A DNA stretch of 64,000 nucleotides from Nakamurella flavida. GTDB lineage: Bacteria; Actinomycetota; Actinomycetes; Mycobacteriales; Nakamurellaceae. Position 1 is the stretch's first letter. The number at the start of each line of letters is the position of its first letter. The DNA lies in the NCBI RefSeq assembly GCF_030811475.1, contig NZ_JAUSQV010000001.1, positions 434,001 through 498,000 of the forward strand. The letters run 5' to 3'. The notes below the pieces were generated by a model. The model worked only from the letters and a program-made list of their open reading frames with translations, had not been told where the DNA came from and did not search any database. A program made the translations under genes and the position numbers. Of this stretch, positions 1 through 64,000 are shown in pieces.

Positions 1-1598
<1,598 letters not shown>

Positions 1599-1700
1599 GG
1601 CACTCTCCTCGGTGGCACGCGGCGGCGGTTACCGGGTCGAGCGGCGGCGGCGCACGACCTCGGGCGGAGCGGGACCGTCGCCGACGTCGGCAGGCGATCC

Positions 1701-1736
1701 AGATCAAACAGTACGCTTGTCCTGTTAGAGCGGCAA
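1701..1736 (-). promoter_or_regulatory. acn promoter with AcnR-type operator
   Basis: On the minus strand TTGCCG (1731-1736) and TACTGT (1708-1713) are spaced by 17 bp, a good -35/-10 pair about 100 nt before the acn start. Between and overlapping them lies CAGGACAAGCGTACTG (minus strand, 1709-1724). As I recall it, this matches every fixed position of CAGNACnnncGTACTG, the site reported for the TetR-type aconitase repressor AcnR in Corynebacterium. Repression of acn by an AcnR homologue is inferred. In corynebacteria acnR follows acn, which here would be outside the window. Confidence 0.75.
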
Positions 1737-1770
1737 CACGATCGAGCGCATCCTCCCGCACACGGCCGAC

Positions 1771-1798
1771 GGCCCGGACCGCGGGTGCGGTCCGGGCC
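1771..1798 (-). terminator. GC-rich hairpin after the 1836-3491 gene
   Basis: Perfect 12-bp stem GGCCCGGACCGC / GCGGTCCGGGCC with a 4-nt loop, just past the stop of the minus-strand membrane protein and upstream of the acn promoter. There is no U tract, as is common for actinobacterial terminators. Confidence 0.6.
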
Positions 1799-1835
1799 GC
1801 CGGCCGGTGCTGGCAGGTCCCTGCGGGTGGGCGGG

Positions 1836-3491
1836 TCAGTTCCCCGCGAGGCTGATGAAGTAGTCGATGTCGGCCGGCTCCAGGCCCTTCATCAACGAGA
1901 TCAGCACGTCCGATCCGGTGCGGATCGGGCTCACGTACCACTTGCCGTCGACCTGGGTGGTGACCACGCCGAGCCCGATCAGCTGCTTGAACTCCCGCTT
2001 GACGATGTCCAGCACCTGCGGGTCGAGGTCCTCGCCCATCTGGCTCGCCAAGGACTCCAGGGTGGCGTCGTCCAGGGTGATGGTCGGCTGGTCCGGGATG
2101 CCGCTGATCGTCAGCGTCCCGGCGGCGACGTCCCGGGTGATGGTGACGGTGCCCTCGGGGGTCTCCACATCGGCGCTGAGGAGGGAGACCTTGCGACCAC
2201 CGGCCACGTCGGTGACGTCCCACTGTGCGTTGCTGAACCCGACGCCACCGAGATCCTCGGCGGTGGGCTCACCGGTCTGCTGGATCAGCAGCTTGCCGTA
2301 GTCGTGCACGACGCCCATCTCGTCCGGCGGGAGCAGCCCGATGACCTTCTCCAGGTCGCCCGCGGTGGCCGCGGCGATCAGCTGGTCCACGGCGGCGGAC
2401 TCGGAATCGGCGCCGGCGGCGGGGATCGTGTCGGCCGCGGTCGGCTGGGCCAGACCGGCGGCATCGGTGGCCAGTCCGGCCACCGTGTAGAAGACGCTCG
2501 GGTACCACTCTCCGTCCCGCATCACGGTGGCGATGCGCAGCGGGTGGCCCAGCTCCTGGGTGGCGTCGGCGATGTTCACGGTCTGCGTCTGGGCGGAACC
2601 CTGCATCTCGTCCCACTGCGGACCCAGGGCGTCGCTCAGGGCGGTGTCGATCTTGTCGGTGAACGGCACCTTGCTCGGGTCACTGGTGACGGTGAGGGTC
2701 CCGCCGGTGACCTCGACGAAGGCCAGGTGATCGGGCTGCGGGGTGGTGGTCGCCCCGTAGGTCAGCCCGGACACGGTGATCGTCGACCCGGTCAGGGAGT
2801 TGGGTTCGACATCGGACTTGATGATCTCGAGTCGCTTCATCTCGTCCAGGATCGCGACGTTGAAATCCTGGTAGACCGACCCCTCGGCCGGATCCAGCGC
2901 GGTGGCCATGCCGACCAGGTCGTTGGACGACAGAGCGGTGGCGAAGGTCTCGACCGCAGCCTGCGGCGTGGAGGCGCCGGCAGCGGGCTTGGTGTCGCGG
3001 TAGGCGAAGTACCAGACCCCCGTCCCGACCAGCAGCAGTGCGACCAGGGCGGCCGCGATGACCAGGATCGGCCCGCGTGACTTCTGCTTGGGGGGCTCGG
3101 TGTCCTGCTGGAAGGTCGGCTGCCCGGTGTTCGGGTCCCATCCCTGCTGCGGTGCGGCGGGATCGCCCGCCCAGCCCTGGGGGGCGCCGGCGGGCGGGCT
3201 CTGCCATCCCTGCGGGGCGCCGGCGGGCGGCTGCCAGCCCTGCGGGCCCGGCGCGTTCTGCCAGCCCTGCTGGGGGTCCGGCTGGGCGGGCGCACCCGAC
3301 CAGCCCGGTGCGCCGGCGGCGGGCGCAGCGCTCGGGGCGGCCCATCCCGAGCCGTCACCCTGCTGACTCGCGGGCAGGCGGAGCGGGCCGGTCTGGTCCT
3401 GGGAGCCGGCGGGCGGCGTGCCCTGACCGTCTCCGGGTCGGCGCGGATCGCTCTCGCGTCCCGGACCGTTCGGCGGGCCGTACTCACTCAT
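1836..3491 (-). CDS. Proline-rich single-pass membrane protein, function unknown
   Basis: A 551-residue protein with three parts. Residues 1-139 are Pro/Gly/Gln-rich and hydrophilic, with repeated QGW units between about 74 and 118. One membrane helix spans about 140-164. A large extracytoplasmic part follows, in which a segment with a 'GEWYPS' motif and a later one with 'GKWYVS' look like two divergent copies of one domain. The layout (disordered cytoplasmic tail, helix, duplicated outer domain) is common in actinobacterial envelope proteins, but I do not recognise a named family. ATG start at 3491. It is transcribed alone and ends at the hairpin before acn. Confidence 0.85.
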   Translation of the reverse strand: MSEYGPPNGPGRESDPRRPGDGQGTPPAGSQDQTGPLRLPASQQGDGSGWAAPSAAPAAGAPGWSGAPAQPDPQQGWQNAPGPQGWQPPAGAPQGWQSPPAGAPQGWAGDPAAPQQGWDPNTGQPTFQQDTEPPKQKSRGPILVIAAALVALLLVGTGVWYFAYRDTKPAAGASTPQAAVETFATALSSNDLVGMATALDPAEGSVYQDFNVAILDEMKRLEIIKSDVEPNSLTGSTITVSGLTYGATTTPQPDHLAFVEVTGGTLTVTSDPSKVPFTDKIDTALSDALGPQWDEMQGSAQTQTVNIADATQELGHPLRIATVMRDGEWYPSVFYTVAGLATDAAGLAQPTAADTIPAAGADSESAAVDQLIAAATAGDLEKVIGLLPPDEMGVVHDYGKLLIQQTGEPTAEDLGGVGFSNAQWDVTDVAGGRKVSLLSADVETPEGTVTITRDVAAGTLTISGIPDQPTITLDDATLESLASQMGEDLDPQVLDIVKREFKQLIGLGVVTTQVDGKWYVSPIRTGSDVLISLMKGLEPADIDYFISLAGN

Positions 3492-3830
3492 GGGCTGTCC
3501 TTCTCACCTCGGGCGCCGGGTGGGCACCGTTGTCCTGGTCGCACTCGCGTTCTGGTGGAACCCGGATCCCCGTCGATCCGGCCGTGCCGTGCCGTTCGTG
3601 GGTGGCTCGCTCTCCCGGGGAAGAGGTCACGGATCACCCACGGCCGGTCACATTCTCCGGTCTCGCCGCTGTCAACCGGCCAGGTGATCCGAAGAACAAC
3701 CCGAAAGAGCCGGTGGCGTCGCCGGAGCGAGGACTCCGCACGCGGGTGAACAGCGCTGGAGCGGATAGCTCCCGACCGTCGTGAGGATCGACGGCCCGCC
3801 GTAGCCCTCGCCGTCGCTCCGGACGGTCGG
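3492..3830. other. Intergenic stretch, no gene seen
   Basis: About 340 bp between the start of the Pro-rich membrane protein and the end of the next minus-strand gene. It must hold the promoter of the 1836-3491 gene. I could not identify a convincing -35/-10 pair, RNA or conserved reading frame in it. Confidence 0.4.
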
Positions 3831-4340
3831 TCACCCGGGAGCAGACCGGGACCCCGGACCACCCGTGGGGATGGGCTTCGCCCCGATCGGTCGGGCGCGC
3901 ACCAGCAGTAGGACGCCGGTGACCACCAGACCCGCCGCGCCGAGGGCGAGCACCACCGGCCCGGCCGGGGCGAGCCTGATCCCGGCGCCGGCCCTCCCGG
4001 AACCGAGGACCAGGGTGGCCACCCCCAGGCCCAGGGTCAGGACCCCGACGGTCAGCGCGCACCCCCCGGCCCACCGACGCAGACCGGTCACCAGCAGGGC
4101 GATCGGCACCAGCACGACGACCGCGACTCCGGGCCAGGCGTCGGGCAACCAGGACAGCGAACTGTCGCGGACCAGAGCGAGCCGGTCGATGACCGCCGCC
4201 ACCTGGAAGCTGTTGCGCTCGACCGATCCCGACCGCAGCCACGGCAGGAACAGGCCCGCCACGACCAGCGCGCACGACAGGACGAGCAGGACGGCCGGAG
4301 CGCCGGTCCGGGAGCGGACGAGGGGGCGGCTGTCGGTCAT
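3831..4340 (-). CDS. Four-helix integral membrane protein, function unknown
   Basis: The start is placed at the ATG at 4340, giving 169 residues (MTDSRPLV...). The longer reading frame back to 4568 adds only an Arg/Pro-rich segment typical of non-coding high-GC frames, so I excluded it. Four hydrophobic segments are visible, at roughly residues 15-35, 70-90, 95-115 and 130-150, linked by short Arg-containing loops. The layout resembles small actinobacterial proteins described as Trp-associated or DUF-type membrane proteins, but no family can be named. It is divergent from the NlpC/P60 hydrolase. Confidence 0.65.
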   Translation of the reverse strand: MTDSRPLVRSRTGAPAVLLVLSCALVVAGLFLPWLRSGSVERNSFQVAAVIDRLALVRDSSLSWLPDAWPGVAVVVLVPIALLVTGLRRWAGGCALTVGVLTLGLGVATLVLGSGRAGAGIRLAPAGPVVLALGAAGLVVTGVLLLVRARPIGAKPIPTGGPGSRSAPG

Positions 4341-4723
4341 CGGATCAGTCTGCGGGCTGCCCCGTGTTCTCCCGGCGATCCCGGTCGCGGTTCTCCCGGC
4401 GATCCGCGGTCGGCGAGGCATCGGGCCGGAACCCGGGCCAGGCGGCGACGGGCGTGTCCCAGGTGTCGTGGCCCACACGCGGAGCTCCCCCAGCGCGGAC
4501 GACCTCCCTGTGTCACGCAGAGTGATGGATCTCGGCGTCCGGGGGGAGGCGACACGCGGACGGGGCATTTGTTACACATGGGCACCAAGGGTTTACCGGG
4601 ACTGCTGGTCAACAAGGGGGCCAGAGTGAGAAGGTGCTCCCTGGCGTGTCGAGTTGACATGCCGCCGGTCCGAACTCATGTCCGGATCGACATCGCGCCG
4701 ACAGGCGCAGCGAAGGGAGTGAC
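4341..4723. other. Divergent intergenic region before the NlpC/P60 gene
   Basis: About 380 bp separating the small membrane protein from the peptidoglycan hydrolase. It should hold both promoters and probably a leader for the hydrolase. I looked for the c-di-AMP (ydaO-yuaA) aptamer that often precedes such hydrolases in actinobacteria and did not find its conserved segments. No reading frame here looks real. Confidence 0.4.
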
Positions 4724-6517
4724 GTGGCAGCGTCGAGTCGCGCACGTAGAGGCTTCACCCGCATCGTGAGTGGAGTTCTCGGCGCCGCCATCCTGGCGAG
4801 CACCCTGGTGCCGTCCGCCGCCGCGGTCCCGCCGCCGCCGGACAACCCGTCCGATGCTCAGCTCGAGGACAGCCAGGACCAGGCCACCCAGGCCGCGGCC
4901 GAGGTCGGTCGCCTCGACGGCGTGGTCTCGCGCACCGAGGGTGACATCCAGCGGTTGCAGCAGGACCTCGAGCTGAAGGCCGAGCTGTCCAACAAGGCCG
5001 CCGTCGACCTCCAGATCGCCCAGGCCGACGCGGCCGATGCCGCCGCCGCGGCGGCCGCCGCCCAGGCGACCGCGGCCGAGTCCGCCGCCGCCATCACGAA
5101 GGCCCGTCAGGACGCCGCCGCTTTCGCCGCCGCCTCCTTCCGGCAGGGCTCGGTCCTCGGCTCCGTGTCCGCCCTGCTGGATTCCGGCAGCGCGACCGAT
5201 CTCCTGCAGCGCCGAGAACTGCTCGACCAGATCTCCGCATCGCAGCTGGACGTGATGGCCAAGCTCGAGGCCACCCGGAACGCCAAGGCCAACCTGGATT
5301 CCGCGGCCCGGGCCGCGGTCGACGAGGCCCAGGCCGCCCAGGCCCGGGCCGATCAGGCGAAGGCCACCGCGGACGCGGCCCAGCAGAGCGCCGCCGCGGC
5401 TTACCAGGACGGGCAGGACCAGCTCGCCGCCCTGCAGGCCCAGCTCGGCCGCCAGCAGGCCGAGTACGACGCGGCACTCGCCTTCGCCGGCACCCTGCAG
5501 GGGCAGCGCGAGGAGTACAACCAGTGGCTCGCGGCGAAGATCGCCGAGGAGGAAGCCGCCCGCAAGGCGGCAGAGGAGGCTGCCCGCGTGGCGGCCGAGG
5601 AGGCCGCGCGGAAGGCGGCCGAGGAGGAGGCCGCTCGACAGGCCGCCGAAGCCGCGCGGGTCGCCGCCGAACAGGCCGCCGCCGAACAGGCCGCCCGCGA
5701 CGCTGCGGCCGCCGCGGCCCAGGCCGCCGCGGACCGCCAGGCCGCCGCCGAGCGGGCCGCCGCCGAACAGCGGGCCGCCGACGCCCAGCAGGCCGCCCAA
5801 CTCGCCGCCAGCCGTGCCGCGGCTGCGGCATCCGCCGCCGCGGCTGCCGCGGCCGCGAGCGCACCCTCGCCCACCTACTTCGACACCTGCGACGACGCCC
5901 GCGACGCCGGCGCCGCGCCGATGAACCGGGGCGAGGACGGGTACCGCAACGCCCTGGACCCCAATGGCAACGGCGTGGCCTGCGAGGGGCAGGCCAGCAG
6001 TGCTCCGGCATCCTCCGGATCCGGCTCCTCCGGGGGCGGCTCCACCGCACCCGTCGCGACCGCACCGGTGAGTTCCGCGTCGTCGTCGAGCCGGGGCCAG
6101 CGCGTCGTGGAGGCGGCCAAGCAGTGGCTCGGCACCACCTACGCCTGGGGCGGAGGCACCGCCTCAGGGCCGTCGCGGGGCATCCGCGACGGCGGCGTGG
6201 CCGACAGCTACGGCGACTACAACAAGATCGGCTTCGACTGCTCGGGTCTGGCCCTGTACGCCTGGGCGCAGGTCGGCGTCTCGCTGCCGCACTACTCCGG
6301 ATATCAGTACAACAGCGGGACCCGGATCTCCCAGAGCGCGCTGCAGCCCGGCGATCTGGTGTTCTACGCCCGCAACACCTCCGATCCGAGCACGATCCAC
6401 CACGTCGCCATCTACATCGGCGGGGGACAGGTCATCGAGGCGCCCAACTCGGGCAGCGTCGTGCGCATCGCGACCATGCGGACCAGCGGCTACATCGGAG
6501 CGGTCCGCCCCGGGTGA
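4724..6517 (+). CDS. RipA-like NlpC/P60 peptidoglycan endopeptidase with excalibur domain
   Basis: A 597-residue secreted cell-wall hydrolase. A Sec signal peptide (about 1-34) is followed by a very long Ala/Glu/Gln/Arg coiled coil (about 40-375). Next comes an excalibur-type Ca-binding module (about 385-421, with a DxNxNGxxCE core) and a Ser/Gly linker. The C-terminal NlpC/P60 domain (about 460-597) has catalytic Cys506 in FDCSG and His560 in the HHVAIY segment. By family it should cut D-Glu-mDAP bonds in septal peptidoglycan, with the coil likely autoinhibitory as in RipA. GTG start with a GAAGGGA site. The excalibur module between coil and catalytic domain is unusual. The next gene overlaps by 4 bp. 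Confidence 0.93.
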   Translation: MAASSRARRGFTRIVSGVLGAAILASTLVPSAAAVPPPPDNPSDAQLEDSQDQATQAAAEVGRLDGVVSRTEGDIQRLQQDLELKAELSNKAAVDLQIAQADAADAAAAAAAAQATAAESAAAITKARQDAAAFAAASFRQGSVLGSVSALLDSGSATDLLQRRELLDQISASQLDVMAKLEATRNAKANLDSAARAAVDEAQAAQARADQAKATADAAQQSAAAAYQDGQDQLAALQAQLGRQQAEYDAALAFAGTLQGQREEYNQWLAAKIAEEEAARKAAEEAARVAAEEAARKAAEEEAARQAAEAARVAAEQAAAEQAARDAAAAAAQAAADRQAAAERAAAEQRAADAQQAAQLAASRAAAAASAAAAAAAASAPSPTYFDTCDDARDAGAAPMNRGEDGYRNALDPNGNGVACEGQASSAPASSGSGSSGGGSTAPVATAPVSSASSSSRGQRVVEAAKQWLGTTYAWGGGTASGPSRGIRDGGVADSYGDYNKIGFDCSGLALYAWAQVGVSLPHYSGYQYNSGTRISQSALQPGDLVFYARNTSDPSTIHHVAIYIGGGQVIEAPNSGSVVRIATMRTSGYIGAVRPG

Positions 6518-7098
6518 CCCGCGTGCTGGACGCGGCCGTCGTCCTCGCCGGGGGATCCGGCCGGCGACTGGGCGGCGTCGACAAACCGTCACTGACGAAA
6601 GACGGGCGATCCCTGCTGGACCGATGCCTGGCCGCCGTGGGGCCGGTCCCGACGGTGGTCGTCGGGCCGTCTCGGATCCTGCCCGCCCACTGTCGGCAGG
6701 TGCGGGAGGACCCGCCCGGTTCCGGGCCCGCCGCCGCGGTCGCCACTGCCCTGCCCTTGATCGACGACCTCGCCGGGCGCGCGGTCGTCGCCCTGCTGGC
6801 CGCCGATCTCCCGGGGATCACCCCGACCGTGGTGGCCAGACTGGCGGGCGCGTTGACCGGCGAGGGGGACGGAGTCGTCCTCGTCGATCCCGCCGGCCGC
6901 CGTCAGATCCTGCTGGGCGTCTGGCGGGTGGGCGCGTTGCGCACGGCCGTGCAGGCCCGCGGGGACTGGACCGACATCGCCCTGCGCCGACTCCTGGCCC
7001 CCCTGACCGTCCTCGAGGTCGCCGGCGGCGCCGAGGAGTCCGCAGATGTGGACACCCCGGCTGACCTGGCTCGATGGCGAGGGATCACAACGCCCTAA
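6514..7098 (+). CDS. mobA: MobA-like NTP transferase (molybdenum cofactor guanylyltransferase)
   Basis: About 194 residues. The N-terminal nucleotide-binding signature LAGGSGRRLGGVDKP (about residues 12-26) is that of MobA-type transferases, which attach GMP to molybdopterin in the cytosol. A DLPG-type metal motif and a C-terminal 'DVDTPADL' segment, common in this family, are also present. The start is GTG at 6514, overlapping the stop of the NlpC/P60 gene (GTGA); a second GTG at 6523 is possible. No other molybdenum genes are nearby, so another small nucleotidyltransferase role cannot be excluded. Confidence 0.75.
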   Translation: MTRVLDAAVVLAGGSGRRLGGVDKPSLTKDGRSLLDRCLAAVGPVPTVVVGPSRILPAHCRQVREDPPGSGPAAAVATALPLIDDLAGRAVVALLAADLPGITPTVVARLAGALTGEGDGVVLVDPAGRRQILLGVWRVGALRTAVQARGDWTDIALRRLLAPLTVLEVAGGAEESADVDTPADLARWRGITTP

Positions 7099-7319
7099 CC
7101 CTCTACCAGAGGTTGAAAGTTGGGTCGACGAAGCCGTTCACCCCGTCCCGACGTCCGGTGTGTTCGGCTCGGGCCGGGTGTCACTGCGGCAGCTCACGGC
7201 GGGCCGGCTGTCCGCCGTCGGACGGGCTGAGGTCGGGTCCGGTTCCCGGGCCGGGCACCATGAAGGGCAGTGGCACGCGGTGGCGGTCGACGACCGGCAC
7301 GGACGATCAGGAGATCTGG

Positions 7320-8429
7320 GTGACGGGTTCGGGCAACGGCACGACGGGTATGCCGGCTGCGGGGGGCCACGGTGGTCCGACCGGGGGGATGGCGGGCGGT
7401 GGACCGGGCGGCCCGGCCGGCTCACCTGCGGGGCCCAGCACTCCCCGGGCCGACGCGGCGCTGCTCGAACGGACCGTGTTCGAGGTCAAGCGCGTCATCG
7501 TCGGTCAGGACCGGCTCGTCGAGCGGATGCTCGTCGGGCTGCTGGCGCGCGGACACCTGCTCATCGAGGGCGTTCCCGGGGTGGCCAAGACCCTGGCCGT
7601 GGAGACCTTCGCGCGGGTGGTCGGCGGCACCTTCTCCCGCATCCAGTTCACCCCCGACCTGGTCCCGTCCGACCTCCTCGGCACCCGCATCTACCGGGCC
7701 GGACGCGAGGAGTTCGACACCGAACTCGGCCCGGTGGTGGCCAACTTCGTGCTCACCGACGAGATCAACCGCGCCCCGGCCAAGGTGCAGTCCGCCCTCC
7801 TCGAGGTCATGGCGGAGCGGCACGTCTCCATCGGCGGGGTCACCTATCCGATGCCCGACCCGTTCCTGGTCATGGCCACCCAGAACCCCATCGAGAACGA
7901 GGGCGTGTACCCCCTGCCCGAGGCCCAGCGCGATCGGTTCCTGTTCAAGCTGCTGGTGGGTTATCCCGAGCCGGACGAGGAGCGCGAGATCATCTACCGG
8001 ATGGGCGGGACACCGCCGGTGGCCGGGCAGATCCTGCCGGTCACCGAGCTCGTCCGGTTGCAGCAGGTGGCCGCGTCCGTGTTCGTCCACCACTCGCTCG
8101 TCGACTACGTGGTGCGGCTCGTCTTCGCGACGCGCACCCCGGCCGAGCACGGACTCACCGATGTGGCCGGGTGGCTGTCGTACGGGGCGTCACCCCGCGC
8201 CTCCCTCGGGATGATCGCGGCCGCCCGGGCACTGGCCCTCGTGCGGGGGCGGGACTTCGTCGTGCCCCAGGACGTCATCGACGTGGCCGCGGACGTGCTG
8301 CGTCACCGCCTCGTGCTCTCCTACGACGCCCTGGCCGACGGCGTGCCGGTGGACGCGATCCTGGAGCGGCTGCTCCAGGCCATCCCGCTGCCGCAGGTGA
8401 GCCCGTACGTCCAGCCCGGGGTCGCCTGA
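7320..8429 (+). CDS. moxR: MoxR-family AAA+ ATPase
   Basis: About 369 residues, AAA_3 type. A Gly-rich N-terminus (about 1-40) leads to Walker A GVPGVAKT (about 84-91), Walker B VLTDEINRA, sensor 1 in ATQNPIENEG, and the C-terminal lid. MoxR ATPases act as chaperone-like partners of VWA proteins, which fits the two genes that follow. I chose GTG 7320 because AGGAG lies 6 nt before it; an in-frame ATG at 7260 lacks a ribosome site. It overlaps the DUF58 gene (TGATG), so the three genes form one operon. The order matches mycobacterial moxR1-Rv1480-Rv1481. Confidence 0.93.
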   Translation: MTGSGNGTTGMPAAGGHGGPTGGMAGGGPGGPAGSPAGPSTPRADAALLERTVFEVKRVIVGQDRLVERMLVGLLARGHLLIEGVPGVAKTLAVETFARVVGGTFSRIQFTPDLVPSDLLGTRIYRAGREEFDTELGPVVANFVLTDEINRAPAKVQSALLEVMAERHVSIGGVTYPMPDPFLVMATQNPIENEGVYPLPEAQRDRFLFKLLVGYPEPDEEREIIYRMGGTPPVAGQILPVTELVRLQQVAASVFVHHSLVDYVVRLVFATRTPAEHGLTDVAGWLSYGASPRASLGMIAAARALALVRGRDFVVPQDVIDVAADVLRHRLVLSYDALADGVPVDAILERLLQAIPLPQVSPYVQPGVA

Positions 8430-9478
8430 TGTTCGGTCGGCGCGGGGTCGGGCTCCCGGACCCGGAGGCGGCCGGGGCGGCGACGGACCCCGGACCCCGA
8501 CCCGGACAGCCGCCGTCGACCGCCGACCCGGACCGGTTGGACGCCGCCCTGGCCTCCCTGGAGCTGGTCGTGCGCCGCCGACTGGACGGGGTCCTGCAGG
8601 GCAACCACCTCGGCCTGGTTCCCGGCCCGGGGAGCGAGCCCGGTGATGCCCGGCCCTACCACCCGGGGGACGACGTCCGCCGGATGGACTGGTCGGTGAC
8701 CGCCCGGACGACCGAGGCTCACATCCGCCAGACGGTGGCCGACCGCGAGCTGGAGACGTGGCTGGTCGCGGACCTGTCGGCGTCCCTGGACTTCGGCACC
8801 GTCGGCTGCGAGAAGCGGGACCTGGTCGTCGCGGCTGCCGCCGCCGTCGGACACCTCACCCGCGGGGGCGGCAACCGCATCGGCGCCGTGGTCGCCGCCG
8901 GGCCGGGCCTGCTCCGCATCCCCGCCCGCGGTGGTCGACCCCATCTGCAGTACCTGCTCCGGACCCTGGCCGGCGCTCCCCGCAGTGCCCCGGGCGACCG
9001 CGCCGACCTGGTGACCGCCATCGAGCAGCTGCGCCGACCGCCCCGCCGCCGGGGTCTGGCCGTGGTCATCTCCGACTTCATCGGCCCGGTGGACTGGGAG
9101 CGATCGCTGCGCGCCCTGTCCGGCCGCCACGACCTGGTGGCCATCGAGGTGCTGGACCCGCGCGACCTCGAGCTGCCCGCGGTCGGGACCGTCACCCTGC
9201 AGGACCCCGAGAGCGGCCGCACGCGCGAGGTCGACACGACGCCGGCCCTGCGGGCCGCCTTCGCCCGGGAGGCCGCCGAGCACCGGGCCCGTGTCGCCTC
9301 GGCCGTCCGGCGGGCCGGCGCGGCCCAGCTGACACTGCGCACGGACGGGGACTGGGTGGCCGACATGCTCCGGTTCGTCATCGGCCGCAAACGGGGGTGG
9401 ACCGGCGCCACCCCGTCCGGCCCGGGATCGACGACGGACCGGCCGGGCGGGACCGCACCGGGCAGGACCGTGGCATGA
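8429..9478 (+). CDS. DUF58 protein of the MoxR operon
   Basis: A 349-residue cytoplasmic protein. The DUF58 core is seen at about residues 60-110, with the PYHPGDDVRRMDWSVTART segment, followed by a VWA-like fold (LVADLSASLDFG, which retains a DxSxS-like pattern). DUF58 proteins are the usual middle gene of MoxR-DUF58-VWA operons and probably form part of the complex remodelled by MoxR; the exact target is unknown. Start ATG 8429 overlaps the moxR stop, and its own stop overlaps the start of the VWA gene (ATGA), so the three are translationally coupled. Confidence 0.92.
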   Translation: MFGRRGVGLPDPEAAGAATDPGPRPGQPPSTADPDRLDAALASLELVVRRRLDGVLQGNHLGLVPGPGSEPGDARPYHPGDDVRRMDWSVTARTTEAHIRQTVADRELETWLVADLSASLDFGTVGCEKRDLVVAAAAAVGHLTRGGGNRIGAVVAAGPGLLRIPARGGRPHLQYLLRTLAGAPRSAPGDRADLVTAIEQLRRPPRRRGLAVVISDFIGPVDWERSLRALSGRHDLVAIEVLDPRDLELPAVGTVTLQDPESGRTREVDTTPALRAAFAREAAEHRARVASAVRRAGAAQLTLRTDGDWVADMLRFVIGRKRGWTGATPSGPGSTTDRPGGTAPGRTVA

Positions 9479-10500
9479 GCTTTGCCCACCCTGTCTGGTT
9501 CGCCGCCGGAGCCCTGGTCCTGCTGCTGCTCGTGGGCTACGTGCTGGCCCAGCGCCGCTCCCGCCGGCACACCCTGCGGTTCGCCAACCTGGAGCTGCTC
9601 GAGCGGGTGGCGCCACGGCGACCGGGGCGTCGTCGGCATCTGCCCACCGCGCTGGTCCTCGTCGGCCTGATCTCCCTGACCGTTGCGCTGGCCGGGCCCA
9701 CCGCCGAGGCCAAGGTGCCCCGGAACGAGGCCACCGTGATGCTGGCCATCGACGTCTCCCTGTCGATGGAGGCCACCGACGTCTCGCCGAACCGGTTGGA
9801 GGCCGCCCAGGAGGCGGCGACCCAGTTCGTGGACGATCTGACGCCCGGGGTGAACCTGGGCATCGTGTCCTTCGCCGGGATCGCCACCGTGCTGGTCGCG
9901 CCGACCCCCGACCGGGCCGCGGCCAAGGCCGCCATCGCGTCGCTGAAGCTGGACGAACGCACGGCCACCGGGGAGGCGATCATCTCCTGCCTGCAGACCA
10001 TCGAGTCCTTCTCCCGGACCCTGGCCGGAGCCGGAGCCACCGCGCAGGCGCCCACCGCGGACGGCAGCACCCCCGACGGCAGCAGTCAGGACGGCGCCGA
10101 GGCTCCGACCACCGTGCCGGCCCGCATCGTGCTGATGACCGACGGCAAGCGCACCGTCGGGCGGACCGAGCAGGACGCGGCCCAGCGCGCGGCGGACGCG
10201 AAGATCCCGGTCTCGGTGATCGCCTTCGGCACCGACAACGGCTCGATCGACTTCCAGGGCGAGAGGATCCCGGTCCCGTTGGACACCGCGTCGATGCAGG
10301 AGATCGCGCAGATCTCCGGCGGGGATTTCCACACCGCGGCCACCACCGCCGAACTCAAGTCGGTGTACGCCGAGCTCGGCGAGCAGATCGGCTACGAGAC
10401 CCAGGAGAAGGACGTCTCCCGACCCTGGCTCATCGCCGGGACGATCATCGTCGTGCTGGGTGCGGGCGCCGCACTGGTCATCGGCGGCCGCATCCCCTGA
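9475..10500 (+). CDS. VWA-domain membrane protein (BatA-like)
   Basis: 341 residues. Membrane helices lie at about 7-24 and 58-76 and near the C-terminus (about 318-338). Between the second and third is a von Willebrand A domain with an intact MIDAS start (DVSLS at 93-97), a later threonine-containing TATGE loop and an LMTDG strand. The N-terminal BatA-like segment and domain order are those of BatA/BatB-type proteins that work with MoxR. An Ala/Pro/Thr-rich insert (about 185-210) interrupts the VWA domain. Last gene of the moxR operon. Confidence 0.92.
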   Translation: MSFAHPVWFAAGALVLLLLVGYVLAQRRSRRHTLRFANLELLERVAPRRPGRRRHLPTALVLVGLISLTVALAGPTAEAKVPRNEATVMLAIDVSLSMEATDVSPNRLEAAQEAATQFVDDLTPGVNLGIVSFAGIATVLVAPTPDRAAAKAAIASLKLDERTATGEAIISCLQTIESFSRTLAGAGATAQAPTADGSTPDGSSQDGAEAPTTVPARIVLMTDGKRTVGRTEQDAAQRAADAKIPVSVIAFGTDNGSIDFQGERIPVPLDTASMQEIAQISGGDFHTAATTAELKSVYAELGEQIGYETQEKDVSRPWLIAGTIIVVLGAGAALVIGGRIP

Positions 10501-10655
10501 CCCCGTCCGGGCGACCGGACGCCGGGGTCCGGCGTCCCGGAGCCGCTCCCCGGCGCGGGCGACGATCGCGCCCGGAGCCCGGCAGATAGGGTCTGCGGCG
10601 GGCATCGCCGACCGGGCGGTGCGCAGTCCAGGCCCCACCGGTGGAGGCAGTACCC

Positions 10656-11387
10656 GTGAGCAGTGCCGAGAAGCCGTCCCCGCCGTCCCGTTCGGTGCTC
10701 GTCACCGGCGGCAACCGGGGGATCGGACTGGCCATCGCCCGCCATCTGGCCGCCGCGGGCCACCGGGTGACGGTCACCCACCGCTCCGGGGAGGCCCCCG
10801 AGGGCCTGTCCGGTGTGCTGTGCGACGTCACCGACGCCGCCTCGGTGGATGCCGCGTTCTCCGCCGTGGAGGCCGCCCAGGGCCCGGTCGAGGTACTGGT
10901 CTCCAACGCCGGCATCACCGACGACACCCTGCTGCTGCGGATGTCCGAGGAATCGTTCACCGGTGTCGTGGACGCCAACCTCACCGGCGCCTACCGGGTG
11001 GCCAAGCGCGCCGCGAGCGGCATGCTCCGCAAGCGGTGGGGCCGGATGATCTTCATCAGCTCGGTGGTCGGGCTGTCCGGCGGCGCCGGGCAGGTCAACT
11101 ACGCCGCGTCCAAGTCCGGACTGGTCGGCCTGGCCCGGTCGGTCGCGCGCGAGCTCGGGTCCCGCAACATCACCGCCAACGTGATCGCCCCGGGGTTCGT
11201 GGACACCGACATGACGCGTGGTCTGCCGGACGACCGCCGCAAGGCCATCGTCGAGCAGGTCCCCCTACGCCGGTACGCCGAGGCCGACGAGGTGGCGGGG
11301 GCCGTGGCCTTCCTGGCCTCCGACGCCGCCGCCTACATCACCGGGGCCGTCCTGCCGGTCGACGGTGGTCTCGGCATGGGCCACTGA
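10656..11387 (+). CDS. fabG: 3-oxoacyl-ACP reductase
   Basis: A 243-residue short-chain dehydrogenase of fatty-acid elongation, reducing 3-oxoacyl-ACP with NADPH. Visible features are the cofactor loop TGGNRGIG (17-24), NAG (SNAGITDD), catalytic Ser in ISSVVG, Tyr149 and Lys153 in NYAASKSG, and the C-terminal VDGGLGMGH. The GTG start at 10656 has GGAGG 8 nt upstream. It is followed 92 bp later by an InhA-type enoyl reductase, reproducing the mycobacterial fabG1-inhA pair. The pairing supports a FAS-II role over a general SDR. Confidence 0.93.
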   Translation: MSSAEKPSPPSRSVLVTGGNRGIGLAIARHLAAAGHRVTVTHRSGEAPEGLSGVLCDVTDAASVDAAFSAVEAAQGPVEVLVSNAGITDDTLLLRMSEESFTGVVDANLTGAYRVAKRAASGMLRKRWGRMIFISSVVGLSGGAGQVNYAASKSGLVGLARSVARELGSRNITANVIAPGFVDTDMTRGLPDDRRKAIVEQVPLRRYAEADEVAGAVAFLASDAAAYITGAVLPVDGGLGMGH

Positions 11388-11479
11388 CCTCCCGGACCGC
11401 GAACCCGCCGGATCACCACCCCCTCGGGCACCGGGACCCCCCGGGCCGCCCGACCCCCGACAGACAAGGACCTCACCGC

Positions 11480-12298
11480 ATGACCGATCACCTCGGCACC
11501 GGCCTGCTGGCCGGCAAGAACCTGCTCATCACCGGCGTCATCACCGAGGCCTCGATGGCCTTCCACACCGCCCGCCTGGCCCAGGAGCAGGGCGCGACCG
11601 TCGTGCTCACCGGGTTCGGCCGGCTCTCGCTGGTGGAGCGCATCGCCAAGCGGCTCCCGCAGCCCGCCCCGGTGGTCGAGCTCGACGTCACCGACCAGGC
11701 GCAGCTGTCCTCGCTGGCCGCGCGGGTGGGGGAGCACGTGCCCAGCCTGGACGGCGTGCTGCACTCCATCGGGTTCGCCCCGGCCACCGCCCTGGGCGGC
11801 GTCTTCCTGGACACCACCTGGGAGGACGTGGCCACCACGGTGCACGCCTCGGCGTACTCGCTCAAGGCTCTCGCCGTCGCCGCCCTGCCCATGATGAGCG
11901 CGGGCGGCAGCATCGTCGGGCTCGACTTCGACGCCCGCCAGGCGTGGCCGGCCTACGACTGGATGGGCGTGGCCAAGGCCGCCCTGGAGTCCACCTCCCG
12001 GTACCTGGCCCGCGATCTCGGCCCGCAGGGGATCCGGGTCAATCTGGTCTCCGCGGGACCCGTCCGGACCCTGGCCGCCAAGTCCATCCCCGGCTTCGGC
12101 GATCTGGAGGACGCGTGGACCGACCGCGCACCACTGGGCTGGGACACCTCGGATCCGACCCCGGTCGCCCGGGCCTGCGTGGCCCTGCTGTCCGACCTCT
12201 TCCCGGCCACCACCGGGTCGATGGTCATGGTGGACGGCGGTTTCCACTCCCAGGGTTTCGCGGCCCGACGGGCCGCCACCGAGCCCGCCGCCGACTGA
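11480..12298 (+). CDS. inhA: Enoyl-ACP reductase, InhA type
   Basis: 272 residues; NADH-dependent enoyl-ACP reductase closing the FAS-II cycle. The N-terminal LITGVITEASMAFHTA segment replaces the usual glycine loop, as in FabI/InhA. Tyr159 and Lys166 in AYDWMGVAK align almost residue for residue with InhA Tyr158 and Lys165, and SAGPVRTLAAKSI is the substrate-loop region. ATG start at 11480. It lies downstream of fabG, probably in the same operon. The mycobacterial hemZ that follows inhA is absent; a CsbD gene takes its place. Confidence 0.94.
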   Translation: MTDHLGTGLLAGKNLLITGVITEASMAFHTARLAQEQGATVVLTGFGRLSLVERIAKRLPQPAPVVELDVTDQAQLSSLAARVGEHVPSLDGVLHSIGFAPATALGGVFLDTTWEDVATTVHASAYSLKALAVAALPMMSAGGSIVGLDFDARQAWPAYDWMGVAKAALESTSRYLARDLGPQGIRVNLVSAGPVRTLAAKSIPGFGDLEDAWTDRAPLGWDTSDPTPVARACVALLSDLFPATTGSMVMVDGGFHSQGFAARRAATEPAAD

Positions 12299-12477
12299 TC
12301 CGTTCCGCGCGGTGCGACATGCACCGGATTTCCATCGATCACAGGGTGTTCACAAATCAGACGCTGTGTATCGTCTTGCGCGGGGCCAGGACGTCCACCG
12401 GACGGTCCGGTCCCACAGCGACACCGACATCGCCGGGCTGCAGGGATGTGGGTCCGGAACGACCGAAGGGAAGCATC

Positions 12478-12663
12478 ATGAGCCTGGGTGACAAGATCAA
12501 GAACGCCGGCGAAGAGGCCTTGGGCAAGGTCAAGGAGGGCGTCGGCAAGCTCACGGACAACGAGAGCCTCCAGGCCGAGGGCCAGGCCGACCAGGCTTCC
12601 GCCAACACCAAGCAGGCCGGCGAGAAGGTCAAGGACACGGCCAAGGACGTCTTCGGCAGCTGA
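12478..12663 (+). CDS. CsbD-family small stress protein
   Basis: 61 residues, highly charged, starting MSLGDKIKNAGEEALGKVKEG. The repeated Gly/Lys/Ala pattern predicts a soluble helical bundle; CsbD proteins are general-stress proteins of unknown mechanism. ATG with a GAAGGGA site. Upstream, GTGTTC (12346-12351) and GTGTAT (12366-12371) are 14 bp apart, loosely like a SigB/SigF-type promoter, which would suit the family; this is only suggestive. A strong terminator follows. Confidence 0.88.
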   Translation: MSLGDKIKNAGEEALGKVKEGVGKLTDNESLQAEGQADQASANTKQAGEKVKDTAKDVFGS

Positions 12664-12685
12664 TCCGACCTGTAGCGCACACGAC

Positions 12686-12721
12686 GGGCCGGGTCCGGGA
12701 CGAGAGTCCCGGGCCCGGCCC
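12686..12721 (+). terminator. Strong hairpin after csbD
   Basis: 16-bp stem with one G-T wobble (12686-12701 with 12706-12721) and a GAGA loop, between csbD and the convergent minus-strand gene ending at 12788. It could serve both directions. Confidence 0.8.
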
Positions 12722-12787
12722 GTTCTGCGTGACGCACTGATCCGCAGTCCCGTGGGAGGTCCCCGCGGGGGCCGGGTGCGGGGCGGC

Positions 12788-13555
12788 TCAGAAGCCGGTG
12801 CGGACCCCGGTACCGGTGAAGGCGTGCACGGTGGCCGCGACCGCGGCGCGCCGGCCCTCCCGCACGGCCATGGTCAACGGCCGCAGGGCGTCGTCGACCA
12901 CGGCGAGCTGGTGGCTGTTGACCGCCCCGGTCTCGTGGTGGCCGGCGGCGATCAGCACCGCCTCCAGCGAGATGACGGTGGCCAGCAGTTCCGATGCGGC
13001 TCGCGGTGTGCCGGGCGGGAAGTCGACCGCCTCGGCCAGCATCAGACCGCGGATGCGGTCGTGCACGGCGGGGGACTCCCGGGCCACGTCCAGCTGGACC
13101 AGGGTGGCGGTGGCGGCGGCCACCGCCTGGTCGAGCAGGGTGCGGGCCTCGCGCAGACCCATCGCGGGGTGCGAGCCGGTGCACGGATACACCCGCCAGA
13201 AACCGTCCTGGGGGATGAGGGCCAGCCCGGCCGAGGGCAGCGACACCACGGCCCCGGCGTCCAGCGCGGGCACCACGATGCTCCCGCGCACCGGGAGACC
13301 GCGCAGGTCACCCGCGGTGGGCAGCAGCAGGGTCACGGCCGGATCGCGCAGCAGGGGCAACAGCGCGGCCGAACCGGCACCCGGGGAACCGGGACCGGGC
13401 AGACCGGTGGACTCGGCCACCTCGGGGCCGGCGGCGCGCACCCCGGCGCGGTGGCCTGCGCCGTCGATCGCGGCCAGCACATCGTCCGGGGCGCAGCCTG
13501 CCTGCCACGCGGCGGCCCAGACGGCCACCGTGGTGGCGGCGTGGACGCTCGACAT
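12788..13555 (-). CDS. Conserved actinobacterial protein of unknown function
   Basis: 255 residues from the ATG at 13555 (MSSVHAATTVAVW...). The reading frame extends to 14317, but that part is antisense to the DUF3097 gene and low in sense, so I cut it. The sequence is Ala-rich and soluble, with no signal peptide, helix anchor or recognised catalytic motif. A segment with 'GFWRVYPCTGSHPAMGLREA' is the most distinctive and suggests a globular, possibly ligand-binding fold. It is divergent from DUF3097 with about 165 bp between. I cannot assign a function. Confidence 0.75.
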   Translation of the reverse strand: MSSVHAATTVAVWAAAWQAGCAPDDVLAAIDGAGHRAGVRAAGPEVAESTGLPGPGSPGAGSAALLPLLRDPAVTLLLPTAGDLRGLPVRGSIVVPALDAGAVVSLPSAGLALIPQDGFWRVYPCTGSHPAMGLREARTLLDQAVAAATATLVQLDVARESPAVHDRIRGLMLAEAVDFPPGTPRAASELLATVISLEAVLIAAGHHETGAVNSHQLAVVDDALRPLTMAVREGRRAAVAATVHAFTGTGVRTGF

Positions 13556-13606
13556 GCGCTCAACGGTACGGCACCTCACCGACGGTCCGGCTTCCTGCGG
13601 CCGGGT

Positions 13607-13654
13607 GACAGGCCGGGACGGAGCGCGGGGGACGGGCCGGGACGGAGCCCGGGG
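13607..13654. repeat. Tandem duplication of a 24-bp GC-rich unit
   Basis: Two copies of a 24-bp unit (13607-13630 and 13631-13654), beginning GACRGGCCGGGACGGAG and differing at two positions, plus a partial third copy. It sits in the divergent region between the 12788-13555 gene and DUF3097. Probably slippage; a role in expression is possible but unsupported. Confidence 0.7.
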
Positions 13655-13721
13655 GACGGGGCGGCGGACCCGACGCGTCGCCTCCCCCCGGGCGGAGCCT
13701 CCGGCCCGTACCGTGCCCCGG

Positions 13722-14588
13722 GTGACCGGCTCCCCGCCCCCTCGCCGCCGCCTGCCGACCGCTGCCGGCCCACCGCCGGTCCCGCCCCCCGCGGGCGACC
13801 GGTACGGCCGGGACGTGCTGGCCGCCCCCCGGGCCCGCCGCGCTCCGGACCGGGTGCCGGCCACGCCGGACGTGGTCGCGGAGGACCCGCTCTCCGGCTT
13901 CTGCGGAGCCGTCGTCAGCTGCACGTCCTCCGCGGTGACGTTGGAGGACCGGCACGGACGGCGCCGGGTGTTCCCCCTGGAGGACGGCGCGTTCCTGGTC
14001 GACGGCCGCCCCGCCACCCTGGTGCGGCCCACCGCCGCCCCCGCGGGTCCGCGCCGGTCCGCCTCCGGATCGGTCGAGGTCGCCGGGCTGCGCGCCCGGA
14101 CCGCCCGGGCGAGCCGGATCTGGGTGGAGGGGATCCACGACGCCGCCCTGGTCGAGCGGGTCTGGGGCCACGACCTGCGGGTCGAGGGCATCGTCGTGGA
14201 GCCGCTGGACGGCCTGGACAACCTGCCGGCCGCCCTGGCCGAGTTCGGGCCCGGCACCGACCGCCGGGTCGGGGTGCTGGCCGACCACCTCGTCGCCGGA
14301 TCCAAGGAGTCGCGCATCGCGGCGTCCGTCAGCTCCCCGTACGTGCTGGTGACCGGCCACCCCTACATCGACATCTGGCAGGCCGTCCGGCCCGGTGCCG
14401 TCGGCATCGCCGCGTGGCCGGTCGTCCCGCGCGGGCAGGACTGGAAGACCGGCGTGTGCCGGCAGCTCGGGGTGAGCGACCCCATCACCATGTGGGGACG
14501 GATCAACGGTTCGGTGCGCACCGTGCGCGATCTGGACACCCCGCTGATCACCGCCGTGGAACGGCTCATCGACTTCGTCACCGGCTGA
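13722..14588 (+). CDS. DUF3097 family protein
   Basis: 288 residues. After a Pro/Arg-rich start, the DRYGRDVLA segment and the later WVEGIHDAALVERVWGHDLR and RVGVLADHLVAGSKESRI blocks are typical of actinobacterial DUF3097. The two blocks contain acidic residues spaced like a TOPRIM-type metal-binding fold (EG...DLR...LADH), so a nucleic-acid-related role is conceivable; that is inference. GTG 13722 is chosen because family members begin shortly before DRYG; GTG 13713 is an in-frame alternative. Soluble, no signal. Confidence 0.82.
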   Translation: MTGSPPPRRRLPTAAGPPPVPPPAGDRYGRDVLAAPRARRAPDRVPATPDVVAEDPLSGFCGAVVSCTSSAVTLEDRHGRRRVFPLEDGAFLVDGRPATLVRPTAAPAGPRRSASGSVEVAGLRARTARASRIWVEGIHDAALVERVWGHDLRVEGIVVEPLDGLDNLPAALAEFGPGTDRRVGVLADHLVAGSKESRIAASVSSPYVLVTGHPYIDIWQAVRPGAVGIAAWPVVPRGQDWKTGVCRQLGVSDPITMWGRINGSVRTVRDLDTPLITAVERLIDFVTG

Positions 14589-14666
14589 CGGGCGCCCGCA
14601 TCACGTCCTGATCACGCCTGCTCGCACCCCCCGGGCCCGTCGGACGGTTCTGGCACAGTGGGGGAC

Positions 14667-15098
14667 ATGCCCGCCTGGATCTGGCTCAGCGGCGCCGTTC
14701 TCCTCTCGATCGCCGAGGCGATGGGCGCGGAGTTCGTGCTGCTCATGCTGGGCGGCGGGGCGCTCGCGGCCGGCGGGGTGGCGTTGTTCGCGCCGGACCT
14801 GCTCTGGCTGCAGCTGCTCGCCTTCGCGCTCACGTCCCTGCTGCTGGTGGTCGGGGCGCGGCCGTACCTGCTCAAGCGTTTCAACCGGACGCCCACCCTG
14901 CAGACGGGTGCCGGTGCACTGATCGGCGGCAAGGCCACCGTGGTGTCCACTGTGGACGCCGACGGCGGTCAGGTGAAGATCGGCGGGGAGGTGTGGTCGG
15001 CCGTCGGCATGGACGGACACCGACCCCTCACCCCCGGTACGCCGGTCACCGTCGTCGAGGTCCGCGGAGCCACCGCGGTCGTGATCTGGGGGCCGTAG
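14667..15098 (+). CDS. NfeD-like membrane protein
   Basis: 143 residues. Three to four hydrophobic helices occupy about 1-80, followed by a C-terminal OB-fold (about 90-143, GKATVVSTVDADGGQVKIGGEVWSA region) characteristic of short NfeD proteins. NfeD partners SPFH/stomatin-family proteins in membrane microdomains, and the SPFH gene begins 6 bp downstream. The ATG at 14667 is only a few bases after a CACAGT box, so a leaderless start is likely; GTG 14658 is in frame. Confidence 0.9.
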   Translation: MPAWIWLSGAVLLSIAEAMGAEFVLLMLGGGALAAGGVALFAPDLLWLQLLAFALTSLLLVVGARPYLLKRFNRTPTLQTGAGALIGGKATVVSTVDADGGQVKIGGEVWSAVGMDGHRPLTPGTPVTVVEVRGATAVVIWGP

Positions 15099-15103
15099 AG
15101 AAG

Positions 15104-16372
15104 ATGCCTGATCCGTTGTTGATCGTCACTCTGATCATCGCCGTGCTGGTGGTGCTGCTCGTCGTCCGGTCGGTCAAGGTCATCCCGCAGGCGCAGTCGG
15201 CCGTGGTGGAACGCCTGGGCCGGTTCAACAAGACGAGCAACGCCGGCCTGCTCTGGCTGATGCCCTTCGTGGACCGCATCCGGGCCCGCGTGGACCTGCG
15301 GGAGCAGGTGGTCTCGTTCCCGCCCCAGCCGGTGATCACCGAGGACAACCTGACGGTGTCCATCGACACCGTCGTGTTCTTCCAGGTCACCGACCCGAGG
15401 TCGGCGGTCTACGAGATCGCCAACTACATCGTCGCCGTCGAGCAGCTCACCACCACCACCCTGCGCAACGTCGTGGGCGGGATGACCCTCGAGCAGACGC
15501 TGACCAGCCGCGACGCGATCAACGGGCAGCTGCGCGGCGTACTGGACGAGGCCACCGGCAAGTGGGGCCTGCGGGTCGCCCGGGTGGAGCTCAAGGCGGT
15601 GGACCCGCCCCTGTCCATCCAGGACTCCATGGAGAAGCAGATGCGCGCCGATCGCGACAAGCGCGCCATGATCCTGACCGCCGAGGGCCAGCGCGAGGCC
15701 TTCATCAAGACGGCCCAGGGGCAGAAGCAGGCCGCGGTGCTGACCGCGGAGGGAGCCAAGCAGGCCGCCATCCTGCAGGCCGAGGGGGAGCGGCAGCGCC
15801 GCATCCTCACCGCTCAGGGCGAGCGGGCCGCGCAGTACCTGCAGGCCCAGGGGCAGGCCAAGGCCATCGAGAAGGTCTTCGCCGCGGTCAAGGCGGGCAA
15901 GCCCACCCCCGAGCTGCTGGCCTACCAGTACCTGCAGACCCTGCCCGAGATGGCCAAGGGCGACTCCAACAAGGTGTGGGTGATCCCCAGCGAGTTCTCC
16001 TCCTCCCTCGAGGGGTTCGCGAAGATGCTGGGGGCCAAGGGCGACGACGGCGTGTTCCGGTACGAGCCGTCGACGACGCAGGACGCCCCGGCGAGCAGTC
16101 CGGCCGCGGACGACGAGGACGTGGCCGACTGGTTCGGCGGGACCAGTGCGGACGAGGTGGCCGAGGCGGTGCGGGCGGCCGAACGCGAGGCGGCCATCAG
16201 CATCGAGGACAAGGACGCCGCGCTCGCCGCAAAGTCCCGCGCCGAGATCGACGCCCAGTTGCGGTATCCGCCCCAGCCGGTGCTGGGCGCCCCGGTGTCC
16301 GCCCCGGCGACCTCGGACGCCGCGCCGCAGATCGCCGCCGGCCCGGACCCGGCGGCACCGCCCGCCGGCTGA
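15104..16372 (+). CDS. SPFH/Band 7 (stomatin-like) membrane protein
   Basis: 422 residues. An N-terminal membrane helix (about 5-22) leads into the SPFH/Band 7 domain (about 25-185, PQAQSAVVERLGRFNK start). A long Ala/Glu/Gln helix follows (about 185-260), and the C-terminal tail is rich in Ala, Asp and Pro (about 320-422). Stomatin-like proteins oligomerise at the membrane and are paired with NfeD; they are proposed to organise membrane domains or quality control. ATG follows the NfeD stop after 5 bp, so the two are an operon, as in mycobacterial Rv1487-Rv1488. The unusually long acidic tail has no known motif. Confidence 0.92.
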   Translation: MPDPLLIVTLIIAVLVVLLVVRSVKVIPQAQSAVVERLGRFNKTSNAGLLWLMPFVDRIRARVDLREQVVSFPPQPVITEDNLTVSIDTVVFFQVTDPRSAVYEIANYIVAVEQLTTTTLRNVVGGMTLEQTLTSRDAINGQLRGVLDEATGKWGLRVARVELKAVDPPLSIQDSMEKQMRADRDKRAMILTAEGQREAFIKTAQGQKQAAVLTAEGAKQAAILQAEGERQRRILTAQGERAAQYLQAQGQAKAIEKVFAAVKAGKPTPELLAYQYLQTLPEMAKGDSNKVWVIPSEFSSSLEGFAKMLGAKGDDGVFRYEPSTTQDAPASSPAADDEDVADWFGGTSADEVAEAVRAAEREAAISIEDKDAALAAKSRAEIDAQLRYPPQPVLGAPVSAPATSDAAPQIAAGPDPAAPPAG

Positions 16373-16407
16373 TCCGGCCGGAGTGGCCAGGGTCTCAGCT
16401 GTTCGGT

Positions 16408-16461
16408 GCGGGTGGCAGGGGTGTCGCGATGCCATGATGTCGCGCAATCTCTGCCACCCGC
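16408..16461. promoter_or_regulatory. Perfect 11-bp inverted repeat before the peptide-binding gene
   Basis: GCGGGTGGCAG (16408-16418) pairs perfectly with CTGCCACCCGC (16451-16461); inside the loop CGCGA and TCGCG can form a second short stem. It lies between the SPFH stop and the lipoprotein start at 16493. It could end the NfeD-SPFH transcript or act as an RNA control element or operator for the importer operon; sequence alone does not decide. Confidence 0.5.
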
Positions 16462-16492
16462 CCGGCTCCGGGCGGGGCACGAAGGGACGTCG

Positions 16493-18052
16493 ATGACGCC
16501 GAGGACGCGCTACCGCTTCCACCCGCTGGTCGCCGCCGCGATCACTGCCCTGACCGTCCTCGCCGGATGCTCGGCGGGCTCGTCGGTCCAGGAGCCGACG
16601 GCCGGAACCACCGCCGGGTCGAGCGGGTCCGCCTCGCCCCCGGCACCGGCGGACGCGTCACTGGCCATCGGGTTCGTCCTCGAGCCGGGGAGCCTGGACT
16701 TCACCCAGGCCGACGGGGCCGCCATCCCGCAGGTGCTGCTGGACAACGTGTACGAGACCCTGGTCAGCCAGGACCAGAGTGGCGCCATCGTGCCCAAGCT
16801 CGCCGAGAGCTGGACGGTCTCCCCGGACGGGCTGACCTACACCTTCCAGCTGCGCAGCGGGGTCACCTTCTCCGACGGCGCCCCGTTCACCGCGCAGGAC
16901 GCCGCCTTCTCCATCGACCGGGTCAAGGCCGACTGGAAGCCGGCGGTCAAGGCGGGGATGGACGTCGTCGCGAGTGCCGTGGCCACCAGCGACACCGAGC
17001 TGACCGTCACCCTGACCGAGCCGAGCAACTCCTGGCTGTTCCGGATGACCACCCGGATCGGCGCGATGTTCTCCCGGACGGGCGTGGCCGATCTCGCCAC
17101 CACCCCCATCGGCACCGGGCCCTACGCCTTCGGGTCGTGGAACCGCGGCGAGCAGATCGTGCTCACCCGCAACCCGACGTACTGGGGCACCCCGGCAGCG
17201 TTGGCCACGGCCACCTTCCGCTACTTCCAGGATCCGGCGGCCATGGACAACGCCATGCTCACCGGCGGCATCCAGGTCATCTCCGCGGTGCAGACGCCGG
17301 AGTCGCTGGCCCAGTTCGCCGACACCACCCGCTACCAGGTCATCGAGGGCACGACCAACGGCGAGGTGATGATGGCCATGAACAACGGCCGGGCCCCGCT
17401 CTCCGACGTCCGGGTCCGGCAGGCCATCAGCTACGCGCTGGACCGGCAGCAGATCCTGGACGGGGCCTGGAGCGGGTACGGCAGCCTGATCGGCGGCCAC
17501 GAGGCGCCCACCGACCCGTGGTTCACCGACCTGACCGGGGTGTACCCGCACGACGTGGCCAAGGCCCGCGCCCTGCTCGCCGAGGCCGGGCAGAGTGACC
17601 TCCGGCTGACCCTGAAGCTGCCGCCGGTCCCGTACGCGCAGGCCGCCGGGGCGATCGTGGTCTCCCAGCTCGCCGAGGCGGGCATCACCGTCGAGGCCAG
17701 TTCGGTGACCTTCCCGGTGTGGCTGGACCAGGTCTTCGGGCAGGCCGACTACGACCTGACGATCGTCAACCACGTCGAGCCGCGGGACATCTCCACCATC
17801 TTCGGCGATCCTGCGTACTACACCCGGTACGACAACGCCCAGGTGCGCGACCTGTTCGCCGCCGGCGACGCCGGTACTCCGGAGGAGTACGTCGCCGACT
17901 ACCGGGCGGCGATGGAGACCATCACCCAGGACGCGGCGGCGGCGTGGCTGTGGTCGTTCCCGAACCTGGTGGTGGCCGACGCGTCCGTCCGCGGTCTACC
18001 GCAGAACGCCATCGGTGAGTCGTTCGACCTGACCACCGTCTCCGTGGGCTGA
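16493..18052 (+). CDS. Peptide/nickel-type ABC transporter substrate-binding lipoprotein
   Basis: 519 residues, SBP_bac_5 family (DppA/OppA-like). The lipoprotein signal LTVLAGC puts the modified Cys near residue 24, followed by a Ser/Thr/Ala linker. Core family motifs are visible: the NVYETLV region, PKLAESW, the YTFQLRSGVTFSDGAPFTAQD block, and YALDRQQIL in the second lobe. It should bind an oligopeptide or similar ligand outside the membrane and deliver it to the two permeases that follow. ATG 16493 has GAAGGGA 5 nt upstream; the frame extends further but lacks a signal-peptide context. Confidence 0.93.
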   Translation: MTPRTRYRFHPLVAAAITALTVLAGCSAGSSVQEPTAGTTAGSSGSASPPAPADASLAIGFVLEPGSLDFTQADGAAIPQVLLDNVYETLVSQDQSGAIVPKLAESWTVSPDGLTYTFQLRSGVTFSDGAPFTAQDAAFSIDRVKADWKPAVKAGMDVVASAVATSDTELTVTLTEPSNSWLFRMTTRIGAMFSRTGVADLATTPIGTGPYAFGSWNRGEQIVLTRNPTYWGTPAALATATFRYFQDPAAMDNAMLTGGIQVISAVQTPESLAQFADTTRYQVIEGTTNGEVMMAMNNGRAPLSDVRVRQAISYALDRQQILDGAWSGYGSLIGGHEAPTDPWFTDLTGVYPHDVAKARALLAEAGQSDLRLTLKLPPVPYAQAAGAIVVSQLAEAGITVEASSVTFPVWLDQVFGQADYDLTIVNHVEPRDISTIFGDPAYYTRYDNAQVRDLFAAGDAGTPEEYVADYRAAMETITQDAAAAWLWSFPNLVVADASVRGLPQNAIGESFDLTTVSVG

Positions 18053-18143
18053 GCACCGCCGTGTCGACCCGGCCCAGCGGGCGCACCGGGGCCGTCCGCG
18101 ACCGGTCCGAGCCGCCCCGGCCACCCGTCTGGGCGGGCCGCCG

Positions 18144-19085
18144 ATGACCTGGCCGTTGCTGCGTCGGGTGGGCATCTTCCTGCTCAGCGTCCTCGTCGCC
18201 TCCGTCGCGGTCTTCGCCCTGCTCACCGTGCTGGGTGACCCCGCCCGCACGGCCCTGGGCACCGGGGCGACGGACGAGGCCGTGGCCGCCCTGCGGACCC
18301 GGTTCGGGCTCGACCGTTCCCTGGTCACCCAGTACCTGGACTGGGCCGGCGGGATCCTGCACGGCGACTTCGGGGTGTCCTACGTGTCCGGGGTGCCGAT
18401 CGGTCCGCAGATCGCGGACCGGTTGGCGGTCACCCTGTGGTTGGTCGCCGGCGCGGTGGTGGTCTCGCTGGTCGTCGCGGTGCCGTGCGGGGTGCTGGCC
18501 GCCGTGCGTCGGGGTCGGCCGGAGGGCACCCTGGTGTCGGTGCTGTCCCAGGTCGGCGTGGCCGTCCCCGCCTTCCTGGCCGGGCTGTTGCTGGTCACCG
18601 TGTTCGCCGTGACGCTCGGCTGGCTGCCGGCCAACGGCTACCGGGTGCCGGCCCAGGACCCTGGGGGCTTCCTGGCGCACATGGTGCTGCCGTGGCTCTC
18701 CCTCGGGCTGGTGCAGGGCGCGGTGCTGACCCGGTACGTGCGCAGCGCGGTCCTGGACGAACTCAACCAGGACTACCTGCGCACCGCCCGGTCCACCGGG
18801 TTGACCACGATGCAGGCGGTGGTCCGGCACGGGCTGCGCAACGCGGCCCTGCCGGTGCTGACCGTGCTCGGGGTGCAACTGGTGACCGTGCTGGTCGGTG
18901 CGGTGGTGGTGGAGCGGGTGTTCGTCATCCCCGGGATCGGTTCGTGGCTGGCCGATTCGGTGGGCCGGCAGGATCTGCTGGCCGTGCAGGGCATCGTGCT
19001 GGTCCTCGTCGTGTTCGCGCTGGCCGTCTCCTTCCTGGTCGACGTGGCCGCGGCCGCGCTCGACCCGCGGGTGCGGCGCGGATGA
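18144..19085 (+). CDS. ABC transporter permease (DppB type)
   Basis: 313 residues with six membrane helices. The N-terminal LLRRVGIFLLSVLVASVAVF helix and the FGLDRSLVTQYLDW periplasmic loop are typical of the DppB/OppB family. The cytoplasmic EAA-type loop is ...YLRTARSTGLTTMQAVVRHGLRNAALP (about 210-237), which contacts the ATPase. The ATG at 18144 begins after a 91-bp gap from the binding protein and its stop overlaps the next permease (ATGA). Substrate unknown; peptides are most likely from the family. Confidence 0.92.
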   Translation: MTWPLLRRVGIFLLSVLVASVAVFALLTVLGDPARTALGTGATDEAVAALRTRFGLDRSLVTQYLDWAGGILHGDFGVSYVSGVPIGPQIADRLAVTLWLVAGAVVVSLVVAVPCGVLAAVRRGRPEGTLVSVLSQVGVAVPAFLAGLLLVTVFAVTLGWLPANGYRVPAQDPGGFLAHMVLPWLSLGLVQGAVLTRYVRSAVLDELNQDYLRTARSTGLTTMQAVVRHGLRNAALPVLTVLGVQLVTVLVGAVVVERVFVIPGIGSWLADSVGRQDLLAVQGIVLVLVVFALAVSFLVDVAAAALDPRVRRG

Positions 19086-19927
19086 CGGCGGCCCCGGTCG
19101 CGGCCCGCTCCCGCCGGCGCGACCCCTCGCTGGTGGTCGGCGCCGTCCTCGTCGCGGTCATCGTCCTGGTCGCCGTCGTGTCGGTGTTCTGGACGCCGTG
19201 GTCGACCATCTTCACCGACGTCGCGCACCGGAGCGTCGGCCCGGGGACGGCCGGCCATCTGCTCGGCACGGATCTGCGCGGACGGGACATCGCATCGCTG
19301 CTGATGGCCGGGGCACGGACGACGGTGTACGTCGGCATCGTCGCGGTCGGCATCGCCGCCGTGGTCGGGGTCCCGCTCGGCGTCCTGGCCGGGATGGCCG
19401 GTCCCCGGGTGTCCGAGCTGCTGCTCCGGGTCACCGATCTGTGGTTGGCGTTCCCGGCCCTGCTGACGGCACTGATCCTGGCGGCCGTCCGCGGTGCGTC
19501 GGTGACCACCGCGATGATCGCCATCGGGGTCGCCACGGTGCCGGGCTTCGTCCGGGTGGTCCGCACGGGCACCCGACGGGTGATGGGTACCGACTACGTC
19601 CAGGCGGCGCGGGTCGCGGGGGTGTCCGGGCCGGGCATCGCGCTGACCCACGTGCTGCCGAACGTGCGCGGGGTGATCATCGTCCAGTGCTCGGTGTCGT
19701 ACGCGATCGCCATCTTGGCCGAGGCGGCGCTGTCCTATCTCGGGTTGGGTGCCGGGCCGACGACGGCTTCCTGGGGCCGCATGCTCTACGAGGCTCAGCC
19801 GGCCCTGTCGTTCCAGCCGCTGATGCTGCTGTGGCCGGGGCTGGCCGTCCTGCTCGCCGTGCTCGGTTTCACCCTGCTCGGCGACGGGCTGCGGGACCGT
19901 TCCGATCCGATGCTGGAGGTCCGGTGA
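19082..19927 (+). CDS. ABC transporter permease (DppC type)
   Basis: 281 residues, the second permease half. An N-terminal helix (about 18-38) is followed by the HLLGTDLRGRDIASLLMAGAR segment that marks DppC/OppC proteins, then five more helices. The EAA loop (YVQAARVAGVSGPGIALTHVLPN) lies near residue 180. The start codon overlaps the DppB stop and its own stop overlaps the first ATPase (GTGA), showing tight coupling. It pairs with the preceding permease to form the membrane channel. Confidence 0.92.
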   Translation: MTAAPVAARSRRRDPSLVVGAVLVAVIVLVAVVSVFWTPWSTIFTDVAHRSVGPGTAGHLLGTDLRGRDIASLLMAGARTTVYVGIVAVGIAAVVGVPLGVLAGMAGPRVSELLLRVTDLWLAFPALLTALILAAVRGASVTTAMIAIGVATVPGFVRVVRTGTRRVMGTDYVQAARVAGVSGPGIALTHVLPNVRGVIIVQCSVSYAIAILAEAALSYLGLGAGPTTASWGRMLYEAQPALSFQPLMLLWPGLAVLLAVLGFTLLGDGLRDRSDPMLEVR

Positions 19928-20709
19928 CCGGGAGCGCGGCGGTGCGCGTGCGGGGGCTGACGATCACCGGCGCGGCCGGGCCGCTCGTCCGCGACGTCTC
20001 GTTCGAGGTCGGTGCGGGGGAGCGGGTCGGCGTCATCGGAACCTCCGGGTCGGGCAAGACGCTGACCTGTCTGGCCGTGGCGGGCCTGCTGCCCGCCACC
20101 CTGGCCATGACCGGGTCGATCACCCTGGCCGGTGGCGACCTGGAGCTGACCACCGCGTCCGAGCGGGAGCTGGCGGCGGTGCGCGGGAGCCGCGTCGGGA
20201 TGGTCTTCCAGGAGCCGATGACGGCCCTGAACCCGACCTGGAAGGTGGGCCGACAGGTCGCCGGGGCGATGCGCCGTCGGGTCCCGCCTCGGCGATCGGC
20301 CACGGCGGTCCTCGATCTCCTCGCCCGGACCGGGTTGGACGACCCGGCCCGCATCGCGGACTCCTACCCGCACCAGCTCTCCGGGGGCCAACGGCAGCGC
20401 ATCGTGCTGGCCATCGCCCTGGCCGACCGTCCCGATCTGCTGGTCTGCGACGAGCCGACCACCGCCCTGGACGTCACCGTGCAGGCCCGGGTGCTGGCGC
20501 TCATCGCGGCGCGGACCCGGGAGGTCGGTTCGGCCCTGCTCTTCATCTCCCACGACCTCGCCGTCGTCGCGTCGGTGTGCGACCGGATCCTGGTCATGGA
20601 CGACGGCGCGATCGTCGAGTCGGGGCCGGTGGTCCGCCTGCTCACCGCGCCGGAGCACGACCGCACCCGGGCACTGCTGGCCGATGCCGACCTGGGCGGG
20701 ACGCGATGA
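19924..20709 (+). CDS. ABC transporter ATPase (DppD type)
   Basis: 261 residues. Walker A GTSGSGKT (about 40-47), Q loop VFQEPMTALNP, signature LSGGQRQR, Walker B LLVCDEPTTALD and the switch His in ISHDLAVV are all intact. VFQEPMTALNP and the long PxxLSGGxxQR region are typical of the DppD/OppD subfamily. The C-terminal oligopeptide-ABC extension with its cluster-type cysteines, common in DppD, is short or absent here. GTG start overlaps the preceding permease stop; the stop overlaps the next ATPase start. Confidence 0.92.
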   Translation: MTGSAAVRVRGLTITGAAGPLVRDVSFEVGAGERVGVIGTSGSGKTLTCLAVAGLLPATLAMTGSITLAGGDLELTTASERELAAVRGSRVGMVFQEPMTALNPTWKVGRQVAGAMRRRVPPRRSATAVLDLLARTGLDDPARIADSYPHQLSGGQRQRIVLAIALADRPDLLVCDEPTTALDVTVQARVLALIAARTREVGSALLFISHDLAVVASVCDRILVMDDGAIVESGPVVRLLTAPEHDRTRALLADADLGGTR

Positions 20710-21578
20710 CCGATCCCGTCGTCCGGATCACCGGGGCGCAGCGCGTGTTCCGCCGACCACGCACCTCGCTGTTCACCGCCCCCGGCCAGGTCACCGCCCT
20801 GGCCGGGGTCGACCTGACCGTCCGGCGTGGCGAGCGGTTCGGCATCGTCGGCGAGTCCGGGTCGGGAAAGACGACCCTGCTGCGGGCGCTGGCCGGCCTC
20901 GACCGGCTCACCGCCGGCACCGTCGAGGTGGACGGCCGGGACGTCACCGCGTGTTCGGCGGCCGACCGGATGCACCTGACCCGCCGGCTGCAGATGGTGT
21001 TCCAGGATCCGATGGGTTCGCTCGATCCCCGCATGCGGGTCGGCGCCATCGTCGCCGAGCCGTTGCGGGTGCACGGCGGCGACGGGGGAACGGCGGAGCG
21101 GGTCCGGGCGGCGCTCGCCCGGGTCGGGCTCGACCCGGACGCCGTCGACCGCTATCCGCACCAGTTCTCCGGCGGGCAACGCCAGCGGATCTCCCTGGCC
21201 CGGGCCGTCGTCGGCGGCCCGGCGATCCTGCTCGCCGACGAGGCGGTGTCCGCACTGGACGTGACCGTCCGGGCGCAGGTCCTCGACCTGCTGGCCGAGC
21301 TCGTCCGTGAACGATCGCTGACCCTGGTCTTCGTCTCGCACGACCTCGGGGTGGTCCGCCGGCTGTGCGAACGGGTCGCGGTGATGCGCGCGGGGGAGAT
21401 CGTCGAGACCGGGGCGACCGGGGACGTGCTGGACGCCCCCACCCACCCGTACACGGCGGAGCTCGTCGCCGCCGTGCCCTCGGTGCGGGGGGCGCTGGAG
21501 GCGGCCAGGGAACGGGAACGGGCGGCCGCCGAGGCTGCGGCGGGCGGCGCCGACACCGCGTTCCCGCCGCCCGACTGA
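20706..21578 (+). CDS. ABC transporter ATPase (DppF type)
   Basis: 290 residues, second ATPase of the importer. Walker A GESGSGKT (about 49-56), MVFQDPMGSLDPRM, FSGGQRQRISLARA, Walker B ILLADEAVSALD and SHDLGVV are intact. The C-terminal THPYTAELVAAVPS motif is diagnostic of the oligo/dipeptide subfamily. It ends with an Ala/Glu/Arg-rich tail (about 255-290). Last gene of the five-gene importer operon. Confidence 0.92.
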   Translation: MTDPVVRITGAQRVFRRPRTSLFTAPGQVTALAGVDLTVRRGERFGIVGESGSGKTTLLRALAGLDRLTAGTVEVDGRDVTACSAADRMHLTRRLQMVFQDPMGSLDPRMRVGAIVAEPLRVHGGDGGTAERVRAALARVGLDPDAVDRYPHQFSGGQRQRISLARAVVGGPAILLADEAVSALDVTVRAQVLDLLAELVRERSLTLVFVSHDLGVVRRLCERVAVMRAGEIVETGATGDVLDAPTHPYTAELVAAVPSVRGALEAARERERAAAEAAAGGADTAFPPPD

Positions 21579-21636
21579 ACCGATCCGGATCCCGGCGGGG
21601 CTGCCGCGCCGGGGCGGGCGGTGCCAGGCTGGGTGC

Positions 21637-21909
21637 ATGTGTCGAAACATCCGCGTCCTGCACAACTTCGAGCCCCCGGCGACCGGGGACGAGGTGCACG
21701 CCGCCGCCCTGCAGTACGTCCGCAAGATCAGCGGGACGACCAAGCCGTCGGCGGCCAACCAGGCCGCCTTCGACGAGGCCGTGCTGGAGATCGCCGCGGC
21801 GACCCGGCACCTGCTCGGCCACCTGACCACCGCCGCGCCCCCGAAGGACCGGGACGTGGAGGCGGCCAAGGCCAGGGCCCGCAGCGCGCAGCGGTTCGCG
21901 ACCACCTGA
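21637..21909 (+). CDS. DUF2277 family protein
   Basis: 90 residues beginning MCRNIRVLHNFEPPAT, the signature start of DUF2277, with conserved YVRKISG and a C-terminal AAKARARSAQRF helix. Small, soluble and helical; function unknown. The ATG lies just after a GGTGCCAGGCTGGGTGC stretch without a Shine-Dalgarno site, consistent with leaderless translation. Confidence 0.88.
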   Translation: MCRNIRVLHNFEPPATGDEVHAAALQYVRKISGTTKPSAANQAAFDEAVLEIAAATRHLLGHLTTAAPPKDRDVEAAKARARSAQRFATT

Positions 21910-21989
21910 GCCGCCGCCGTCGGTGACCGGAGCCGGTGTGACCGGACCAGATGATGGGCGCCCGGCCGGCGGCGGGTCACAATGAGGCC

Positions 21990-22688
21990 ATGGGGTCGCG
22001 GGTGGGTCGAGCGTGCGTGGCCGCGTGCTGGCTGCTGTGGATCGGCGTGCAGGCCGGCGCCGGCGATCCGTTGATCCCGGACATCTCCTACAGCCAGTAC
22101 GGGTTGGGTCCGCGCGGCTGGATGTTCTCCCTGTGGGCCGTCCTGCTCGGGATCGGACCCCTGCTGCTCTGGCGGGCCCGGCCGGTGCCCGGCCGCGCGC
22201 CGATCCTCTGCCTGGCCGTCGGCACCGTCGGGACGCTGGTGATGGCCGTCGTCCGGACCGACGCGGGCGGCCTGCAGCAGTCCCTGCAGGCCCAGGTGCA
22301 TGCGGCCGGGGCCATCGCCGCCATGGTCGCCCTGCCCACCGGGATCGTGCTGGCCCTGCGGTTCGCGCCCACCCGCGTCGCGCGGACGGCCGCCGGCCTG
22401 GGTCTCGCGTCGTTGGCCGGTCTGCTGCTCATCGGCGCGGCGGCGGCCGGGGTGGACATCCTGGGCATCGGTCAGCAGGACGCCTGGGCCTTCTGGCAGG
22501 GCTTCACCGTGCTCGTCGACATGCTGCTGCTGGGTCTGTACGCCGTCGCGGTCGGCTCGCTGCCGGTCCGTCCCGCGGCGGGGCGTCCGGACGCGCCCCC
22601 GCCCGCACCGCGCGTCCCGGCCGTTCCGGACGGGCCGGCGGGGTCGGCGCCGGAGCGAGCAACATCACAGCGCCCACACGCCGGCTGA
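21990..22688 (+). CDS. DUF998 family integral membrane protein
   Basis: 232 residues with about six hydrophobic helices and a Pro/Ala-rich hydrophilic C-terminal tail (about 190-232). The DPLIPDISYSQYG region and helix pattern resemble DUF998 membrane proteins of unknown function. The reading frame begins at 21951, but the ATG at 21990 lies a few bases after CACAAT, a leaderless-type box, and gives a proper first helix (VGRACVAACWLLWIGV). Transcribed before the MFS transporter but separated by about 110 bp. Confidence 0.75.
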   Translation: MGSRVGRACVAACWLLWIGVQAGAGDPLIPDISYSQYGLGPRGWMFSLWAVLLGIGPLLLWRARPVPGRAPILCLAVGTVGTLVMAVVRTDAGGLQQSLQAQVHAAGAIAAMVALPTGIVLALRFAPTRVARTAAGLGLASLAGLLLIGAAAAGVDILGIGQQDAWAFWQGFTVLVDMLLLGLYAVAVGSLPVRPAAGRPDAPPPAPRVPAVPDGPAGSAPERATSQRPHAG

Positions 22689-22801
22689 CTCCCCGGGTGC
22701 CGTTGGATGGACGAGGACGGCCTGCAGCACGACTCGGGTGACGTCCGCGGGGGGCCGTCGGCGTTCTCACGCCACGCACCCGCCACCGTCTGAAGGACGC
22801 C

Positions 22802-24193
22802 ATGACCCCGCCGCTCGACCTCGGTCTCGCACCCTCCACCGCCGGCCCGTCCGCCGGCATCTCCACCGGCCCGTCCAGCGACGCAGCCCCGGTCCCGCCC
22901 GCCGGGCTCGACGCGGAACGGTCGGCGCCCGTCGCTCCCGGGCCGCGGTCGGTGACTCCGGCTCTGGTCGCGCTGGCGCTGGGTGGTTTTGCGATCGGCG
23001 TCACCGAGTTCGCCTCGATGGGTCTGCTGCCGACCATCGCCGGATCGCTCGGGGTCTCCGAGCCGACCGCCGGACACCTGATCTCCGCCTACGCCCTCGG
23101 GGTGGTGGTCGGGGCACCGGCCCTGGCCGTCCTCGGCGCCCGGGTGTCCCGCCGGGCCCTGCTGATCGCCCTGATCGGTCTGTTCGCGGCCGGGCACGTG
23201 GCCGGGGCACTGGCCCCCGATCTGACCAGCCTGACCATCGCCCGGTTCGTCTCCGGACTCCCGCACGGCGCCTACTTCGGGGTGGCCGCGGTTGTCGCGG
23301 CCTCGCTGGTACCCGCCGCCCGCCGGGGCCGGGCCATCGCCTCGGTCATGCTCGGGCTCACCGTGGCCAACATCATCGGTGTGCCGGTGGCGACGGCGAT
23401 CGGGCAGGCCTGGGGCTGGCGGGCCGCGTTCTGGCTGGTCGCCGCGCTGGGCGTGGTCACCATGGTCGGGGTCAGGCTGGTCGTCCCGGCCGTGCGGCGG
23501 GACGCCTCCGCCAGCATGACCCAGGAGCTGACCGCGCTGTCCCGACTGCAGGTCTGGCTGACCCTGGCCGCGGGTGTGGTCGGCTTCGGCGGGATCTTCG
23601 CCGTCTACACCTACATCACCTCGACGCTGACCGAGACGGCCGGGCTCTCCCTCGGTTGGGTCCCACTGGTGCTGGCCCTGTTCGGCGTGGGCATGACGCT
23701 GGGCACCGTGATCGGCGGTCGGCTGGCCGACTGGTCGGTGCCGCGCACGATCCTGCTGGGCATGGTGGGCATCGTCGCGGTGATGGTGTTGTTCACCGTG
23801 GCCACCCGGCACCCGCTGACCGCGGCCGGCGGCGTCTTCCTGCTCGGCCTGGCGACCGCCTCGACCATGCCGGCGATGCAGGCCCGGTTGATGGACGTGG
23901 CCGACGGCGCCCAGTCGCTGGCCGCCTCGCTCAGTCACGCCGCCGGCAATCTCGGCAACGCGTTGGGGGCCTGGTTGGGCGGTGTGGTCATCGCGGCCGG
24001 GCTCGGCTACCCGTCGCTGGGCTGGGTGGGCGGGGCACTGGCCGCCGCGGGCCTGCTCGTCATGGTGGTGGCGTTCGGGATCGACCGCACCACCCGGCCC
24101 CACCGTTCGGTCGTCATCGCCCGCGGGCGTGCGGTGCTGGGGCGATCCACCTCCGCCACCGACGATGCGACGTCGAAGCCGGGCACCCGGTAA
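22802..24193 (+). CDS. MFS transporter, AraJ-like drug/sugar efflux type
   Basis: 463 residues with twelve predicted membrane helices after a Pro/Ser-rich cytoplasmic leader (about 1-50). The FAIGVTEFASMGLLPTIA start of helix 1 and the ISAYALGVVVGAP region are typical of the AraJ/DHA1 12-TM branch, which exports drugs or sugars by proton antiport. GARVSRRALL is the loop 2-3 motif. ATG at 22802 with AAGGA upstream. No regulator adjoins it, so the substrate cannot be predicted. Confidence 0.9.
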   Translation: MTPPLDLGLAPSTAGPSAGISTGPSSDAAPVPPAGLDAERSAPVAPGPRSVTPALVALALGGFAIGVTEFASMGLLPTIAGSLGVSEPTAGHLISAYALGVVVGAPALAVLGARVSRRALLIALIGLFAAGHVAGALAPDLTSLTIARFVSGLPHGAYFGVAAVVAASLVPAARRGRAIASVMLGLTVANIIGVPVATAIGQAWGWRAAFWLVAALGVVTMVGVRLVVPAVRRDASASMTQELTALSRLQVWLTLAAGVVGFGGIFAVYTYITSTLTETAGLSLGWVPLVLALFGVGMTLGTVIGGRLADWSVPRTILLGMVGIVAVMVLFTVATRHPLTAAGGVFLLGLATASTMPAMQARLMDVADGAQSLAASLSHAAGNLGNALGAWLGGVVIAAGLGYPSLGWVGGALAAAGLLVMVVAFGIDRTTRPHRSVVIARGRAVLGRSTSATDDATSKPGTR

Positions 24194-24367
24194 CATCACC
24201 GAGCCGGTCGAGCGCCGGGCCGCGATCCGCGGCTGCCCGGGAGCGCTCCGATCGGTCGATGTCGTACGGGCCGGTTACGGTGAGGACGACAGCACTGCGT
24301 GACACCGGATCGTCGACGAGGCCCGTCCGGTCCCCGGCCCCATCAGCATCGATTTCGAGGGATCCAC

Positions 24368-25672
24368 ATGAGTGAATCGGTCCTCCCCGTCCGCGCCGCC
24401 GCGTCGGCTCGCCGGCGCCCGCACGTCGTGATCGTCGGCGGTGGTTTCGCCGGTCTGTCCGCGCTGCGCTCGCTGCAGAGCTCCGATGTCGACATCACCC
24501 TGGTCGACCGGCACACCTACAACGCCTTCCAGCCGCTGCTGTACCAGGTCGCGACGGCCGGGCTGAACCCCGGCGACGTCACCTTCTTCCTGCGCGCCGC
24601 GCGGATGCGGCAGCGCAACGTCAGCTTCCGCCAGGGTCTGGTCACCGGCATCGACACCGAGAGCAACGAGCTGTCCTTCCAGGACGGCGCGACGATGTCG
24701 TTCGACTACCTGATCCTCGCCTCGGGCGCGACGACGAACTACTTCGGCACCAAGGGTGCCGAGGAGAACTCCCTGGCGATCTACACCCGCGCCCAGGCGT
24801 TGACCCTGCGCGACCGCATCTTCACCAACCTCGAGCACGCCGCCGCCTCCAACTCCGGCGACGACGTGGCGATCGTGGTCGTCGGTGCCGGCCCCACCGG
24901 CGTCGAGATGGCCGGCGCGCTGGCCGAGCTGCGCAACGACGCCATGGCGGCCATCTACCCCGAGCTGGATCCGCGTCGCACCCACATCGTGCTGGTCGAG
25001 ATGACCGACAAGGTGCTCGGGCCGTTCGCCCCGAGCCTGCGCGAGTACGCGGCCAAGGCTCTCCGCGAGCGCGGCGTCGAGCTGCGGCTCAACACCTCGG
25101 TGGCCGAGGTCCGCGAGGACGGCGTGCTGTTCGGCAGCGGCGAGTTCCTCAAGGCCGGCGTGGTCATCTGGGCCACCGGCGTGGCCGTGCCCAAGATCGT
25201 CGGCGAATGGGGCATGCCCCAGGGCCGCGGCGGGCGCATCACCACCGATGCCGATCTGCGCGTCACCGGGTTCCCCAACATCTTCGCGGTGGGTGACGTC
25301 GGCCTCGCGCCGGACCCGCAGCCGCAGCTGGCCCAGCCCGCCCTGCAGGGCGGCAAGCACGCCGGCAAGCAGATCGCGGCCCTGGTCACCGGTCGCCCGA
25401 CGCAGCCGTTCGTGTACCACGACAAGGGCACGATGGCCACGGTCGGCCGTCGCGCCGCGGTGGCCGACATCGCCCTGCCGGGCAAGCGGTCGGTCCGTCT
25501 CACCGGTACCATCGCCTGGCTGGTGTGGCTGTTCATCCACATCATCATGCTGCTGGGCAACCGGAACCGGTTGGCTACGCTGATCAACCTCACCACCAAG
25601 TACCTGGCGCCCTCCCGCCGGACGAACCCGATCGTCGGGGACGTGCCGGTGTTCGAGCACCAGCGTTCCTGA
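24368..25672 (+). CDS. ndh: Type II NADH:quinone oxidoreductase
   Basis: 434 residues. FAD-binding VVIVGGGFAGLSAL (about 18-31), NADH-binding VVVVGAGPTGVEMAGAL (about 174-190), and the second FAD motif IFAVGDVG are present, as is the quinone-site region AQPALQGGKHAGKQ. The C-terminal amphipathic helices (about 375-415, WLVWLFIHIIMLLG) anchor it to the inner membrane face. It oxidises NADH and feeds menaquinone without proton pumping. ATG at 24368 with GAGGGA upstream. A GGTTACGGT element near 24270 could be its promoter. Confidence 0.95.
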   Translation: MSESVLPVRAAASARRRPHVVIVGGGFAGLSALRSLQSSDVDITLVDRHTYNAFQPLLYQVATAGLNPGDVTFFLRAARMRQRNVSFRQGLVTGIDTESNELSFQDGATMSFDYLILASGATTNYFGTKGAEENSLAIYTRAQALTLRDRIFTNLEHAAASNSGDDVAIVVVGAGPTGVEMAGALAELRNDAMAAIYPELDPRRTHIVLVEMTDKVLGPFAPSLREYAAKALRERGVELRLNTSVAEVREDGVLFGSGEFLKAGVVIWATGVAVPKIVGEWGMPQGRGGRITTDADLRVTGFPNIFAVGDVGLAPDPQPQLAQPALQGGKHAGKQIAALVTGRPTQPFVYHDKGTMATVGRRAAVADIALPGKRSVRLTGTIAWLVWLFIHIIMLLGNRNRLATLINLTTKYLAPSRRTNPIVGDVPVFEHQRS

Positions 25673-25702
25673 CCGGCGCCCGGCCGGGCTCCCGATCGGA
25701 TA

Positions 25703-25731
25703 CTGACGTGTCAACTACTGCCGCGTACGAT
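25703..25731 (+). promoter_or_regulatory. Leaderless promoter and possible operator of the MarR gene
   Basis: CTGACG (25703-25708) and TACGAT (25726-25731) are 17 bp apart, and the GTG start follows TACGAT by 6 nt, the usual leaderless spacing. TGACGTGTCA overlapping the -35 is a near-palindrome and could be the regulator's own operator. Confidence 0.5.
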
Positions 25732-25737
25732 GGTGGT

Positions 25738-26217
25738 GTGACGGTGCGATGGTTGGACGATCGGGAGCTCGCCGGGTGGCGTGGGCTGCAGCGGCTGCGA
25801 GGCCCGCTGGCGGCTGCGCTGAACCGCCAGCTCACCCAGGACTCGGGTCTGTCCAACGCCGACTACGAGGTGCTGGTGGTGCTCTCCGAGCTCGAGGACG
25901 GTGTCCTGCGCGTCGGTGAGCTCGGTCGGATGACCGGGTGGGAGAAGAGCCGCCTGTCCCACCACCTCAAGCGCATGCAGACCCGTGGGCTGATCAGCCG
26001 GCGGGAATGTTCCACCGACGGTCGTGGCGCGTTCGTCGAGATCACCCCGGTCGGTCGCCAGGCCATCGGTGAGGCCGCTCCCGGGCACGTCGCCGCCGTC
26101 CGCCGGTTGGTCGTCGATCTGCTGACGCCCGCCGAACTCGACGCCCTCGCGGCCATCGGGGACAAGGTCAACGCCCGGCTCGCCGCCGAGGGCTGCTGCG
26201 AGACCGACGGCGAATGA
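25738..26217 (+). CDS. MarR-family transcriptional regulator
   Basis: 159 residues. The winged-helix domain occupies about 25-140: the recognition-helix region GWEKSRLSHHLKRMQTRGLISRREC and the wing STDGRGAFVEITPVGR are clearly MarR-like. GWEKSRLSHH is a variant common in actinobacterial MarR proteins. The CC pair near the C-terminus (GCCETDGE) could be redox-active, but that is speculation. GTG 25738 is chosen for the leaderless promoter. The stop overlaps the start of the downstream membrane protein (ATGA), so the pair is co-transcribed. Confidence 0.92.
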   Translation: MTVRWLDDRELAGWRGLQRLRGPLAAALNRQLTQDSGLSNADYEVLVVLSELEDGVLRVGELGRMTGWEKSRLSHHLKRMQTRGLISRRECSTDGRGAFVEITPVGRQAIGEAAPGHVAAVRRLVVDLLTPAELDALAAIGDKVNARLAAEGCCETDGE

Positions 26218-27032
26218 CCGCCCCCGGGCCGGACGCGCCGAACACCGTGGACCCGCCGGAACGCTCGACGGCGTCGCGCGGAACGGACGTGCCGACGCAA
26301 CCCGACGGGCAGGACGACCCGCAGGACCGGATCTCCCTGCGCAAGGACGTCCGTCCGGACGATCGTGACGTGATTCGCGCGGGGACGACCGAGGTCTCCC
26401 GGATCGATCCCGGCGACCTGCCGGAAGCCGTCCCGTCGACCCCGTCCCTGGCCGCTCGGGCCACCCGTGCGGTCACCACCACCCGGGACCGTGCCGCGGG
26501 CCAGCTCACCACTGTGGTCGTCCCGGTCATCCGGCTCGCCGCCCACGCTCTCCGCATCGTCGCCGCGGCGCCCGTCCTCGCCGGTCTGCTGCTCCTCTGG
26601 GCGGCGATCTCCCGCGGCGGCCCCGTCGTCCGCGAATCCCTCCTGCTCGTCCTCCTGGGGTGCATCCCCGCCGCGTGGCTGGCCGTCCGCCGCCACCAAC
26701 TGCTCCGCGCCGTCCGCGCGCCCGCGGAGCTCACCGCCGACCTCATCGCCGTGGTCAGCGGTCGCGAGCTGTGGGAGGGGCTGGCCGGCAACCTGCGCTC
26801 CGGCCCGAAGCCGGTGTCCTCCGGCCGCGCCCTGTGGGCTCTGCGGGGGTTGTGGCGCGGCGTGAAGGCCGGTGGTGGTGTCCTCGACTCGCTCACCGGC
26901 CGGCCCACCCTGGTGCCGCTGATGCCCGGTCGACTGCGGGGCCTGCTGATGCTCTGCGTGGCCTGCCTGGTCACCGCGGGCATCCTGCTGGCGTACGCGG
27001 TCATCAACGCCCTGCTGGCCGGGATCGGCTGA
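26214..27032 (+). CDS. Membrane protein of unknown function
   Basis: 272 residues. A hydrophilic, Pro/Asp/Arg-rich N-terminus (about 1-95) precedes a pair of helices at about 118-160 (VLAGLLLLWAAI and LLLVLLGCIPAAWLAV) and a third at about 243-268. The section between them is basic and soluble. Two helices, a cytoplasmic middle domain and a final helix make it look like a membrane-associated accessory protein. No family recognised. Translationally coupled to the MarR regulator, suggesting it is part of what that regulator controls. Confidence 0.75.
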   Translation: MTAPGPDAPNTVDPPERSTASRGTDVPTQPDGQDDPQDRISLRKDVRPDDRDVIRAGTTEVSRIDPGDLPEAVPSTPSLAARATRAVTTTRDRAAGQLTTVVVPVIRLAAHALRIVAAAPVLAGLLLLWAAISRGGPVVRESLLLVLLGCIPAAWLAVRRHQLLRAVRAPAELTADLIAVVSGRELWEGLAGNLRSGPKPVSSGRALWALRGLWRGVKAGGGVLDSLTGRPTLVPLMPGRLRGLLMLCVACLVTAGILLAYAVINALLAGIG

Positions 27033-27231
27033 GCCGGCCCGCCGGTCCACCGAGCCTGAGCGGGGATCGACCCGGGGACCCGGCCGGTGACGCCCCGGCG
27101 CAGGACCTGGTCGGAAGCGGCGGCCGAGGTCGGACCCCGACGGGCCGCGCCGATCCGACGACTACGGTGGACCGGGGCGCAGATGCCCACGGCGCGGATC
27201 GCAGCGCGCCGACCATGCGAGAGGACGTCAC

Positions 27232-27678
27232 GTGTCGAACCCGTTGGAAACCCCCGAGCAGATCGACGAGAGCAACGCCGGCACCGAGGTGCACGGCGCC
27301 GACGGGGTGGCCGAGCAGCTGACCGCCGGGGACACCCTGGACCCCCGCGCGCTGGGTGACTCGTTGGACGAGGGCTACTCCCCGCCCGACCGCGAGCCGT
27401 CGGTGCACGTGCCCACCGAGGCCGAGGAGGAGGAGGGCGCCAGCCTGGACGAACTGCTGGCCGCCGAGACCCCCGAGGTGTGGGACCGCGAGGACACTTC
27501 CCTGTTCGACGAGGAGGGTGACGAGGTCGGCACCGAGCGGGCCGGCCGGTTGATCGACACCGACGGCGGCCTCGGCGACCTCGAGAAGGACCTGCTCGCC
27601 GAGGATGTCGGCATCGACGGTGCCGGGGCCAGTGCCGAGGAGGCCGCGGTCCACATCGTCGCCGACGACGAGCGCTGA
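27232..27678 (+). CDS. DUF5709 family acidic protein
   Basis: 148 residues, extremely acidic (Asp/Glu-rich throughout, EAEEEEGASLDELL near the middle). The DTLDPRALGDSLDEGYSPPDREPS block is the DUF5709 signature. Soluble, probably largely disordered, without catalytic motifs; function unknown in actinobacteria. GTG start at 27232 preceded by GAGAGGA. Confidence 0.85.
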   Translation: MSNPLETPEQIDESNAGTEVHGADGVAEQLTAGDTLDPRALGDSLDEGYSPPDREPSVHVPTEAEEEEGASLDELLAAETPEVWDREDTSLFDEEGDEVGTERAGRLIDTDGGLGDLEKDLLAEDVGIDGAGASAEEAAVHIVADDER

Positions 27679-27721
27679 GCGCCCGCCCGCCCGCTGACCC
27701 GTCCGCCCCGGTGGGTGGGCG

Positions 27722-28486
27722 ATGACGGGCTGGGACGCGGTGCTGCTGGTCGGGGCCGGGGTGGCCGGCGGGCTGACCGGCAGCATCGCCGGACTGGCCT
27801 CGCTCTTCACCTATCCAGCGCTGCTGCTCACCGGACTGACCCCGGTGGCGGCGAACATCTCCAACACCGTGGCGCTGCTGTTCGGCGGGTTCGGGTCGGC
27901 GGCCAGTTCCCGACCCGAACTCACCGGGCAGGCGCGCCCGCTGCGGATCTGGGGTCTGCTGGCCGCGGTGGGCGGGATGTCCGGGGCGGCGCTGCTGCTC
28001 CTCACCCCGGCGGACAACTTCGCCCGCATCGTGCCGTTCCTGGTCGGCCTGGCCGCGCTGACCATCCTCATCCCCCGCAGGAGACGGCCCGCCGCCGGCG
28101 GGGTCCCGGCCATGTTGTCGGGTCGGGTCCGCCCGGTAGTGGCGATCGGGGTGTTCGCCGTCGCCGTGTACGGCGGGTACTTCGGGGCGGCTGCGGGCGT
28201 GCTGATGCTGGCCCTGCTGCTGTTCGCCGGGGGAGACACCCTGCCCCGGGCCAACGCGGCCAAGAACATCCTGATGCTGACGGCCAACGGGGTCGCGGCC
28301 GTCGGCTTCGTGATCTTCGCCGACGTGCCGTGGAGCCATGTGCTCCCGCTGGCCGCGGGTGCCGTCGTCGGGTCCTGGCTGGGCCCGAAGGTGGTGCGCC
28401 GCGCCCCGGCCACGGTGCTGCGGGCAATCATCGGCATCGCCGGCCTGGGGTTGGCCATCCGGTTGGGCATCCAGGCCTACGGCTGA
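27722..28486 (+). CDS. TauE/SafE family membrane permease
   Basis: 254 residues with eight predicted helices. The N-terminal GAGVAGGLTGSIAGLASLFTYP and the repeat-like second half (GYFGAAAGVLMLALLLF) give the TauE/SafE inverted-repeat pattern. Members export or import sulfite, sulfonates or other organic anions; which applies here is unknown. ATG at 27722, 44 bp after DUF5709. It converges on the MhuD-like gene. Confidence 0.9.
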   Translation: MTGWDAVLLVGAGVAGGLTGSIAGLASLFTYPALLLTGLTPVAANISNTVALLFGGFGSAASSRPELTGQARPLRIWGLLAAVGGMSGAALLLLTPADNFARIVPFLVGLAALTILIPRRRRPAAGGVPAMLSGRVRPVVAIGVFAVAVYGGYFGAAAGVLMLALLLFAGGDTLPRANAAKNILMLTANGVAAVGFVIFADVPWSHVLPLAAGAVVGSWLGPKVVRRAPATVLRAIIGIAGLGLAIRLGIQAYG

Positions 28487-28552
28487 GGCCGAAGAGCATC
28501 GCCGGGCCCGCCGGGCGGAGGTCCGGCCGGACCGACGACGTGCCCCCTCCGG

Positions 28553-28891
28553 TCAGCTCGTAATGGTGCCGGACGAGCCGCCGGCCGGCACGAACGACCA
28601 CACCTCGCTGGACACCCCGACGTGCGCGGGGGGCGCCTGGCCGGCGCGCTCGGCCGCCGAGCGGTGCCCGTGCGCGAAGGACGAGGACGACACCCACGCC
28701 TGGAAGGCCTCCTCGTCCCGCCAGCGCGTGACGACCAGCCAGGTGTGCCGGTCGTCCGTGGGCTGCAGGAGCTCGAACCCCTCGAAGCCGTCCTGCCCGT
28801 CGACGGCACCGGCCCGCGCCGCGAACCGGCGGGCCAGCTCGTCGCCGCTGTCGGCCTGGACGGTGATGGCGTTGATCTTGACGATGCTCAT
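28553..28891 (-). CDS. MhuD-like heme-degrading monooxygenase
   Basis: 112 residues, ABM fold. The start MSIVKINAITV carries Asn7, the middle has Trp66 in EEAFQAW, and His74/His76 follow in SFAHGHRSA. These match Asn7, Trp66 and His75 of mycobacterial MhuD, which opens heme to mycobilin and releases iron in the cytosol. The reading frame extends upstream, but the ATG at 28891 lies 7 nt after a CACCAT box, a leaderless start, and aligns with MhuD's N-terminus. No iron-uptake genes adjoin. Heme degradation is inferred from residue conservation. Confidence 0.88.
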   Translation of the reverse strand: MSIVKINAITVQADSGDELARRFAARAGAVDGQDGFEGFELLQPTDDRHTWLVVTRWRDEEAFQAWVSSSSFAHGHRSAAERAGQAPPAHVGVSSEVWSFVPAGGSSGTITS

Positions 28892-28953
28892 GCCGTCCAT
28901 GGTGCCCGGCGGCGGACAGCATCGGCTACCGGGGTCCACCACCCCGGAGAGGG

Positions 28954-29838
28954 TCAGGCGAAGACGATGGTGCGCCCCGCGTACAGCAGCACCCGGCGTT
29001 CGGCGTGCCAGGTGACGGCCCGGGCCAGGGCCATCGCCTCCAGATCACGGCCGCGGGCGGTGAGCTCGGCCGGGCCGTGCGCGTGGTCGACCCGGACGAA
29101 GTCCTGCTCGATGATCGGACCCTCGTCCAGCGCCGCCGTGACGTAGTGCGCGGTCGCCCCGATGACCTTGACCCCCCGCGCGTACGCCTGGGCGTAGGGC
29201 CGTGCGCCCTTGAAGCTGGGCAGCAGGCTGTGGTGGATGTTGATGATCCGGCCGGGGAAGTCACCGCACAACCGGTCGGAGAGCACCTGCATGTACCGGG
29301 CCAGCACGATGGTGTCCGCCTCGTACCGGGCCACCACGGCGCGCAGGTCGTCCTCGGCGGCCTGCTTGGTGTCCGCGGTGACCGGGATGTGGTGGAACGG
29401 CAGGCCGTGCCAGGTCACCAGGTCCTCGAAATCGCGATGGTTGGACACCACGGCGACGATCTCGGCGGGCAGCGCCCCCGAGCGGGAGCGGAACAGCAGG
29501 TCGTTCAGGCAGTGCCCCTGCTGGGACACCATGACGACCAGGCGGGCGGGCCGTGCGGTGTCGGCCAGCTGGTAGGTCATCGCGAACTCGGTCGCCACCG
29601 GGTCGAAGCGGGCGCGCAGGTCGTCCACCTCGATGGCGCCGACCTCGCTGCGCAGATGGACCCGCATGAAGAACTGTCCGGTGGAGGCGTCGCCGAACTG
29701 CTGGCTGTCGAGGATGGTGCAGCCCTGGTCGGCGAGGAACCCGGCCACCGTCCACACGATGCCGCGCCGGTCGGCGCAGGACAGGGTGAGCACGAAGGCC
29801 CGTCCGGGTTCCCGGGTGGGCGGGGACAGGGTGGTCAC
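28954..29838 (-). CDS. purU: Formyltetrahydrofolate deformylase
   Basis: 294 residues. An N-terminal ACT domain (about 14-90, LSCADRRGIVWTVAGFLADQGC) precedes a formyltransferase-type hydrolase domain. Catalytic residues are visible: Asn in NIHHSLLPSF with its adjacent His, and the Asp of DEGPIIEQD. It hydrolyses 10-formyl-THF to THF and formate, supplying formate and balancing one-carbon pools. GTG start at 29838. A 62-bp gap separates it from the MhuD-like gene, so the two may share a transcript. Confidence 0.95.
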   Translation of the reverse strand: MTTLSPPTREPGRAFVLTLSCADRRGIVWTVAGFLADQGCTILDSQQFGDASTGQFFMRVHLRSEVGAIEVDDLRARFDPVATEFAMTYQLADTARPARLVVMVSQQGHCLNDLLFRSRSGALPAEIVAVVSNHRDFEDLVTWHGLPFHHIPVTADTKQAAEDDLRAVVARYEADTIVLARYMQVLSDRLCGDFPGRIINIHHSLLPSFKGARPYAQAYARGVKVIGATAHYVTAALDEGPIIEQDFVRVDHAHGPAELTARGRDLEAMALARAVTWHAERRVLLYAGRTIVFA

Positions 29839-29990
29839 GTGACGGGTCCGTTCCGGTGCAGGAGGGGCCCCACCCGCCGGGCGGGGGGACGACCGCGCTG
29901 GTGCCGCGGCGTGTCGACGGTACCGGCTGGGTCGGTCCGCGCCGCTCGGCCCACGCGACCGGACCCGGCCGGGGCCCGGCCTCGGCGGGG

Positions 29991-31202
29991 TCAGCGGGCC
30001 GCGTGCAGAGCCGACCGGGGCGAGGTGGGATCCAGGGTCGCCCCGGGTTCCAGGACGGCGCCCGCGGCCACCCGTCGGCGGGCGCCGATCAGCACCGGCA
30101 CCGGCTCGTCGGCGGTGTTCGAGCCCACCCGGGCGTCCCGCCCGACGGATGCGTTCTCCGCCACCACCGACCGTTCCACCCGTGCCCCGGCCCGGATCAC
30201 CACGTCGTGCATGAGCACGCTGTCCTGGACGTGCGCGCCCGCCTCGACGCGCACGCCGGGCCCGAGGATCGAGTTCACCACCGAGCCGGCCACGTCCGCC
30301 CCGGGGGACAGCCAGGCCCGCTCGAGCTCCGCGCCCGACCGCACCCGGGCCGGGCTGCGGATCGGCATGGAGGTGAGCATCGGCCAGTCCTCGTCGTCCA
30401 GCCGTAGCGCCGGCCGGTCGCGGAGCAGATCCAGCTGTCCGTCCAGGTAGGACTCCGGGGTGCCGAGGTCGCGCCAGTACCCCTGGTGCCGCACGGCGCC
30501 GACCCGGCCCCCGTCCACCATCGACGGGATCAGCCGGTCGCCGTAGTCACCCAGCTCGCCGCCCGCGGCGGTCAGCGCCGAGAGGTGCTCGGCCAGTGCG
30601 GCCGGGGAGTACAGGAACACCTCGGTCCCCACCTCGCGGCCGGCCGGCTCGTCGGGCTTGTTGTCCACGGCGGTGACCCGGCCGCCGTCGCTCCGCACCA
30701 CCAGCGCCCGCGCCGCGTCGGCGGCCCGGGGGACCGTGGTGGTCACGATGGTGGCCTCGTTCCCGCTCTCCAGGTGTTCGGTGATCACCGGCCGGTGGTC
30801 GAGCCGGAACAGGTGGTCCGCGCTGCAGACGACGAGGACGTCCGGGTCCAGCGCCTCGATGACGGGCCAGTTCTGCAGCAGGGCGGAGGCGTTGCCCTGG
30901 GCGAAGCCGTCCTGGTCCTGGCCCTGGTAGGGCGGCAGGGTGCGGAAGCCGCCGCGGGTGCGGTCCAGGTCCCAGGGTCGGCCGCCGGCCAGGTGTTCGT
31001 CGAGCAGGTGCGGTTCGTACTGCTGCAGCACCCAGACGTGCCCCAGCCCGCTGTGCGCCGCGTTCGACAGGGCGATGTCGATGAGGCGGTAGTGCCCGCC
31101 GACCGGCAGCGAGGGCTTGGCCCGGCCGACCGTGAGCGGTCCCAGTCGGGACCCCTGTCCGCCGGCGAGCACGATGCACAGGACACGCGGGGAGGACGAC
31201 AT
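29991..31202 (-). CDS. GlgC-like glucose-1-phosphate nucleotidyltransferase
   Basis: 403 residues. An N-terminal nucleotidyltransferase domain has [26 protein letters not shown] and [10 protein letters not shown], as in ADP-glucose pyrophosphorylases. The C-terminal half is a left-handed beta-helix ([20 protein letters not shown] and repeats to about 370). It should make ADP-glucose (or a related nucleotide sugar) for glycogen or maltoside synthesis. The N-terminus is shorter and more diverged than housekeeping GlgC, so it may be a second paralog. ATG 31202 follows a CAGGAT box by about 7 nt; the longer frame is ignored. Divergent from pgi. Confidence 0.82.
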
Positions 31203-31422
31203 CCCGACCATCCTGCCGGGCGGCCCGCCCGGCCGCACCGGGGAGACCGGCCGGCGGCCCCGACCGAGCACGGCGGGGGGAGGACGGCGCCGACCCCGGG
31301 TGCAGCCGCCCACGCGGCGACGACGAGACTGGCGCACACCCGCCGGTCGACTCCGGTCATCCGACGGGCCCTGTACCCCACGTCCCGACACCCGATGGTG
31401 CCCTGACCTCCCGGAGGCCCCC

Positions 31423-33141
31423 ATGAGCCCGACCGCATCCGATCCCTCCACCGGGTCGACCCAGCAGTCACCGGCCTGGCAGGCGCTGCGCGATCACCTG
31501 CCCACCGTCGAGAACCTGCACCTGCGGCAGATCTTCGCCGACGACCCGGACCGGGGCAGTGAGCTCGCCGCCCACGCCGGTGACCTCTACGTCGACTACT
31601 CCAAGCACCGGGTCACCCGCGAGACCCTCGGTCTGCTGCGGGATCTCACCGCGGCGAGCGGTCTGCGGGAGCGGATCGACGCGATGTTCGCCGGGGAGCA
31701 CATCAACTCCACCGAGGACCGCGCGGTGCTGCACACCGCGCTGCGTCTGCCGCGTCACGCCGAGCTGACGGTCGACGGGCAGGACGTCGTCGCGGAGGTG
31801 CACGAGGTGCTCGACCGGATGGGCGAGTTCGCCGGACGGGTCCGCTCCGGGGAGTGGACCGGTGCCACCGGCAAGCCCATCGCGGCGGTGGTGAACATCG
31901 GCATCGGCGGGTCCGATCTGGGCCCGGTGATGGCCCACGAGGCGCTGAAGAGCTACGCGCAGCGGTCCCTGGATTGCCGTTTCGTCTCCAACATCGACCC
32001 CACGGACGTCTACGAGAAGACCCTCGATCTGGACCCCGAGACCACGCTGTTCATCGTGGCCTCTAAGACCTTCACCACCCTGGAGACGCTGACCAACGCC
32101 CGGCTGGCCCGCACCTGGCTGACCGACGGTCTCGCGTCCGCGGCGGGGCTGACCGCGGAGCAGGCGCAGGACGCCGTCGCGCAGCACTTCGTCGCGGTGT
32201 CCACCAACGAGAAGCTGGTCGGCGAGTTCGGCATCGACACCGCCAACATGTACGGGTTCTGGGACTGGGTGGGTGGGCGGTACTCGTTCGACTCCGCCGT
32301 CGGGCTGTCGCTCATGATCGCCATCGGCCAGGACCAGTTCGCCGAGATGCTGGCCGGCTTCCACGCGATGGACGAACACTTCCGCACGACGCCGTTCGAG
32401 CAGAACGTGCCCGTCCTGCTCGGCCTGTTGAACGTCTGGTACGTGGACTTCTTCGGCTCGCAGACCCACGCCGTCCTGCCGTACTCGCAGTACCTGCTGC
32501 GGTTCCCGGCCTACCTGCAGCAGCTGACCATGGAGAGCAACGGCAAGTCGGTGCGACTGGACGGCACCGCCGTGCAGTGCGACACCGGCGAGATCTTCTG
32601 GGGCGAGCCGGGTACCAACGGCCAGCACGCGTTCTACCAGTTGATCCACCAGGGGACCCGGCTGATCCCGGCCGACTTCATCGGCTTCGTGGAGCCCAAC
32701 CACGCCCTCTCCGACGCCGACGGTGGGCAGGTCGCCGGCGGGACCGACGTCCACGACCTGTTCATGTCGAACTACTTCGCGCAGAGCGCGGCGCTTGCCT
32801 TCGGCAAGACCGCCGAGGAGATCGCGGCGGAGGGCGTGGCCGCGGACGTGGTGCCGCACAAGGTGATGCCGGGCAACCGGCCGTCCACGTCGATCATGGC
32901 GCAGCGCCTCACCCCGTCGGTGCTGGGCCAGTTGGTCGCCCTCTACGAGCACATCACCTTCGTCCAGGGCGTGATCTGGGGCATCAACAGCTTCGACCAG
33001 TGGGGGGTCGAGCTGGGCAAGGCCATGGCCAAGGAGCTGGCCCCGATGCTGACCGGCGAGCAGAGCACGCAGGGCCAGGACGACTCGACGGTCACCCTGG
33101 TGCGCCGCTACCTGCAGGGCCGCGGGCGGGCCCAGGCCTGA
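31423..33141 (+). CDS. pgi: Glucose-6-phosphate isomerase
   Basis: 572 residues, within the usual 550-570 range. It converts glucose 6-phosphate to fructose 6-phosphate in glycolysis and gluconeogenesis. Signature segments [14 protein letters not shown], the active-site [11 protein letters not shown] (about 280), MESNGKSV, and [19 protein letters not shown] with its catalytic His are all intact. ATG at 31423 with GGAGG 6 nt upstream. Followed by a strong terminator and transcribed alone. Confidence 0.97.
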
Positions 33142-33157
33142 TCCGTGCACGGCGCGT

Positions 33158-33199
33158 CCGGTCGGTCGCCCGGTCTCCAGGACCGGGCGCACCGACCGG
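33158..33199 (+). terminator. pgi terminator hairpin
   Basis: CCGGTCGGT (33158-33166) and GCCCGGTC (33168-33175) pair with GACCGGGC (33181-33188) and ACCGACCGG (33191-33199), making a 17-bp stem with a small internal bulge, 16 nt after the pgi stop. Confidence 0.8.
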
Positions 33200-33248
33200 T
33201 TCGATCTGGTGTCACTCTTCGTCACGTGACGGCGGTCACCAGGGGTGA

Positions 33249-34463
<1,215 letters not shown>

Positions 34464-34480
34464 TCCACCCTGCGACACCT

Positions 34481-34520
34481 GACGGGCGTCCCACCTCCTC
34501 GCGGAGATGGGGCGCCCGTC
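34481..34520 (+). terminator. Terminator after the Rpf gene
   Basis: GACGGGCGTCCCA (34481-34493) pairs with TGGGGCGCCCGTC (34508-34520) with one G-T wobble; 18 nt after the stop. Confidence 0.75.
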
Positions 34521-34630
34521 CTCGTACCGGGACCCTCGGGCCCAGCTGCGGACCCGCCGCGACACCCGCCCGGCGGCCGACGGCCTCGGACTGTCGGGAG
34601 GGGATGTCCGCATCGCCGTCCGGCACTCGG

Positions 34631-35569
34631 TCAGCGGGGGACCGGCACCACCGTGTAGCCGGCGGTGAGCGGCGACTCCACCCCGAAGCGCGCGTTGACG
34701 GCCCACAGCGACCCACCGGACCGGGTGACCGTGGTCGGCACGTCGAACTGCGGGCTGGTGATGGTCCGCACGAGCTCACCGCGGTCGCCCGTGCGGGACA
34801 GCCGGAACTCCGCGATGCGGTTCAGCCGGTTCTGCACGACGTACAGGGTGCGGCCCTGCCGCAACAGGCCGTCCCCGTTGAGCACGTCGACCCCGCCCAG
34901 GTCGACCGGGGTGGTCACCCCGGTCCGGGGATCGAGCCGGAACAGCAGCCCGGCGTTGGACTGCACGACGAGCAGACCCTTCCCGTCCGGCGTGGTCTCG
35001 ATGCCGTTCAGGTTGGTCGCACCGGGCACCACCTGCACGGCGCCGGTCAGCGGCAGGGCGGAGAACGAGTCCGGCAGGCTACGGCCGGTCAGCGCGACGA
35101 CGTAGACCACCGGGAACCGTGAGTCGGTGAAGTAGGCGGCCCGCTCGGTGACCACCACGTCGTTGATGAACGCCGCGCCGCTGCCGTCGAAGGTGTACCG
35201 GGCGAGTTCCGCGCCGGTCCGGGTGTCGTAGACCGTGCCCAGTCCGGTGGACCCGCCGGCGACCCACAGGCGCTGACGGGAGTCGACCTCGGTCCCGGCC
35301 GCGAATCCGCCGGTGGTGCCCGGTACGAGGACGGCACCCTCACCCGTACGCAGGCTGCCCCGGTAGATGGCTCCGTCGGTCCGCGAGCCGACGAAGAAGG
35401 TGGAACCGGTACTGGAGATGCCCTCGGGCTGGAAACCGGCGGGCAGGTCGATGGAGGTCGGCCGGCCCGGACCGCCGCCGGGATGGGCGGTCGCGACAGG
35501 GGCCGACACCACCCCCACGGTGAGGGCGAGCAGGACGGGGGTGAGGACTCGGACCCATCGCACACGCAT
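34631..35569 (-). CDS. Secreted SMP-30/NHL-like beta-propeller protein
   Basis: 312 residues from the ATG at 35569, which follows a GGAG site and opens a good signal peptide (MRVRWVRVLTPVLLALTVG, cleavage after about residue 29, ATAHP). The mature part is made of repeated blade-like units (FQPEGISSTGSTFFVGSRTDG, LNGIETTPDGKGLLVVQSN, VDVLNGDGLLRQGRTLYVVQN) typical of SMP-30/gluconolactonase-like six-bladed propellers. No catalytic metal ligands are obvious, so enzymatic activity is uncertain; binding or lactonase activity are options. Divergent from the HTH gene across an operator array. Confidence 0.85.
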   Translation of the reverse strand: MRVRWVRVLTPVLLALTVGVVSAPVATAHPGGGPGRPTSIDLPAGFQPEGISSTGSTFFVGSRTDGAIYRGSLRTGEGAVLVPGTTGGFAAGTEVDSRQRLWVAGGSTGLGTVYDTRTGAELARYTFDGSGAAFINDVVVTERAAYFTDSRFPVVYVVALTGRSLPDSFSALPLTGAVQVVPGATNLNGIETTPDGKGLLVVQSNAGLLFRLDPRTGVTTPVDLGGVDVLNGDGLLRQGRTLYVVQNRLNRIAEFRLSRTGDRGELVRTITSPQFDVPTTVTRSGGSLWAVNARFGVESPLTAGYTVVPVPR

Positions 35570-35651
35570 GCGGCTCCACGTCGAGGGATGTCGTCCCTCC
35601 TGCATACGCGATACCCGACCGCGCCGTTCAGTGGGCCCGAACGGGCTCCGA

Positions 35652-35713
35652 CGCGCGACGACAAGAAAAGTTGTCCACGACAATCAGGATTGTCGTTGAC
35701 AACACAGGTTGTC
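35652..35713. promoter_or_regulatory. Operator array: TTGTC-N3-GACAA sites every 19 bp
   Basis: Two perfect inverted repeats, TTGTCCACGACAA (35671-35683) and TTGTCGTTGACAA (35690-35702), start exactly 19 bp apart. A right half-site GACAA (35660-35664) and a left half-site TTGTC (35709-35713) fall on the same 19-bp phase, so four registers are occupied. The array lies between the beta-propeller gene and the small HTH gene, over the latter's promoter. Autorepression by the HTH protein is the natural reading; it may also control the divergent gene. Confidence 0.75.
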
Positions 35714-35725
35714 GGCGGGCATGCT
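35696..35725 (+). promoter_or_regulatory. Leaderless promoter of the small HTH gene
   Basis: A consensus -35 TTGACA (35696-35701) is embedded in the second operator; the -10-like CATGCT (35720-35725) is 18 bp downstream, and the ATG follows after 6 nt with no ribosome site. A protein bound to the operator would cover the -35. Confidence 0.65.
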
Positions 35726-35731
35726 TCCTGC

Positions 35732-36124
35732 ATGGAGCTGGCCGAGATGTACGACTACATCGAGTCCCTGCTGGCGGAGGCGGTCACCATGCCGCATCCC
35801 CCGGAGGACGAGATGGAGGCGGAGCTCCGCCGCATCAAGCTGCTCTCCCGGGCCCGGCTGGTCCTCGACATCATGGAAGCCCAGTCGGTGCACGCGCTCC
35901 GCACCACCCTGCCCCAGGCCAGCTACGACACCATCGGGCACGCCCAGGGCATCAGCAAGCAGGCCAGCCGGATCCGGCACACCAAGCTGGAGCAGGTGCT
36001 CAAGGTGCACCAGATGGACGGCCGTCGCCACAGCCTGGCCAAGGCGGTGGTCAGCACCAAGCACCGCCGGGCGGCCAAACCCGTCCGCCGCGCCCGTCGC
36101 ACGCCGGCGTCCCCGCCGGACTGA
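35732..36124 (+). CDS. Small putative DNA-binding protein, probable autoregulator
   Basis: 130 residues. An acidic helical N-terminal part (about 1-60) precedes a segment PQASYDTIGHAQGISKQASRIRH (split at about 61-83) that reads as a helix-turn-helix, with GISKQ as the turn and the following basic helix as the recognition helix. The C-terminus (about 97-128) is strongly basic. I do not recognise a named family; it resembles short sigma-factor-like or plasmid-type regulators. Start ATG 35732 fits the leaderless promoter. The 19-bp operator array directly upstream supports a repressor role. Confidence 0.75.
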   Translation: MELAEMYDYIESLLAEAVTMPHPPEDEMEAELRRIKLLSRARLVLDIMEAQSVHALRTTLPQASYDTIGHAQGISKQASRIRHTKLEQVLKVHQMDGRRHSLAKAVVSTKHRRAAKPVRRARRTPASPPD

Positions 36125-36323
36125 TCGATCGGCCGCCGGCCGACCGTTGGGGGTCGTGACTGCCGAAAATCCCTGTGGGACATCGACTCCGCCACCTCAC
36201 AGCAGCATCCTGCACCCCGCCGGTGCCGCGGCCCGATCTGTGCGGCACCTGCTCGCCCGTCCCGCACCGTCCACGCAGTCCCGTCGGGCCTGCGTCCCTG
36301 GAACGACCCGAAAGGAACCCCTC

Positions 36324-36617
36324 ATGTCCGATCCCAAGCTCGTCGAGGAGCACACCTCCGCCTTCTTCGGCACCGCCGTGGTCTTCCTCGGTGCGGTCGC
36401 CGTCTGGAACGCGGTCAACGTGCTGCTGCTCGACATCACCGTGCAGCAGCGCTACACCCTGGCCATGGGGTTCCTGTGCTCCATGTTCGCCGTGGTCGTC
36501 GTCTCCAAGGTGGTGCGTGACCGGGAGGAGTCCCGCAAGCTGGTCAACGGGATCCAGCGCGCCCGCTACGAGGAGATCCTCACGAGCACCCCGGCCCCGG
36601 GTCTCGGCAAGTTCTGA
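36324..36617 (+). CDS. YiaA/YiaB-family two-helix inner membrane protein
   Basis: 97 residues with two membrane helices (about 13-35 and 44-63) joined by a short QQRYTLAMG loop, and a charged C-terminal tail. Size and spacing match the YiaAB two-helix domain of unknown function. ATG with AAAGGA 7 nt upstream. About 200 bp separates it from the HTH gene, so it likely has its own promoter; a perfect hairpin follows. Confidence 0.85.
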   Translation: MSDPKLVEEHTSAFFGTAVVFLGAVAVWNAVNVLLLDITVQQRYTLAMGFLCSMFAVVVVSKVVRDREESRKLVNGIQRARYEEILTSTPAPGLGKF

Positions 36618-36660
36618 GCCGGCCGCGCCGATCGCCCGGTCGCACCCGGCTCCACCACGA

Positions 36661-36696
36661 CAGCGGTCCCGTTCCCGACCGGGAACGGGACCGCTG
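36661..36696. terminator. Perfect bidirectional terminator
   Basis: 16-bp perfect stem CAGCGGTCCCGTTCCC / GGGAACGGGACCGCTG with a 4-nt loop, placed between the converging YiaA-like gene and the GH130 gene. Confidence 0.85.
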
Positions 36697-36718
36697 TGCG
36701 TGCCGGGCAGGTGCCGGG

Positions 36719-37672
36719 TCAGTGGCCTTCGCGCAGGTGCGTGAGCACCTCGGTGAGCGTGGAGGTCGCCAGCCCGATGCAGGTGTCGGCAGCCCCGTAG
36801 TAGAGGCGGATCTCGTCGGTGGGTTCGTCCCAGACCAGGCCGCAGGGGAAGACGACCCCGGGCACGTCGCCGACCAGTTCGTACTGCTCGCGCGGGCTCA
36901 TCACCCACTCCTCGCAGCGGGCGATGACCTTGCTCGGGTCGTCCAGGTCGAGCAGGGCCAGACCGGCCCGGTACAACGCCCCGGCCACGGTCTGCCGCAC
37001 CCCGTGGTAGACCAGCAGCCAGCCGTCGGGGGTCTCCAGCGGCGGCGGCCCGATGCCGATGCGGGCCGAGTCCCAGGACCCGCCGGTGCGGGCGCTCATC
37101 ACCGGTTCCGGCTCGCCCCACTGCTGCAGATCCGGTGACCGGCTGAGCCAGATGTCGGCCCGTCCGCCGGACACGGTCATCGGCCGGTGGAACAGGATGA
37201 ACTGCCCACCCACCCGGCGCGACAGCAGCGCCGCGTTCTTGTCCTCGGGGGGCCGGATGACGCCCAGGCGCTCGACGGTGCGGAAGTCGCGGGTGGTGGC
37301 CAGCGACACGGCCGGCCCGCCGGGGCCGAACGAGGTGTAGGTGATCGTCCAGAGGTCGAGTTCGTCGATCCGGGTGATCCGGGCGTCCTCCAGACCCCAG
37401 GACTCGCCGGGCACATCCGGTTGCGGAGCGAGCAGTGGGGTCTCGTCCACGACCCAGTTGGAGACGCCGTCCTTCGACCGGGCGACCGTCAGGTGGCTGA
37501 TCCCACGGCGGTCCTCGACGCGGCACAGCAGGACGGTCTCGTCCCCGACGGTGGTGGCCCCGGCGTTCATGACCGCGTTGATGCGGTACGGCCAGCGGTT
37601 GGGGGCCAACAGCGGGTTGCCCACCGCCCGCCGGAAGAGGTCGTCACTCAGTGCGCTCACAGGGCGGTTCAT
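36719..37672 (-). CDS. GH130-family glycoside phosphorylase/hydrolase
   Basis: 317 residues, five-bladed beta-propeller of the GH130 type (acting on beta-mannosides). Visible signatures include NPLLAPNRWPYRINAVMNAG, the acidic WGLEDARIT motif (about 92-100) carrying the catalytic Asp, and WLLVYHGV and YYGAAD near the C-terminus. Phosphorylase or hydrolase cannot be told apart from sequence, so the substrate (mannosyl-glucose, mannobiose, mannosyl-GlcNAc) is open. The ATG at 37672 follows TACCTT by 7 nt, a leaderless start. It lies 93 bp after the GT4 fusion gene in the same direction. Confidence 0.9.
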   Translation of the reverse strand: MNRPVSALSDDLFRRAVGNPLLAPNRWPYRINAVMNAGATTVGDETVLLCRVEDRRGISHLTVARSKDGVSNWVVDETPLLAPQPDVPGESWGLEDARITRIDELDLWTITYTSFGPGGPAVSLATTRDFRTVERLGVIRPPEDKNAALLSRRVGGQFILFHRPMTVSGGRADIWLSRSPDLQQWGEPEPVMSARTGGSWDSARIGIGPPPLETPDGWLLVYHGVRQTVAGALYRAGLALLDLDDPSKVIARCEEWVMSPREQYELVGDVPGVVFPCGLVWDEPTDEIRLYYGAADTCIGLATSTLTEVLTHLREGH

Positions 37673-37765
37673 ATCACTCAAGGTAGCCGCTCCACCGCTG
37701 TGCGATGGACCCGCCCCTCCGGTTGGCGATCTTGTCGGTCGCGAGGCGGCGGGGCGATCGGGTGG

Positions 37766-40081
37766 TCAGCGGGAACTGGAGGACGACGGCGGGAGCGAGG
37801 ACTGCAGACCGGCGTTCTCCAGCTCGAGCAGGGCCTGCAGGAAGGCCAGTGTCGACTCCGCGCCCTCGTTGTCGTTCAGTGCCTCGTCACCCAGGCCGTC
37901 GTGGCACCCACCGGTGGCGAAGTCGTACACCGGCACGCCGAGCCGGTTCCGGCCGTAGAACCACTCCAGCGAGCGCACCGCCAACACCCCGTGGGCCTCG
38001 TCCCCGGTCACCCGCCGTGCGTCGGCGAACGCCTCGGCCAGCGCGGAGGCATCGAGTGGCTGCTCGTCACCCTCGCTGGGCGGGGAGTCGCCCACCGGCA
38101 GGTCGGGGTCGTCGTGATCGTCCTGGGCGCTGCGCCACCGGTTGCCGACCAGCCGCACGTGCTCGCCGGCCAACCCGCACTCGTCGGCGTACCACTGCAG
38201 CGCCTCGAGTCCGGCGTCGACCATGCCGCTGTCGCCCAGGCGCTCGCCGGCGGCGATCAGGGCCTGCGGCAACCGCGCGTTGTCGTAGGTCAGCGTGGGT
38301 TCGAACCAGTGCCAGCCCTCACGGTTCCAGTCCCGGTAGGCACTGAGCAGACGGGTGGACAGCGCGCGCAGCAGATCGACGAGATCACCGGGCAGGGCGT
38401 CGAGTTCCGGCCGGGTGAGACCGACCACCGTGAGCGCGGCGGCCCGCAGGCTGTCGACCGTGCGCAACCGATCGGCCATGGCCCGCAACAGATCCAGAGC
38501 GGGGCGCCGGACCGACCGGGGCGGGTGGGCGGCCACCACGGCCCCCAGGGCCCAGGCCGTGCGACCCAGGTGGTCACCGTCGTGCGGCTCGTCGAGCCAC
38601 TGCCGGTCGTAGCCCATGAAGTTTCGCATCAGGCCGGTGTCCGGGTCGAAGGCGTGCAGCAGGAACGCCAGGCCGCGGGCGAGCATGCGGTCGTACACCC
38701 CGGAGTCACCGGACCGTTCCATCCCGATGGCCACGATGACCTGACGGGCCACGTCGTCCACGCAGTAGCCACTGGAGCGCAGCGGGACGACACCCCGGGC
38801 GTGCTGGATGATCCCGACGTCGTCGCTCAGGCTCAGCAGGTGGTCCGGGCGCAGGCGCGGCCCGGAGGCCGGGGCGACGGGCTTGCGGCGCCCGGCGGGG
38901 CCGAGCTCCCGCGCCTCGCGCAGCACGGTCATGATCTGTCCGCCGACGGCCGGCCAGGCCAGCTTGGCGCCCACCCGGCGGGCCTCGGTCCGCGCCGCGG
39001 CCAGCCGCTGCGGGTCGTCGAGGAAGTCGATGACCGCGCGGCCCAGCGCAGGGGAGTCGTCGAACGGCACGAGCACGCCGGCACCCGAGGCGAGCAGGTC
39101 CTCGGCGTAGTAGTACGGCGTGGACACCACCGGGCAACCGGCAGCGACCGCGAAGGTCAGGGCGCCGGAGACGATCTGCTCGCGTGAGCGGTACGGCGTC
39201 AGGTAGATGTCGGTCGAGGCCAGCAGGGCGGCCAGCTCCTCGTCGGTGAGGAAGCGGTCCAGGAAGTGCACGTGATCGGTCAACCCCAGGTCGCGGACCA
39301 GCCGCTCCAGGCCGAGCCGGTACTTCTCGCCCTCGCGCTTGACCACCTCGGGGTGGGTCTGGCCGGCGATCAGGTACAGCACCTCGGGGTGGGCGGCCAC
39401 CACGGCGGGCAGCGCCCTGATGGCCACCTCCAGCGCCTTGCCCTCGGAGATCAGGCCGAACGTGCTGAGCACGGTGCGGCCCTCGAGGCGTTCGATGGCC
39501 GGCCGGGAGGTGTCGGCGGCCGCCGGGCCGCCCACGGCCACCCGGACGTCCTTGCTCGGCGAGTGCGGCAGCAGGATGGTCGGGGCACCGTGCGGGACGA
39601 CCCGGATGCGTTCCGGGGCGACCAGCCGCTGGCTCACGACCATCCGCCGGGCGGTCTCGGTGAACACGGTGACCAGGGTGGCGTGGCGGCACAACGCGCG
39701 CAGCGTCTCGGCCTGCGACACCGACGGGCGGGACAGCACGGTGTGCAGGGTCAGCACCAGGGGCTGGCTGAGCTCCTGGACCAGGGACAGCAGGTAGGCC
39801 CCGTCCGGACCGCCGAAGATGCCGTACTCGTGCTCGACGAGGACGACGTCGGTCCCGCGGGAATCCACGATCTGGGCGACGGCCGGGTAGTCGCTGCGGA
39901 CGTCCTGCCGGATGAGCGGGAGGACGTCGGGGTCGGTCTGCTCGGTCTGCTCCCGGACGATCGAGATGATGTCGACGTCGATGGTCGGCGAGCTCTCCCG
40001 CAGGGCGGCGCGCAGATCCTGGGAGAACGTGCCGATGCCGCAGGGGCGCGGCGGGAAGGTGCTGACGACGGCGACGCGCAC
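37766..40081 (-). CDS. GT4 glycosyltransferase fused to an alpha/alpha-toroid domain
   Basis: 771 residues. Residues about 1-385 are a GT-B fold GT4 glycosyltransferase (VAVVSTFPPRPCGIGTFS start; VVPHGAP; the C-terminal donor site EXXXXXXXE region near SREQIVSGALTFAVAAGCPVV). Residues about 410-760 are helical and repeat-like with Asp/Trp motifs (GYCVDDVARQ, MRNFMGYDRQWLDE, WHWFEPTLTYDNARLPQA), matching (alpha/alpha)6 glycosidase-type toroids. The GTG at 40081 has GGAGG 7 nt upstream; the longer frame lacks support. Paired with GH130. It may build and process a mannosylated glycan in the cytosol; this is inference. Confidence 0.88.
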   Translation of the reverse strand: MRVAVVSTFPPRPCGIGTFSQDLRAALRESSPTIDVDIISIVREQTEQTDPDVLPLIRQDVRSDYPAVAQIVDSRGTDVVLVEHEYGIFGGPDGAYLLSLVQELSQPLVLTLHTVLSRPSVSQAETLRALCRHATLVTVFTETARRMVVSQRLVAPERIRVVPHGAPTILLPHSPSKDVRVAVGGPAAADTSRPAIERLEGRTVLSTFGLISEGKALEVAIRALPAVVAAHPEVLYLIAGQTHPEVVKREGEKYRLGLERLVRDLGLTDHVHFLDRFLTDEELAALLASTDIYLTPYRSREQIVSGALTFAVAAGCPVVSTPYYYAEDLLASGAGVLVPFDDSPALGRAVIDFLDDPQRLAAARTEARRVGAKLAWPAVGGQIMTVLREARELGPAGRRKPVAPASGPRLRPDHLLSLSDDVGIIQHARGVVPLRSSGYCVDDVARQVIVAIGMERSGDSGVYDRMLARGLAFLLHAFDPDTGLMRNFMGYDRQWLDEPHDGDHLGRTAWALGAVVAAHPPRSVRRPALDLLRAMADRLRTVDSLRAAALTVVGLTRPELDALPGDLVDLLRALSTRLLSAYRDWNREGWHWFEPTLTYDNARLPQALIAAGERLGDSGMVDAGLEALQWYADECGLAGEHVRLVGNRWRSAQDDHDDPDLPVGDSPPSEGDEQPLDASALAEAFADARRVTGDEAHGVLAVRSLEWFYGRNRLGVPVYDFATGGCHDGLGDEALNDNEGAESTLAFLQALLELENAGLQSSLPPSSSSSR

Positions 40082-40327
40082 CCGGGGCCTCCAGAGACCG
40101 TGAGGGCCCGGACTCTGCCGCCCGGACCAGGCACCGAACCTATACCGCGTACGGGGGGTGGGCCGACGTGCCGTCGGGCGCCCCGACCGCCCCGAACAGG
40201 TGGAACCGGCCCGGGCGGGCGGGTCGGTGTTGATGGGGGACGCCGGGCGGGGGAGGATCGCGACGTCGGCGCCGCTGCGTCGGGTGGGGACGTGCGGGGG
40301 GCCCGCCCGTCGACGATGGGGCGATCC

Positions 40328-41152
40328 GTGAGCACACCGACCGCGACGGCGCCGGGCACGACGGCGCCGGTCGACCCGGCGCTCGTCGCCACCGCGGACG
40401 ACGTCACCGACGAGGACGACGGAGCCGCGCACGACATCGGCGCCCGCCCTGCCACCGCAGCGCGGGTCCAGGCCCGCGGCCGGTGGCGCCGGCGGACCCT
40501 GGTCACCGCCGTGGCCGGGGTGCTGCTGCTGGCCGGGTGTTCGGCCGACCCGCCCGTGGTCGACCTGCCCGGCGGCCCGGACCTGGTGGCGCGGTCCGCG
40601 ACGGCGATGCGCGCGGTCACCAGTGCCTCGTTCGCCATCGCGGTGACCGGGCAGTTGCCGGAACTCACCATCACCAAGGCCGACGGGGTGCTCACCGCGG
40701 AGGGCGACGCCCAGGGCACCGCCACCGCGTTGCAGTTCGGGCAGCTCCTCGAGGTCGAGTTCGTGGTCACCGCGGGCGATCTCTACCTGAAGGGCCCGAC
40801 CGGCGGATACACCAAGCTGGCCGGCGCCTTCGCCGACGCCGTGTACGACCCGACCGCCATCCTGGACCCGGACCGGGGGGTGGTGAAGGTCGTCGAGTCG
40901 ATGTCCGACCCGACCGTGGCCGGCCGGTCCGACGGCGGCTACCAGCTGACCGGGGGAGTACCGCAGGCCGTGGCCGTGGGTCTGGCCCCCGGGATCACCT
41001 CCGACGTGGCCGCCACCGTCACGGTCGACGCGGCCACCTCCCGGGTCACCGATCTGCGCTTCGACCTGGACGGCGCGGACGGCCAGGCCGCCTCGGTCGG
41101 CCTGACCTTCGCCGACTTCGACCAGGCCGTCTCGATCACCCCGCCGTCGTGA
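40328..41152 (+). CDS. lprG: LprG/LppX-family lipoprotein
   Basis: 274 residues. A lipobox LLAGC places the acylated Cys at residue 71, after an unusually long 50-residue Ala/Thr/Asp-rich stretch before the basic-hydrophobic signal ([18 protein letters not shown]). The mature domain ([15 protein letters not shown] start, then a beta-rich half-barrel) is the LprG/LppX/LppA fold that carries triacylated lipids across the periplasm. GTG 40328 chosen; ATG 40316 is also in frame. It overlaps the MFS gene (GTGA), as in the mycobacterial lprG-Rv1410c operon. Confidence 0.88.
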
Positions 41153-42693
41153 ACCGACGGTGGGCCGTCGGCGCGGCCGGGTTGGCCGTGCTGGTCGGCG
41201 CGCTGGACGCCTACGTGGTCGTCGGGCTGCTGGTGGACATGGTCCGCGATCTCGGCATCCCGGCCAACCGGCTGGAGCAGGCCACCCCGGTGATCACCGG
41301 ATATCTGCTCGGGTACGTGGCCGGCATGCCGCTGCTGGGGCAGCTGTCGGACCGCTTCGGCCGCCGCGCCGTCCTGCAGGCGTGCCTGCTGGCGTTCGCG
41401 GCCGGCTCGGTGGTCACCGCACTGGCCGGTGACGTCCCGGTCCTGGTCGCCGGCCGGGTGGTGCAGGGTGCGGCCGGCGGGGCCCTGCTCCCGGTGACCC
41501 TCGCCCTGGTCGCCGATCTCTGGGACCGCGGCCGGTCCCGGGTGCTCGGGGCGGTGGGCGGCGCGCAGGAGTTGGGCAGTGTGCTGGGCACGCTCTACGG
41601 CGTCGGCGTGGCCGCCCTGGCCCAGGCCTGGTCGGTCACCCGCGGTCTGGAGGCGGAGAGCTGGCGCTGGGTGTTCTGGGTCAACCTGCCCCTCACCGCG
41701 GTGGCGATGGTGGTCGTGCAGCGGACGGTGGCCGGCGGGCGACCGCCCGGGGCGGCCACCGCCCGGGTGGACGTGGTCGGCGGCGCGTTGCTGGCCCTGG
41801 CGCTCGGCCTGGTCGTCGTGGGGCTGTACAACCCGGACCCGGAGAACGCCGTGCTGCCGCGCTGGGGGCTGCCGGTGCTGGCCGCGGCCGTGGTCGCCGG
41901 GCTCGTCTTCGTGTGGTGGGAGCGCCGGTCCACGGTGATGCTGCTCGACCCGGCCGGGGTGGCGATGCGGCCGTTCCTGGCGTGCCTGGGCGTCAGCCTC
42001 GCCGCCGGCGCGGCGTTGATGGTCACCCTGGTGGACGTCGAGCTCGTCGCCCACACGCTCCTGGGCACGGAGTCGGGGGCGGCGGCGCGCATGCTGCTGC
42101 CGTTCCTGGTCGCGCTGCCCGTCGGCGCCCTGGCCGGCGGGTCGTGGTCCGCGCGGTTCGGCAACCGGGGCGTCACCGTTGCCGGGCTGATCCTGGCCGC
42201 CGGGGCCTATCTGCTGATCGCCGGTTGGCCGGTCGACGCGCTGTCCGCCCGGCATCTCGGGATCCCCGCCGTGCCGGTCGATCTGGCCCTGGCCGGACTC
42301 GGGCTGGGTCTGGTGATCGCCCCGGTGGCCAATGCGGTGTTGCAGGTGGTGCCCGCCGGCCGGCACGGCATCGCCTCGGCCGCCGTCGTGGTCGCCCGGA
42401 TGACCGGGATGCTCGTCGGGGTGGCGGCGTTGACCGCATGGGGGCTGCACCGGTTCCGCGAGCTGACCGCGGATCTGGACACCCCGCTGCCGATCGGCAT
42501 CACCGAGGACGAGTTCACCCGCGAACTGGCCGCCTACCAGGACGCGTTGTCCGCCGCACTGCTCACCGAGTACCGGGAGATCTTCTGGATCACCGCGGGC
42601 ATCTGCCTGCTCGGGGCGGCCGCTGCGCTGCTGCTCCCCGGGCGGGTGCACGCCGAGCGCCCCGACCGGGCGTCGGCCGATCCTGTCGGGTGA
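41149..42693 (+). CDS. P55-like MFS lipid exporter
   Basis: 514 residues with roughly 12-14 hydrophobic segments. Helix 1 [24 protein letters not shown] carries the D-x-Y-V-V pattern of P55, and [13 protein letters not shown] is the loop 2-3 MFS motif. Its gene partner is LprG. In mycobacteria P55 with LprG exports triacylglycerides to the outer envelope, affecting drug tolerance. GTG start overlaps the lprG stop by 4 bp. An elongated insert near residues 195-240 and the C-terminal periplasmic loop fit the P55 branch. Confidence 0.9.
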
Positions 42694-42700
42694 TCCGGGG

Positions 42701-44842
42701 TCACCCGCGCACGGTGTCGAAGAGCCGGGCAGCCCGGCGGCTCGTCAGCACGTCCTCGAGGCCGATCGGTGTGCCGTCCGGGCCGGACAACGGCACCCGC
42801 CAGTTCGGGTACTCGTCGATCGTCCCCGGCTGGTTCTGCGTCCGGGGGTCGCCCACCGCGTCGGTCAGCGAGACGCAGAGCAGACGGGACGGCGTCCAGG
42901 TCAGGTAGCGGTGCAGACCGATCACCAGGTCCTCGACGCTCACCTCGCCGTCGGCGGGGACGGCGCCGCGCTCGCGCAGGGTCTGCAACCACGCCTCCCG
43001 CTCGGCGCCGTCCGCGGCCAGTTCGTCCTCCAGCGTGCGGGTGAGCAGGCCGAGCCGGTGCCGCAGCCGGACGTGCTCCCCGGCCAGGTACCCGGCGGTG
43101 GGCGGCAGGTCGTGGGTGGTCACCGAGGCCAGGCAGTACTCCCGCCACCACTCGGGACGCAGCGGCCGGTCGCCGCCGTCCGGTCCGGCGCCGTACTCGA
43201 ACTCGAACCACAGGATGGACGTGCCGAGAATGCCGCGTTCGCGGAGGAAGTCACGGACCCACGGCTCGACCGTGCCCAGGTCCTCGCCGACCACCAGGGC
43301 GCCCGCCCGATGGGCCTCCAGGGCCAGGATGCCGATCATCGCCTCGTGGTCGTACCGGACGTAGGTGCCCTGGGTGGGCTCGTGCCCGGCCGGGATCCAC
43401 CACAGCCGGAACAACCCGATGATGTGGTCGACGCGGACCCCGCCGGCGTGGCGCAGCACGGTGGCGACCAGTTCCCGGAACGGCGCGTACCCGAGCTCGG
43501 CCAGCCGGTCCGGCCGCCACGGCGGTTGTGCCCAGTCCTGCCCGGCCTGGTTGAAGGCGTCCGGCGGGGCGCCGACGCTGACCCCGGCGGCGTAGCTGTC
43601 CTGCAGGCTCCAGGCGTCGGCACCGCGTGGGTGCACCCCGACGGCCAGGTCGTGCACGATGCCCAGCGTCATCCCCGCGTCGACCGCGGCGGCCTGCGCG
43701 GCGCCGAGCTGTTCGTCCAGGCACCACTGCAGCCACCGCTGGAAGTCCACCTCGTCGGCGTGCTCGCCGGCGAACGCCGCCACCTCCGGGGAGCCCGGGT
43801 GCCGGAGCCCGGCGGGCCAGTGCGCCCAGTCCGGCCCGTGCACCGTGGCCAGCGCGCACCACAGGGCGAAGCTCTGCAGCCCCGGGCCCTCCCGGTGCTG
43901 GAAGGCCGCGTAGGCGATGTCCCGGCCGGGGGTCCGGCCGGCGGCGTGCACGATGCGCAGCGCCGCCGACTTGGCCGTCCATGCGGTGTCCCGGTCGATC
44001 CGGTCGAGATCGTCCAGCCGGGTGTGCACGTCGGTGCGCAGGGCGAGGACGGCGTCGCGGTCGCCGGACGCGAGGTCGGCGAACTCCGGGATGCGCTCGA
44101 CCCGCAGGTACAGCGGGTTGGCGAAGCGCCGGGTGGTCGGGAGGTAGGGCGAGGGTTCCATCGGGGCGACCGGCTCCGCGGCGTGCAGGGGGTTAACCAG
44201 CACGTACCCCGCCCCGTGGCCGGAGCCGGCCCAGACGGCGAGGTCGGTGAGATCGGTCAGGTCGCCGACACCCCAGGACTGGGCCGACCGCACGCTGTAC
44301 AGCTGCGTGGCCACACCCCAGGTCCGCCGGTCGCCGGTACGGGCGGGGAAGCCGAGGAACGCGGGGGTGATGACGACGGTCGTGCTGGCCTCCTGTCCAC
44401 CCGACCACACGCGCACGGTGTGGTACCCCAGGGGCAGGTCGGCGGGCAGGGCGAAGCTGGCCTCGCCGATGTCCCGGCCGTCCACATGCTCCGGTGGGGT
44501 CCAGTTCTCGAGCTGCACCAGGTCGTCACGGCGGCCGCCGTCCTCGAGATCGACCCGGATGTCCACCGCGTCCCCGTGGGTGACGTGCACCCAGCAGGTC
44601 ACCGAGTGCCCCTGCCGGCCGACCAGGAAGGCGGGCAGGGTGCGGGTCCAGTGCGCACGGTGGAGGGCGGCCAGCGAATCCTGCGCCTCCTGCTCCGATC
44701 CGGCCGGCACGTCCAGGGCGGCCAGCACAGCGGTGACGGTGTCGTGCGCGACCTCGGTGTGCTGCCCCCGCCAGTCCCAGAACTCCGTGGCGATGCCGTG
44801 GGCCTGCGCCAGGGCGCGCACCGCGGGATCCAGTTCGCTCAC
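42701..44842 (-). CDS. malQ: 4-alpha-glucanotransferase (amylomaltase)
   Basis: 713 residues, GH77. An N-terminal beta-sandwich extension (about 1-140), common in actinobacterial MalQ, precedes the catalytic barrel. Motifs include WGVGDLTDLTDLAVWAG, YLPTTRRFANPLYL, the nucleophile Asp in GGVRVDHIIGLFRLWWIP, and VGEDLGTVEPWVRDFL with its acid/base Glu. It transfers glucan segments between maltodextrins in glycogen/maltose metabolism. GTG at 44842 with GGAG upstream. It converges on the P55 gene with only 7 bp between. Confidence 0.95.
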   Translation of the reverse strand: MSELDPAVRALAQAHGIATEFWDWRGQHTEVAHDTVTAVLAALDVPAGSEQEAQDSLAALHRAHWTRTLPAFLVGRQGHSVTCWVHVTHGDAVDIRVDLEDGGRRDDLVQLENWTPPEHVDGRDIGEASFALPADLPLGYHTVRVWSGGQEASTTVVITPAFLGFPARTGDRRTWGVATQLYSVRSAQSWGVGDLTDLTDLAVWAGSGHGAGYVLVNPLHAAEPVAPMEPSPYLPTTRRFANPLYLRVERIPEFADLASGDRDAVLALRTDVHTRLDDLDRIDRDTAWTAKSAALRIVHAAGRTPGRDIAYAAFQHREGPGLQSFALWCALATVHGPDWAHWPAGLRHPGSPEVAAFAGEHADEVDFQRWLQWCLDEQLGAAQAAAVDAGMTLGIVHDLAVGVHPRGADAWSLQDSYAAGVSVGAPPDAFNQAGQDWAQPPWRPDRLAELGYAPFRELVATVLRHAGGVRVDHIIGLFRLWWIPAGHEPTQGTYVRYDHEAMIGILALEAHRAGALVVGEDLGTVEPWVRDFLRERGILGTSILWFEFEYGAGPDGGDRPLRPEWWREYCLASVTTHDLPPTAGYLAGEHVRLRHRLGLLTRTLEDELAADGAEREAWLQTLRERGAVPADGEVSVEDLVIGLHRYLTWTPSRLLCVSLTDAVGDPRTQNQPGTIDEYPNWRVPLSGPDGTPIGLEDVLTSRRAARLFDTVRG

Positions 44843-44942
44843 ACCGATCTCCGTCCGTCCCGGCCGGTGCTCCGGCCCGTCCGCCGACCGGACGGAGCGA
44901 ACGGTAACCGACCCGTCCCACGGTGCGGCAGGGTGCGTCGGG

Positions 44943-45584
44943 TCAGCGATCCTGGTAGCGACCGGGCCGGTGGTTCAGGGCCAGGACCAGGTTGAGCACG
45001 ATCGCGCCGGCCGCGGAGATCAGCACGTTCCCCGGGGGGACCACGGCCAGGGCGGTGAGCACCACCACCACGTCCAGTGCCATCTGCACGTACCCGGCGC
45101 GCCACCCCGTCCGCTCCTGCACGACCAGGGCCAGGATGCCGAAGCCGCCCAGGCTGGTGTGGTGCCGGAACAGGACGAGCAGCGCCACCCCGACCAGCAG
45201 GTTGCCCAGCAGGACGCCCACCACCGGGTTCAGGTGCTCCAGCCCGATGACCGACGGCAGCAGGGCCGACAGCACGGACACCGCCGCCACGCACACCGCC
45301 GAGCGCACCGTGAAGGCCCACCCCTTGGCCCGGACGGCGAGCACGAAGAACGGCAGGTTGACCAGGAAGAACAGCGCCCCGAACGGCAGCGGCGTGGCGT
45401 AGCTGACGAGCAGGGCCACCCCGGCGGTCCCCCCGGTGACGGCATGGCTGGCGGTGAGCAGGAACAGGCCGAGCGCGGCGAGCACGGTGCCGGTCAGCAG
45501 GCCCAGCGTGTCGTCCAGCACGGAGTGGTGCAGGGGGGAGCGGGCGGGAACGGGCCGGACCGGGCGATCGGTCGACGCGCTCAT
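44943..45584 (-). CDS. YitT-family membrane protein
   Basis: 213 residues with about five helices. GTVLAALGLFLLTASHAVTGGTAGVALLVSY and LPFGALFFLVNLPFFVLAVRAKGWAF reproduce the YitT/DUF161 core of unknown transport function. The ATG at 45584 overlaps the stop of the upstream aminotransferase (ATGA), so the two form an operon. A possible amino-acid transport link follows only from that pairing. Confidence 0.85.
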   Translation of the reverse strand: MSASTDRPVRPVPARSPLHHSVLDDTLGLLTGTVLAALGLFLLTASHAVTGGTAGVALLVSYATPLPFGALFFLVNLPFFVLAVRAKGWAFTVRSAVCVAAVSVLSALLPSVIGLEHLNPVVGVLLGNLLVGVALLVLFRHHTSLGGFGILALVVQERTGWRAGYVQMALDVVVVLTALAVVPPGNVLISAAGAIVLNLVLALNHRPGRYQDR

Positions 45585-46849
45585 CGGGCGGACCCGGCGA
45601 GTGCGGTGCCGGTCGGTGCGGCGGCGGCGGTGGGTTCGGGGTCGGTGGGGTGGTGCGACCGGAGCACGGCCGGGTGGGTGAGGACGGCGACCACCCGGTC
45701 GTTGTCGGCCGGCGCGCCCAGGGTGATCCGGACCCCGTCACCGGGGTAGCCGCGGACCAGGATCTCCGCATCGTCGAAACCCCGGGTGACCCGGAGCCGG
45801 TCCGGGTCGGACAGCCGCAGGAAGACGAAGTTGGCGTGGGTCTCCGGGACGGCCCACCCGGCGGCCCGCAGGACGGCGACCACCCGGGTGCGCTCACGGT
45901 CGAGATCGGCGACCCGGACGGCCATCTCGTCGGCGGCGGCCAGCGAGGCGATCGCCGCCCGTTGGGCCAGGGCGCTGACCCCGAACGGCAGCGCGGTGCT
46001 GCGCAGCCCTGCGGCCAGGGTCGGTCGGGCCACCGCGTAGCCCACCCGCAGGCCCGCCAGGCCGTGCGCCTTGGAGAACGTCCGCAGCACGCAGACATTC
46101 CGGTGCGCGCGGTAGACGGCCAGGGCATCCACCGGCTCGGCGACGTCCGCCACGTCGGAGGTGCCGGCCGGCGGGACGAACTCGACGTACGCCTCGTCCA
46201 GCACCACCAGCACCCGGGTGGGCACCCGGGCCAGGAACGCGTCGAGGTCCGCGGCCGGGATCGGGGTACCGGTCGGATTGTTCGGGGAGCACAGCACGAT
46301 GACGCGTGTGCGGTCGGTGACGGCCGCGGCCATGGCCGCCAGGTCGTGCGACTCGTCGGCCCGCAGCGGCACCCGGACACCCGTCGCGCCGGCGATCCCG
46401 GTGAGGATCGGGTACGCCTCGAACGACCGCCACGCGAAGACGACCTCGTCACCGTGGTCGCACACCGTGGTCAGGATCTGCTGCAGGACACCGACCGACC
46501 CGGGGCCCACCGCGATCTCGTCGGCACCGACGGACAGGTGGCCGGCGAGCGCCTCGCGCAGGTCCACGCAGGCCGGGTCCGGGTACCGGTTCAGTGCCCC
46601 CGCCGCGTCGCGCACCGCACGGAGCACCGACGGCAGGGGTGCGTGGTGGCTTTCGTTGGCGGCCAGGGCGGCGGTGCCCGGGGTGGCTGCCCGACGTCCG
46701 GCGACGTACGCGGGCAACGCCCGCACCGCCGCACGCAGCACGGGGGCGCGCAGGCCCGGCTCGGTGAGCCCCGCGGTGGTGGCGGGGGGAGAGGTGGCGG
46801 GGGAGGTCATCATGGGGCCGGACGAGGCCGGGGGCGGGGTCGCGGTCAT
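45581..46849 (-). CDS. HisC-type aminotransferase
   Basis: 422 residues, PLP fold type I. GSVGVLQQILTT, SPNNPTGTPIP, DEAYVEF and the PLP lysine in RTFSKAHGLAGLRVG are visible. HisC converts histidinol phosphate and 2-oxoglutarate to imidazole-acetol phosphate and glutamate, but HisC-like paralogs act on phenylpyruvate. Being outside a his operon and divergent from an Lrp regulator favours an aromatic or general aminotransferase. ATG 46849 chosen; ATGs at 46813 and 46810 are alternatives, since the first 35 residues are low-complexity. Coupled to YitT. Confidence 0.85.
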   Translation of the reverse strand: MTATPPPASSGPMMTSPATSPPATTAGLTEPGLRAPVLRAAVRALPAYVAGRRAATPGTAALAANESHHAPLPSVLRAVRDAAGALNRYPDPACVDLREALAGHLSVGADEIAVGPGSVGVLQQILTTVCDHGDEVVFAWRSFEAYPILTGIAGATGVRVPLRADESHDLAAMAAAVTDRTRVIVLCSPNNPTGTPIPAADLDAFLARVPTRVLVVLDEAYVEFVPPAGTSDVADVAEPVDALAVYRAHRNVCVLRTFSKAHGLAGLRVGYAVARPTLAAGLRSTALPFGVSALAQRAAIASLAAADEMAVRVADLDRERTRVVAVLRAAGWAVPETHANFVFLRLSDPDRLRVTRGFDDAEILVRGYPGDGVRITLGAPADNDRVVAVLTHPAVLRSHHPTDPEPTAAAAPTGTALAGSAR

Positions 46850-46876
46850 CCCTCCACCGTCGGCGAGATGAGCCTG

Positions 46877-46907
46877 CTGCGCAACACCCCCGCAACTGAC
46901 TGCGCAG
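46877..46907. promoter_or_regulatory. Inverted repeat between aminotransferase and Lrp regulator
   Basis: CTGCGCA (46877-46883) and TGCGCAG (46901-46907) form a perfect 7-bp inverted repeat with a 17-nt spacer, in the 98-bp divergent region. Lrp/AsnC regulators commonly bind such sites next to their own gene, so it is a likely operator for both genes. Confidence 0.5.
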
Positions 46908-46947
46908 AAGAGCACCAAAATTGGTTCGTGCGTGTCATTCTGCTCAA

Positions 46948-47424
46948 GTGACGAGGTTGGATGCCCTGGATGCCCGGTTGCTGCTGGCGCTGGAGGTCGA
47001 CCCGGACGCCACCGCGTTGTCGCTGTCCCGGTCGTTGGGCATCGCGCGCAACACCGTGCACGCCCGCCTCCGGCGGATGACCGAGACCGGCGCGTTGCGG
47101 GGGTCCAGTCTCCGGGTCGATCCGGCCGCCCTCGGCTACCCCCTGGTCGCGTTCGTCTCCATCGCACTGAGCCAGTCCGACGGTTCGTTCTCCGTCGCCG
47201 GCCTGCGCGGCATCCCCGAGGTGGTGGAGATCCACTCCACGACGGGCGAGGCCGATCTGCTGGTCAAGGTGGTCGCCCGGGACACCGCCGACCTGCTGCG
47301 CATCACCACCGGGATGCTCGGCGTGCGCGGGGTGACCAGGACGAACACCACGGTCAGCCTGGTGGAGACCATGCCGCTGCGCCTGACCGCCCTGCTCGAC
47401 CGGGCCGCCCGCCCCGACGGCTGA
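46948..47424 (+). CDS. Lrp/AsnC-family regulator
   Basis: 158 residues. The N-terminal HTH (about 5-50, LDARLLLALEVDPDATALSLSRSLGIARNTVHARLRRM) is followed by an AsnC ligand-binding (RAM) domain (about 70-150, GEADLLVKVVARDT). Such regulators sense amino acids as octamers or dimers. GTG 46948 follows CATTCT by 6 nt and lacks a ribosome site, so it is probably leaderless; a TTG at 46921 is in frame but less plausible. Divergent from the HisC-type gene, which it probably regulates. Confidence 0.9.
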   Translation: MTRLDALDARLLLALEVDPDATALSLSRSLGIARNTVHARLRRMTETGALRGSSLRVDPAALGYPLVAFVSIALSQSDGSFSVAGLRGIPEVVEIHSTTGEADLLVKVVARDTADLLRITTGMLGVRGVTRTNTTVSLVETMPLRLTALLDRAARPDG

Positions 47425-47444
47425 TCCGGCCGGACGCCGGGGGC

Positions 47445-48392
47445 TCAACCGGGCAGGATCACGTCCTGCGGCCCGGTCAGTGGCACCCAGCGGCTCGGGT
47501 CCACCTCCCGCACCCCGGCGCCCACCGGGGCCAGGACGTCGACCTCGGACAGCGCGCCGAAATCGAGACCGGTGAGGGCGGCGATGTCGGCCACCGGGAC
47601 CTGGAAGGTGCGGTAGGCCCCGAGCGGCGGGCCGTCCGCTCGCGAGCGCACGCTGCCGGGTTCGGCCAGGTCGACCAGCTCGCTCTGGTCCAGCAGATAG
47701 CCCGCCGACGCGAGACCGGCCACCGTCACCCCCGGGCTCGGCGCCACCGTGTCCGCCGTGTCCACTGTGTCCGCCCCGTCCACCGTGTCGACCGCCACGA
47801 CCGCGACCTTGAAGAAGCGCAGCGGGATGCGGATCCCCCGGTACAGCGGGTCCGCCGGGGCCAGGACCGGCCCGGTGAACACCGACAACCGCCGTCCACC
47901 CGATTCGGCCGTGCCCAGCAGCTGGTCCTCCAGCCCCAGCCACAGTTCCTTGCCCTGGTTGAAGTCCGCGGCCTGCGGGGCGGCATTGGTGTACCGGAAC
48001 GTCTCGGCGTTCGCCCGGGCCGCCTCGGCGGCCCCGCCCCACACCGGGTCACGGCGGCGGACCAGGTGGCCGCGGTCCAGGTCGTTGTCGCGGTACAGCT
48101 CCGGCCCGGCCTGCTGGTCGGCCGGCAGACGGGGATCGAGCTCCCAGTCGATGCCGGCCCGGTCCAAGTCGCGCAGGGCGGCGCCGTCGATGTTGACGGC
48201 GGTGACCGCGGCCAGCCGTCGCTGCAGGTCCATCACCACCGAGAAGTGCGTGGACGGCAGCACTCTGGTCGGCCGGCCGGCGGCGGCAGGCAGCGGGACG
48301 GGGACCCCGAGGAAGGCCGGGTCGTATCCCGACCCGGCCGCGGCCGGGATCGCGGCGGGGTCCTGCGGGGCCGGGGGAGGGGCAGAGGTCAT
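47445..48392 (-). CDS. DNA/RNA non-specific endonuclease, no signal peptide
   Basis: 315 residues, NUC superfamily. The active-site motif DRGHL (106-110, general-base His109) and the metal-ligand Asn region YTNAAPQAADFNQG (about 143-156) are intact. Degrades DNA/RNA without sequence preference. No signal peptide precedes the domain, unlike typical secreted NUC enzymes: the N-terminus is Pro/Ala-rich. A VDT/ADTV repeat (about 205-225) interrupts the domain. ATG 48392 follows TACGGT by 6 nt (leaderless). How a cytoplasmic copy would be contained is unclear; non-classical secretion or a tight inhibitor are possible. Confidence 0.85.
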   Translation of the reverse strand: MTSAPPPAPQDPAAIPAAAGSGYDPAFLGVPVPLPAAAGRPTRVLPSTHFSVVMDLQRRLAAVTAVNIDGAALRDLDRAGIDWELDPRLPADQQAGPELYRDNDLDRGHLVRRRDPVWGGAAEAARANAETFRYTNAAPQAADFNQGKELWLGLEDQLLGTAESGGRRLSVFTGPVLAPADPLYRGIRIPLRFFKVAVVAVDTVDGADTVDTADTVAPSPGVTVAGLASAGYLLDQSELVDLAEPGSVRSRADGPPLGAYRTFQVPVADIAALTGLDFGALSEVDVLAPVGAGVREVDPSRWVPLTGPQDVILPG

Positions 48393-48544
48393 GGGCGCAC
48401 CGTAGCCAGCAGGGCCGACACCGGCCCGAGACCGGACGCGGCGGACGGAACGACACCGGCGTGGGCGGGGCCGAGCCGGTCGGCCCCGCCGGGTGGTCGG
48501 AGAGTGAATCAAGCCTCGAGGGGCCGGTTCTGGTGTCACGCCGA

Positions 48545-48735
48545 CATCCGTGGCATGCTGTACGTGGTTAGCGATTCTGCGTGACGCGAGGAACGACGGG
48601 GCGAATACCCCGCACGATCTCGATTCGCCAGAGTTGGCTTGGTCCGAAGGACCTTGTGTTTGACGTTCCATCGTCGACTAGCCCGTCGCGATGCGTCCGC
48701 TTCACGATGTTCAGCAAGACCAGTAGGAGATACAC
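48545..48735 (+). promoter_or_regulatory. Promoter region and long leader of the cold-shock gene
   Basis: About 190 bp upstream of cspA with no reading frame of its own. Cold-shock genes typically carry a long structured leader that controls translation on temperature drop. Here an AGGAG ribosome site (48725-48729) closes it. I could not pin the -35/-10 securely. Confidence 0.4.
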
Positions 48736-48939
48736 ATGGCCCAGGGAACCGTCAAGTGGTTCAACGCTGAAAAGGGCTTCGGCTTCATCACCCCCGCGCA
48801 GGGTGGGCCCGACGTCTTCGTCCACTACTCGGAGATCCAGTCCGGCGGGTACCGCTCGCTCGACGAGAACCAGCAGGTCTCGTACGAGGTGACCCAGGGC
48901 GCCAAGGGCCCCCAGGCCACCGGCGTCACCGTCATCTGA
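48736..48939 (+). CDS. cspA: Cold-shock protein (CspA family)
   Basis: 67 residues, a single CSD beta-barrel. RNP1 KGFGFI (about 14-19) and RNP2 VFVHY (about 31-35) are intact, with GTVKWFN at the N-terminus. It binds single-stranded RNA/DNA and acts as an RNA chaperone. ATG 48736 with AGGAG 6 nt upstream. Two hairpins follow. Confidence 0.97.
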
Positions 48940-49013
48940 TCTGGTGATCCCCTTCCGCCTCGGCGGAACATGATCGCTGTCCACCGGCCCCGTGCCGATG
49001 GCAAAGCTGTCAG

Positions 49014-49046
49014 TCAGGCCCAGCAGGCTCGCCCTGCTGGGCCTGA
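49014..49046 (+). terminator. Strong hairpin after cspA
   Basis: Perfect 14-bp stem TCAGGCCCAGCAGG / CCTGCTGGGCCTGA with a 5-nt loop. A smaller hairpin (TTCCGCC / GGCGGAA, 48953-48968) lies between it and the cspA stop; the larger is the likely terminator. Confidence 0.75.
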
Positions 49047-49170
49047 TGTCTGTCCGGGGCACGATGCCGGGTCGGCGTCGTCCCACCTGCCCGATCCGCC
49101 ACCGGGTTCGTGTCCACCTGTCGGTACCGGCCCGATCGATCCGCGCACCCTTCCTCCCGTGAGAGCAGCC

Positions 49171-50136
49171 ATGACCCAGCACGACACCGTCAGTCCCGGC
49201 GATCGCCAGCGACGGGAGTCCGGTCCGCTGCGCTGCACCGTCATCGTCAACCCGGTGCGGGTCACCGACATCGACGAACGACGGGCGGTGGTCGACGCCG
49301 AGCTGGCGGCCGCCGGCTGGCCCGCGGCGCACTGGGTGGAGACCACCGAGTCCGATCCCGGCGCCGGCCAGGCGCGTCAGGCCGTCGCGGACGGGTACGA
49401 CGTCGTCTTCGCCTGCGGAGGCGACGGCACCGTCCGCTCGTGCGTCGAGGGCCTGGCGGGAAGCGATGCGGCCCTGGCCGTTCTCCCCGCCGGTACCGGA
49501 AACCTGTTGGCCGCCAATCTGTCCCTGCCCGACGACCCCGCCGAGGGCGTCCGGCTGGCCGTGGAGCGGGGCCGCCGTCGGATGGACGTCGGGGAGGTCG
49601 ACGGTCAGGTCTTCGCCGTCATGGCCGGGATGGGTTTCGACGCACAGCTTCTCGATTCCGCGTCCACCAAGCTCAAGTCCGTGATCGGCTCGCCCGCGTA
49701 CGTGGTCAGCGCCCTGAAGCATCTGCGCGACCGGTCGATGCAGGTGGAGATCCGCATCGACGACGACGCCCCGATGCGCCGGTCCGCGCGGTCCGTCCTC
49801 GTGGGCAACGTCGGGCGTCTGCAGGGCGGGGTCCGCCTGCTGCCCGACGCCGAACCCGACAACGGTCAGCTGGAGGTGGCGATCCTCGCCCCGCGGAACC
49901 TCGCCCACTGGGTGGCGTTGGCCTGGGGCGTGCTCCGCCGACGGAAGCGGGTGCCGAACATGGAGGTGCTCCGCGGGCGCCACATCGTGGTCACCAGCGA
50001 ACGGTCCGAACCCCGCGAGATGGACGGCGACGTCATCGAGCCCGGCCGGGTGCTCGACGTCCGGGTGCGGCCCGGTGCGTTGTGGCTGTGCGTGCCGCAG
50101 CCGGACCGCACGCCCGACATGGCCCAGCGCGCCTGA
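49171..50136 (+). CDS. Diacylglycerol/sphingosine kinase-family protein
   Basis: 321 residues. The DAGK catalytic domain is clear: the nucleotide loop CGGDGTVRSC (about 85-94), PAGTGNLLAANL, and the second-half GMGFDAQLL and VLVGNVGRL segments. Cytosolic lipid kinases of this type phosphorylate diacylglycerol or related lipids for membrane-lipid recycling. ATG 49171 chosen; the upstream frame crosses the cspA terminator. GTG 49159 is in frame. It converges on the hydrolase gene ending at 50173. Confidence 0.9.
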   Translation: MTQHDTVSPGDRQRRESGPLRCTVIVNPVRVTDIDERRAVVDAELAAAGWPAAHWVETTESDPGAGQARQAVADGYDVVFACGGDGTVRSCVEGLAGSDAALAVLPAGTGNLLAANLSLPDDPAEGVRLAVERGRRRMDVGEVDGQVFAVMAGMGFDAQLLDSASTKLKSVIGSPAYVVSALKHLRDRSMQVEIRIDDDAPMRRSARSVLVGNVGRLQGGVRLLPDAEPDNGQLEVAILAPRNLAHWVALAWGVLRRRKRVPNMEVLRGRHIVVTSERSEPREMDGDVIEPGRVLDVRVRPGALWLCVPQPDRTPDMAQRA

Positions 50137-50172
50137 GGTCTCGGTGCCCGTGTCCGTGACGCGAGGTCGCGG

Positions 50173-51117
50173 TCACCCGGCCAGGGCCTCGCGGACCGCG
50201 GCAGCGACCCGGCCCGCCCCGTCGTCGGTCATCAGCACCGTGTAGTGGTTGTCCGGGGTCTCCCGCACGGTGAACCCCGCCCGGTCGGCGGCGGCGTCGA
50301 TCGTCGCGCGCGGATACAGCCCGGGCGGTTGGTCGGTCAGGCCGCGGGGTGCCCACAGGAACCGGACCGGGGGCAGTCCGGCGCGCCACGCCGCGGCCAC
50401 CGGGCCCTCGCCGAAGAGCTCGACGCCGTCGGCCAGCATCGCCTCGCGCCGGGTGCTCGGATGCATCTCGGGTGGTTCGCCGACCAGGTCGTGGTCGGCG
50501 AAATCGCTGATGTCGGGGGAGAAGTGCGTGCCCAGCGCGGGATGGGCCCGCCAGAAGGCCCGGTAGCTCTCCCGGTCCGGGAAGGTCTGCGAGAGCCGAT
50601 CGGCCGCCGGTCCCAACGTGGACAGCATCTGCTGCTGCGCGTCCACACCGTCCGGCAGTGGGAAGGGGACCCCGCCGTCGACCAGCACCAGGGAGCGCAC
50701 GAGATCGGGGCGGGCGTGGGCCAGGAGGACCGCGACGAACGCGCCCATGGAATGTCCGACGACGACGACCGGCCCGGCGGTGCACCGCTCGAGCACCACG
50801 GCGACGTCCTCCGCGTGGGTGCCCAGTCCCCACGGCCCCGGCAGGTCGGCCGACCCGGCCCGCCCGCGGAGATCCGGTGCCACGAGCCGGATGTCGGGTA
50901 CGGCACGAGCCAGCGCCAGGAAGGCCCGGTGCGAGGAGGTGATGCCGTGGATGGCCAGCACCGTGGTGACACCGCTCCCGCTGTCCGCGCCGCCCGGGTC
51001 GGTCCGGTGGGCTCCGGTCGGTTCCCAGATGCCGACCCGGAGCGGCCCGCCCCGCACCGGTACGTCGATCTCCCGGACCTGCCGCACCTGCTGCATGTCG
51101 CCCGCTCCCGCCGTCAT
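50173..51117 (-). CDS. Alpha/beta-fold hydrolase
   Basis: 314 residues from ATG 51117. Oxyanion HGITSSHRAF, nucleophile Ser123 in GHSMG, and a C-terminal His in NHYTVLM give the catalytic triad of the alpha/beta hydrolase fold. Substrate not predictable; esters and lactones are the usual range. Its start overlaps the stop of the upstream SDR gene (ATGA), so the two are translationally coupled. An ATG at 51129 would not be coupled. Confidence 0.88.
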   Translation of the reverse strand: MTAGAGDMQQVRQVREIDVPVRGGPLRVGIWEPTGAHRTDPGGADSGSGVTTVLAIHGITSSHRAFLALARAVPDIRLVAPDLRGRAGSADLPGPWGLGTHAEDVAVVLERCTAGPVVVVGHSMGAFVAVLLAHARPDLVRSLVLVDGGVPFPLPDGVDAQQQMLSTLGPAADRLSQTFPDRESYRAFWRAHPALGTHFSPDISDFADHDLVGEPPEMHPSTRREAMLADGVELFGEGPVAAAWRAGLPPVRFLWAPRGLTDQPPGLYPRATIDAAADRAGFTVRETPDNHYTVLMTDDGAGRVAAAVREALAG

Positions 51118-51890
51118 CGAGCCGTCCACCCGCCGTCCATCGCGTAGGAGGCCCCGTTGATCATGCCGCTGTGCTCGCCGACCAGGAACACCACCAGCCC
51201 CGCGACCTCACCCGGCTCCACCAGGCGCTTGTTCGCGGACTCGGCCAACAGGACGTCCGTGATCACCCGGTCCTCGTCGATCCCGTGCAGGCGGGCCTGG
51301 TCGGCGATCTGCCGGGTGACCAACGGGGTGCGGACGTAACCGGGGTTGACGCAGTTGCTGGTGACGCCGTGCGGCCCGCCCTCCAGGGCGACGGCCTTGC
51401 TCAGCCCCTCGAGACCGTGCTTGGCCGCCACGTATCCGACCTTGAACTCCGAGGCGACGAGTCCGTGCACGGAGGACAGGTTGACGATGCGACCCCATCC
51501 CCGCTCGTACATGCCGGGCAGGCAGGCGCGGATGAGCAGGAACGGCGCTTCGAGCATGACGGCGTGCAGGAGCCGGAAGTCGGCGGGGGAGAACTCGTGC
51601 ACCGGCGCCACCCTCTGCAGTCCGGCGCAGTTGACCAGCACGTCGACGTCCAAGGAGAGGTCGTCCAGGGCGGCGGTGTGGGCCAGATCGACCACCCATG
51701 CCCGGCCGCCGATCTGCTCGGCCACGTCGGTGGCGGCCGCGGCGTCGAGGTCGGCCACCGTGACCTGGTCGCCGAGGGCGGCGAGGGCCTCGGCGCAGGC
51801 CCGACCGATCCCGCTCGCGCCGCCGGTGACCAGGACCCGGCGCGGTCGGCGCGGGGCGATGGGGGAGGCGGCGGCGACCGCGTCGGTCAT
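51114..51890 (-). CDS. SDR-family 3-hydroxybutyrate dehydrogenase
   Basis: 258 residues. TGGASGIG (22-29), NCAG, catalytic Ser in NLSSVHG, the YVAAK Tyr/Lys pair and the C-terminal DGGWTAR match D-3-hydroxybutyrate dehydrogenases. SSVHGLVASEFKVGYVAAKHGL and PGYVRTPLVTRQI are particularly close to that subfamily. It oxidises 3-hydroxybutyrate to acetoacetate with NAD, as in PHB or ketone-body use. The ATG at 51890 is one codon after GTG 51893; either is possible. Operon with the hydrolase, which may act on a hydroxy-ester. Confidence 0.85.
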   Translation of the reverse strand: MTDAVAAASPIAPRRPRRVLVTGGASGIGRACAEALAALGDQVTVADLDAAAATDVAEQIGGRAWVVDLAHTAALDDLSLDVDVLVNCAGLQRVAPVHEFSPADFRLLHAVMLEAPFLLIRACLPGMYERGWGRIVNLSSVHGLVASEFKVGYVAAKHGLEGLSKAVALEGGPHGVTSNCVNPGYVRTPLVTRQIADQARLHGIDEDRVITDVLLAESANKRLVEPGEVAGLVVFLVGEHSGMINGASYAMDGGWTAR

Positions 51891-51995
51891 CACGATCGGG
51901 GGCCTGCGGGGGTCACGGCTGGCAACCTACCGCCGGTCCCTCCCGTCGGCGCGGACGGGCCGGAGAACGCCGGACCCCTCCGGTCGCTCCGGTCG

Positions 51996-52145
51996 TCAGG
52001 AGGCCGCTCCGGTCGCCGGGAGGAACGATCGGTCGTCGTCGCCGCGGTGCGCCGCAGCCGATCGCCGGGGGCGGGCCAGCAAAGCGGCGAACCCGCACAG
52101 CACGACCAGGAAACCCACCACGAGAACCACGGCGTACTCGGCCAT
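51996..52145 (-). CDS. Small single-helix membrane protein
   Basis: 49 residues from ATG 52145, with a GGAG-like site about 9 nt upstream. One hydrophobic helix (about 4-24, YAVVLVVGFLVVLCGFAALL) is followed by a basic segment and a polar tail. No family recognised. The longer frame around it is a shadow, but this short piece has the residue pattern of a real membrane peptide. Confidence 0.5.
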   Translation of the reverse strand: MAEYAVVLVVGFLVVLCGFAALLARPRRSAAAHRGDDDRSFLPATGAAS

Positions 52146-52309
52146 GACGGACTCCGTCCGGGACGGGGCGGGGCGCTGTGCCCCGCGTCTGTCATCAGTG
52201 GACTCGCGGCCGATGGGAGCGGACGGAACAGCGTGGGCGAGACATCGGGGCAAGGGCTGCCAGCGGGATGGGAACGTCCTGGCACCCCGCTGTGCGGCGT
52301 CGACGGTGC

Positions 52310-52651
52310 TCAGCCCCGGGTGATCCGCCGGAGTTGGGCCAGGGCGTACTGACGGGCCCGGCGTTGCCCGCCGCGCCGGTCGATGGCCTCCAGCAGGGCG
52401 TGCAGCTGGCGGGCCAGGGCGTCCCGGTCGGGGGTGCGACCCAGTTGTTCGCACTGCGTCGCCCAGTCGGTCGGCGACCGGTGGCCCCGCTGCCCGTTGC
52501 ACCGGGGGCAGGCGGCGACCTCGTTCTCCAACCAGGAGGGGCCGCCCTTGACCCGCGGCACCAGGTGGTCGGTGGTCGGCCGGGTCAGTCGTCCGAACGG
52601 TGTTGCGCACCAGCAGCACCGGTCCCCGTCGCGGAGCAGGATCAGATCCAT
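52310..52651 (-). CDS. HNH endonuclease-family protein
   Basis: 113 residues. CCWC and CPRC knuckles flank TTDHLVPRVKGG, whose His and following Asn (WLENEVAACPRCN) are the HNH catalytic core. Nicks or cuts DNA; many small actinobacterial HNH proteins are of unknown role. ATG 52651. No intron, intein or mobile-element borders were seen. The C-terminal half is Arg/Gln-rich and helical. Confidence 0.88.
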   Translation of the reverse strand: MDLILLRDGDRCCWCATPFGRLTRPTTDHLVPRVKGGPSWLENEVAACPRCNGQRGHRSPTDWATQCEQLGRTPDRDALARQLHALLEAIDRRGGQRRARQYALAQLRRITRG

Positions 52652-52698
52652 CCGGTCACGGCGCGGTCGCCCGTCGCCGAGTCCGGTGGGCGGGCCGG

Positions 52699-53262
52699 TC
52701 AGGGCAGCAACGCCCGGAGCAGGCGGTGGAGTTCGAGCCGGTCCGCCTCGGGCAGGGCGGCGAAGAACCGGTCGGCCTCCGCTGCCCGGGCCTCGCCGAT
52801 GGCCGCCCCGGCGGCGTGACCGGCCGGGGTCACCGTGACGAGAACGGCCCGGCGGTCGGTCGGGTCGGGCCCGCGGGCCACCAGTCCGCGGTCGGCCAGG
52901 GCGTCGACGACCTCGGTGGCCGAGCGCGGGGCGATGCGCAGATCGGCCGACAGATCGCTGAGCCGGATGCTTCCCCGGCGCAGGAGCACCACCAGTGCCC
53001 GGGCCTGGGCCGGGGTGATCTCCCAGGGTGCGGTCGTCTCCCGGAAGGTCTCACGCAGGCGACGGGCGACGGACCAGAACGCATCCGGCAGGGACTCGCC
53101 TGCGTGCCGGTGATCGTGTCCCGGCGCGACCGTACGGGCAGGGTCCTGCGCGGCCGGAGCCGCCGGCGCGACCGGAGGGGTGGGTGCCGTCGGTGCGGAT
53201 GCCCCGGACACGGCGGGCGGTGCCGCCGGCGCGGGCTGCGCGGACGATGGAGTGGGGAGCAC
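52699..53262 (-). CDS. MarR-family regulator, divergent from the ABC exporter
   Basis: 187 residues. An Ala/Pro-rich leader (about 1-50) precedes the winged helix (about 60-165, LSDLSADLRIAPRSATEVVDALADRGLVARGPDPTDRRAVLVTVTPAG). GTG 53262 follows TAGGAT by 6 nt (leaderless). It is divergent from an ABC exporter with interlocking palindromes between. MarR control of an efflux pump is the usual arrangement. Confidence 0.9.
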   Translation of the reverse strand: MLPTPSSAQPAPAAPPAVSGASAPTAPTPPVAPAAPAAQDPARTVAPGHDHRHAGESLPDAFWSVARRLRETFRETTAPWEITPAQARALVVLLRRGSIRLSDLSADLRIAPRSATEVVDALADRGLVARGPDPTDRRAVLVTVTPAGHAAGAAIGEARAAEADRFFAALPEADRLELHRLLRALLP

Positions 53263-53293
53263 GGGAACATCCTAGCCGCATGTTGTGTTGCAG

Positions 53294-53313
53294 CCTCATG
53301 ATGAGGTAACCTC
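53294..53313. promoter_or_regulatory. Interlocking palindromes and exporter promoter
   Basis: CCTCATGATGAGG (53294-53306) is a perfect 13-bp palindrome; GAGGTAACCTC (53303-53313) is a perfect 11-bp one sharing its last four bases. For the exporter, -35 TTGTGT (53283-53288) and -10 TAACCT (53307-53312) are 18 bp apart, so the operator fills the spacer and covers the -10. A bound MarR protein would block it. The MarR gene's own TAGGAT box (minus strand, 53269-53274) lies 20 bp away and could be controlled as well. Confidence 0.7.
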
Positions 53314-53471
53314 AGGTTGTTGGGTCGGCCCGGATCGGATCGCTGTTCCGTCCTCGAGAGCGGCACCATCGCCGCCGTCGATCCCCTCCTGTCTCCGCCC
53401 CGTCCCTCACACCCGTTCCAGGGCCGAGGCTCCCGTTCCGGTGAGCCCGCCCCCTTCCTCCTGGAGGACCC

Positions 53472-55430
53472 ATGGTGTTCATCCACTCCCCGAGCCGCCC
53501 CGGCTCGTCCCCGTCCCGTTCCACCGACCTGCCGGGCAGCGCACCGGTCGGCTCCCCGTCGATTGACCCGCCGATCGTCGGCCCGTCCGGTCGGCCCGTG
53601 CCCGTCGGCGCGGGTGTGCCGACCGACCTCCCGGACGAGCCCGGAGCCTCCGGCCGAGGCGGACGGGGTGGCGGCCGGGTCAGCGCCGAGGAACGCGCGC
53701 AGGCCCGGTCGGTGTCCTGGCGACGCATCGCCGGCCTGTTCACCGATCACCGGTGGCCGCTGATCACCGTCCTGGTCATCATCGTCATCTCGTCGGTCGT
53801 CGCGATGGCGTCCCCGTTCCTGCTGCGTGCCGTCATCGACGAGGCCCTGCCCGACCGCGATGTCGGACTGCTCGTGTGGCTGGTGGCCGGCATGCTCGGG
53901 GTCGCGGCCGTCACCGCCGTGCTGGGTGTGCTGCAGACCTGGATCAGCACCACCGTCGGCCAGCGCGTCATGCACACGTTGCGCTCCGGAGTGTTCACCC
54001 ACCTGCAGCGGCAGTCGATGGCCTTCTTCACCCGCACCCGGACCGGCGAGGTGCAGTCCCGCATCACGAACGACATCGGCGGCATGCAGTCGGTGGTCAC
54101 CTCCACGGCCACCTCGGTGGCCTCCAACCTGACCACCTCGGTCGCGACCGCCGTGGCCATGGCCGCCCTGAGCTGGCGGCTGTCCCTCATCTCGCTCGTC
54201 GTCATGCCGCCCGCCATCGCGCTCACTCGCACGGTCGGTCGGATGCGCCGGGAGATCACCGCCCGCCGACAGCGCGAGCTGGCCGACCTCACGGTGACCA
54301 TCGACGAGGGGCTGTCCATCGGCGGGGTGCAGCTGAGCAAGACCATGGCCACCGGACCGGCTCTGGCGCAACGGTTCTCCGACTCCTCCCGCCGACTGAT
54401 CGACCTGGAGCTCCGCTCGGAGCTGGCCGGCCGGTGGCGGATGGCCACCATGAGCGTGCTCTTCGCGGCGATCCCCGCGGTGATCTACCTCGGGGCCGGG
54501 CTGCCGGCCACCTCCGGCGGGATGTCCATCGGCACCCTGGTCGCCTTCACCGCCCTGCAGGCCGGGCTGTTCCGCCCGCTGATGGGGCTGCTCAACGTGG
54601 GCGTCTCGCTGACCAGTTCGCTGGCCCTGTTCGCCCGCATCTTCGAGTACCTGGACCTCCCGGTGGAGATCGCCGAACCCGAGCACCCGGCCGCGCTGGA
54701 CCTCGGCGGGGTGCGCGGACACATCCGCCTGGAGGACGTCACCTTCGCCTACGAGGGCAGCGGGACGGCCGCGGTGGCCGGCGTCAGCCTGGACGTCCCG
54801 GCCGGCACCACGCTGGCCCTGGTCGGTGAGACCGGTTCGGGCAAGAGCACGCTGGCGGCCCTGCTGGCCCGGTTGCAGGACCCGACCGGTGGGCGGATCA
54901 CCCTGGACGGGGTCGACCTGCGGGACATGGCCCTGGCCGACCTGGCCGCGGTCGTCGGCGTGGTGAGCCAGGAGACCTATCTGATGCACACCAGCGTCCG
55001 GGAGAACCTGCGCTACGCCCGGCCCGACGCCACCGACGAGCAGATCGAACAGGCGGCCCGCTCGGCCCGCATCCACGACCTCATCGCGTCCCTGCCCGAC
55101 GGGTACGACACCATGGTCGGCTCCCGCGGGCACCGGTTCTCCGGCGGTGAGAAGCAGCGGATCGCGATCGCCCGCACGCTGCTGCGCGATCCCCGGGTCC
55201 TCGTCCTCGACGAGGCGACGAGTGCGCTGGACACGGAGACCGAGCGCGCCGTGCAGCAGGCGTTCGACGACCTGGCCCGCGGACGCACCACCATCACCAT
55301 CGCCCACCGGCTGTCCACCGTCCGCGACGCGGATCGGATCGCCGTGCTGGACCACGGTCGCGTCGTCGAGTCCGGGAGCCACGACGAGCTGGTCGCGGCC
55401 GGCGGCCGGTACGCCGCCCTGGCCCGCTGA
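53472..55430 (+). CDS. ABC exporter (fused membrane and ATPase domains)
   Basis: 652 residues, a half-transporter working as a dimer. A Pro/Gly/Ser-rich cytoplasmic leader (about 1-90) is followed by the six-helix ABC membrane domain (about 95-395), then the ATPase: Walker A GETGSGKS (about 453-460), signature FSGGEKQR, Walker B VLVLDEATSALD, and the AHRLSTV switch. It exports a drug, lipid or peptide. ATG 53472 with GGAGGA upstream. Controlled by the divergent MarR regulator. Confidence 0.95.
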   Translation: MVFIHSPSRPGSSPSRSTDLPGSAPVGSPSIDPPIVGPSGRPVPVGAGVPTDLPDEPGASGRGGRGGGRVSAEERAQARSVSWRRIAGLFTDHRWPLITVLVIIVISSVVAMASPFLLRAVIDEALPDRDVGLLVWLVAGMLGVAAVTAVLGVLQTWISTTVGQRVMHTLRSGVFTHLQRQSMAFFTRTRTGEVQSRITNDIGGMQSVVTSTATSVASNLTTSVATAVAMAALSWRLSLISLVVMPPAIALTRTVGRMRREITARRQRELADLTVTIDEGLSIGGVQLSKTMATGPALAQRFSDSSRRLIDLELRSELAGRWRMATMSVLFAAIPAVIYLGAGLPATSGGMSIGTLVAFTALQAGLFRPLMGLLNVGVSLTSSLALFARIFEYLDLPVEIAEPEHPAALDLGGVRGHIRLEDVTFAYEGSGTAAVAGVSLDVPAGTTLALVGETGSGKSTLAALLARLQDPTGGRITLDGVDLRDMALADLAAVVGVVSQETYLMHTSVRENLRYARPDATDEQIEQAARSARIHDLIASLPDGYDTMVGSRGHRFSGGEKQRIAIARTLLRDPRVLVLDEATSALDTETERAVQQAFDDLARGRTTITIAHRLSTVRDADRIAVLDHGRVVESGSHDELVAAGGRYAALAR

Positions 55431-55448
55431 CCGCTGCGCTGCAGGATC

Positions 55449-55481
55449 CCGCCCGACCCGGCCGTGCGCCGGGCCGGGCGG
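55449..55481. terminator. Hairpin between converging exporter and kinase
   Basis: CCGCCCGACCCGG (55449-55461) and CCGGGCCGGGCGG (55469-55481) pair with one mismatch, 19 nt past the exporter stop. Confidence 0.65.
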
Positions 55482-55525
55482 TGGTGTGCTCCCCGGCCGT
55501 CCGTCCGGCCAGGCGTGGCCGACGG

Positions 55526-56194
55526 TCAGCCGATGCGGACGACCAGATCGGCGCGGGGACGACTGCGGCGGATGCGCTCGGCGTTGACCTCGTCGGTGCC
55601 CGTCGCCCAGGCCAGCGCGTCCTCGGGGGACTTCCCGAAGGCGACGTGCCGATCGACCAGTCGCTGCAGGCGGACCTTGTCGTCGACCTCCAGGAACCAG
55701 ACCTCGTCCAGCAGCCCGTCCAGGGCGGCCTCCTCCTCGAGGAGGTAGTTGCCCTCGGTGAGGACGATGCGGACGTCCTGCGGCACGGCGACCGCCGAGG
55801 CGATGGGTTCCTCGATCTCCCGCAGGAAGGTCGGGGCGTAGACGACCGGTTCGTCGTTGGCCCGCAGTCGACGGATCAGCGCCCGGAAACCACCCAGGTC
55901 GAAGGTGTCGATGGCGCCCTTGCGGCCCCGGGTGCCGTTGGCCTCCAGCACGATGTTGGCCAGGTGGAACCCGTCGAACGGCACCACGACCATCGATTCG
56001 GTCAACACCCCGGCCAGCATCGTGGACAGGGTCGACTTCCCGGCGCCCGGCGTACCGGTCACCCCGATGATCACCCGGTCCCGATCCTCGAGCAGGCCGG
56101 CGATGCGCCGGGTGAGCGCGGCGAGATCGATGCCGCCCACCTCGACGACGGCGGGATCGGGCGGGGTGGTGGGCCTGGACTCCGGACCGGTCAT
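55526..56194 (-). CDS. P-loop sugar/nucleoside kinase, FrcK-like
   Basis: 222 residues. Walker A GTPGAGKS (47-54) and the downstream VVVPFDGFHLAN (acceptor-site Asp) and LTEGNYLL segments are those of the uridine-kinase-like family that includes FrcK, which accompanies frcBCA in rhizobia. It probably phosphorylates fructose or a related sugar imported by the linked transporter; uridine kinase remains possible. ATG 56194. Divergent from lacI across an operator, so co-regulated with the fructose locus. Confidence 0.82.
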   Translation of the reverse strand: MTGPESRPTTPPDPAVVEVGGIDLAALTRRIAGLLEDRDRVIIGVTGTPGAGKSTLSTMLAGVLTESMVVVPFDGFHLANIVLEANGTRGRKGAIDTFDLGGFRALIRRLRANDEPVVYAPTFLREIEEPIASAVAVPQDVRIVLTEGNYLLEEEAALDGLLDEVWFLEVDDKVRLQRLVDRHVAFGKSPEDALAWATGTDEVNAERIRRSRPRADLVVRIG

Positions 56195-56210
56195 CGGGAT
56201 GGATCCTTTC

Positions 56211-56245
56211 CTCGCAACAGTTTGCGCAACGTCTAGAATGCCGGG
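56211..56245. promoter_or_regulatory. Operator A and leaderless lacI promoter
   Basis: CTCGCAA-CAGT-TTGCGCA (56211-56228) is an 18-bp inverted repeat with the 7-4-7 layout of the sites at 60634, 60665, 63371 and 63415. TAGAAT (56234-56239) is 6 nt before the lacI ATG, so lacI is leaderless and the operator covers its -35. Seventeen bp on the other side starts the kinase gene. Confidence 0.8.
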
Positions 56246-57346
56246 ATGGGCGGAAGCAGACCCCGCCGGACGGCGTCGATGGCCGACATCGCCCGGGCGG
56301 CCGGGGTATCGGTGACAACGGTGTCACACGTGGTCAACAAGACACGGCCGGTGGCGATCGACACCGAGCGGGCTGTCCTCGCGGCGATCGCGGACCGAGG
56401 ATACGTCCCGGACAACGCATCCCGGTCCATGCGCTCGGCCGGGTCGCAGACCATCGGCCTGGCCATGTCCGTCCTGTCCAACCCCTACTTCACCGAACTG
56501 GTCAGTTCCATCGAGCAGGCCGTGTCCGGGGCCGGCTTCTCCCTGCTGCTCGCCGAGACCCACGACGACGCCGCGGAGGAGTTGCGCGCCGTGACGGAGC
56601 TGGTGGCGCGCAAGGTGGAGGCCGTCGTGCTGGCTCCGTCGGCCGATCCGTCGGCCGCGCTGGAGGTGGCCCGCCAGGCGGACATCCCCGTGCTCCTCAT
56701 CGACCGTTTCCTGGACGCCGATGTCGACCAGATCGCCTCGGAGAGCGTGGTTCCCACCGCGGAGCTGGTCGATCACCTCGCCGGGTCGGGGCACCGGCGC
56801 ATCGCCATGATCAGCGGGCTGGCCGGCCTGAGCACCACCGAGGAACGCATCGCCGGGTTCCGGCTCGGCATGCGCCGCCACCGCCTCCGGGTCGATCCCG
56901 AGCTGGTCGTCAGCGGCGAGTCCGACGGTGCACGCGCCGAGATCGTCATCCGGGAGCTGCTCGCCCTGCCCGAACCGCCCACGGCCGTCCTGGTCGGCAA
57001 CAACCAGATGACCATCGGCGTGATCCGCGGGGCGGGCCGGGCCGGGGTCGACGTGCCGGGGGATCTCGCGGTCGTCTCGTTCGACGACTTCGAGTGGGCC
57101 GATCTGTTCCACCCCCGGTTGACGGTGGTGGCGCAACCGGTGCAGGCCATGGGCCAGCAGGCGGTGTCGATGGTGATGTCCCGGCTGCGGGACCGGAGTC
57201 TGCCGGCCCGCCGTGTCGTGCTCCGGCCGACCTTCGTGCACCGCGACTCCTGCGGCTGCCACCGGGACTCGATCGTCGCTGTCGTCCCCACCGACGTCCC
57301 CCGGGCCATCGCCGACGCCCTGCCCAGTTCCACCGGCGCTGCCTGA
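56246..57346 (+). CDS. LacI-family repressor of the fructose locus
   Basis: 366 residues. The N-terminal HTH (about 12-32, MADIARAAGVSVTTVSHVVNKTRPV) is followed by the hinge and a periplasmic-binding-protein-like effector domain (IGLAMSVLSNPYFTELVSSIEQAV, VSFDDFEWADLFHPRLTVVAQP). It should bind a sugar or sugar phosphate. A C-terminal RDSCGCHRD motif and tail (about 330-366) extend beyond the usual end. Its 18-bp operator is repeated at all promoters of this locus. ATG is leaderless. Confidence 0.93.
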   Translation: MGGSRPRRTASMADIARAAGVSVTTVSHVVNKTRPVAIDTERAVLAAIADRGYVPDNASRSMRSAGSQTIGLAMSVLSNPYFTELVSSIEQAVSGAGFSLLLAETHDDAAEELRAVTELVARKVEAVVLAPSADPSAALEVARQADIPVLLIDRFLDADVDQIASESVVPTAELVDHLAGSGHRRIAMISGLAGLSTTEERIAGFRLGMRRHRLRVDPELVVSGESDGARAEIVIRELLALPEPPTAVLVGNNQMTIGVIRGAGRAGVDVPGDLAVVSFDDFEWADLFHPRLTVVAQPVQAMGQQAVSMVMSRLRDRSLPARRVVLRPTFVHRDSCGCHRDSIVAVVPTDVPRAIADALPSSTGAA

Positions 57347-57480
57347 CCTTCGTCGGGGCCCGACCCGGCGCGACGCAGGATGTCCCGGGATCCTGCCCCT
57401 GCCCGCCGCTCGGGCCCGACGACAGCAGAACGCCCGGCCCGACCCCCGATGCAGGGCGGACCGGGCGTTCTCCCGGGTGG

Positions 57481-57524
57481 CACAGGTGGTTCGGCCGTCG
57501 CTCAACGCGGCCGAACCACCTGTG
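57481..57524. terminator. Perfect 17-bp hairpin between lacI and frcA
   Basis: CACAGGTGGTTCGGCCG (57481-57497) pairs perfectly with CGGCCGAACCACCTGTG (57508-57524); 10-nt loop. It lies 5 nt before the frcA stop and serves both converging genes. Confidence 0.85.
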
Positions 57525-57529
57525 GCATC

Positions 57530-58399
57530 TCACTTGTCGTGGTACGAGCCCCAGGTGCAGGCACGGGCCGGGTCCATCGGGGTGGCGCCCGTCATGATGG
57601 CGACCGCCTCGGTGGGGGTGTGCGACTGCGGGGTGATGACGCCCGCGCGGCCGCCCAGGCGGGCGATGTGGATGCGGTCGGCCACCTCGAACACGTTGGG
57701 CATGTTGTGGCTGATCAGGATGACCGGCAGACCACGGGCCTTGATGGAGCGGATCAGGTTGAGCACCTGCCCGGTCTCCTTGACGCCGAGGGCCGCGGTC
57801 GGCTCGTCGAGCACCACGAACTTGGTGGCGAAGGTGGCCGCCCGGGCCACCGCGACCGCCTGGCGCTGCCCGCCGGAGAGGGTCTCCACGGACTGCGACA
57901 TGTTCTGGATGGTGCCGATGCCCAGATCGGACATCGACTTGCCGGCCGCCTTGTTCATGCCCTTCTTGTCCATCATGCGGAAGATGCTGCCGAGCGGGCC
58001 CGGCCGCAGGGTCTCCCGACCGAGGAACAGGTTGCTGGCGATGTCCAGCGCCGGGGCCACCGCGAGCGTCTGGTAGACGGTCTCGATGCCCGCGTGCCGG
58101 GCTTCCTGGGGGGACTTGAACGCGACGTGCTCGCCGTCCAACTGGATCTCGCCGGCGTCGGGGATGACGGCGCCGGTGAGGGCCTTGATGAGGGTCGACT
58201 TGCCGGCGCCGTTGTCGCCGATGATCGCGAGCACCTCGCCGGGGTACAGGTCCAGGTCGACGCCGTCGAGACCGACGACGCGGCCGAAGGTCTTGACCAG
58301 ACCCCGGGCGGAGAGCACGGGAGCGGCGTCGTAGTTCGGCTTGCCGAGTCCCTTCTGGGCGCCCGGGTTCTTCTCGGTGCTGGTGAGGGGAGTGCTCAT
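57530..58399 (-). CDS. frcA: Fructose-type ABC importer ATPase (FrcA-like)
   Basis: 289 residues, a single ATPase domain, unlike the fused double domains of RbsA/XylG. Walker A GDNGAGKS (61-68), the ETVYQTLAVAPALDI region, LSGGQRQAVAVARA and the VLDEPTAALGVKETGQV Walker B run are very close to FrcA of rhizobia, as is ISHNMPNVFEVADRIHI. Powers uptake of fructose, and in rhizobia also mannose and ribose. ATG 58399. Third gene of the pfkB-frcC-frcA operon. Confidence 0.92.
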   Translation of the reverse strand: MSTPLTSTEKNPGAQKGLGKPNYDAAPVLSARGLVKTFGRVVGLDGVDLDLYPGEVLAIIGDNGAGKSTLIKALTGAVIPDAGEIQLDGEHVAFKSPQEARHAGIETVYQTLAVAPALDIASNLFLGRETLRPGPLGSIFRMMDKKGMNKAAGKSMSDLGIGTIQNMSQSVETLSGGQRQAVAVARAATFATKFVVLDEPTAALGVKETGQVLNLIRSIKARGLPVILISHNMPNVFEVADRIHIARLGGRAGVITPQSHTPTEAVAIMTGATPMDPARACTWGSYHDK

Positions 58400-58401
58400 G
58401 G

Positions 58402-59435
<1,034 letters not shown>

Positions 59436-59439
<4 letters not shown>

Positions 59440-60521
59440 GGCATCGTCCTCTGGGGCAGTACCGCAGCGATGGTGGCACTGGGTGGGCGGGGAGCTGGTG
59501 CGGGTTCACGCTTGTCGGGACGACCGGCGTCGTCGAGATGGGGCCGTGGAATGGGATCAGGGTGGTCCGGTGGTGAGGCGGTCCCGGGGGAGGGACGGGG
59601 AGAGCGGTGGGGGAGGTCGGACAACCAGGCCCGGGCGCCGCGCCGCGCGCACCGCACCGCGGCCACCGACGCCGCCCCTCCGAGTCGATCGGTGAGGCAT
59701 GTGTCCTCCTGGGTGGCGAAGAAGCAGTAGGCACCGTGGAAGACGTCCCCCGCACCGAGCGTGTCCACCGCCGCGATCCGCGGGGGAACGATCTCCCCGT
59801 GCCGCCCACCCTCCCACCACAGGACCGCCTCCGCGCCCTGAGTGGTGATCACGATCCGGTTTCCGTCGGCGACCAGGCGCGCGGCGCTCTCCCGCACGTC
59901 GTGCGAACCGGGCACGCGGAAGTCGCCGGAGCAGATCACCGTGCCGGCCTGGGGGACGAGAGTGGCCATCTGCGGCTTCCAGCGACCGGCGTCGATGACC
60001 ACCGGTACACCGAGGCGGTTCGCGGTGCGGGCGGCCACGTCGGCCAGCGCGGGGTGGTGCCCGTCGATCAACAGGATGTCCGCCGGCCCGATCCACGGGG
60101 CCAGGTCCGGGATCTCGGCGAGGTCGAACCCGGTGGCGTCCATGCTGACGACGCTCCGATCGCCGTTGCCGCTGACGGTGATGGCGGACAGGGCGGGTTC
60201 GCTGTCCACCTCGGCGGACAGGTCGACGACCCGGACGCCGTACCGGTCGAGGTCGGCCCGGATGAGGTCCCCGACCGGGTGTCGACCGATCGCGGTGATC
60301 AGGACGGCGTCCCCGCCGAGCCCGGCGAAGGTGACGGCGGCGTTGGCGGCCGGACCACCGGCGGCGATGGAGGAGTCGGTCGCGGTGACCTTCTCGTTCG
60401 CACCGGGCGCGACGGGCAGGTAGTGGATGACGTCGAGCGTGGCCAGTCCGACGAACACGCCGACGGGTCGGGCGGCGGCGACGGAACTGTCCGGGCGGTG
60501 GGATGCGGTGCGTTCAGGCAC
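59436..60521 (-). CDS. PfkB-family carbohydrate kinase
   Basis: 361 residues from GTG 60521 (GTG 60533 also in frame). Ribokinase/PfkB fold: N-terminal GLATLDVIHYLP, PxxN-like AAGGPAANAAVTFAGLGG motif, and the C-terminal DTLGAGDVFHGAYCF signature with the catalytic Asp. It would phosphorylate the incoming sugar, such as fructose to fructose 1-phosphate. Residues about 300-361 form a Pro/Arg-rich tail that is not part of the fold and whose codons overlap the frcC leader. First gene of the pfkB-frcC-frcA operon. Confidence 0.88.
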
Positions 60522-60610
60522 GTTCCACCCCACTGCACACGTCAGGACCCTCCGCGACCGTGCGGCTCGCCCCACCGACGGCTGCGTCGGGTTCCGGAAC
60601 CGGTCCGCGA

Positions 60611-60640
60611 ACCATAGCCACCGGGAAAGGCGCTGCGCAA
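60611..60640 (-). promoter_or_regulatory. Promoter of the pfkB-frcC-frcA operon
   Basis: On the minus strand TTGCGC (60635-60640) and TATGGT (60611-60616) are 18 bp apart. The -35 is the right-hand arm of operator B1. The same TTGCGC/TATGGT pair drives frcB. Confidence 0.65.
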
Positions 60641-60682
60641 GGATTTGCGCACAGTCTCCGGCCGGCCGCAAAGGCTTGCGCA
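60634..60682. promoter_or_regulatory. Operators B1 and B2 between pfkB and fba
   Basis: B1 TGCGCAA-GGAT-TTGCGCA (60634-60651) has perfect 7-bp arms. B2 GCCGCAA-AGGC-TTGCGCA (60665-60682) has five of seven pairs. They start 31 bp apart, about three helical turns, so two LacI dimers could sit on one face. Both lie between the divergent promoters of pfkB-frcC-frcA and fba. Confidence 0.8.
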
Positions 60683-60687
60683 CGATG

Positions 60688-60716
60688 TTGCCAAGGTCGG
60701 GGGCGGTCCGTAGCTT
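60688..60716 (+). promoter_or_regulatory. Promoter of the class II aldolase gene
   Basis: TTGCCA (60688-60693) and TAGCTT (60711-60716) are 17 bp apart, 38 nt before the aldolase ATG. Operator B2 ends 5 bp upstream of the -35. Confidence 0.6.
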
Positions 60717-60753
60717 GCGGGGATCCCGTCCACCCTCCGACGCAAGGACTCCC

Positions 60754-61779
<1,026 letters not shown>

Positions 61780-61817
61780 CCCGCGGCCGACCGCCGGCCC
61801 GCCGCCCTGGCTCCACA

Positions 61818-61857
61818 CGAACGGCCCCGCCCGACGAGAGTCGGGCGGGGCCGTTCG
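61818..61857. terminator. Bidirectional terminator after the aldolase
   Basis: Perfect 18-bp stem (61818-61835 with 61840-61857) and GAGA loop between the converging fba and frcB genes. Confidence 0.9.
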
Positions 61858-61930
61858 GCGTTCGGCCTGCGTGGTGCTCGGATGCTCTCCGATGCGCGCC
61901 GCCGGTGAGGCGATGCGGGTGGAGCGGGGT

Positions 61931-61960
61931 GGGTCACCGGCGCCGGAGCGCCGGTGACCC
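61931..61960 (-). terminator. frcB terminator hairpin
   Basis: Perfect 13-bp stem GGGTCACCGGCGC / GCGCCGGTGACCC with a CGGA loop, 8 nt past the frcB stop. Confidence 0.75.
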
Positions 61961-61968
61961 GGGAGGGA

Positions 61969-63198
61969 TCAGCCCCAGCAGAGGTTGGTGCCCTCGGTGG
62001 TGTCGATGCTGTCCACGCCGTCGACCGGCTTGTCCGTCACCAGCGCGACGCCGGTGTCGTAGAAGTCCAGGCCCTCGGTCACGGCCGGCTTCTCGCCGCC
62101 ACGGGCGATGGTGACGATCGCGTTGACGCCGAGCTGGGCCATCAGCAGCGGGTACTGCTGCGAGGTGGCGCCGATGGTGCCGTTCTTGACGTTGGAGACG
62201 CCTTCGCAGCCACCGTCGACGGAGACGACGAGGGTGTCGGTCTTGCCGGCGGCCTGCAGCGCGCTGGCGGCACCGATGGCAGCCTGCTCGTTGATGGTGT
62301 AGACGACGTTGATGTCGGGGTTGGCGGCCAGGCAGTTCTCCATGGCCGTCTTGCCGCCGTCAGGGGTGGCCTGCGAGGCCTCCTGGCAGGCGATCTCGTA
62401 CTCGCCACCGTCGTACGAGCCGGTCTTGGCCTCGTCGCCCTTGACGGTCTTGTCGGCGACGTCGATGCCCATGCCGGACAGGAAGCCCTGGTCGCGGTTG
62501 ACGTCGACGGTCACGATCTTGTCGTTGAACGCGTCGAGCAGGGCGATGGTCGCCTTCTGGCCGGCCAGGGAGCCCTTGGCCCACTCGCCGACCAGGTTGC
62601 CGGCCGAGAAGTTGTCGGTGGCGAAGGTGATGTCGACCGTGTCGGCCGGGTCCGGCGGGGTGTCCAGCGCGATGACGAAGAGGCCGGCAGCGCGGGCCTT
62701 CTCGATCGCCGGGTTGACCGCGGGGCCGTTGGGGGTGATCAGGATGCCCTTGTCGCCGCGGGCGATGGACTGCTCGATCGCGTCGACCTGGCCCTGCTCG
62801 TCACCGTCGGCCTTGCCGGCGGCGATGGTGATGGTGACGCCGTTGAGCTCGCCGGCGGCCTTCTGGGCGCCTTCCTGCATGGCGATCCAGAACGGGTTGG
62901 TGGAGTCCTTGGTGATCAGGGTGACCGAGACCGGGTCGCCGTCCGGAACCGCGGCGCTGGAGGCGCTGGAGGAGCCGGCCGAACCGGAGGTGGCCGACCC
63001 GGAGGCGGCGCTGCTCGAGGCGGTCGCGCTGCTCACGGCGCTGCCGGCCGCGGAGGTCGCGGACGACACGGCGCTGCCGGCGGCGCTGGTGGCCGAGCTC
63101 GCCGTGTCGGAGGCGCCACCACAGGCGGAGAGCACCAGGGCGGAGGCGGCCACGAGGGCGAACGGGGCCGTCCACCGACGGAGGGAAGAGGTCTGCAT
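61969..63198 (-). CDS. frcB: Fructose-type ABC importer binding lipoprotein (FrcB-like)
   Basis: 409 residues. Lipobox LVLSAC gives Cys26; an Ala/Ser/Gly-rich linker fills about 28-84. The binding domain is strikingly like rhizobial FrcB: ITKDSTNPFWIAM, FATDNFSAGNLVGEWA, INVVYTINEQAA, VVSVDGGCEGVSNV, GATSQQYPLLMA and the terminal DTGVALVTDKPVDGVDSI block. It binds fructose (perhaps also mannose or ribose) outside the membrane. ATG 63198 with GGAG upstream. Transcribed alone, from an operator-bearing promoter. Confidence 0.94.
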   Translation of the reverse strand: MQTSSLRRWTAPFALVAASALVLSACGGASDTASSATSAAGSAVSSATSAAGSAVSSATASSSAASGSATSGSAGSSSASSAAVPDGDPVSVTLITKDSTNPFWIAMQEGAQKAAGELNGVTITIAAGKADGDEQGQVDAIEQSIARGDKGILITPNGPAVNPAIEKARAAGLFVIALDTPPDPADTVDITFATDNFSAGNLVGEWAKGSLAGQKATIALLDAFNDKIVTVDVNRDQGFLSGMGIDVADKTVKGDEAKTGSYDGGEYEIACQEASQATPDGGKTAMENCLAANPDINVVYTINEQAAIGAASALQAAGKTDTLVVSVDGGCEGVSNVKNGTIGATSQQYPLLMAQLGVNAIVTIARGGEKPAVTEGLDFYDTGVALVTDKPVDGVDSIDTTEGTNLCWG

Positions 63199-63348
63199 GT
63201 GTTCTCCGAGCACTCATCTGGTGCGCACTCACGCACCATTGCGGATGTCGATTCACCCTCGGTGACGCCGGGAACTGGACGGGGACGAGCCGGGCCGGAG
63301 CCCAGCTGATCACCGCGTTGTGGTCGCCGTCACGAAGACTGTGCGAGG

Positions 63349-63388
63349 ACCATAAGGCTGCCAACATGCTTGCGCAACCACTTGCGGT
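63349..63388. promoter_or_regulatory. Operator C1 and frcB promoter
   Basis: TGCGCAA-CCAC-TTGCGGT (63371-63388) has the 7-4-7 layout with five of seven pairs; TTGCGCAA (63370-63377) is itself a palindrome. On the minus strand TTGCGC (63372-63377) and TATGGT (63349-63354) are 17 bp apart: the frcB promoter, with the operator over its -35. Confidence 0.75.
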
Positions 63389-63414
63389 AACGCTTCGGAC
63401 TCGGTCTCCTGTGC

Positions 63415-63432
63415 CGCGCAAATCATTGCGCG
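63415..63432. promoter_or_regulatory. Operator C2 before the zinc dehydrogenase
   Basis: CGCGCAA-ATCA-TTGCGCG is a perfect 18-bp inverted repeat in the 400-bp divergent region between frcB and the dehydrogenase, 44 bp from C1. It is the best-formed site of the five. It probably controls the dehydrogenase; that gene's -10 was not clear. Confidence 0.8.
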
Positions 63433-63598
63433 AACCCTTGCCCTGTGGGACGCTCGCCGGGCCCGGATCACCGTCGACGCGGCGGCGATCCAGGTCCGCC
63501 GCGCACGGGCCCGCTCTCTCACCAGCCCCCTCGCGCGCGGCCCGGTGTCAGCGCAGACGTGTTGTCACCTCCCGTCGTCCCACGGAGGTTCCCACCCC

Positions 63599-64000
63599 AT
63601 GACAGCAGCCACCTCGGTCGTCGCAGGCGAGACCCTGCCGAGCAGCATGCGCGCCAGCGTCCTGACCGGCGCGTTGAAGATCTCGATGGACGAGCGCGCC
63701 GTTCCCACCCCCGCGCTGCATCAGGTCCTGGTCCACGTCTCGAAGGTCGGTGTCTGCGGGTCGGACATCCACTACTACCGCGAGGGCCGGGTCGGCCCCT
63801 TCGTCGTGGACGCGCCGCTGGTCCTGGGGCACGAGCTGTCCGGCCGGATCGTCGCCGTCGGCGAGGGCGTGGACACCTCCCGGATCGGCGAGCGTGTCGC
63901 CGTGGAGCCGCAGAAGCCGTGCCGGCTGTGCAGCCAGTGCAAGGCCGGCCGCTACAACCTGTGCCCGTTCATGGAGTTCTACGCGACCCCGCCGATCGAC
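63599..64000 (+). CDS. Zinc-dependent sorbitol/polyol dehydrogenase (3' end outside window)
   Basis: 134 residues present of an expected 340-360. Catalytic-zinc Cys53 (GVCGSD), His78-Glu79 (LGHE) and four structural-zinc cysteines (108, 111, 114, 122) are intact. The HYYREG segment and CPFMEFYATPPID are close to sorbitol/L-iditol dehydrogenases, which oxidise polyols to ketoses such as fructose. ATG 63599 with GGAGG 10 nt upstream. Divergent from frcB with operator C2 upstream. Confidence 0.88.
   Translation, partial: MTAATSVVAGETLPSSMRASVLTGALKISMDERAVPTPALHQVLVHVSKVGVCGSDIHYYREGRVGPFVVDAPLVLGHELSGRIVAVGEGVDTSRIGERVAVEPQKPCRLCSQCKAGRYNLCPFMEFYATPPID

What the first reader, a model, noticed from the sequence alone, without database searches (positions are those of the whole stretch)
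55526..64000. Self-contained fructose/polyol locus under one LacI regulator with five copies of one operator
Kinase, lacI, frcA, frcC, pfkB, class II aldolase, frcB and a sorbitol-type dehydrogenase form six transcription units. Three intergenic regions carry YGCGCAA-N4-TTGCGCR sites at 56211, 60634, 60665, 63371 and 63415, so all six units have a site at or beside the promoter. FrcB/FrcA closely resemble the rhizobial fructose importer, yet here they are rearranged with a dedicated aldolase and two candidate kinases. A route polyol to fructose to fructose 1-phosphate to trioses is implied.
Basis: partly seen in the sequence, partly recalled or inferred. Interest (0 to 1): 0.78.

Follow-up and report, generated by a model that had tools for sequence, protein, structure and literature searches.

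The report
Fructose/polyol regulon with CpG-less LacI operators
A bacterium's fructose and sugar-alcohol genes appear to share one local switch, and the DNA sites for that switch lack the central letters that most switches of this family read, while the matching part of the switch protein is eroded too.

Summary
The five sites are real. Only two fit the 18-bp consensus as written, but all five match CGCAA-N4-TTGCG exactly, and five of the six exact copies in the 4.32 Mb genome lie here. They sit in three divergent intergenic regions serving six gene units: frcK, lacI1, pfkB-frcC-frcA, a second type-IIA FBP aldolase, frcB, and an MDR-SDR dehydrogenase pair. A local fructose/polyol regulon is well supported. 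A same-order genome carries the same set (frcB-C-A-pfkB-frcK-lacI-aldolase, aldolase 78% identical) as one run behind CpG-centred sites, so the window's version is a broken-up, enlarged cassette. "One LacI" is incomplete: a second LacI (55% identical) lies 1.5 kb past the window. The fructose-1-phosphate route is not shown.

The unexpected part is the operator centre. Among counted sites of LacI relatives outside this LacI's clade, 79 of 84 have a central CpG; inside, 1 of 15. The hinge is altered in the same clade: Met replaces the lever Leu here, and LacI2 has a deletion. This is about one evolutionary event, hence a correlation. CpG-less centres, and joint loss of hinge Leu and CpG, are already reported for a minority of LacI regulators: a new variant of a known kind.

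The parts
55526..56194 (-). frcK-like P-loop kinase (NCBIfam NF006743 nucleoside/nucleotide kinase family)
   Evidence: 250.7 bits against cut-off 227; nearest solved chain 3c8u, named fructokinase by its depositors
56211..56228 (.). operator 1, CTCGCAACAGTTTGCGCA, between frcK and lacI1
   Evidence: exact CGCAA-N4-TTGCG core; one mismatch to the 18-bp consensus
56246..57346 (+). lacI1: LacI/GalR-family repressor, recognition helix SVTTVSH, Met62 at the hinge-lever position
57530..58399 (-). frcA-type single ATP-binding subunit
   Evidence: 84% identical to the Propionibacteriaceae copy in L051
58402..59439 (-). frcC-type permease (PF02653)
59436..60521 (-). PfkB-family sugar kinase with a proline-rich C-terminal tail; first gene of the pfkB-frcC-frcA unit (GTG start assumed)
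   Evidence: PF00294 97 bits; 55% identical copies lie in frc operons of two same-genus genomes, 52% in L192
60634..60651 (.). operator 2, TGCGCAAGGATTTGCGCA
   Evidence: exact 18-bp match
60665..60682 (.). operator 3, GCCGCAAAGGCTTGCGCA; 31 bp from operator 2, about three helical turns
   Evidence: exact core; two mismatches to the 18-bp consensus
60754..61779 (+). class II type-IIA fructose-bisphosphate aldolase, an extra copy
   Evidence: TIGR01520 360 bits against cut-off 347.7; NF006628 429 against 297; 78% identical to the aldolase of the L192 frc run
61969..63198 (-). frcB-type sugar-binding lipoprotein (PF13407)
63371..63388 (.). operator 4, TGCGCAACCACTTGCGGT
   Evidence: exact core; two mismatches to the 18-bp consensus
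63415..63432 (.). operator 5, CGCGCAAATCATTGCGCG; 44 bp from operator 4
   Evidence: exact 18-bp match
63599..64000 (+). sorbitol/polyol-type MDR dehydrogenase; the gene continues past the window end, followed by an SDR and, on the other strand, lacI2 (window-equivalent 64651-65409 and 65519-66544)
57478..57527 (.). inverted repeat between the convergent lacI1 and frcA ends, possible terminator without a T-run
   Evidence: 20-nt arms, 95% complementary; not among the terminator-like sites
61818..61857 (.). inverted repeat between the convergent aldolase and frcB ends, possible terminator without a T-run
   Evidence: 18-nt arms, 100% complementary; not among the terminator-like sites

Best explanation
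This is a local fructose/polyol uptake and catabolism regulon. LacI1 (and perhaps its paralogue LacI2, which has almost the same recognition helix) represses six units from three divergent regions by binding paired TTGCG half-sites four bases apart. The inducer, probably a ketose or ketose phosphate, releases it. FrcBCA imports fructose and possibly sorbitol/mannitol; the MDR and SDR enzymes oxidise polyols to ketose; the PfkB kinase phosphorylates it; FrcK supports uptake or metabolism by an unknown reaction; the extra type-IIA aldolase drains fructose 1,6-bisphosphate to trioses. Unlike most LacI relatives, this clade would read mainly the two major-groove half-sites: its operators lack the central CpG, and the hinge that normally inserts a leucine there is altered. 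Shown by sequence: sites, genes, genome-wide specificity of the core, recurrence of the gene set, clade-level absence of the CpG together with hinge changes. Inferred: binding, repression, inducer, substrates, kinase chemistry, LacI2's role.
For: Five of six exact core sites in the genome lie here. The same seven genes frcB-C-A-pfkB-frcK-lacI-aldolase form one run in a same-order genome, with the aldolase 78% identical and two CpG-centred sites in front of frcB. Half-sites and spacing recur near LacI homologues across actinobacteria and in four Pseudomonas sugar-ABC loci. Of five same-genus loci, two carry frcBCA-pfkB-frcK and two frcBCA, each beside a LacI and sites of this kind. MDR, SDR, FrcK and LacI recur together in Mycolicibacterium locus L064 (MDR and SDR both 58% identical). 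No PF02378 PTS EIIC. Centre: 1 of 15 clade sites has CpG against 79 of 84 sites in 56 loci outside. On a tree built without the hinge columns these proteins group together (12 rows at SH-aLRT 83, below the tool's 95 mark; 13 with L052 at 96). Hinge: Met62 aligns with PurR Leu54, and LacI2, L070 and L072 have two-residue hinge gaps. LacI1's hinge (59-65) is modelled with pLDDT under 50, and no hinge helix of four or more residues is modelled for L072.
Against: No binding, expression or growth data. CpG absence and hinge change trace to about one event (1-2 independent pairs, sign test p = 1), so causation is not established. Four Streptomyces members keep the ARAL hinge motif yet lack the CpG, and three of them share one identical site. 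L051 has one CpG-centred one-mismatch site of two. Outgroup L052 has a third, uncounted one-mismatch site without CpG. No CpG-type relative was folded as control. Four places elsewhere match the 18-bp consensus with one mismatch. PfkB, FrcK, MDR and SDR substrates are unknown; FrcB and FrcC pass no NCBIfam cut-off, nor does LacI1, nor FrcA among the 25 best of its 192 families. The promoter scan found none.
Confidence: 0.65

Rival explanations
1. Ordinary LacI regulon: the degenerate centre is drift with no mechanistic meaning, and LacI1 still kinks DNA through Met62 as the PurR L54M mutant does.
For: [quoted passage not shown] Streptomyces members keep the hinge motif but lack CpG.
Against: Hinge gaps in LacI2, L070 and L072 and the RAA hinge in L054 are not conservative; 1 of 15 against 79 of 84 is a sharp clade difference.
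Confidence: 0.35
2. Two repressors divide the locus: LacI2 binds some or all five sites with a different inducer, so fructose and polyol signals are read separately.
For: LacI2 is next to the MDR-SDR unit; HTH regions are 31 of 41 identical against 148 of 274 in the core; recognition helices are SVTTVSH and SITTVSH.
Against: No exact CGCAA-N4-TTGCG site lies in front of lacI2; its hinge has a gap, which may leave it unable to bind alone.
Confidence: 0.25
3. The true substrate is another ketose or hexitol (for example galactitol/tagatose or sorbose), with fructose only a by-product of annotation.
For: The SDR's best solved relatives are a putative polyol dehydrogenase and galactitol dehydrogenase; FrcB's curated family scores are weak and ribose-like.
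Against: The aldolase passes the type-IIA FBP cut-offs, whereas tagatose models score far below theirs.
Confidence: 0.2

Closest known systems
Sinorhizobium meliloti frc locus (frcB, frcCAK, frcRS, with frk nearby; PMC10433430, passages)
   Same: FrcB/FrcC/FrcA importer, FrcK-type P-loop kinase, a separate sugar kinase, link to sorbitol and mannitol growth
   Different: Here the genes are split into six units under LacI-type sites with a private FBP aldolase and two dehydrogenases. Identity to the S. meliloti frc proteins themselves was not measured; FrcA is up to 68% identical to Sinorhizobium replicon sequences
frcB-C-A-pfkB-frcK-lacI-aldolase run of a same-order genome (L192, unnamed)
   Same: Same seven genes, aldolase 78% identical, same half-sites and spacing
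   Different: One run on one strand, CpG-centred tandem sites, LacI 46% identical with an intact ARSL hinge (row L158), no MDR or SDR match within the 18 kb read (threshold 1e-10)
LacI regulators with a central-CpG even palindrome (1173 of 1251 even-palindrome TFs; Ravcheev 2014, PMC4052901, passages)
   Same: LacI/GalR fold, even palindrome, local sugar regulon
   Different: No central CpG and no shared centre in the five sites; that paper counts 49 TFs with another centre and 29 with a degenerate one, so this is the rare class
EbgR-like LacI regulators (Francke 2008, PMC2329647, passages)
   Same: Conserved hinge Ala/Leu and the operator's central CG missing together
   Different: EbgR-like operators have a single central C or G and the proteins an insertion before helix 3; here the spacing stays even (N4) and the change arises inside an otherwise CpG-using group
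CytR (PMC3454398, passages)
   Same: Half-sites read without a fixed central element
   Different: CytR spacing varies widely and it works with CRP; here the spacing is four at all five sites
E. coli PurR
   Same: TTVSH in the recognition helix (alignment); half-site CGCAA (the PurR operator is recalled, not from a call)
   Different: PurR has Leu54 and a central CpG (recalled); here Met and no CpG

Membership tests
LacI/GalR transcription factors | N-terminal LacI HTH plus periplasmic-binding-like core | tested here: met
   PF00356 48.4 bits (cut-off 27), PF13377 131 bits (cut-off 26.5)
CpG-using LacI subgroup | hinge helix with Ala and lever Leu | tested here: not met
   LacI1 SRSM, LacI2 gap; low-confidence hinge in the LacI1 model
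CpG-using LacI subgroup | CG at the dyad of an even palindrome | tested here: not met
   0 of 5 sites here; 1 of 15 in the clade; 79 of 84 outside
EbgR-like LacI regulators | operator with a single central C/G | tested here: not met
   all five sites have an even N4 spacer
Frc-type fructose ABC importer | single-domain ATPase with FrcB/FrcC partners (single domain as the Frc mark is recalled) | tested here: met
   289-aa ATPase, permease and binding protein, conserved as a set in relatives
Frc-type fructose ABC importer | transport of fructose | not testable with these tools
   no assay; no NCBIfam cut-off passed by FrcB or FrcC
Type-IIA FBP aldolase | score over curated cut-off | tested here: met
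   360 against 347.7 and 429 against 297 bits
1-phosphofructokinase (FruK) | score over curated cut-off for the PfkB protein | tested here: not met
   24.6 against 292 bits
Fructokinase (PfkB type, NF006957) | score over curated cut-off | tested here: not met
   49.5 against 450 bits
FrcK / PRK09270-type kinase | score over curated cut-off | tested here: met
   250.7 against 227 bits
Sorbitol/polyol MDR dehydrogenase | score over a curated cut-off | tested here: inconclusive
   none of 22 NCBIfam models passed; closest solved chains are ketose reductase and sorbitol dehydrogenase

The most novel reading that the evidence does not exclude
A LacI subfamily has dispensed with hinge-helix insertion and central-CpG reading: its dimers recognise two fixed-spaced major-groove half-sites only, transmit the sugar signal without a DNA-induced hinge helix, and in this genome two such paralogues share one operator set.
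Probability: 0.25. Interest if true: 0.68.

Novelty: new variant of a known kind. Interest (0 to 1): 0.48.

Why it matters
In structural work on LacI proteins the hinge-helix leucine inserts into the central CG of the operator and bends it (PMC2978694, passages), and the sugar signal is thought to act through that hinge (recalled). A natural group that keeps the half-sites and spacing while lacking both partners of that contact would test directly whether the contact is needed for repression and allostery. Matched CpG-type frc loci in the same genus and order supply the comparison. For annotation, the result ties FrcK, a PfkB kinase and an FBP aldolase to the frc importer as one recurring set.

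Tried and rejected
One-mismatch genome scan with the 18-bp consensus is no better than composition (7 places, 8 for the reversed control), so I used the exact core. The sixth exact core site has a GGCC centre and lies upstream of a gene that I read as CpaE/pilus-like (label from my reading, not from a family search); I treat it as chance. Searching 61 genomes (own and relatives) with the bare core pattern is uninformative: 56 of 61 have fewer exact copies than the reversed control. Hinge state against CpG as an independent-pairs test has too few independent changes. Promoter scan: none. Rfam over 52000-64000 at gathering thresholds: none. That the lever residue alone explains the CpG loss is rejected: Streptomyces members keep ARAL. 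That clade sites compensate outward is only suggestive: A at outer position 2 in 0.77 of 26 half-sites against 0.37 of 76, not corrected for ancestry.

What the CpG counts leave out: of 106 distinct LacI homologues (118 before removing identical cores), 62 had a site by my rule and 44 had none. Two exact sites farther away (L059, L116; neither with CpG) were outside the distance rule. One-mismatch sites seen but not counted because they are not upstream of lacI: two in Pseudonocardia oroxyli L047/L174 (centres CGGT, ATCG), one in L055 (TAGC), one in L052 (TGGA), none with CpG at the dyad; also uncounted are two in L192 (both GCGT, with CpG). The tree used 90 of 108 rows: L187 and 17 of 19 similar rhizobial rows were left out; L187's one non-CpG site is in the 84-site count.

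Papers: FrcB with LacI gave nothing; frcBCA/fructose/actinobacteria listed nothing on topic among the 10 shown; some searches gave the precedents cited. I claim no absence from print beyond these searches.
Full report
Observation. The eight-gene layout in the window was confirmed with coordinates. The 18-bp consensus fits exactly at two of the five places; the others have one or two mismatches. Four places elsewhere in the genome have one mismatch to it; each lies within long open frames, genes not identified. The shared core CGCAA-N4-TTGCG is exact at all five, and the complete 4.32 Mb genome has six exact copies, five of them here, with eight for the reversed control pattern. Five in 8.5 kb has p between 2e-12 and 8e-12. 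The sites lie in three divergent regions: frcK/lacI1, pfkB/aldolase and frcB/dehydrogenase. The two convergent ends hold inverted repeats at 57478-57527 and 61818-61857; the terminator scan, which asks for a T-run, did not list them.

Extension. Past the window end the dehydrogenase gene is complete and is followed directly by an SDR; on the opposite strand lies a second LacI, 55% identical to the first over 337 positions. The genome's next LacI relative in the list is 45% identical. The MDR is closest among solved structures to ketose reductase and sorbitol dehydrogenase, the SDR to a putative polyol dehydrogenase and galactitol dehydrogenase; by curated families neither substrate is decided.

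Comparative context. Around LacI homologues, frcB, frcC, frcA and frcK recur in Streptomyces (L048-L050, L053), Pseudonocardia (L047), Cellulomonas and Actinotalea (L086, L095 with pfkB; L082, L089 without) and others. I took the flanks of the LacI-homologue locus in five same-genus genomes: G009 and G012 have contiguous frcB-C-A-pfkB-frcK beside a LacI; G001 and G005 have frcBCA; G015 has frcC/frcA-like genes with frcK. The aldolase had no match (E up to 1e-15) in the 110 loci, but it does in L158 of the later set. The 18 kb around it (L192, same order, unnamed) hold frcB, frcC, frcA, pfkB, frcK, lacI and aldolase in one run on one strand; identities are 45, 51, 61, 52, 51, 46 and 78%. Two sites, one exact and one with one mismatch and both GCGT-centred, lie upstream of frcB there. 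So the window's version is a rearranged and enlarged form of a recurring cassette. Within the genome the aldolase is a second type-IIA enzyme, 60% identical to the other. The genome has seven PF01116 matches, seventeen PfkB matches (some look like pieces of one gene) and two PFK matches, and no PF02378 PTS EIIC match (the control rings in 7 of 14 known genomes).

Operator centre and hinge. I searched each relative with a pattern blind to the four central bases (118 loci, 106 after removing identical protein cores). Sites were counted if they had at most one mismatch within 400 bp upstream of lacI, or were exact from 5 kb upstream to 500 bp downstream of its start. Outside the clade of the window's LacI, 79 of 84 sites in 56 loci have CG at the dyad; inside, 1 of 15 in seven loci, own five sites included (Fisher p 4e-12, not corrected for relatedness). 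With exact sites only it is 35 of 38 against 0 of 13. Three of the clade's sites are the same word in close Streptomyces relatives. A tree of 90 rows built without the hinge columns puts LacI1, LacI2, L047-L051, L053-L055, L070 and L072 together (SH-aLRT 83; with L052 96). Residues 59-62 are SRSM in LacI1, TRSL in L047, TRSM in L055, QRTL in L051, gap-RAA in L054, ARAL in the Streptomyces members; LacI2, L070 and L072 have a two-residue gap in this region. L052, the nearest outgroup, has ARSL and two counted CpG-centred sites, but also one uncounted site without CpG. Met62 aligns with PurR Leu54. AlphaFold2 models give pLDDT under 50 for LacI1 residues 59-65, with a short helix at 56-60, and no helix of four residues in the hinge of L072; no CpG-type control was folded. 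L096, outside the clade, also has a broken hinge but no site by my rule. L182 has Val at the lever and CpG in two of three sites.

Reading. The most economical account is a local repressor-controlled fructose/polyol regulon whose repressor lineage has relaxed the dyad contact. Published work (passages read: PMC4052901; PMC2978694; PMC2329647; PMC3454398) already says that most LacI operators carry a central CG contacted by the hinge Leu, that a minority have another or a degenerate centre, and that EbgR-like proteins lack both. What is added here is a clade nested among CpG-using relatives, with the same half-sites and even spacing, in which the CpG is absent and the hinge is changing, with two such paralogues at one locus. 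Because this is about one event on the tree, it is a hypothesis with a clear bench test.

Metabolism. Import by FrcBCA, polyol oxidation by MDR/SDR, phosphorylation by the PfkB protein and cleavage by a type-IIA aldolase are inferred. Work on S. meliloti (PMC10433430, passages) reports that a frcK insertion lowers growth on fructose, sorbitol and mannitol and cuts fructose uptake by about half, that plasmid-borne frk but not frcK restores growth, that Frk is the fructokinase, and that the FrcK substrate is open. Nothing here decides between fructose 6-phosphate and fructose 1-phosphate.

Noticed in passing
L006:3519-4544 (window-equivalent 65519-66544): Second LacI with a two-residue gap in the hinge; upstream DNA holds a GTACGCGCGTAC palindrome and no exact CGCAA-N4-TTGCG operator.
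   Followed up: partly
L192:7793-14342: Same-order genome with frcB-C-A-pfkB-frcK-lacI-aldolase in one run behind CpG-centred tandem sites.
   Followed up: partly
L070:5355-5390 and L072:9950-9985: Two hinge-gapped LacI relatives (Micrococcales MAG, Nostocoides) have no N4 operator by my rule but share GCGAAAC(A/G)GTTGCGCAACG just upstream of the gene, perhaps a differently spaced operator.
   Followed up: partly
L054:9941-9978, L058, L178, L181, L182: Several relatives carry overlapping operators at 12-bp steps that share TTGCGCAA between neighbours.
   Followed up: no
window 62950-63110: FrcB carries a long Ser/Ala-rich, partly repeated linker after its lipobox-like start.
   Followed up: no
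window 59440-59620: The PfkB protein has a proline-rich C-terminal tail of about 60 residues beyond the kinase domain.
   Followed up: no
L064:10001-17385: Mycolicibacterium komossense locus with LacI, MDR (58%), a two-domain sugar ABC, FrcK and SDR (58%): FrcK is not tied to the Frc transporter.
   Followed up: partly
G000:C1:3803648 and 826847: Two PfkB genes pass the IolC (5-dehydro-2-deoxygluconokinase) cut-off, suggesting duplicated inositol catabolism.
   Followed up: no
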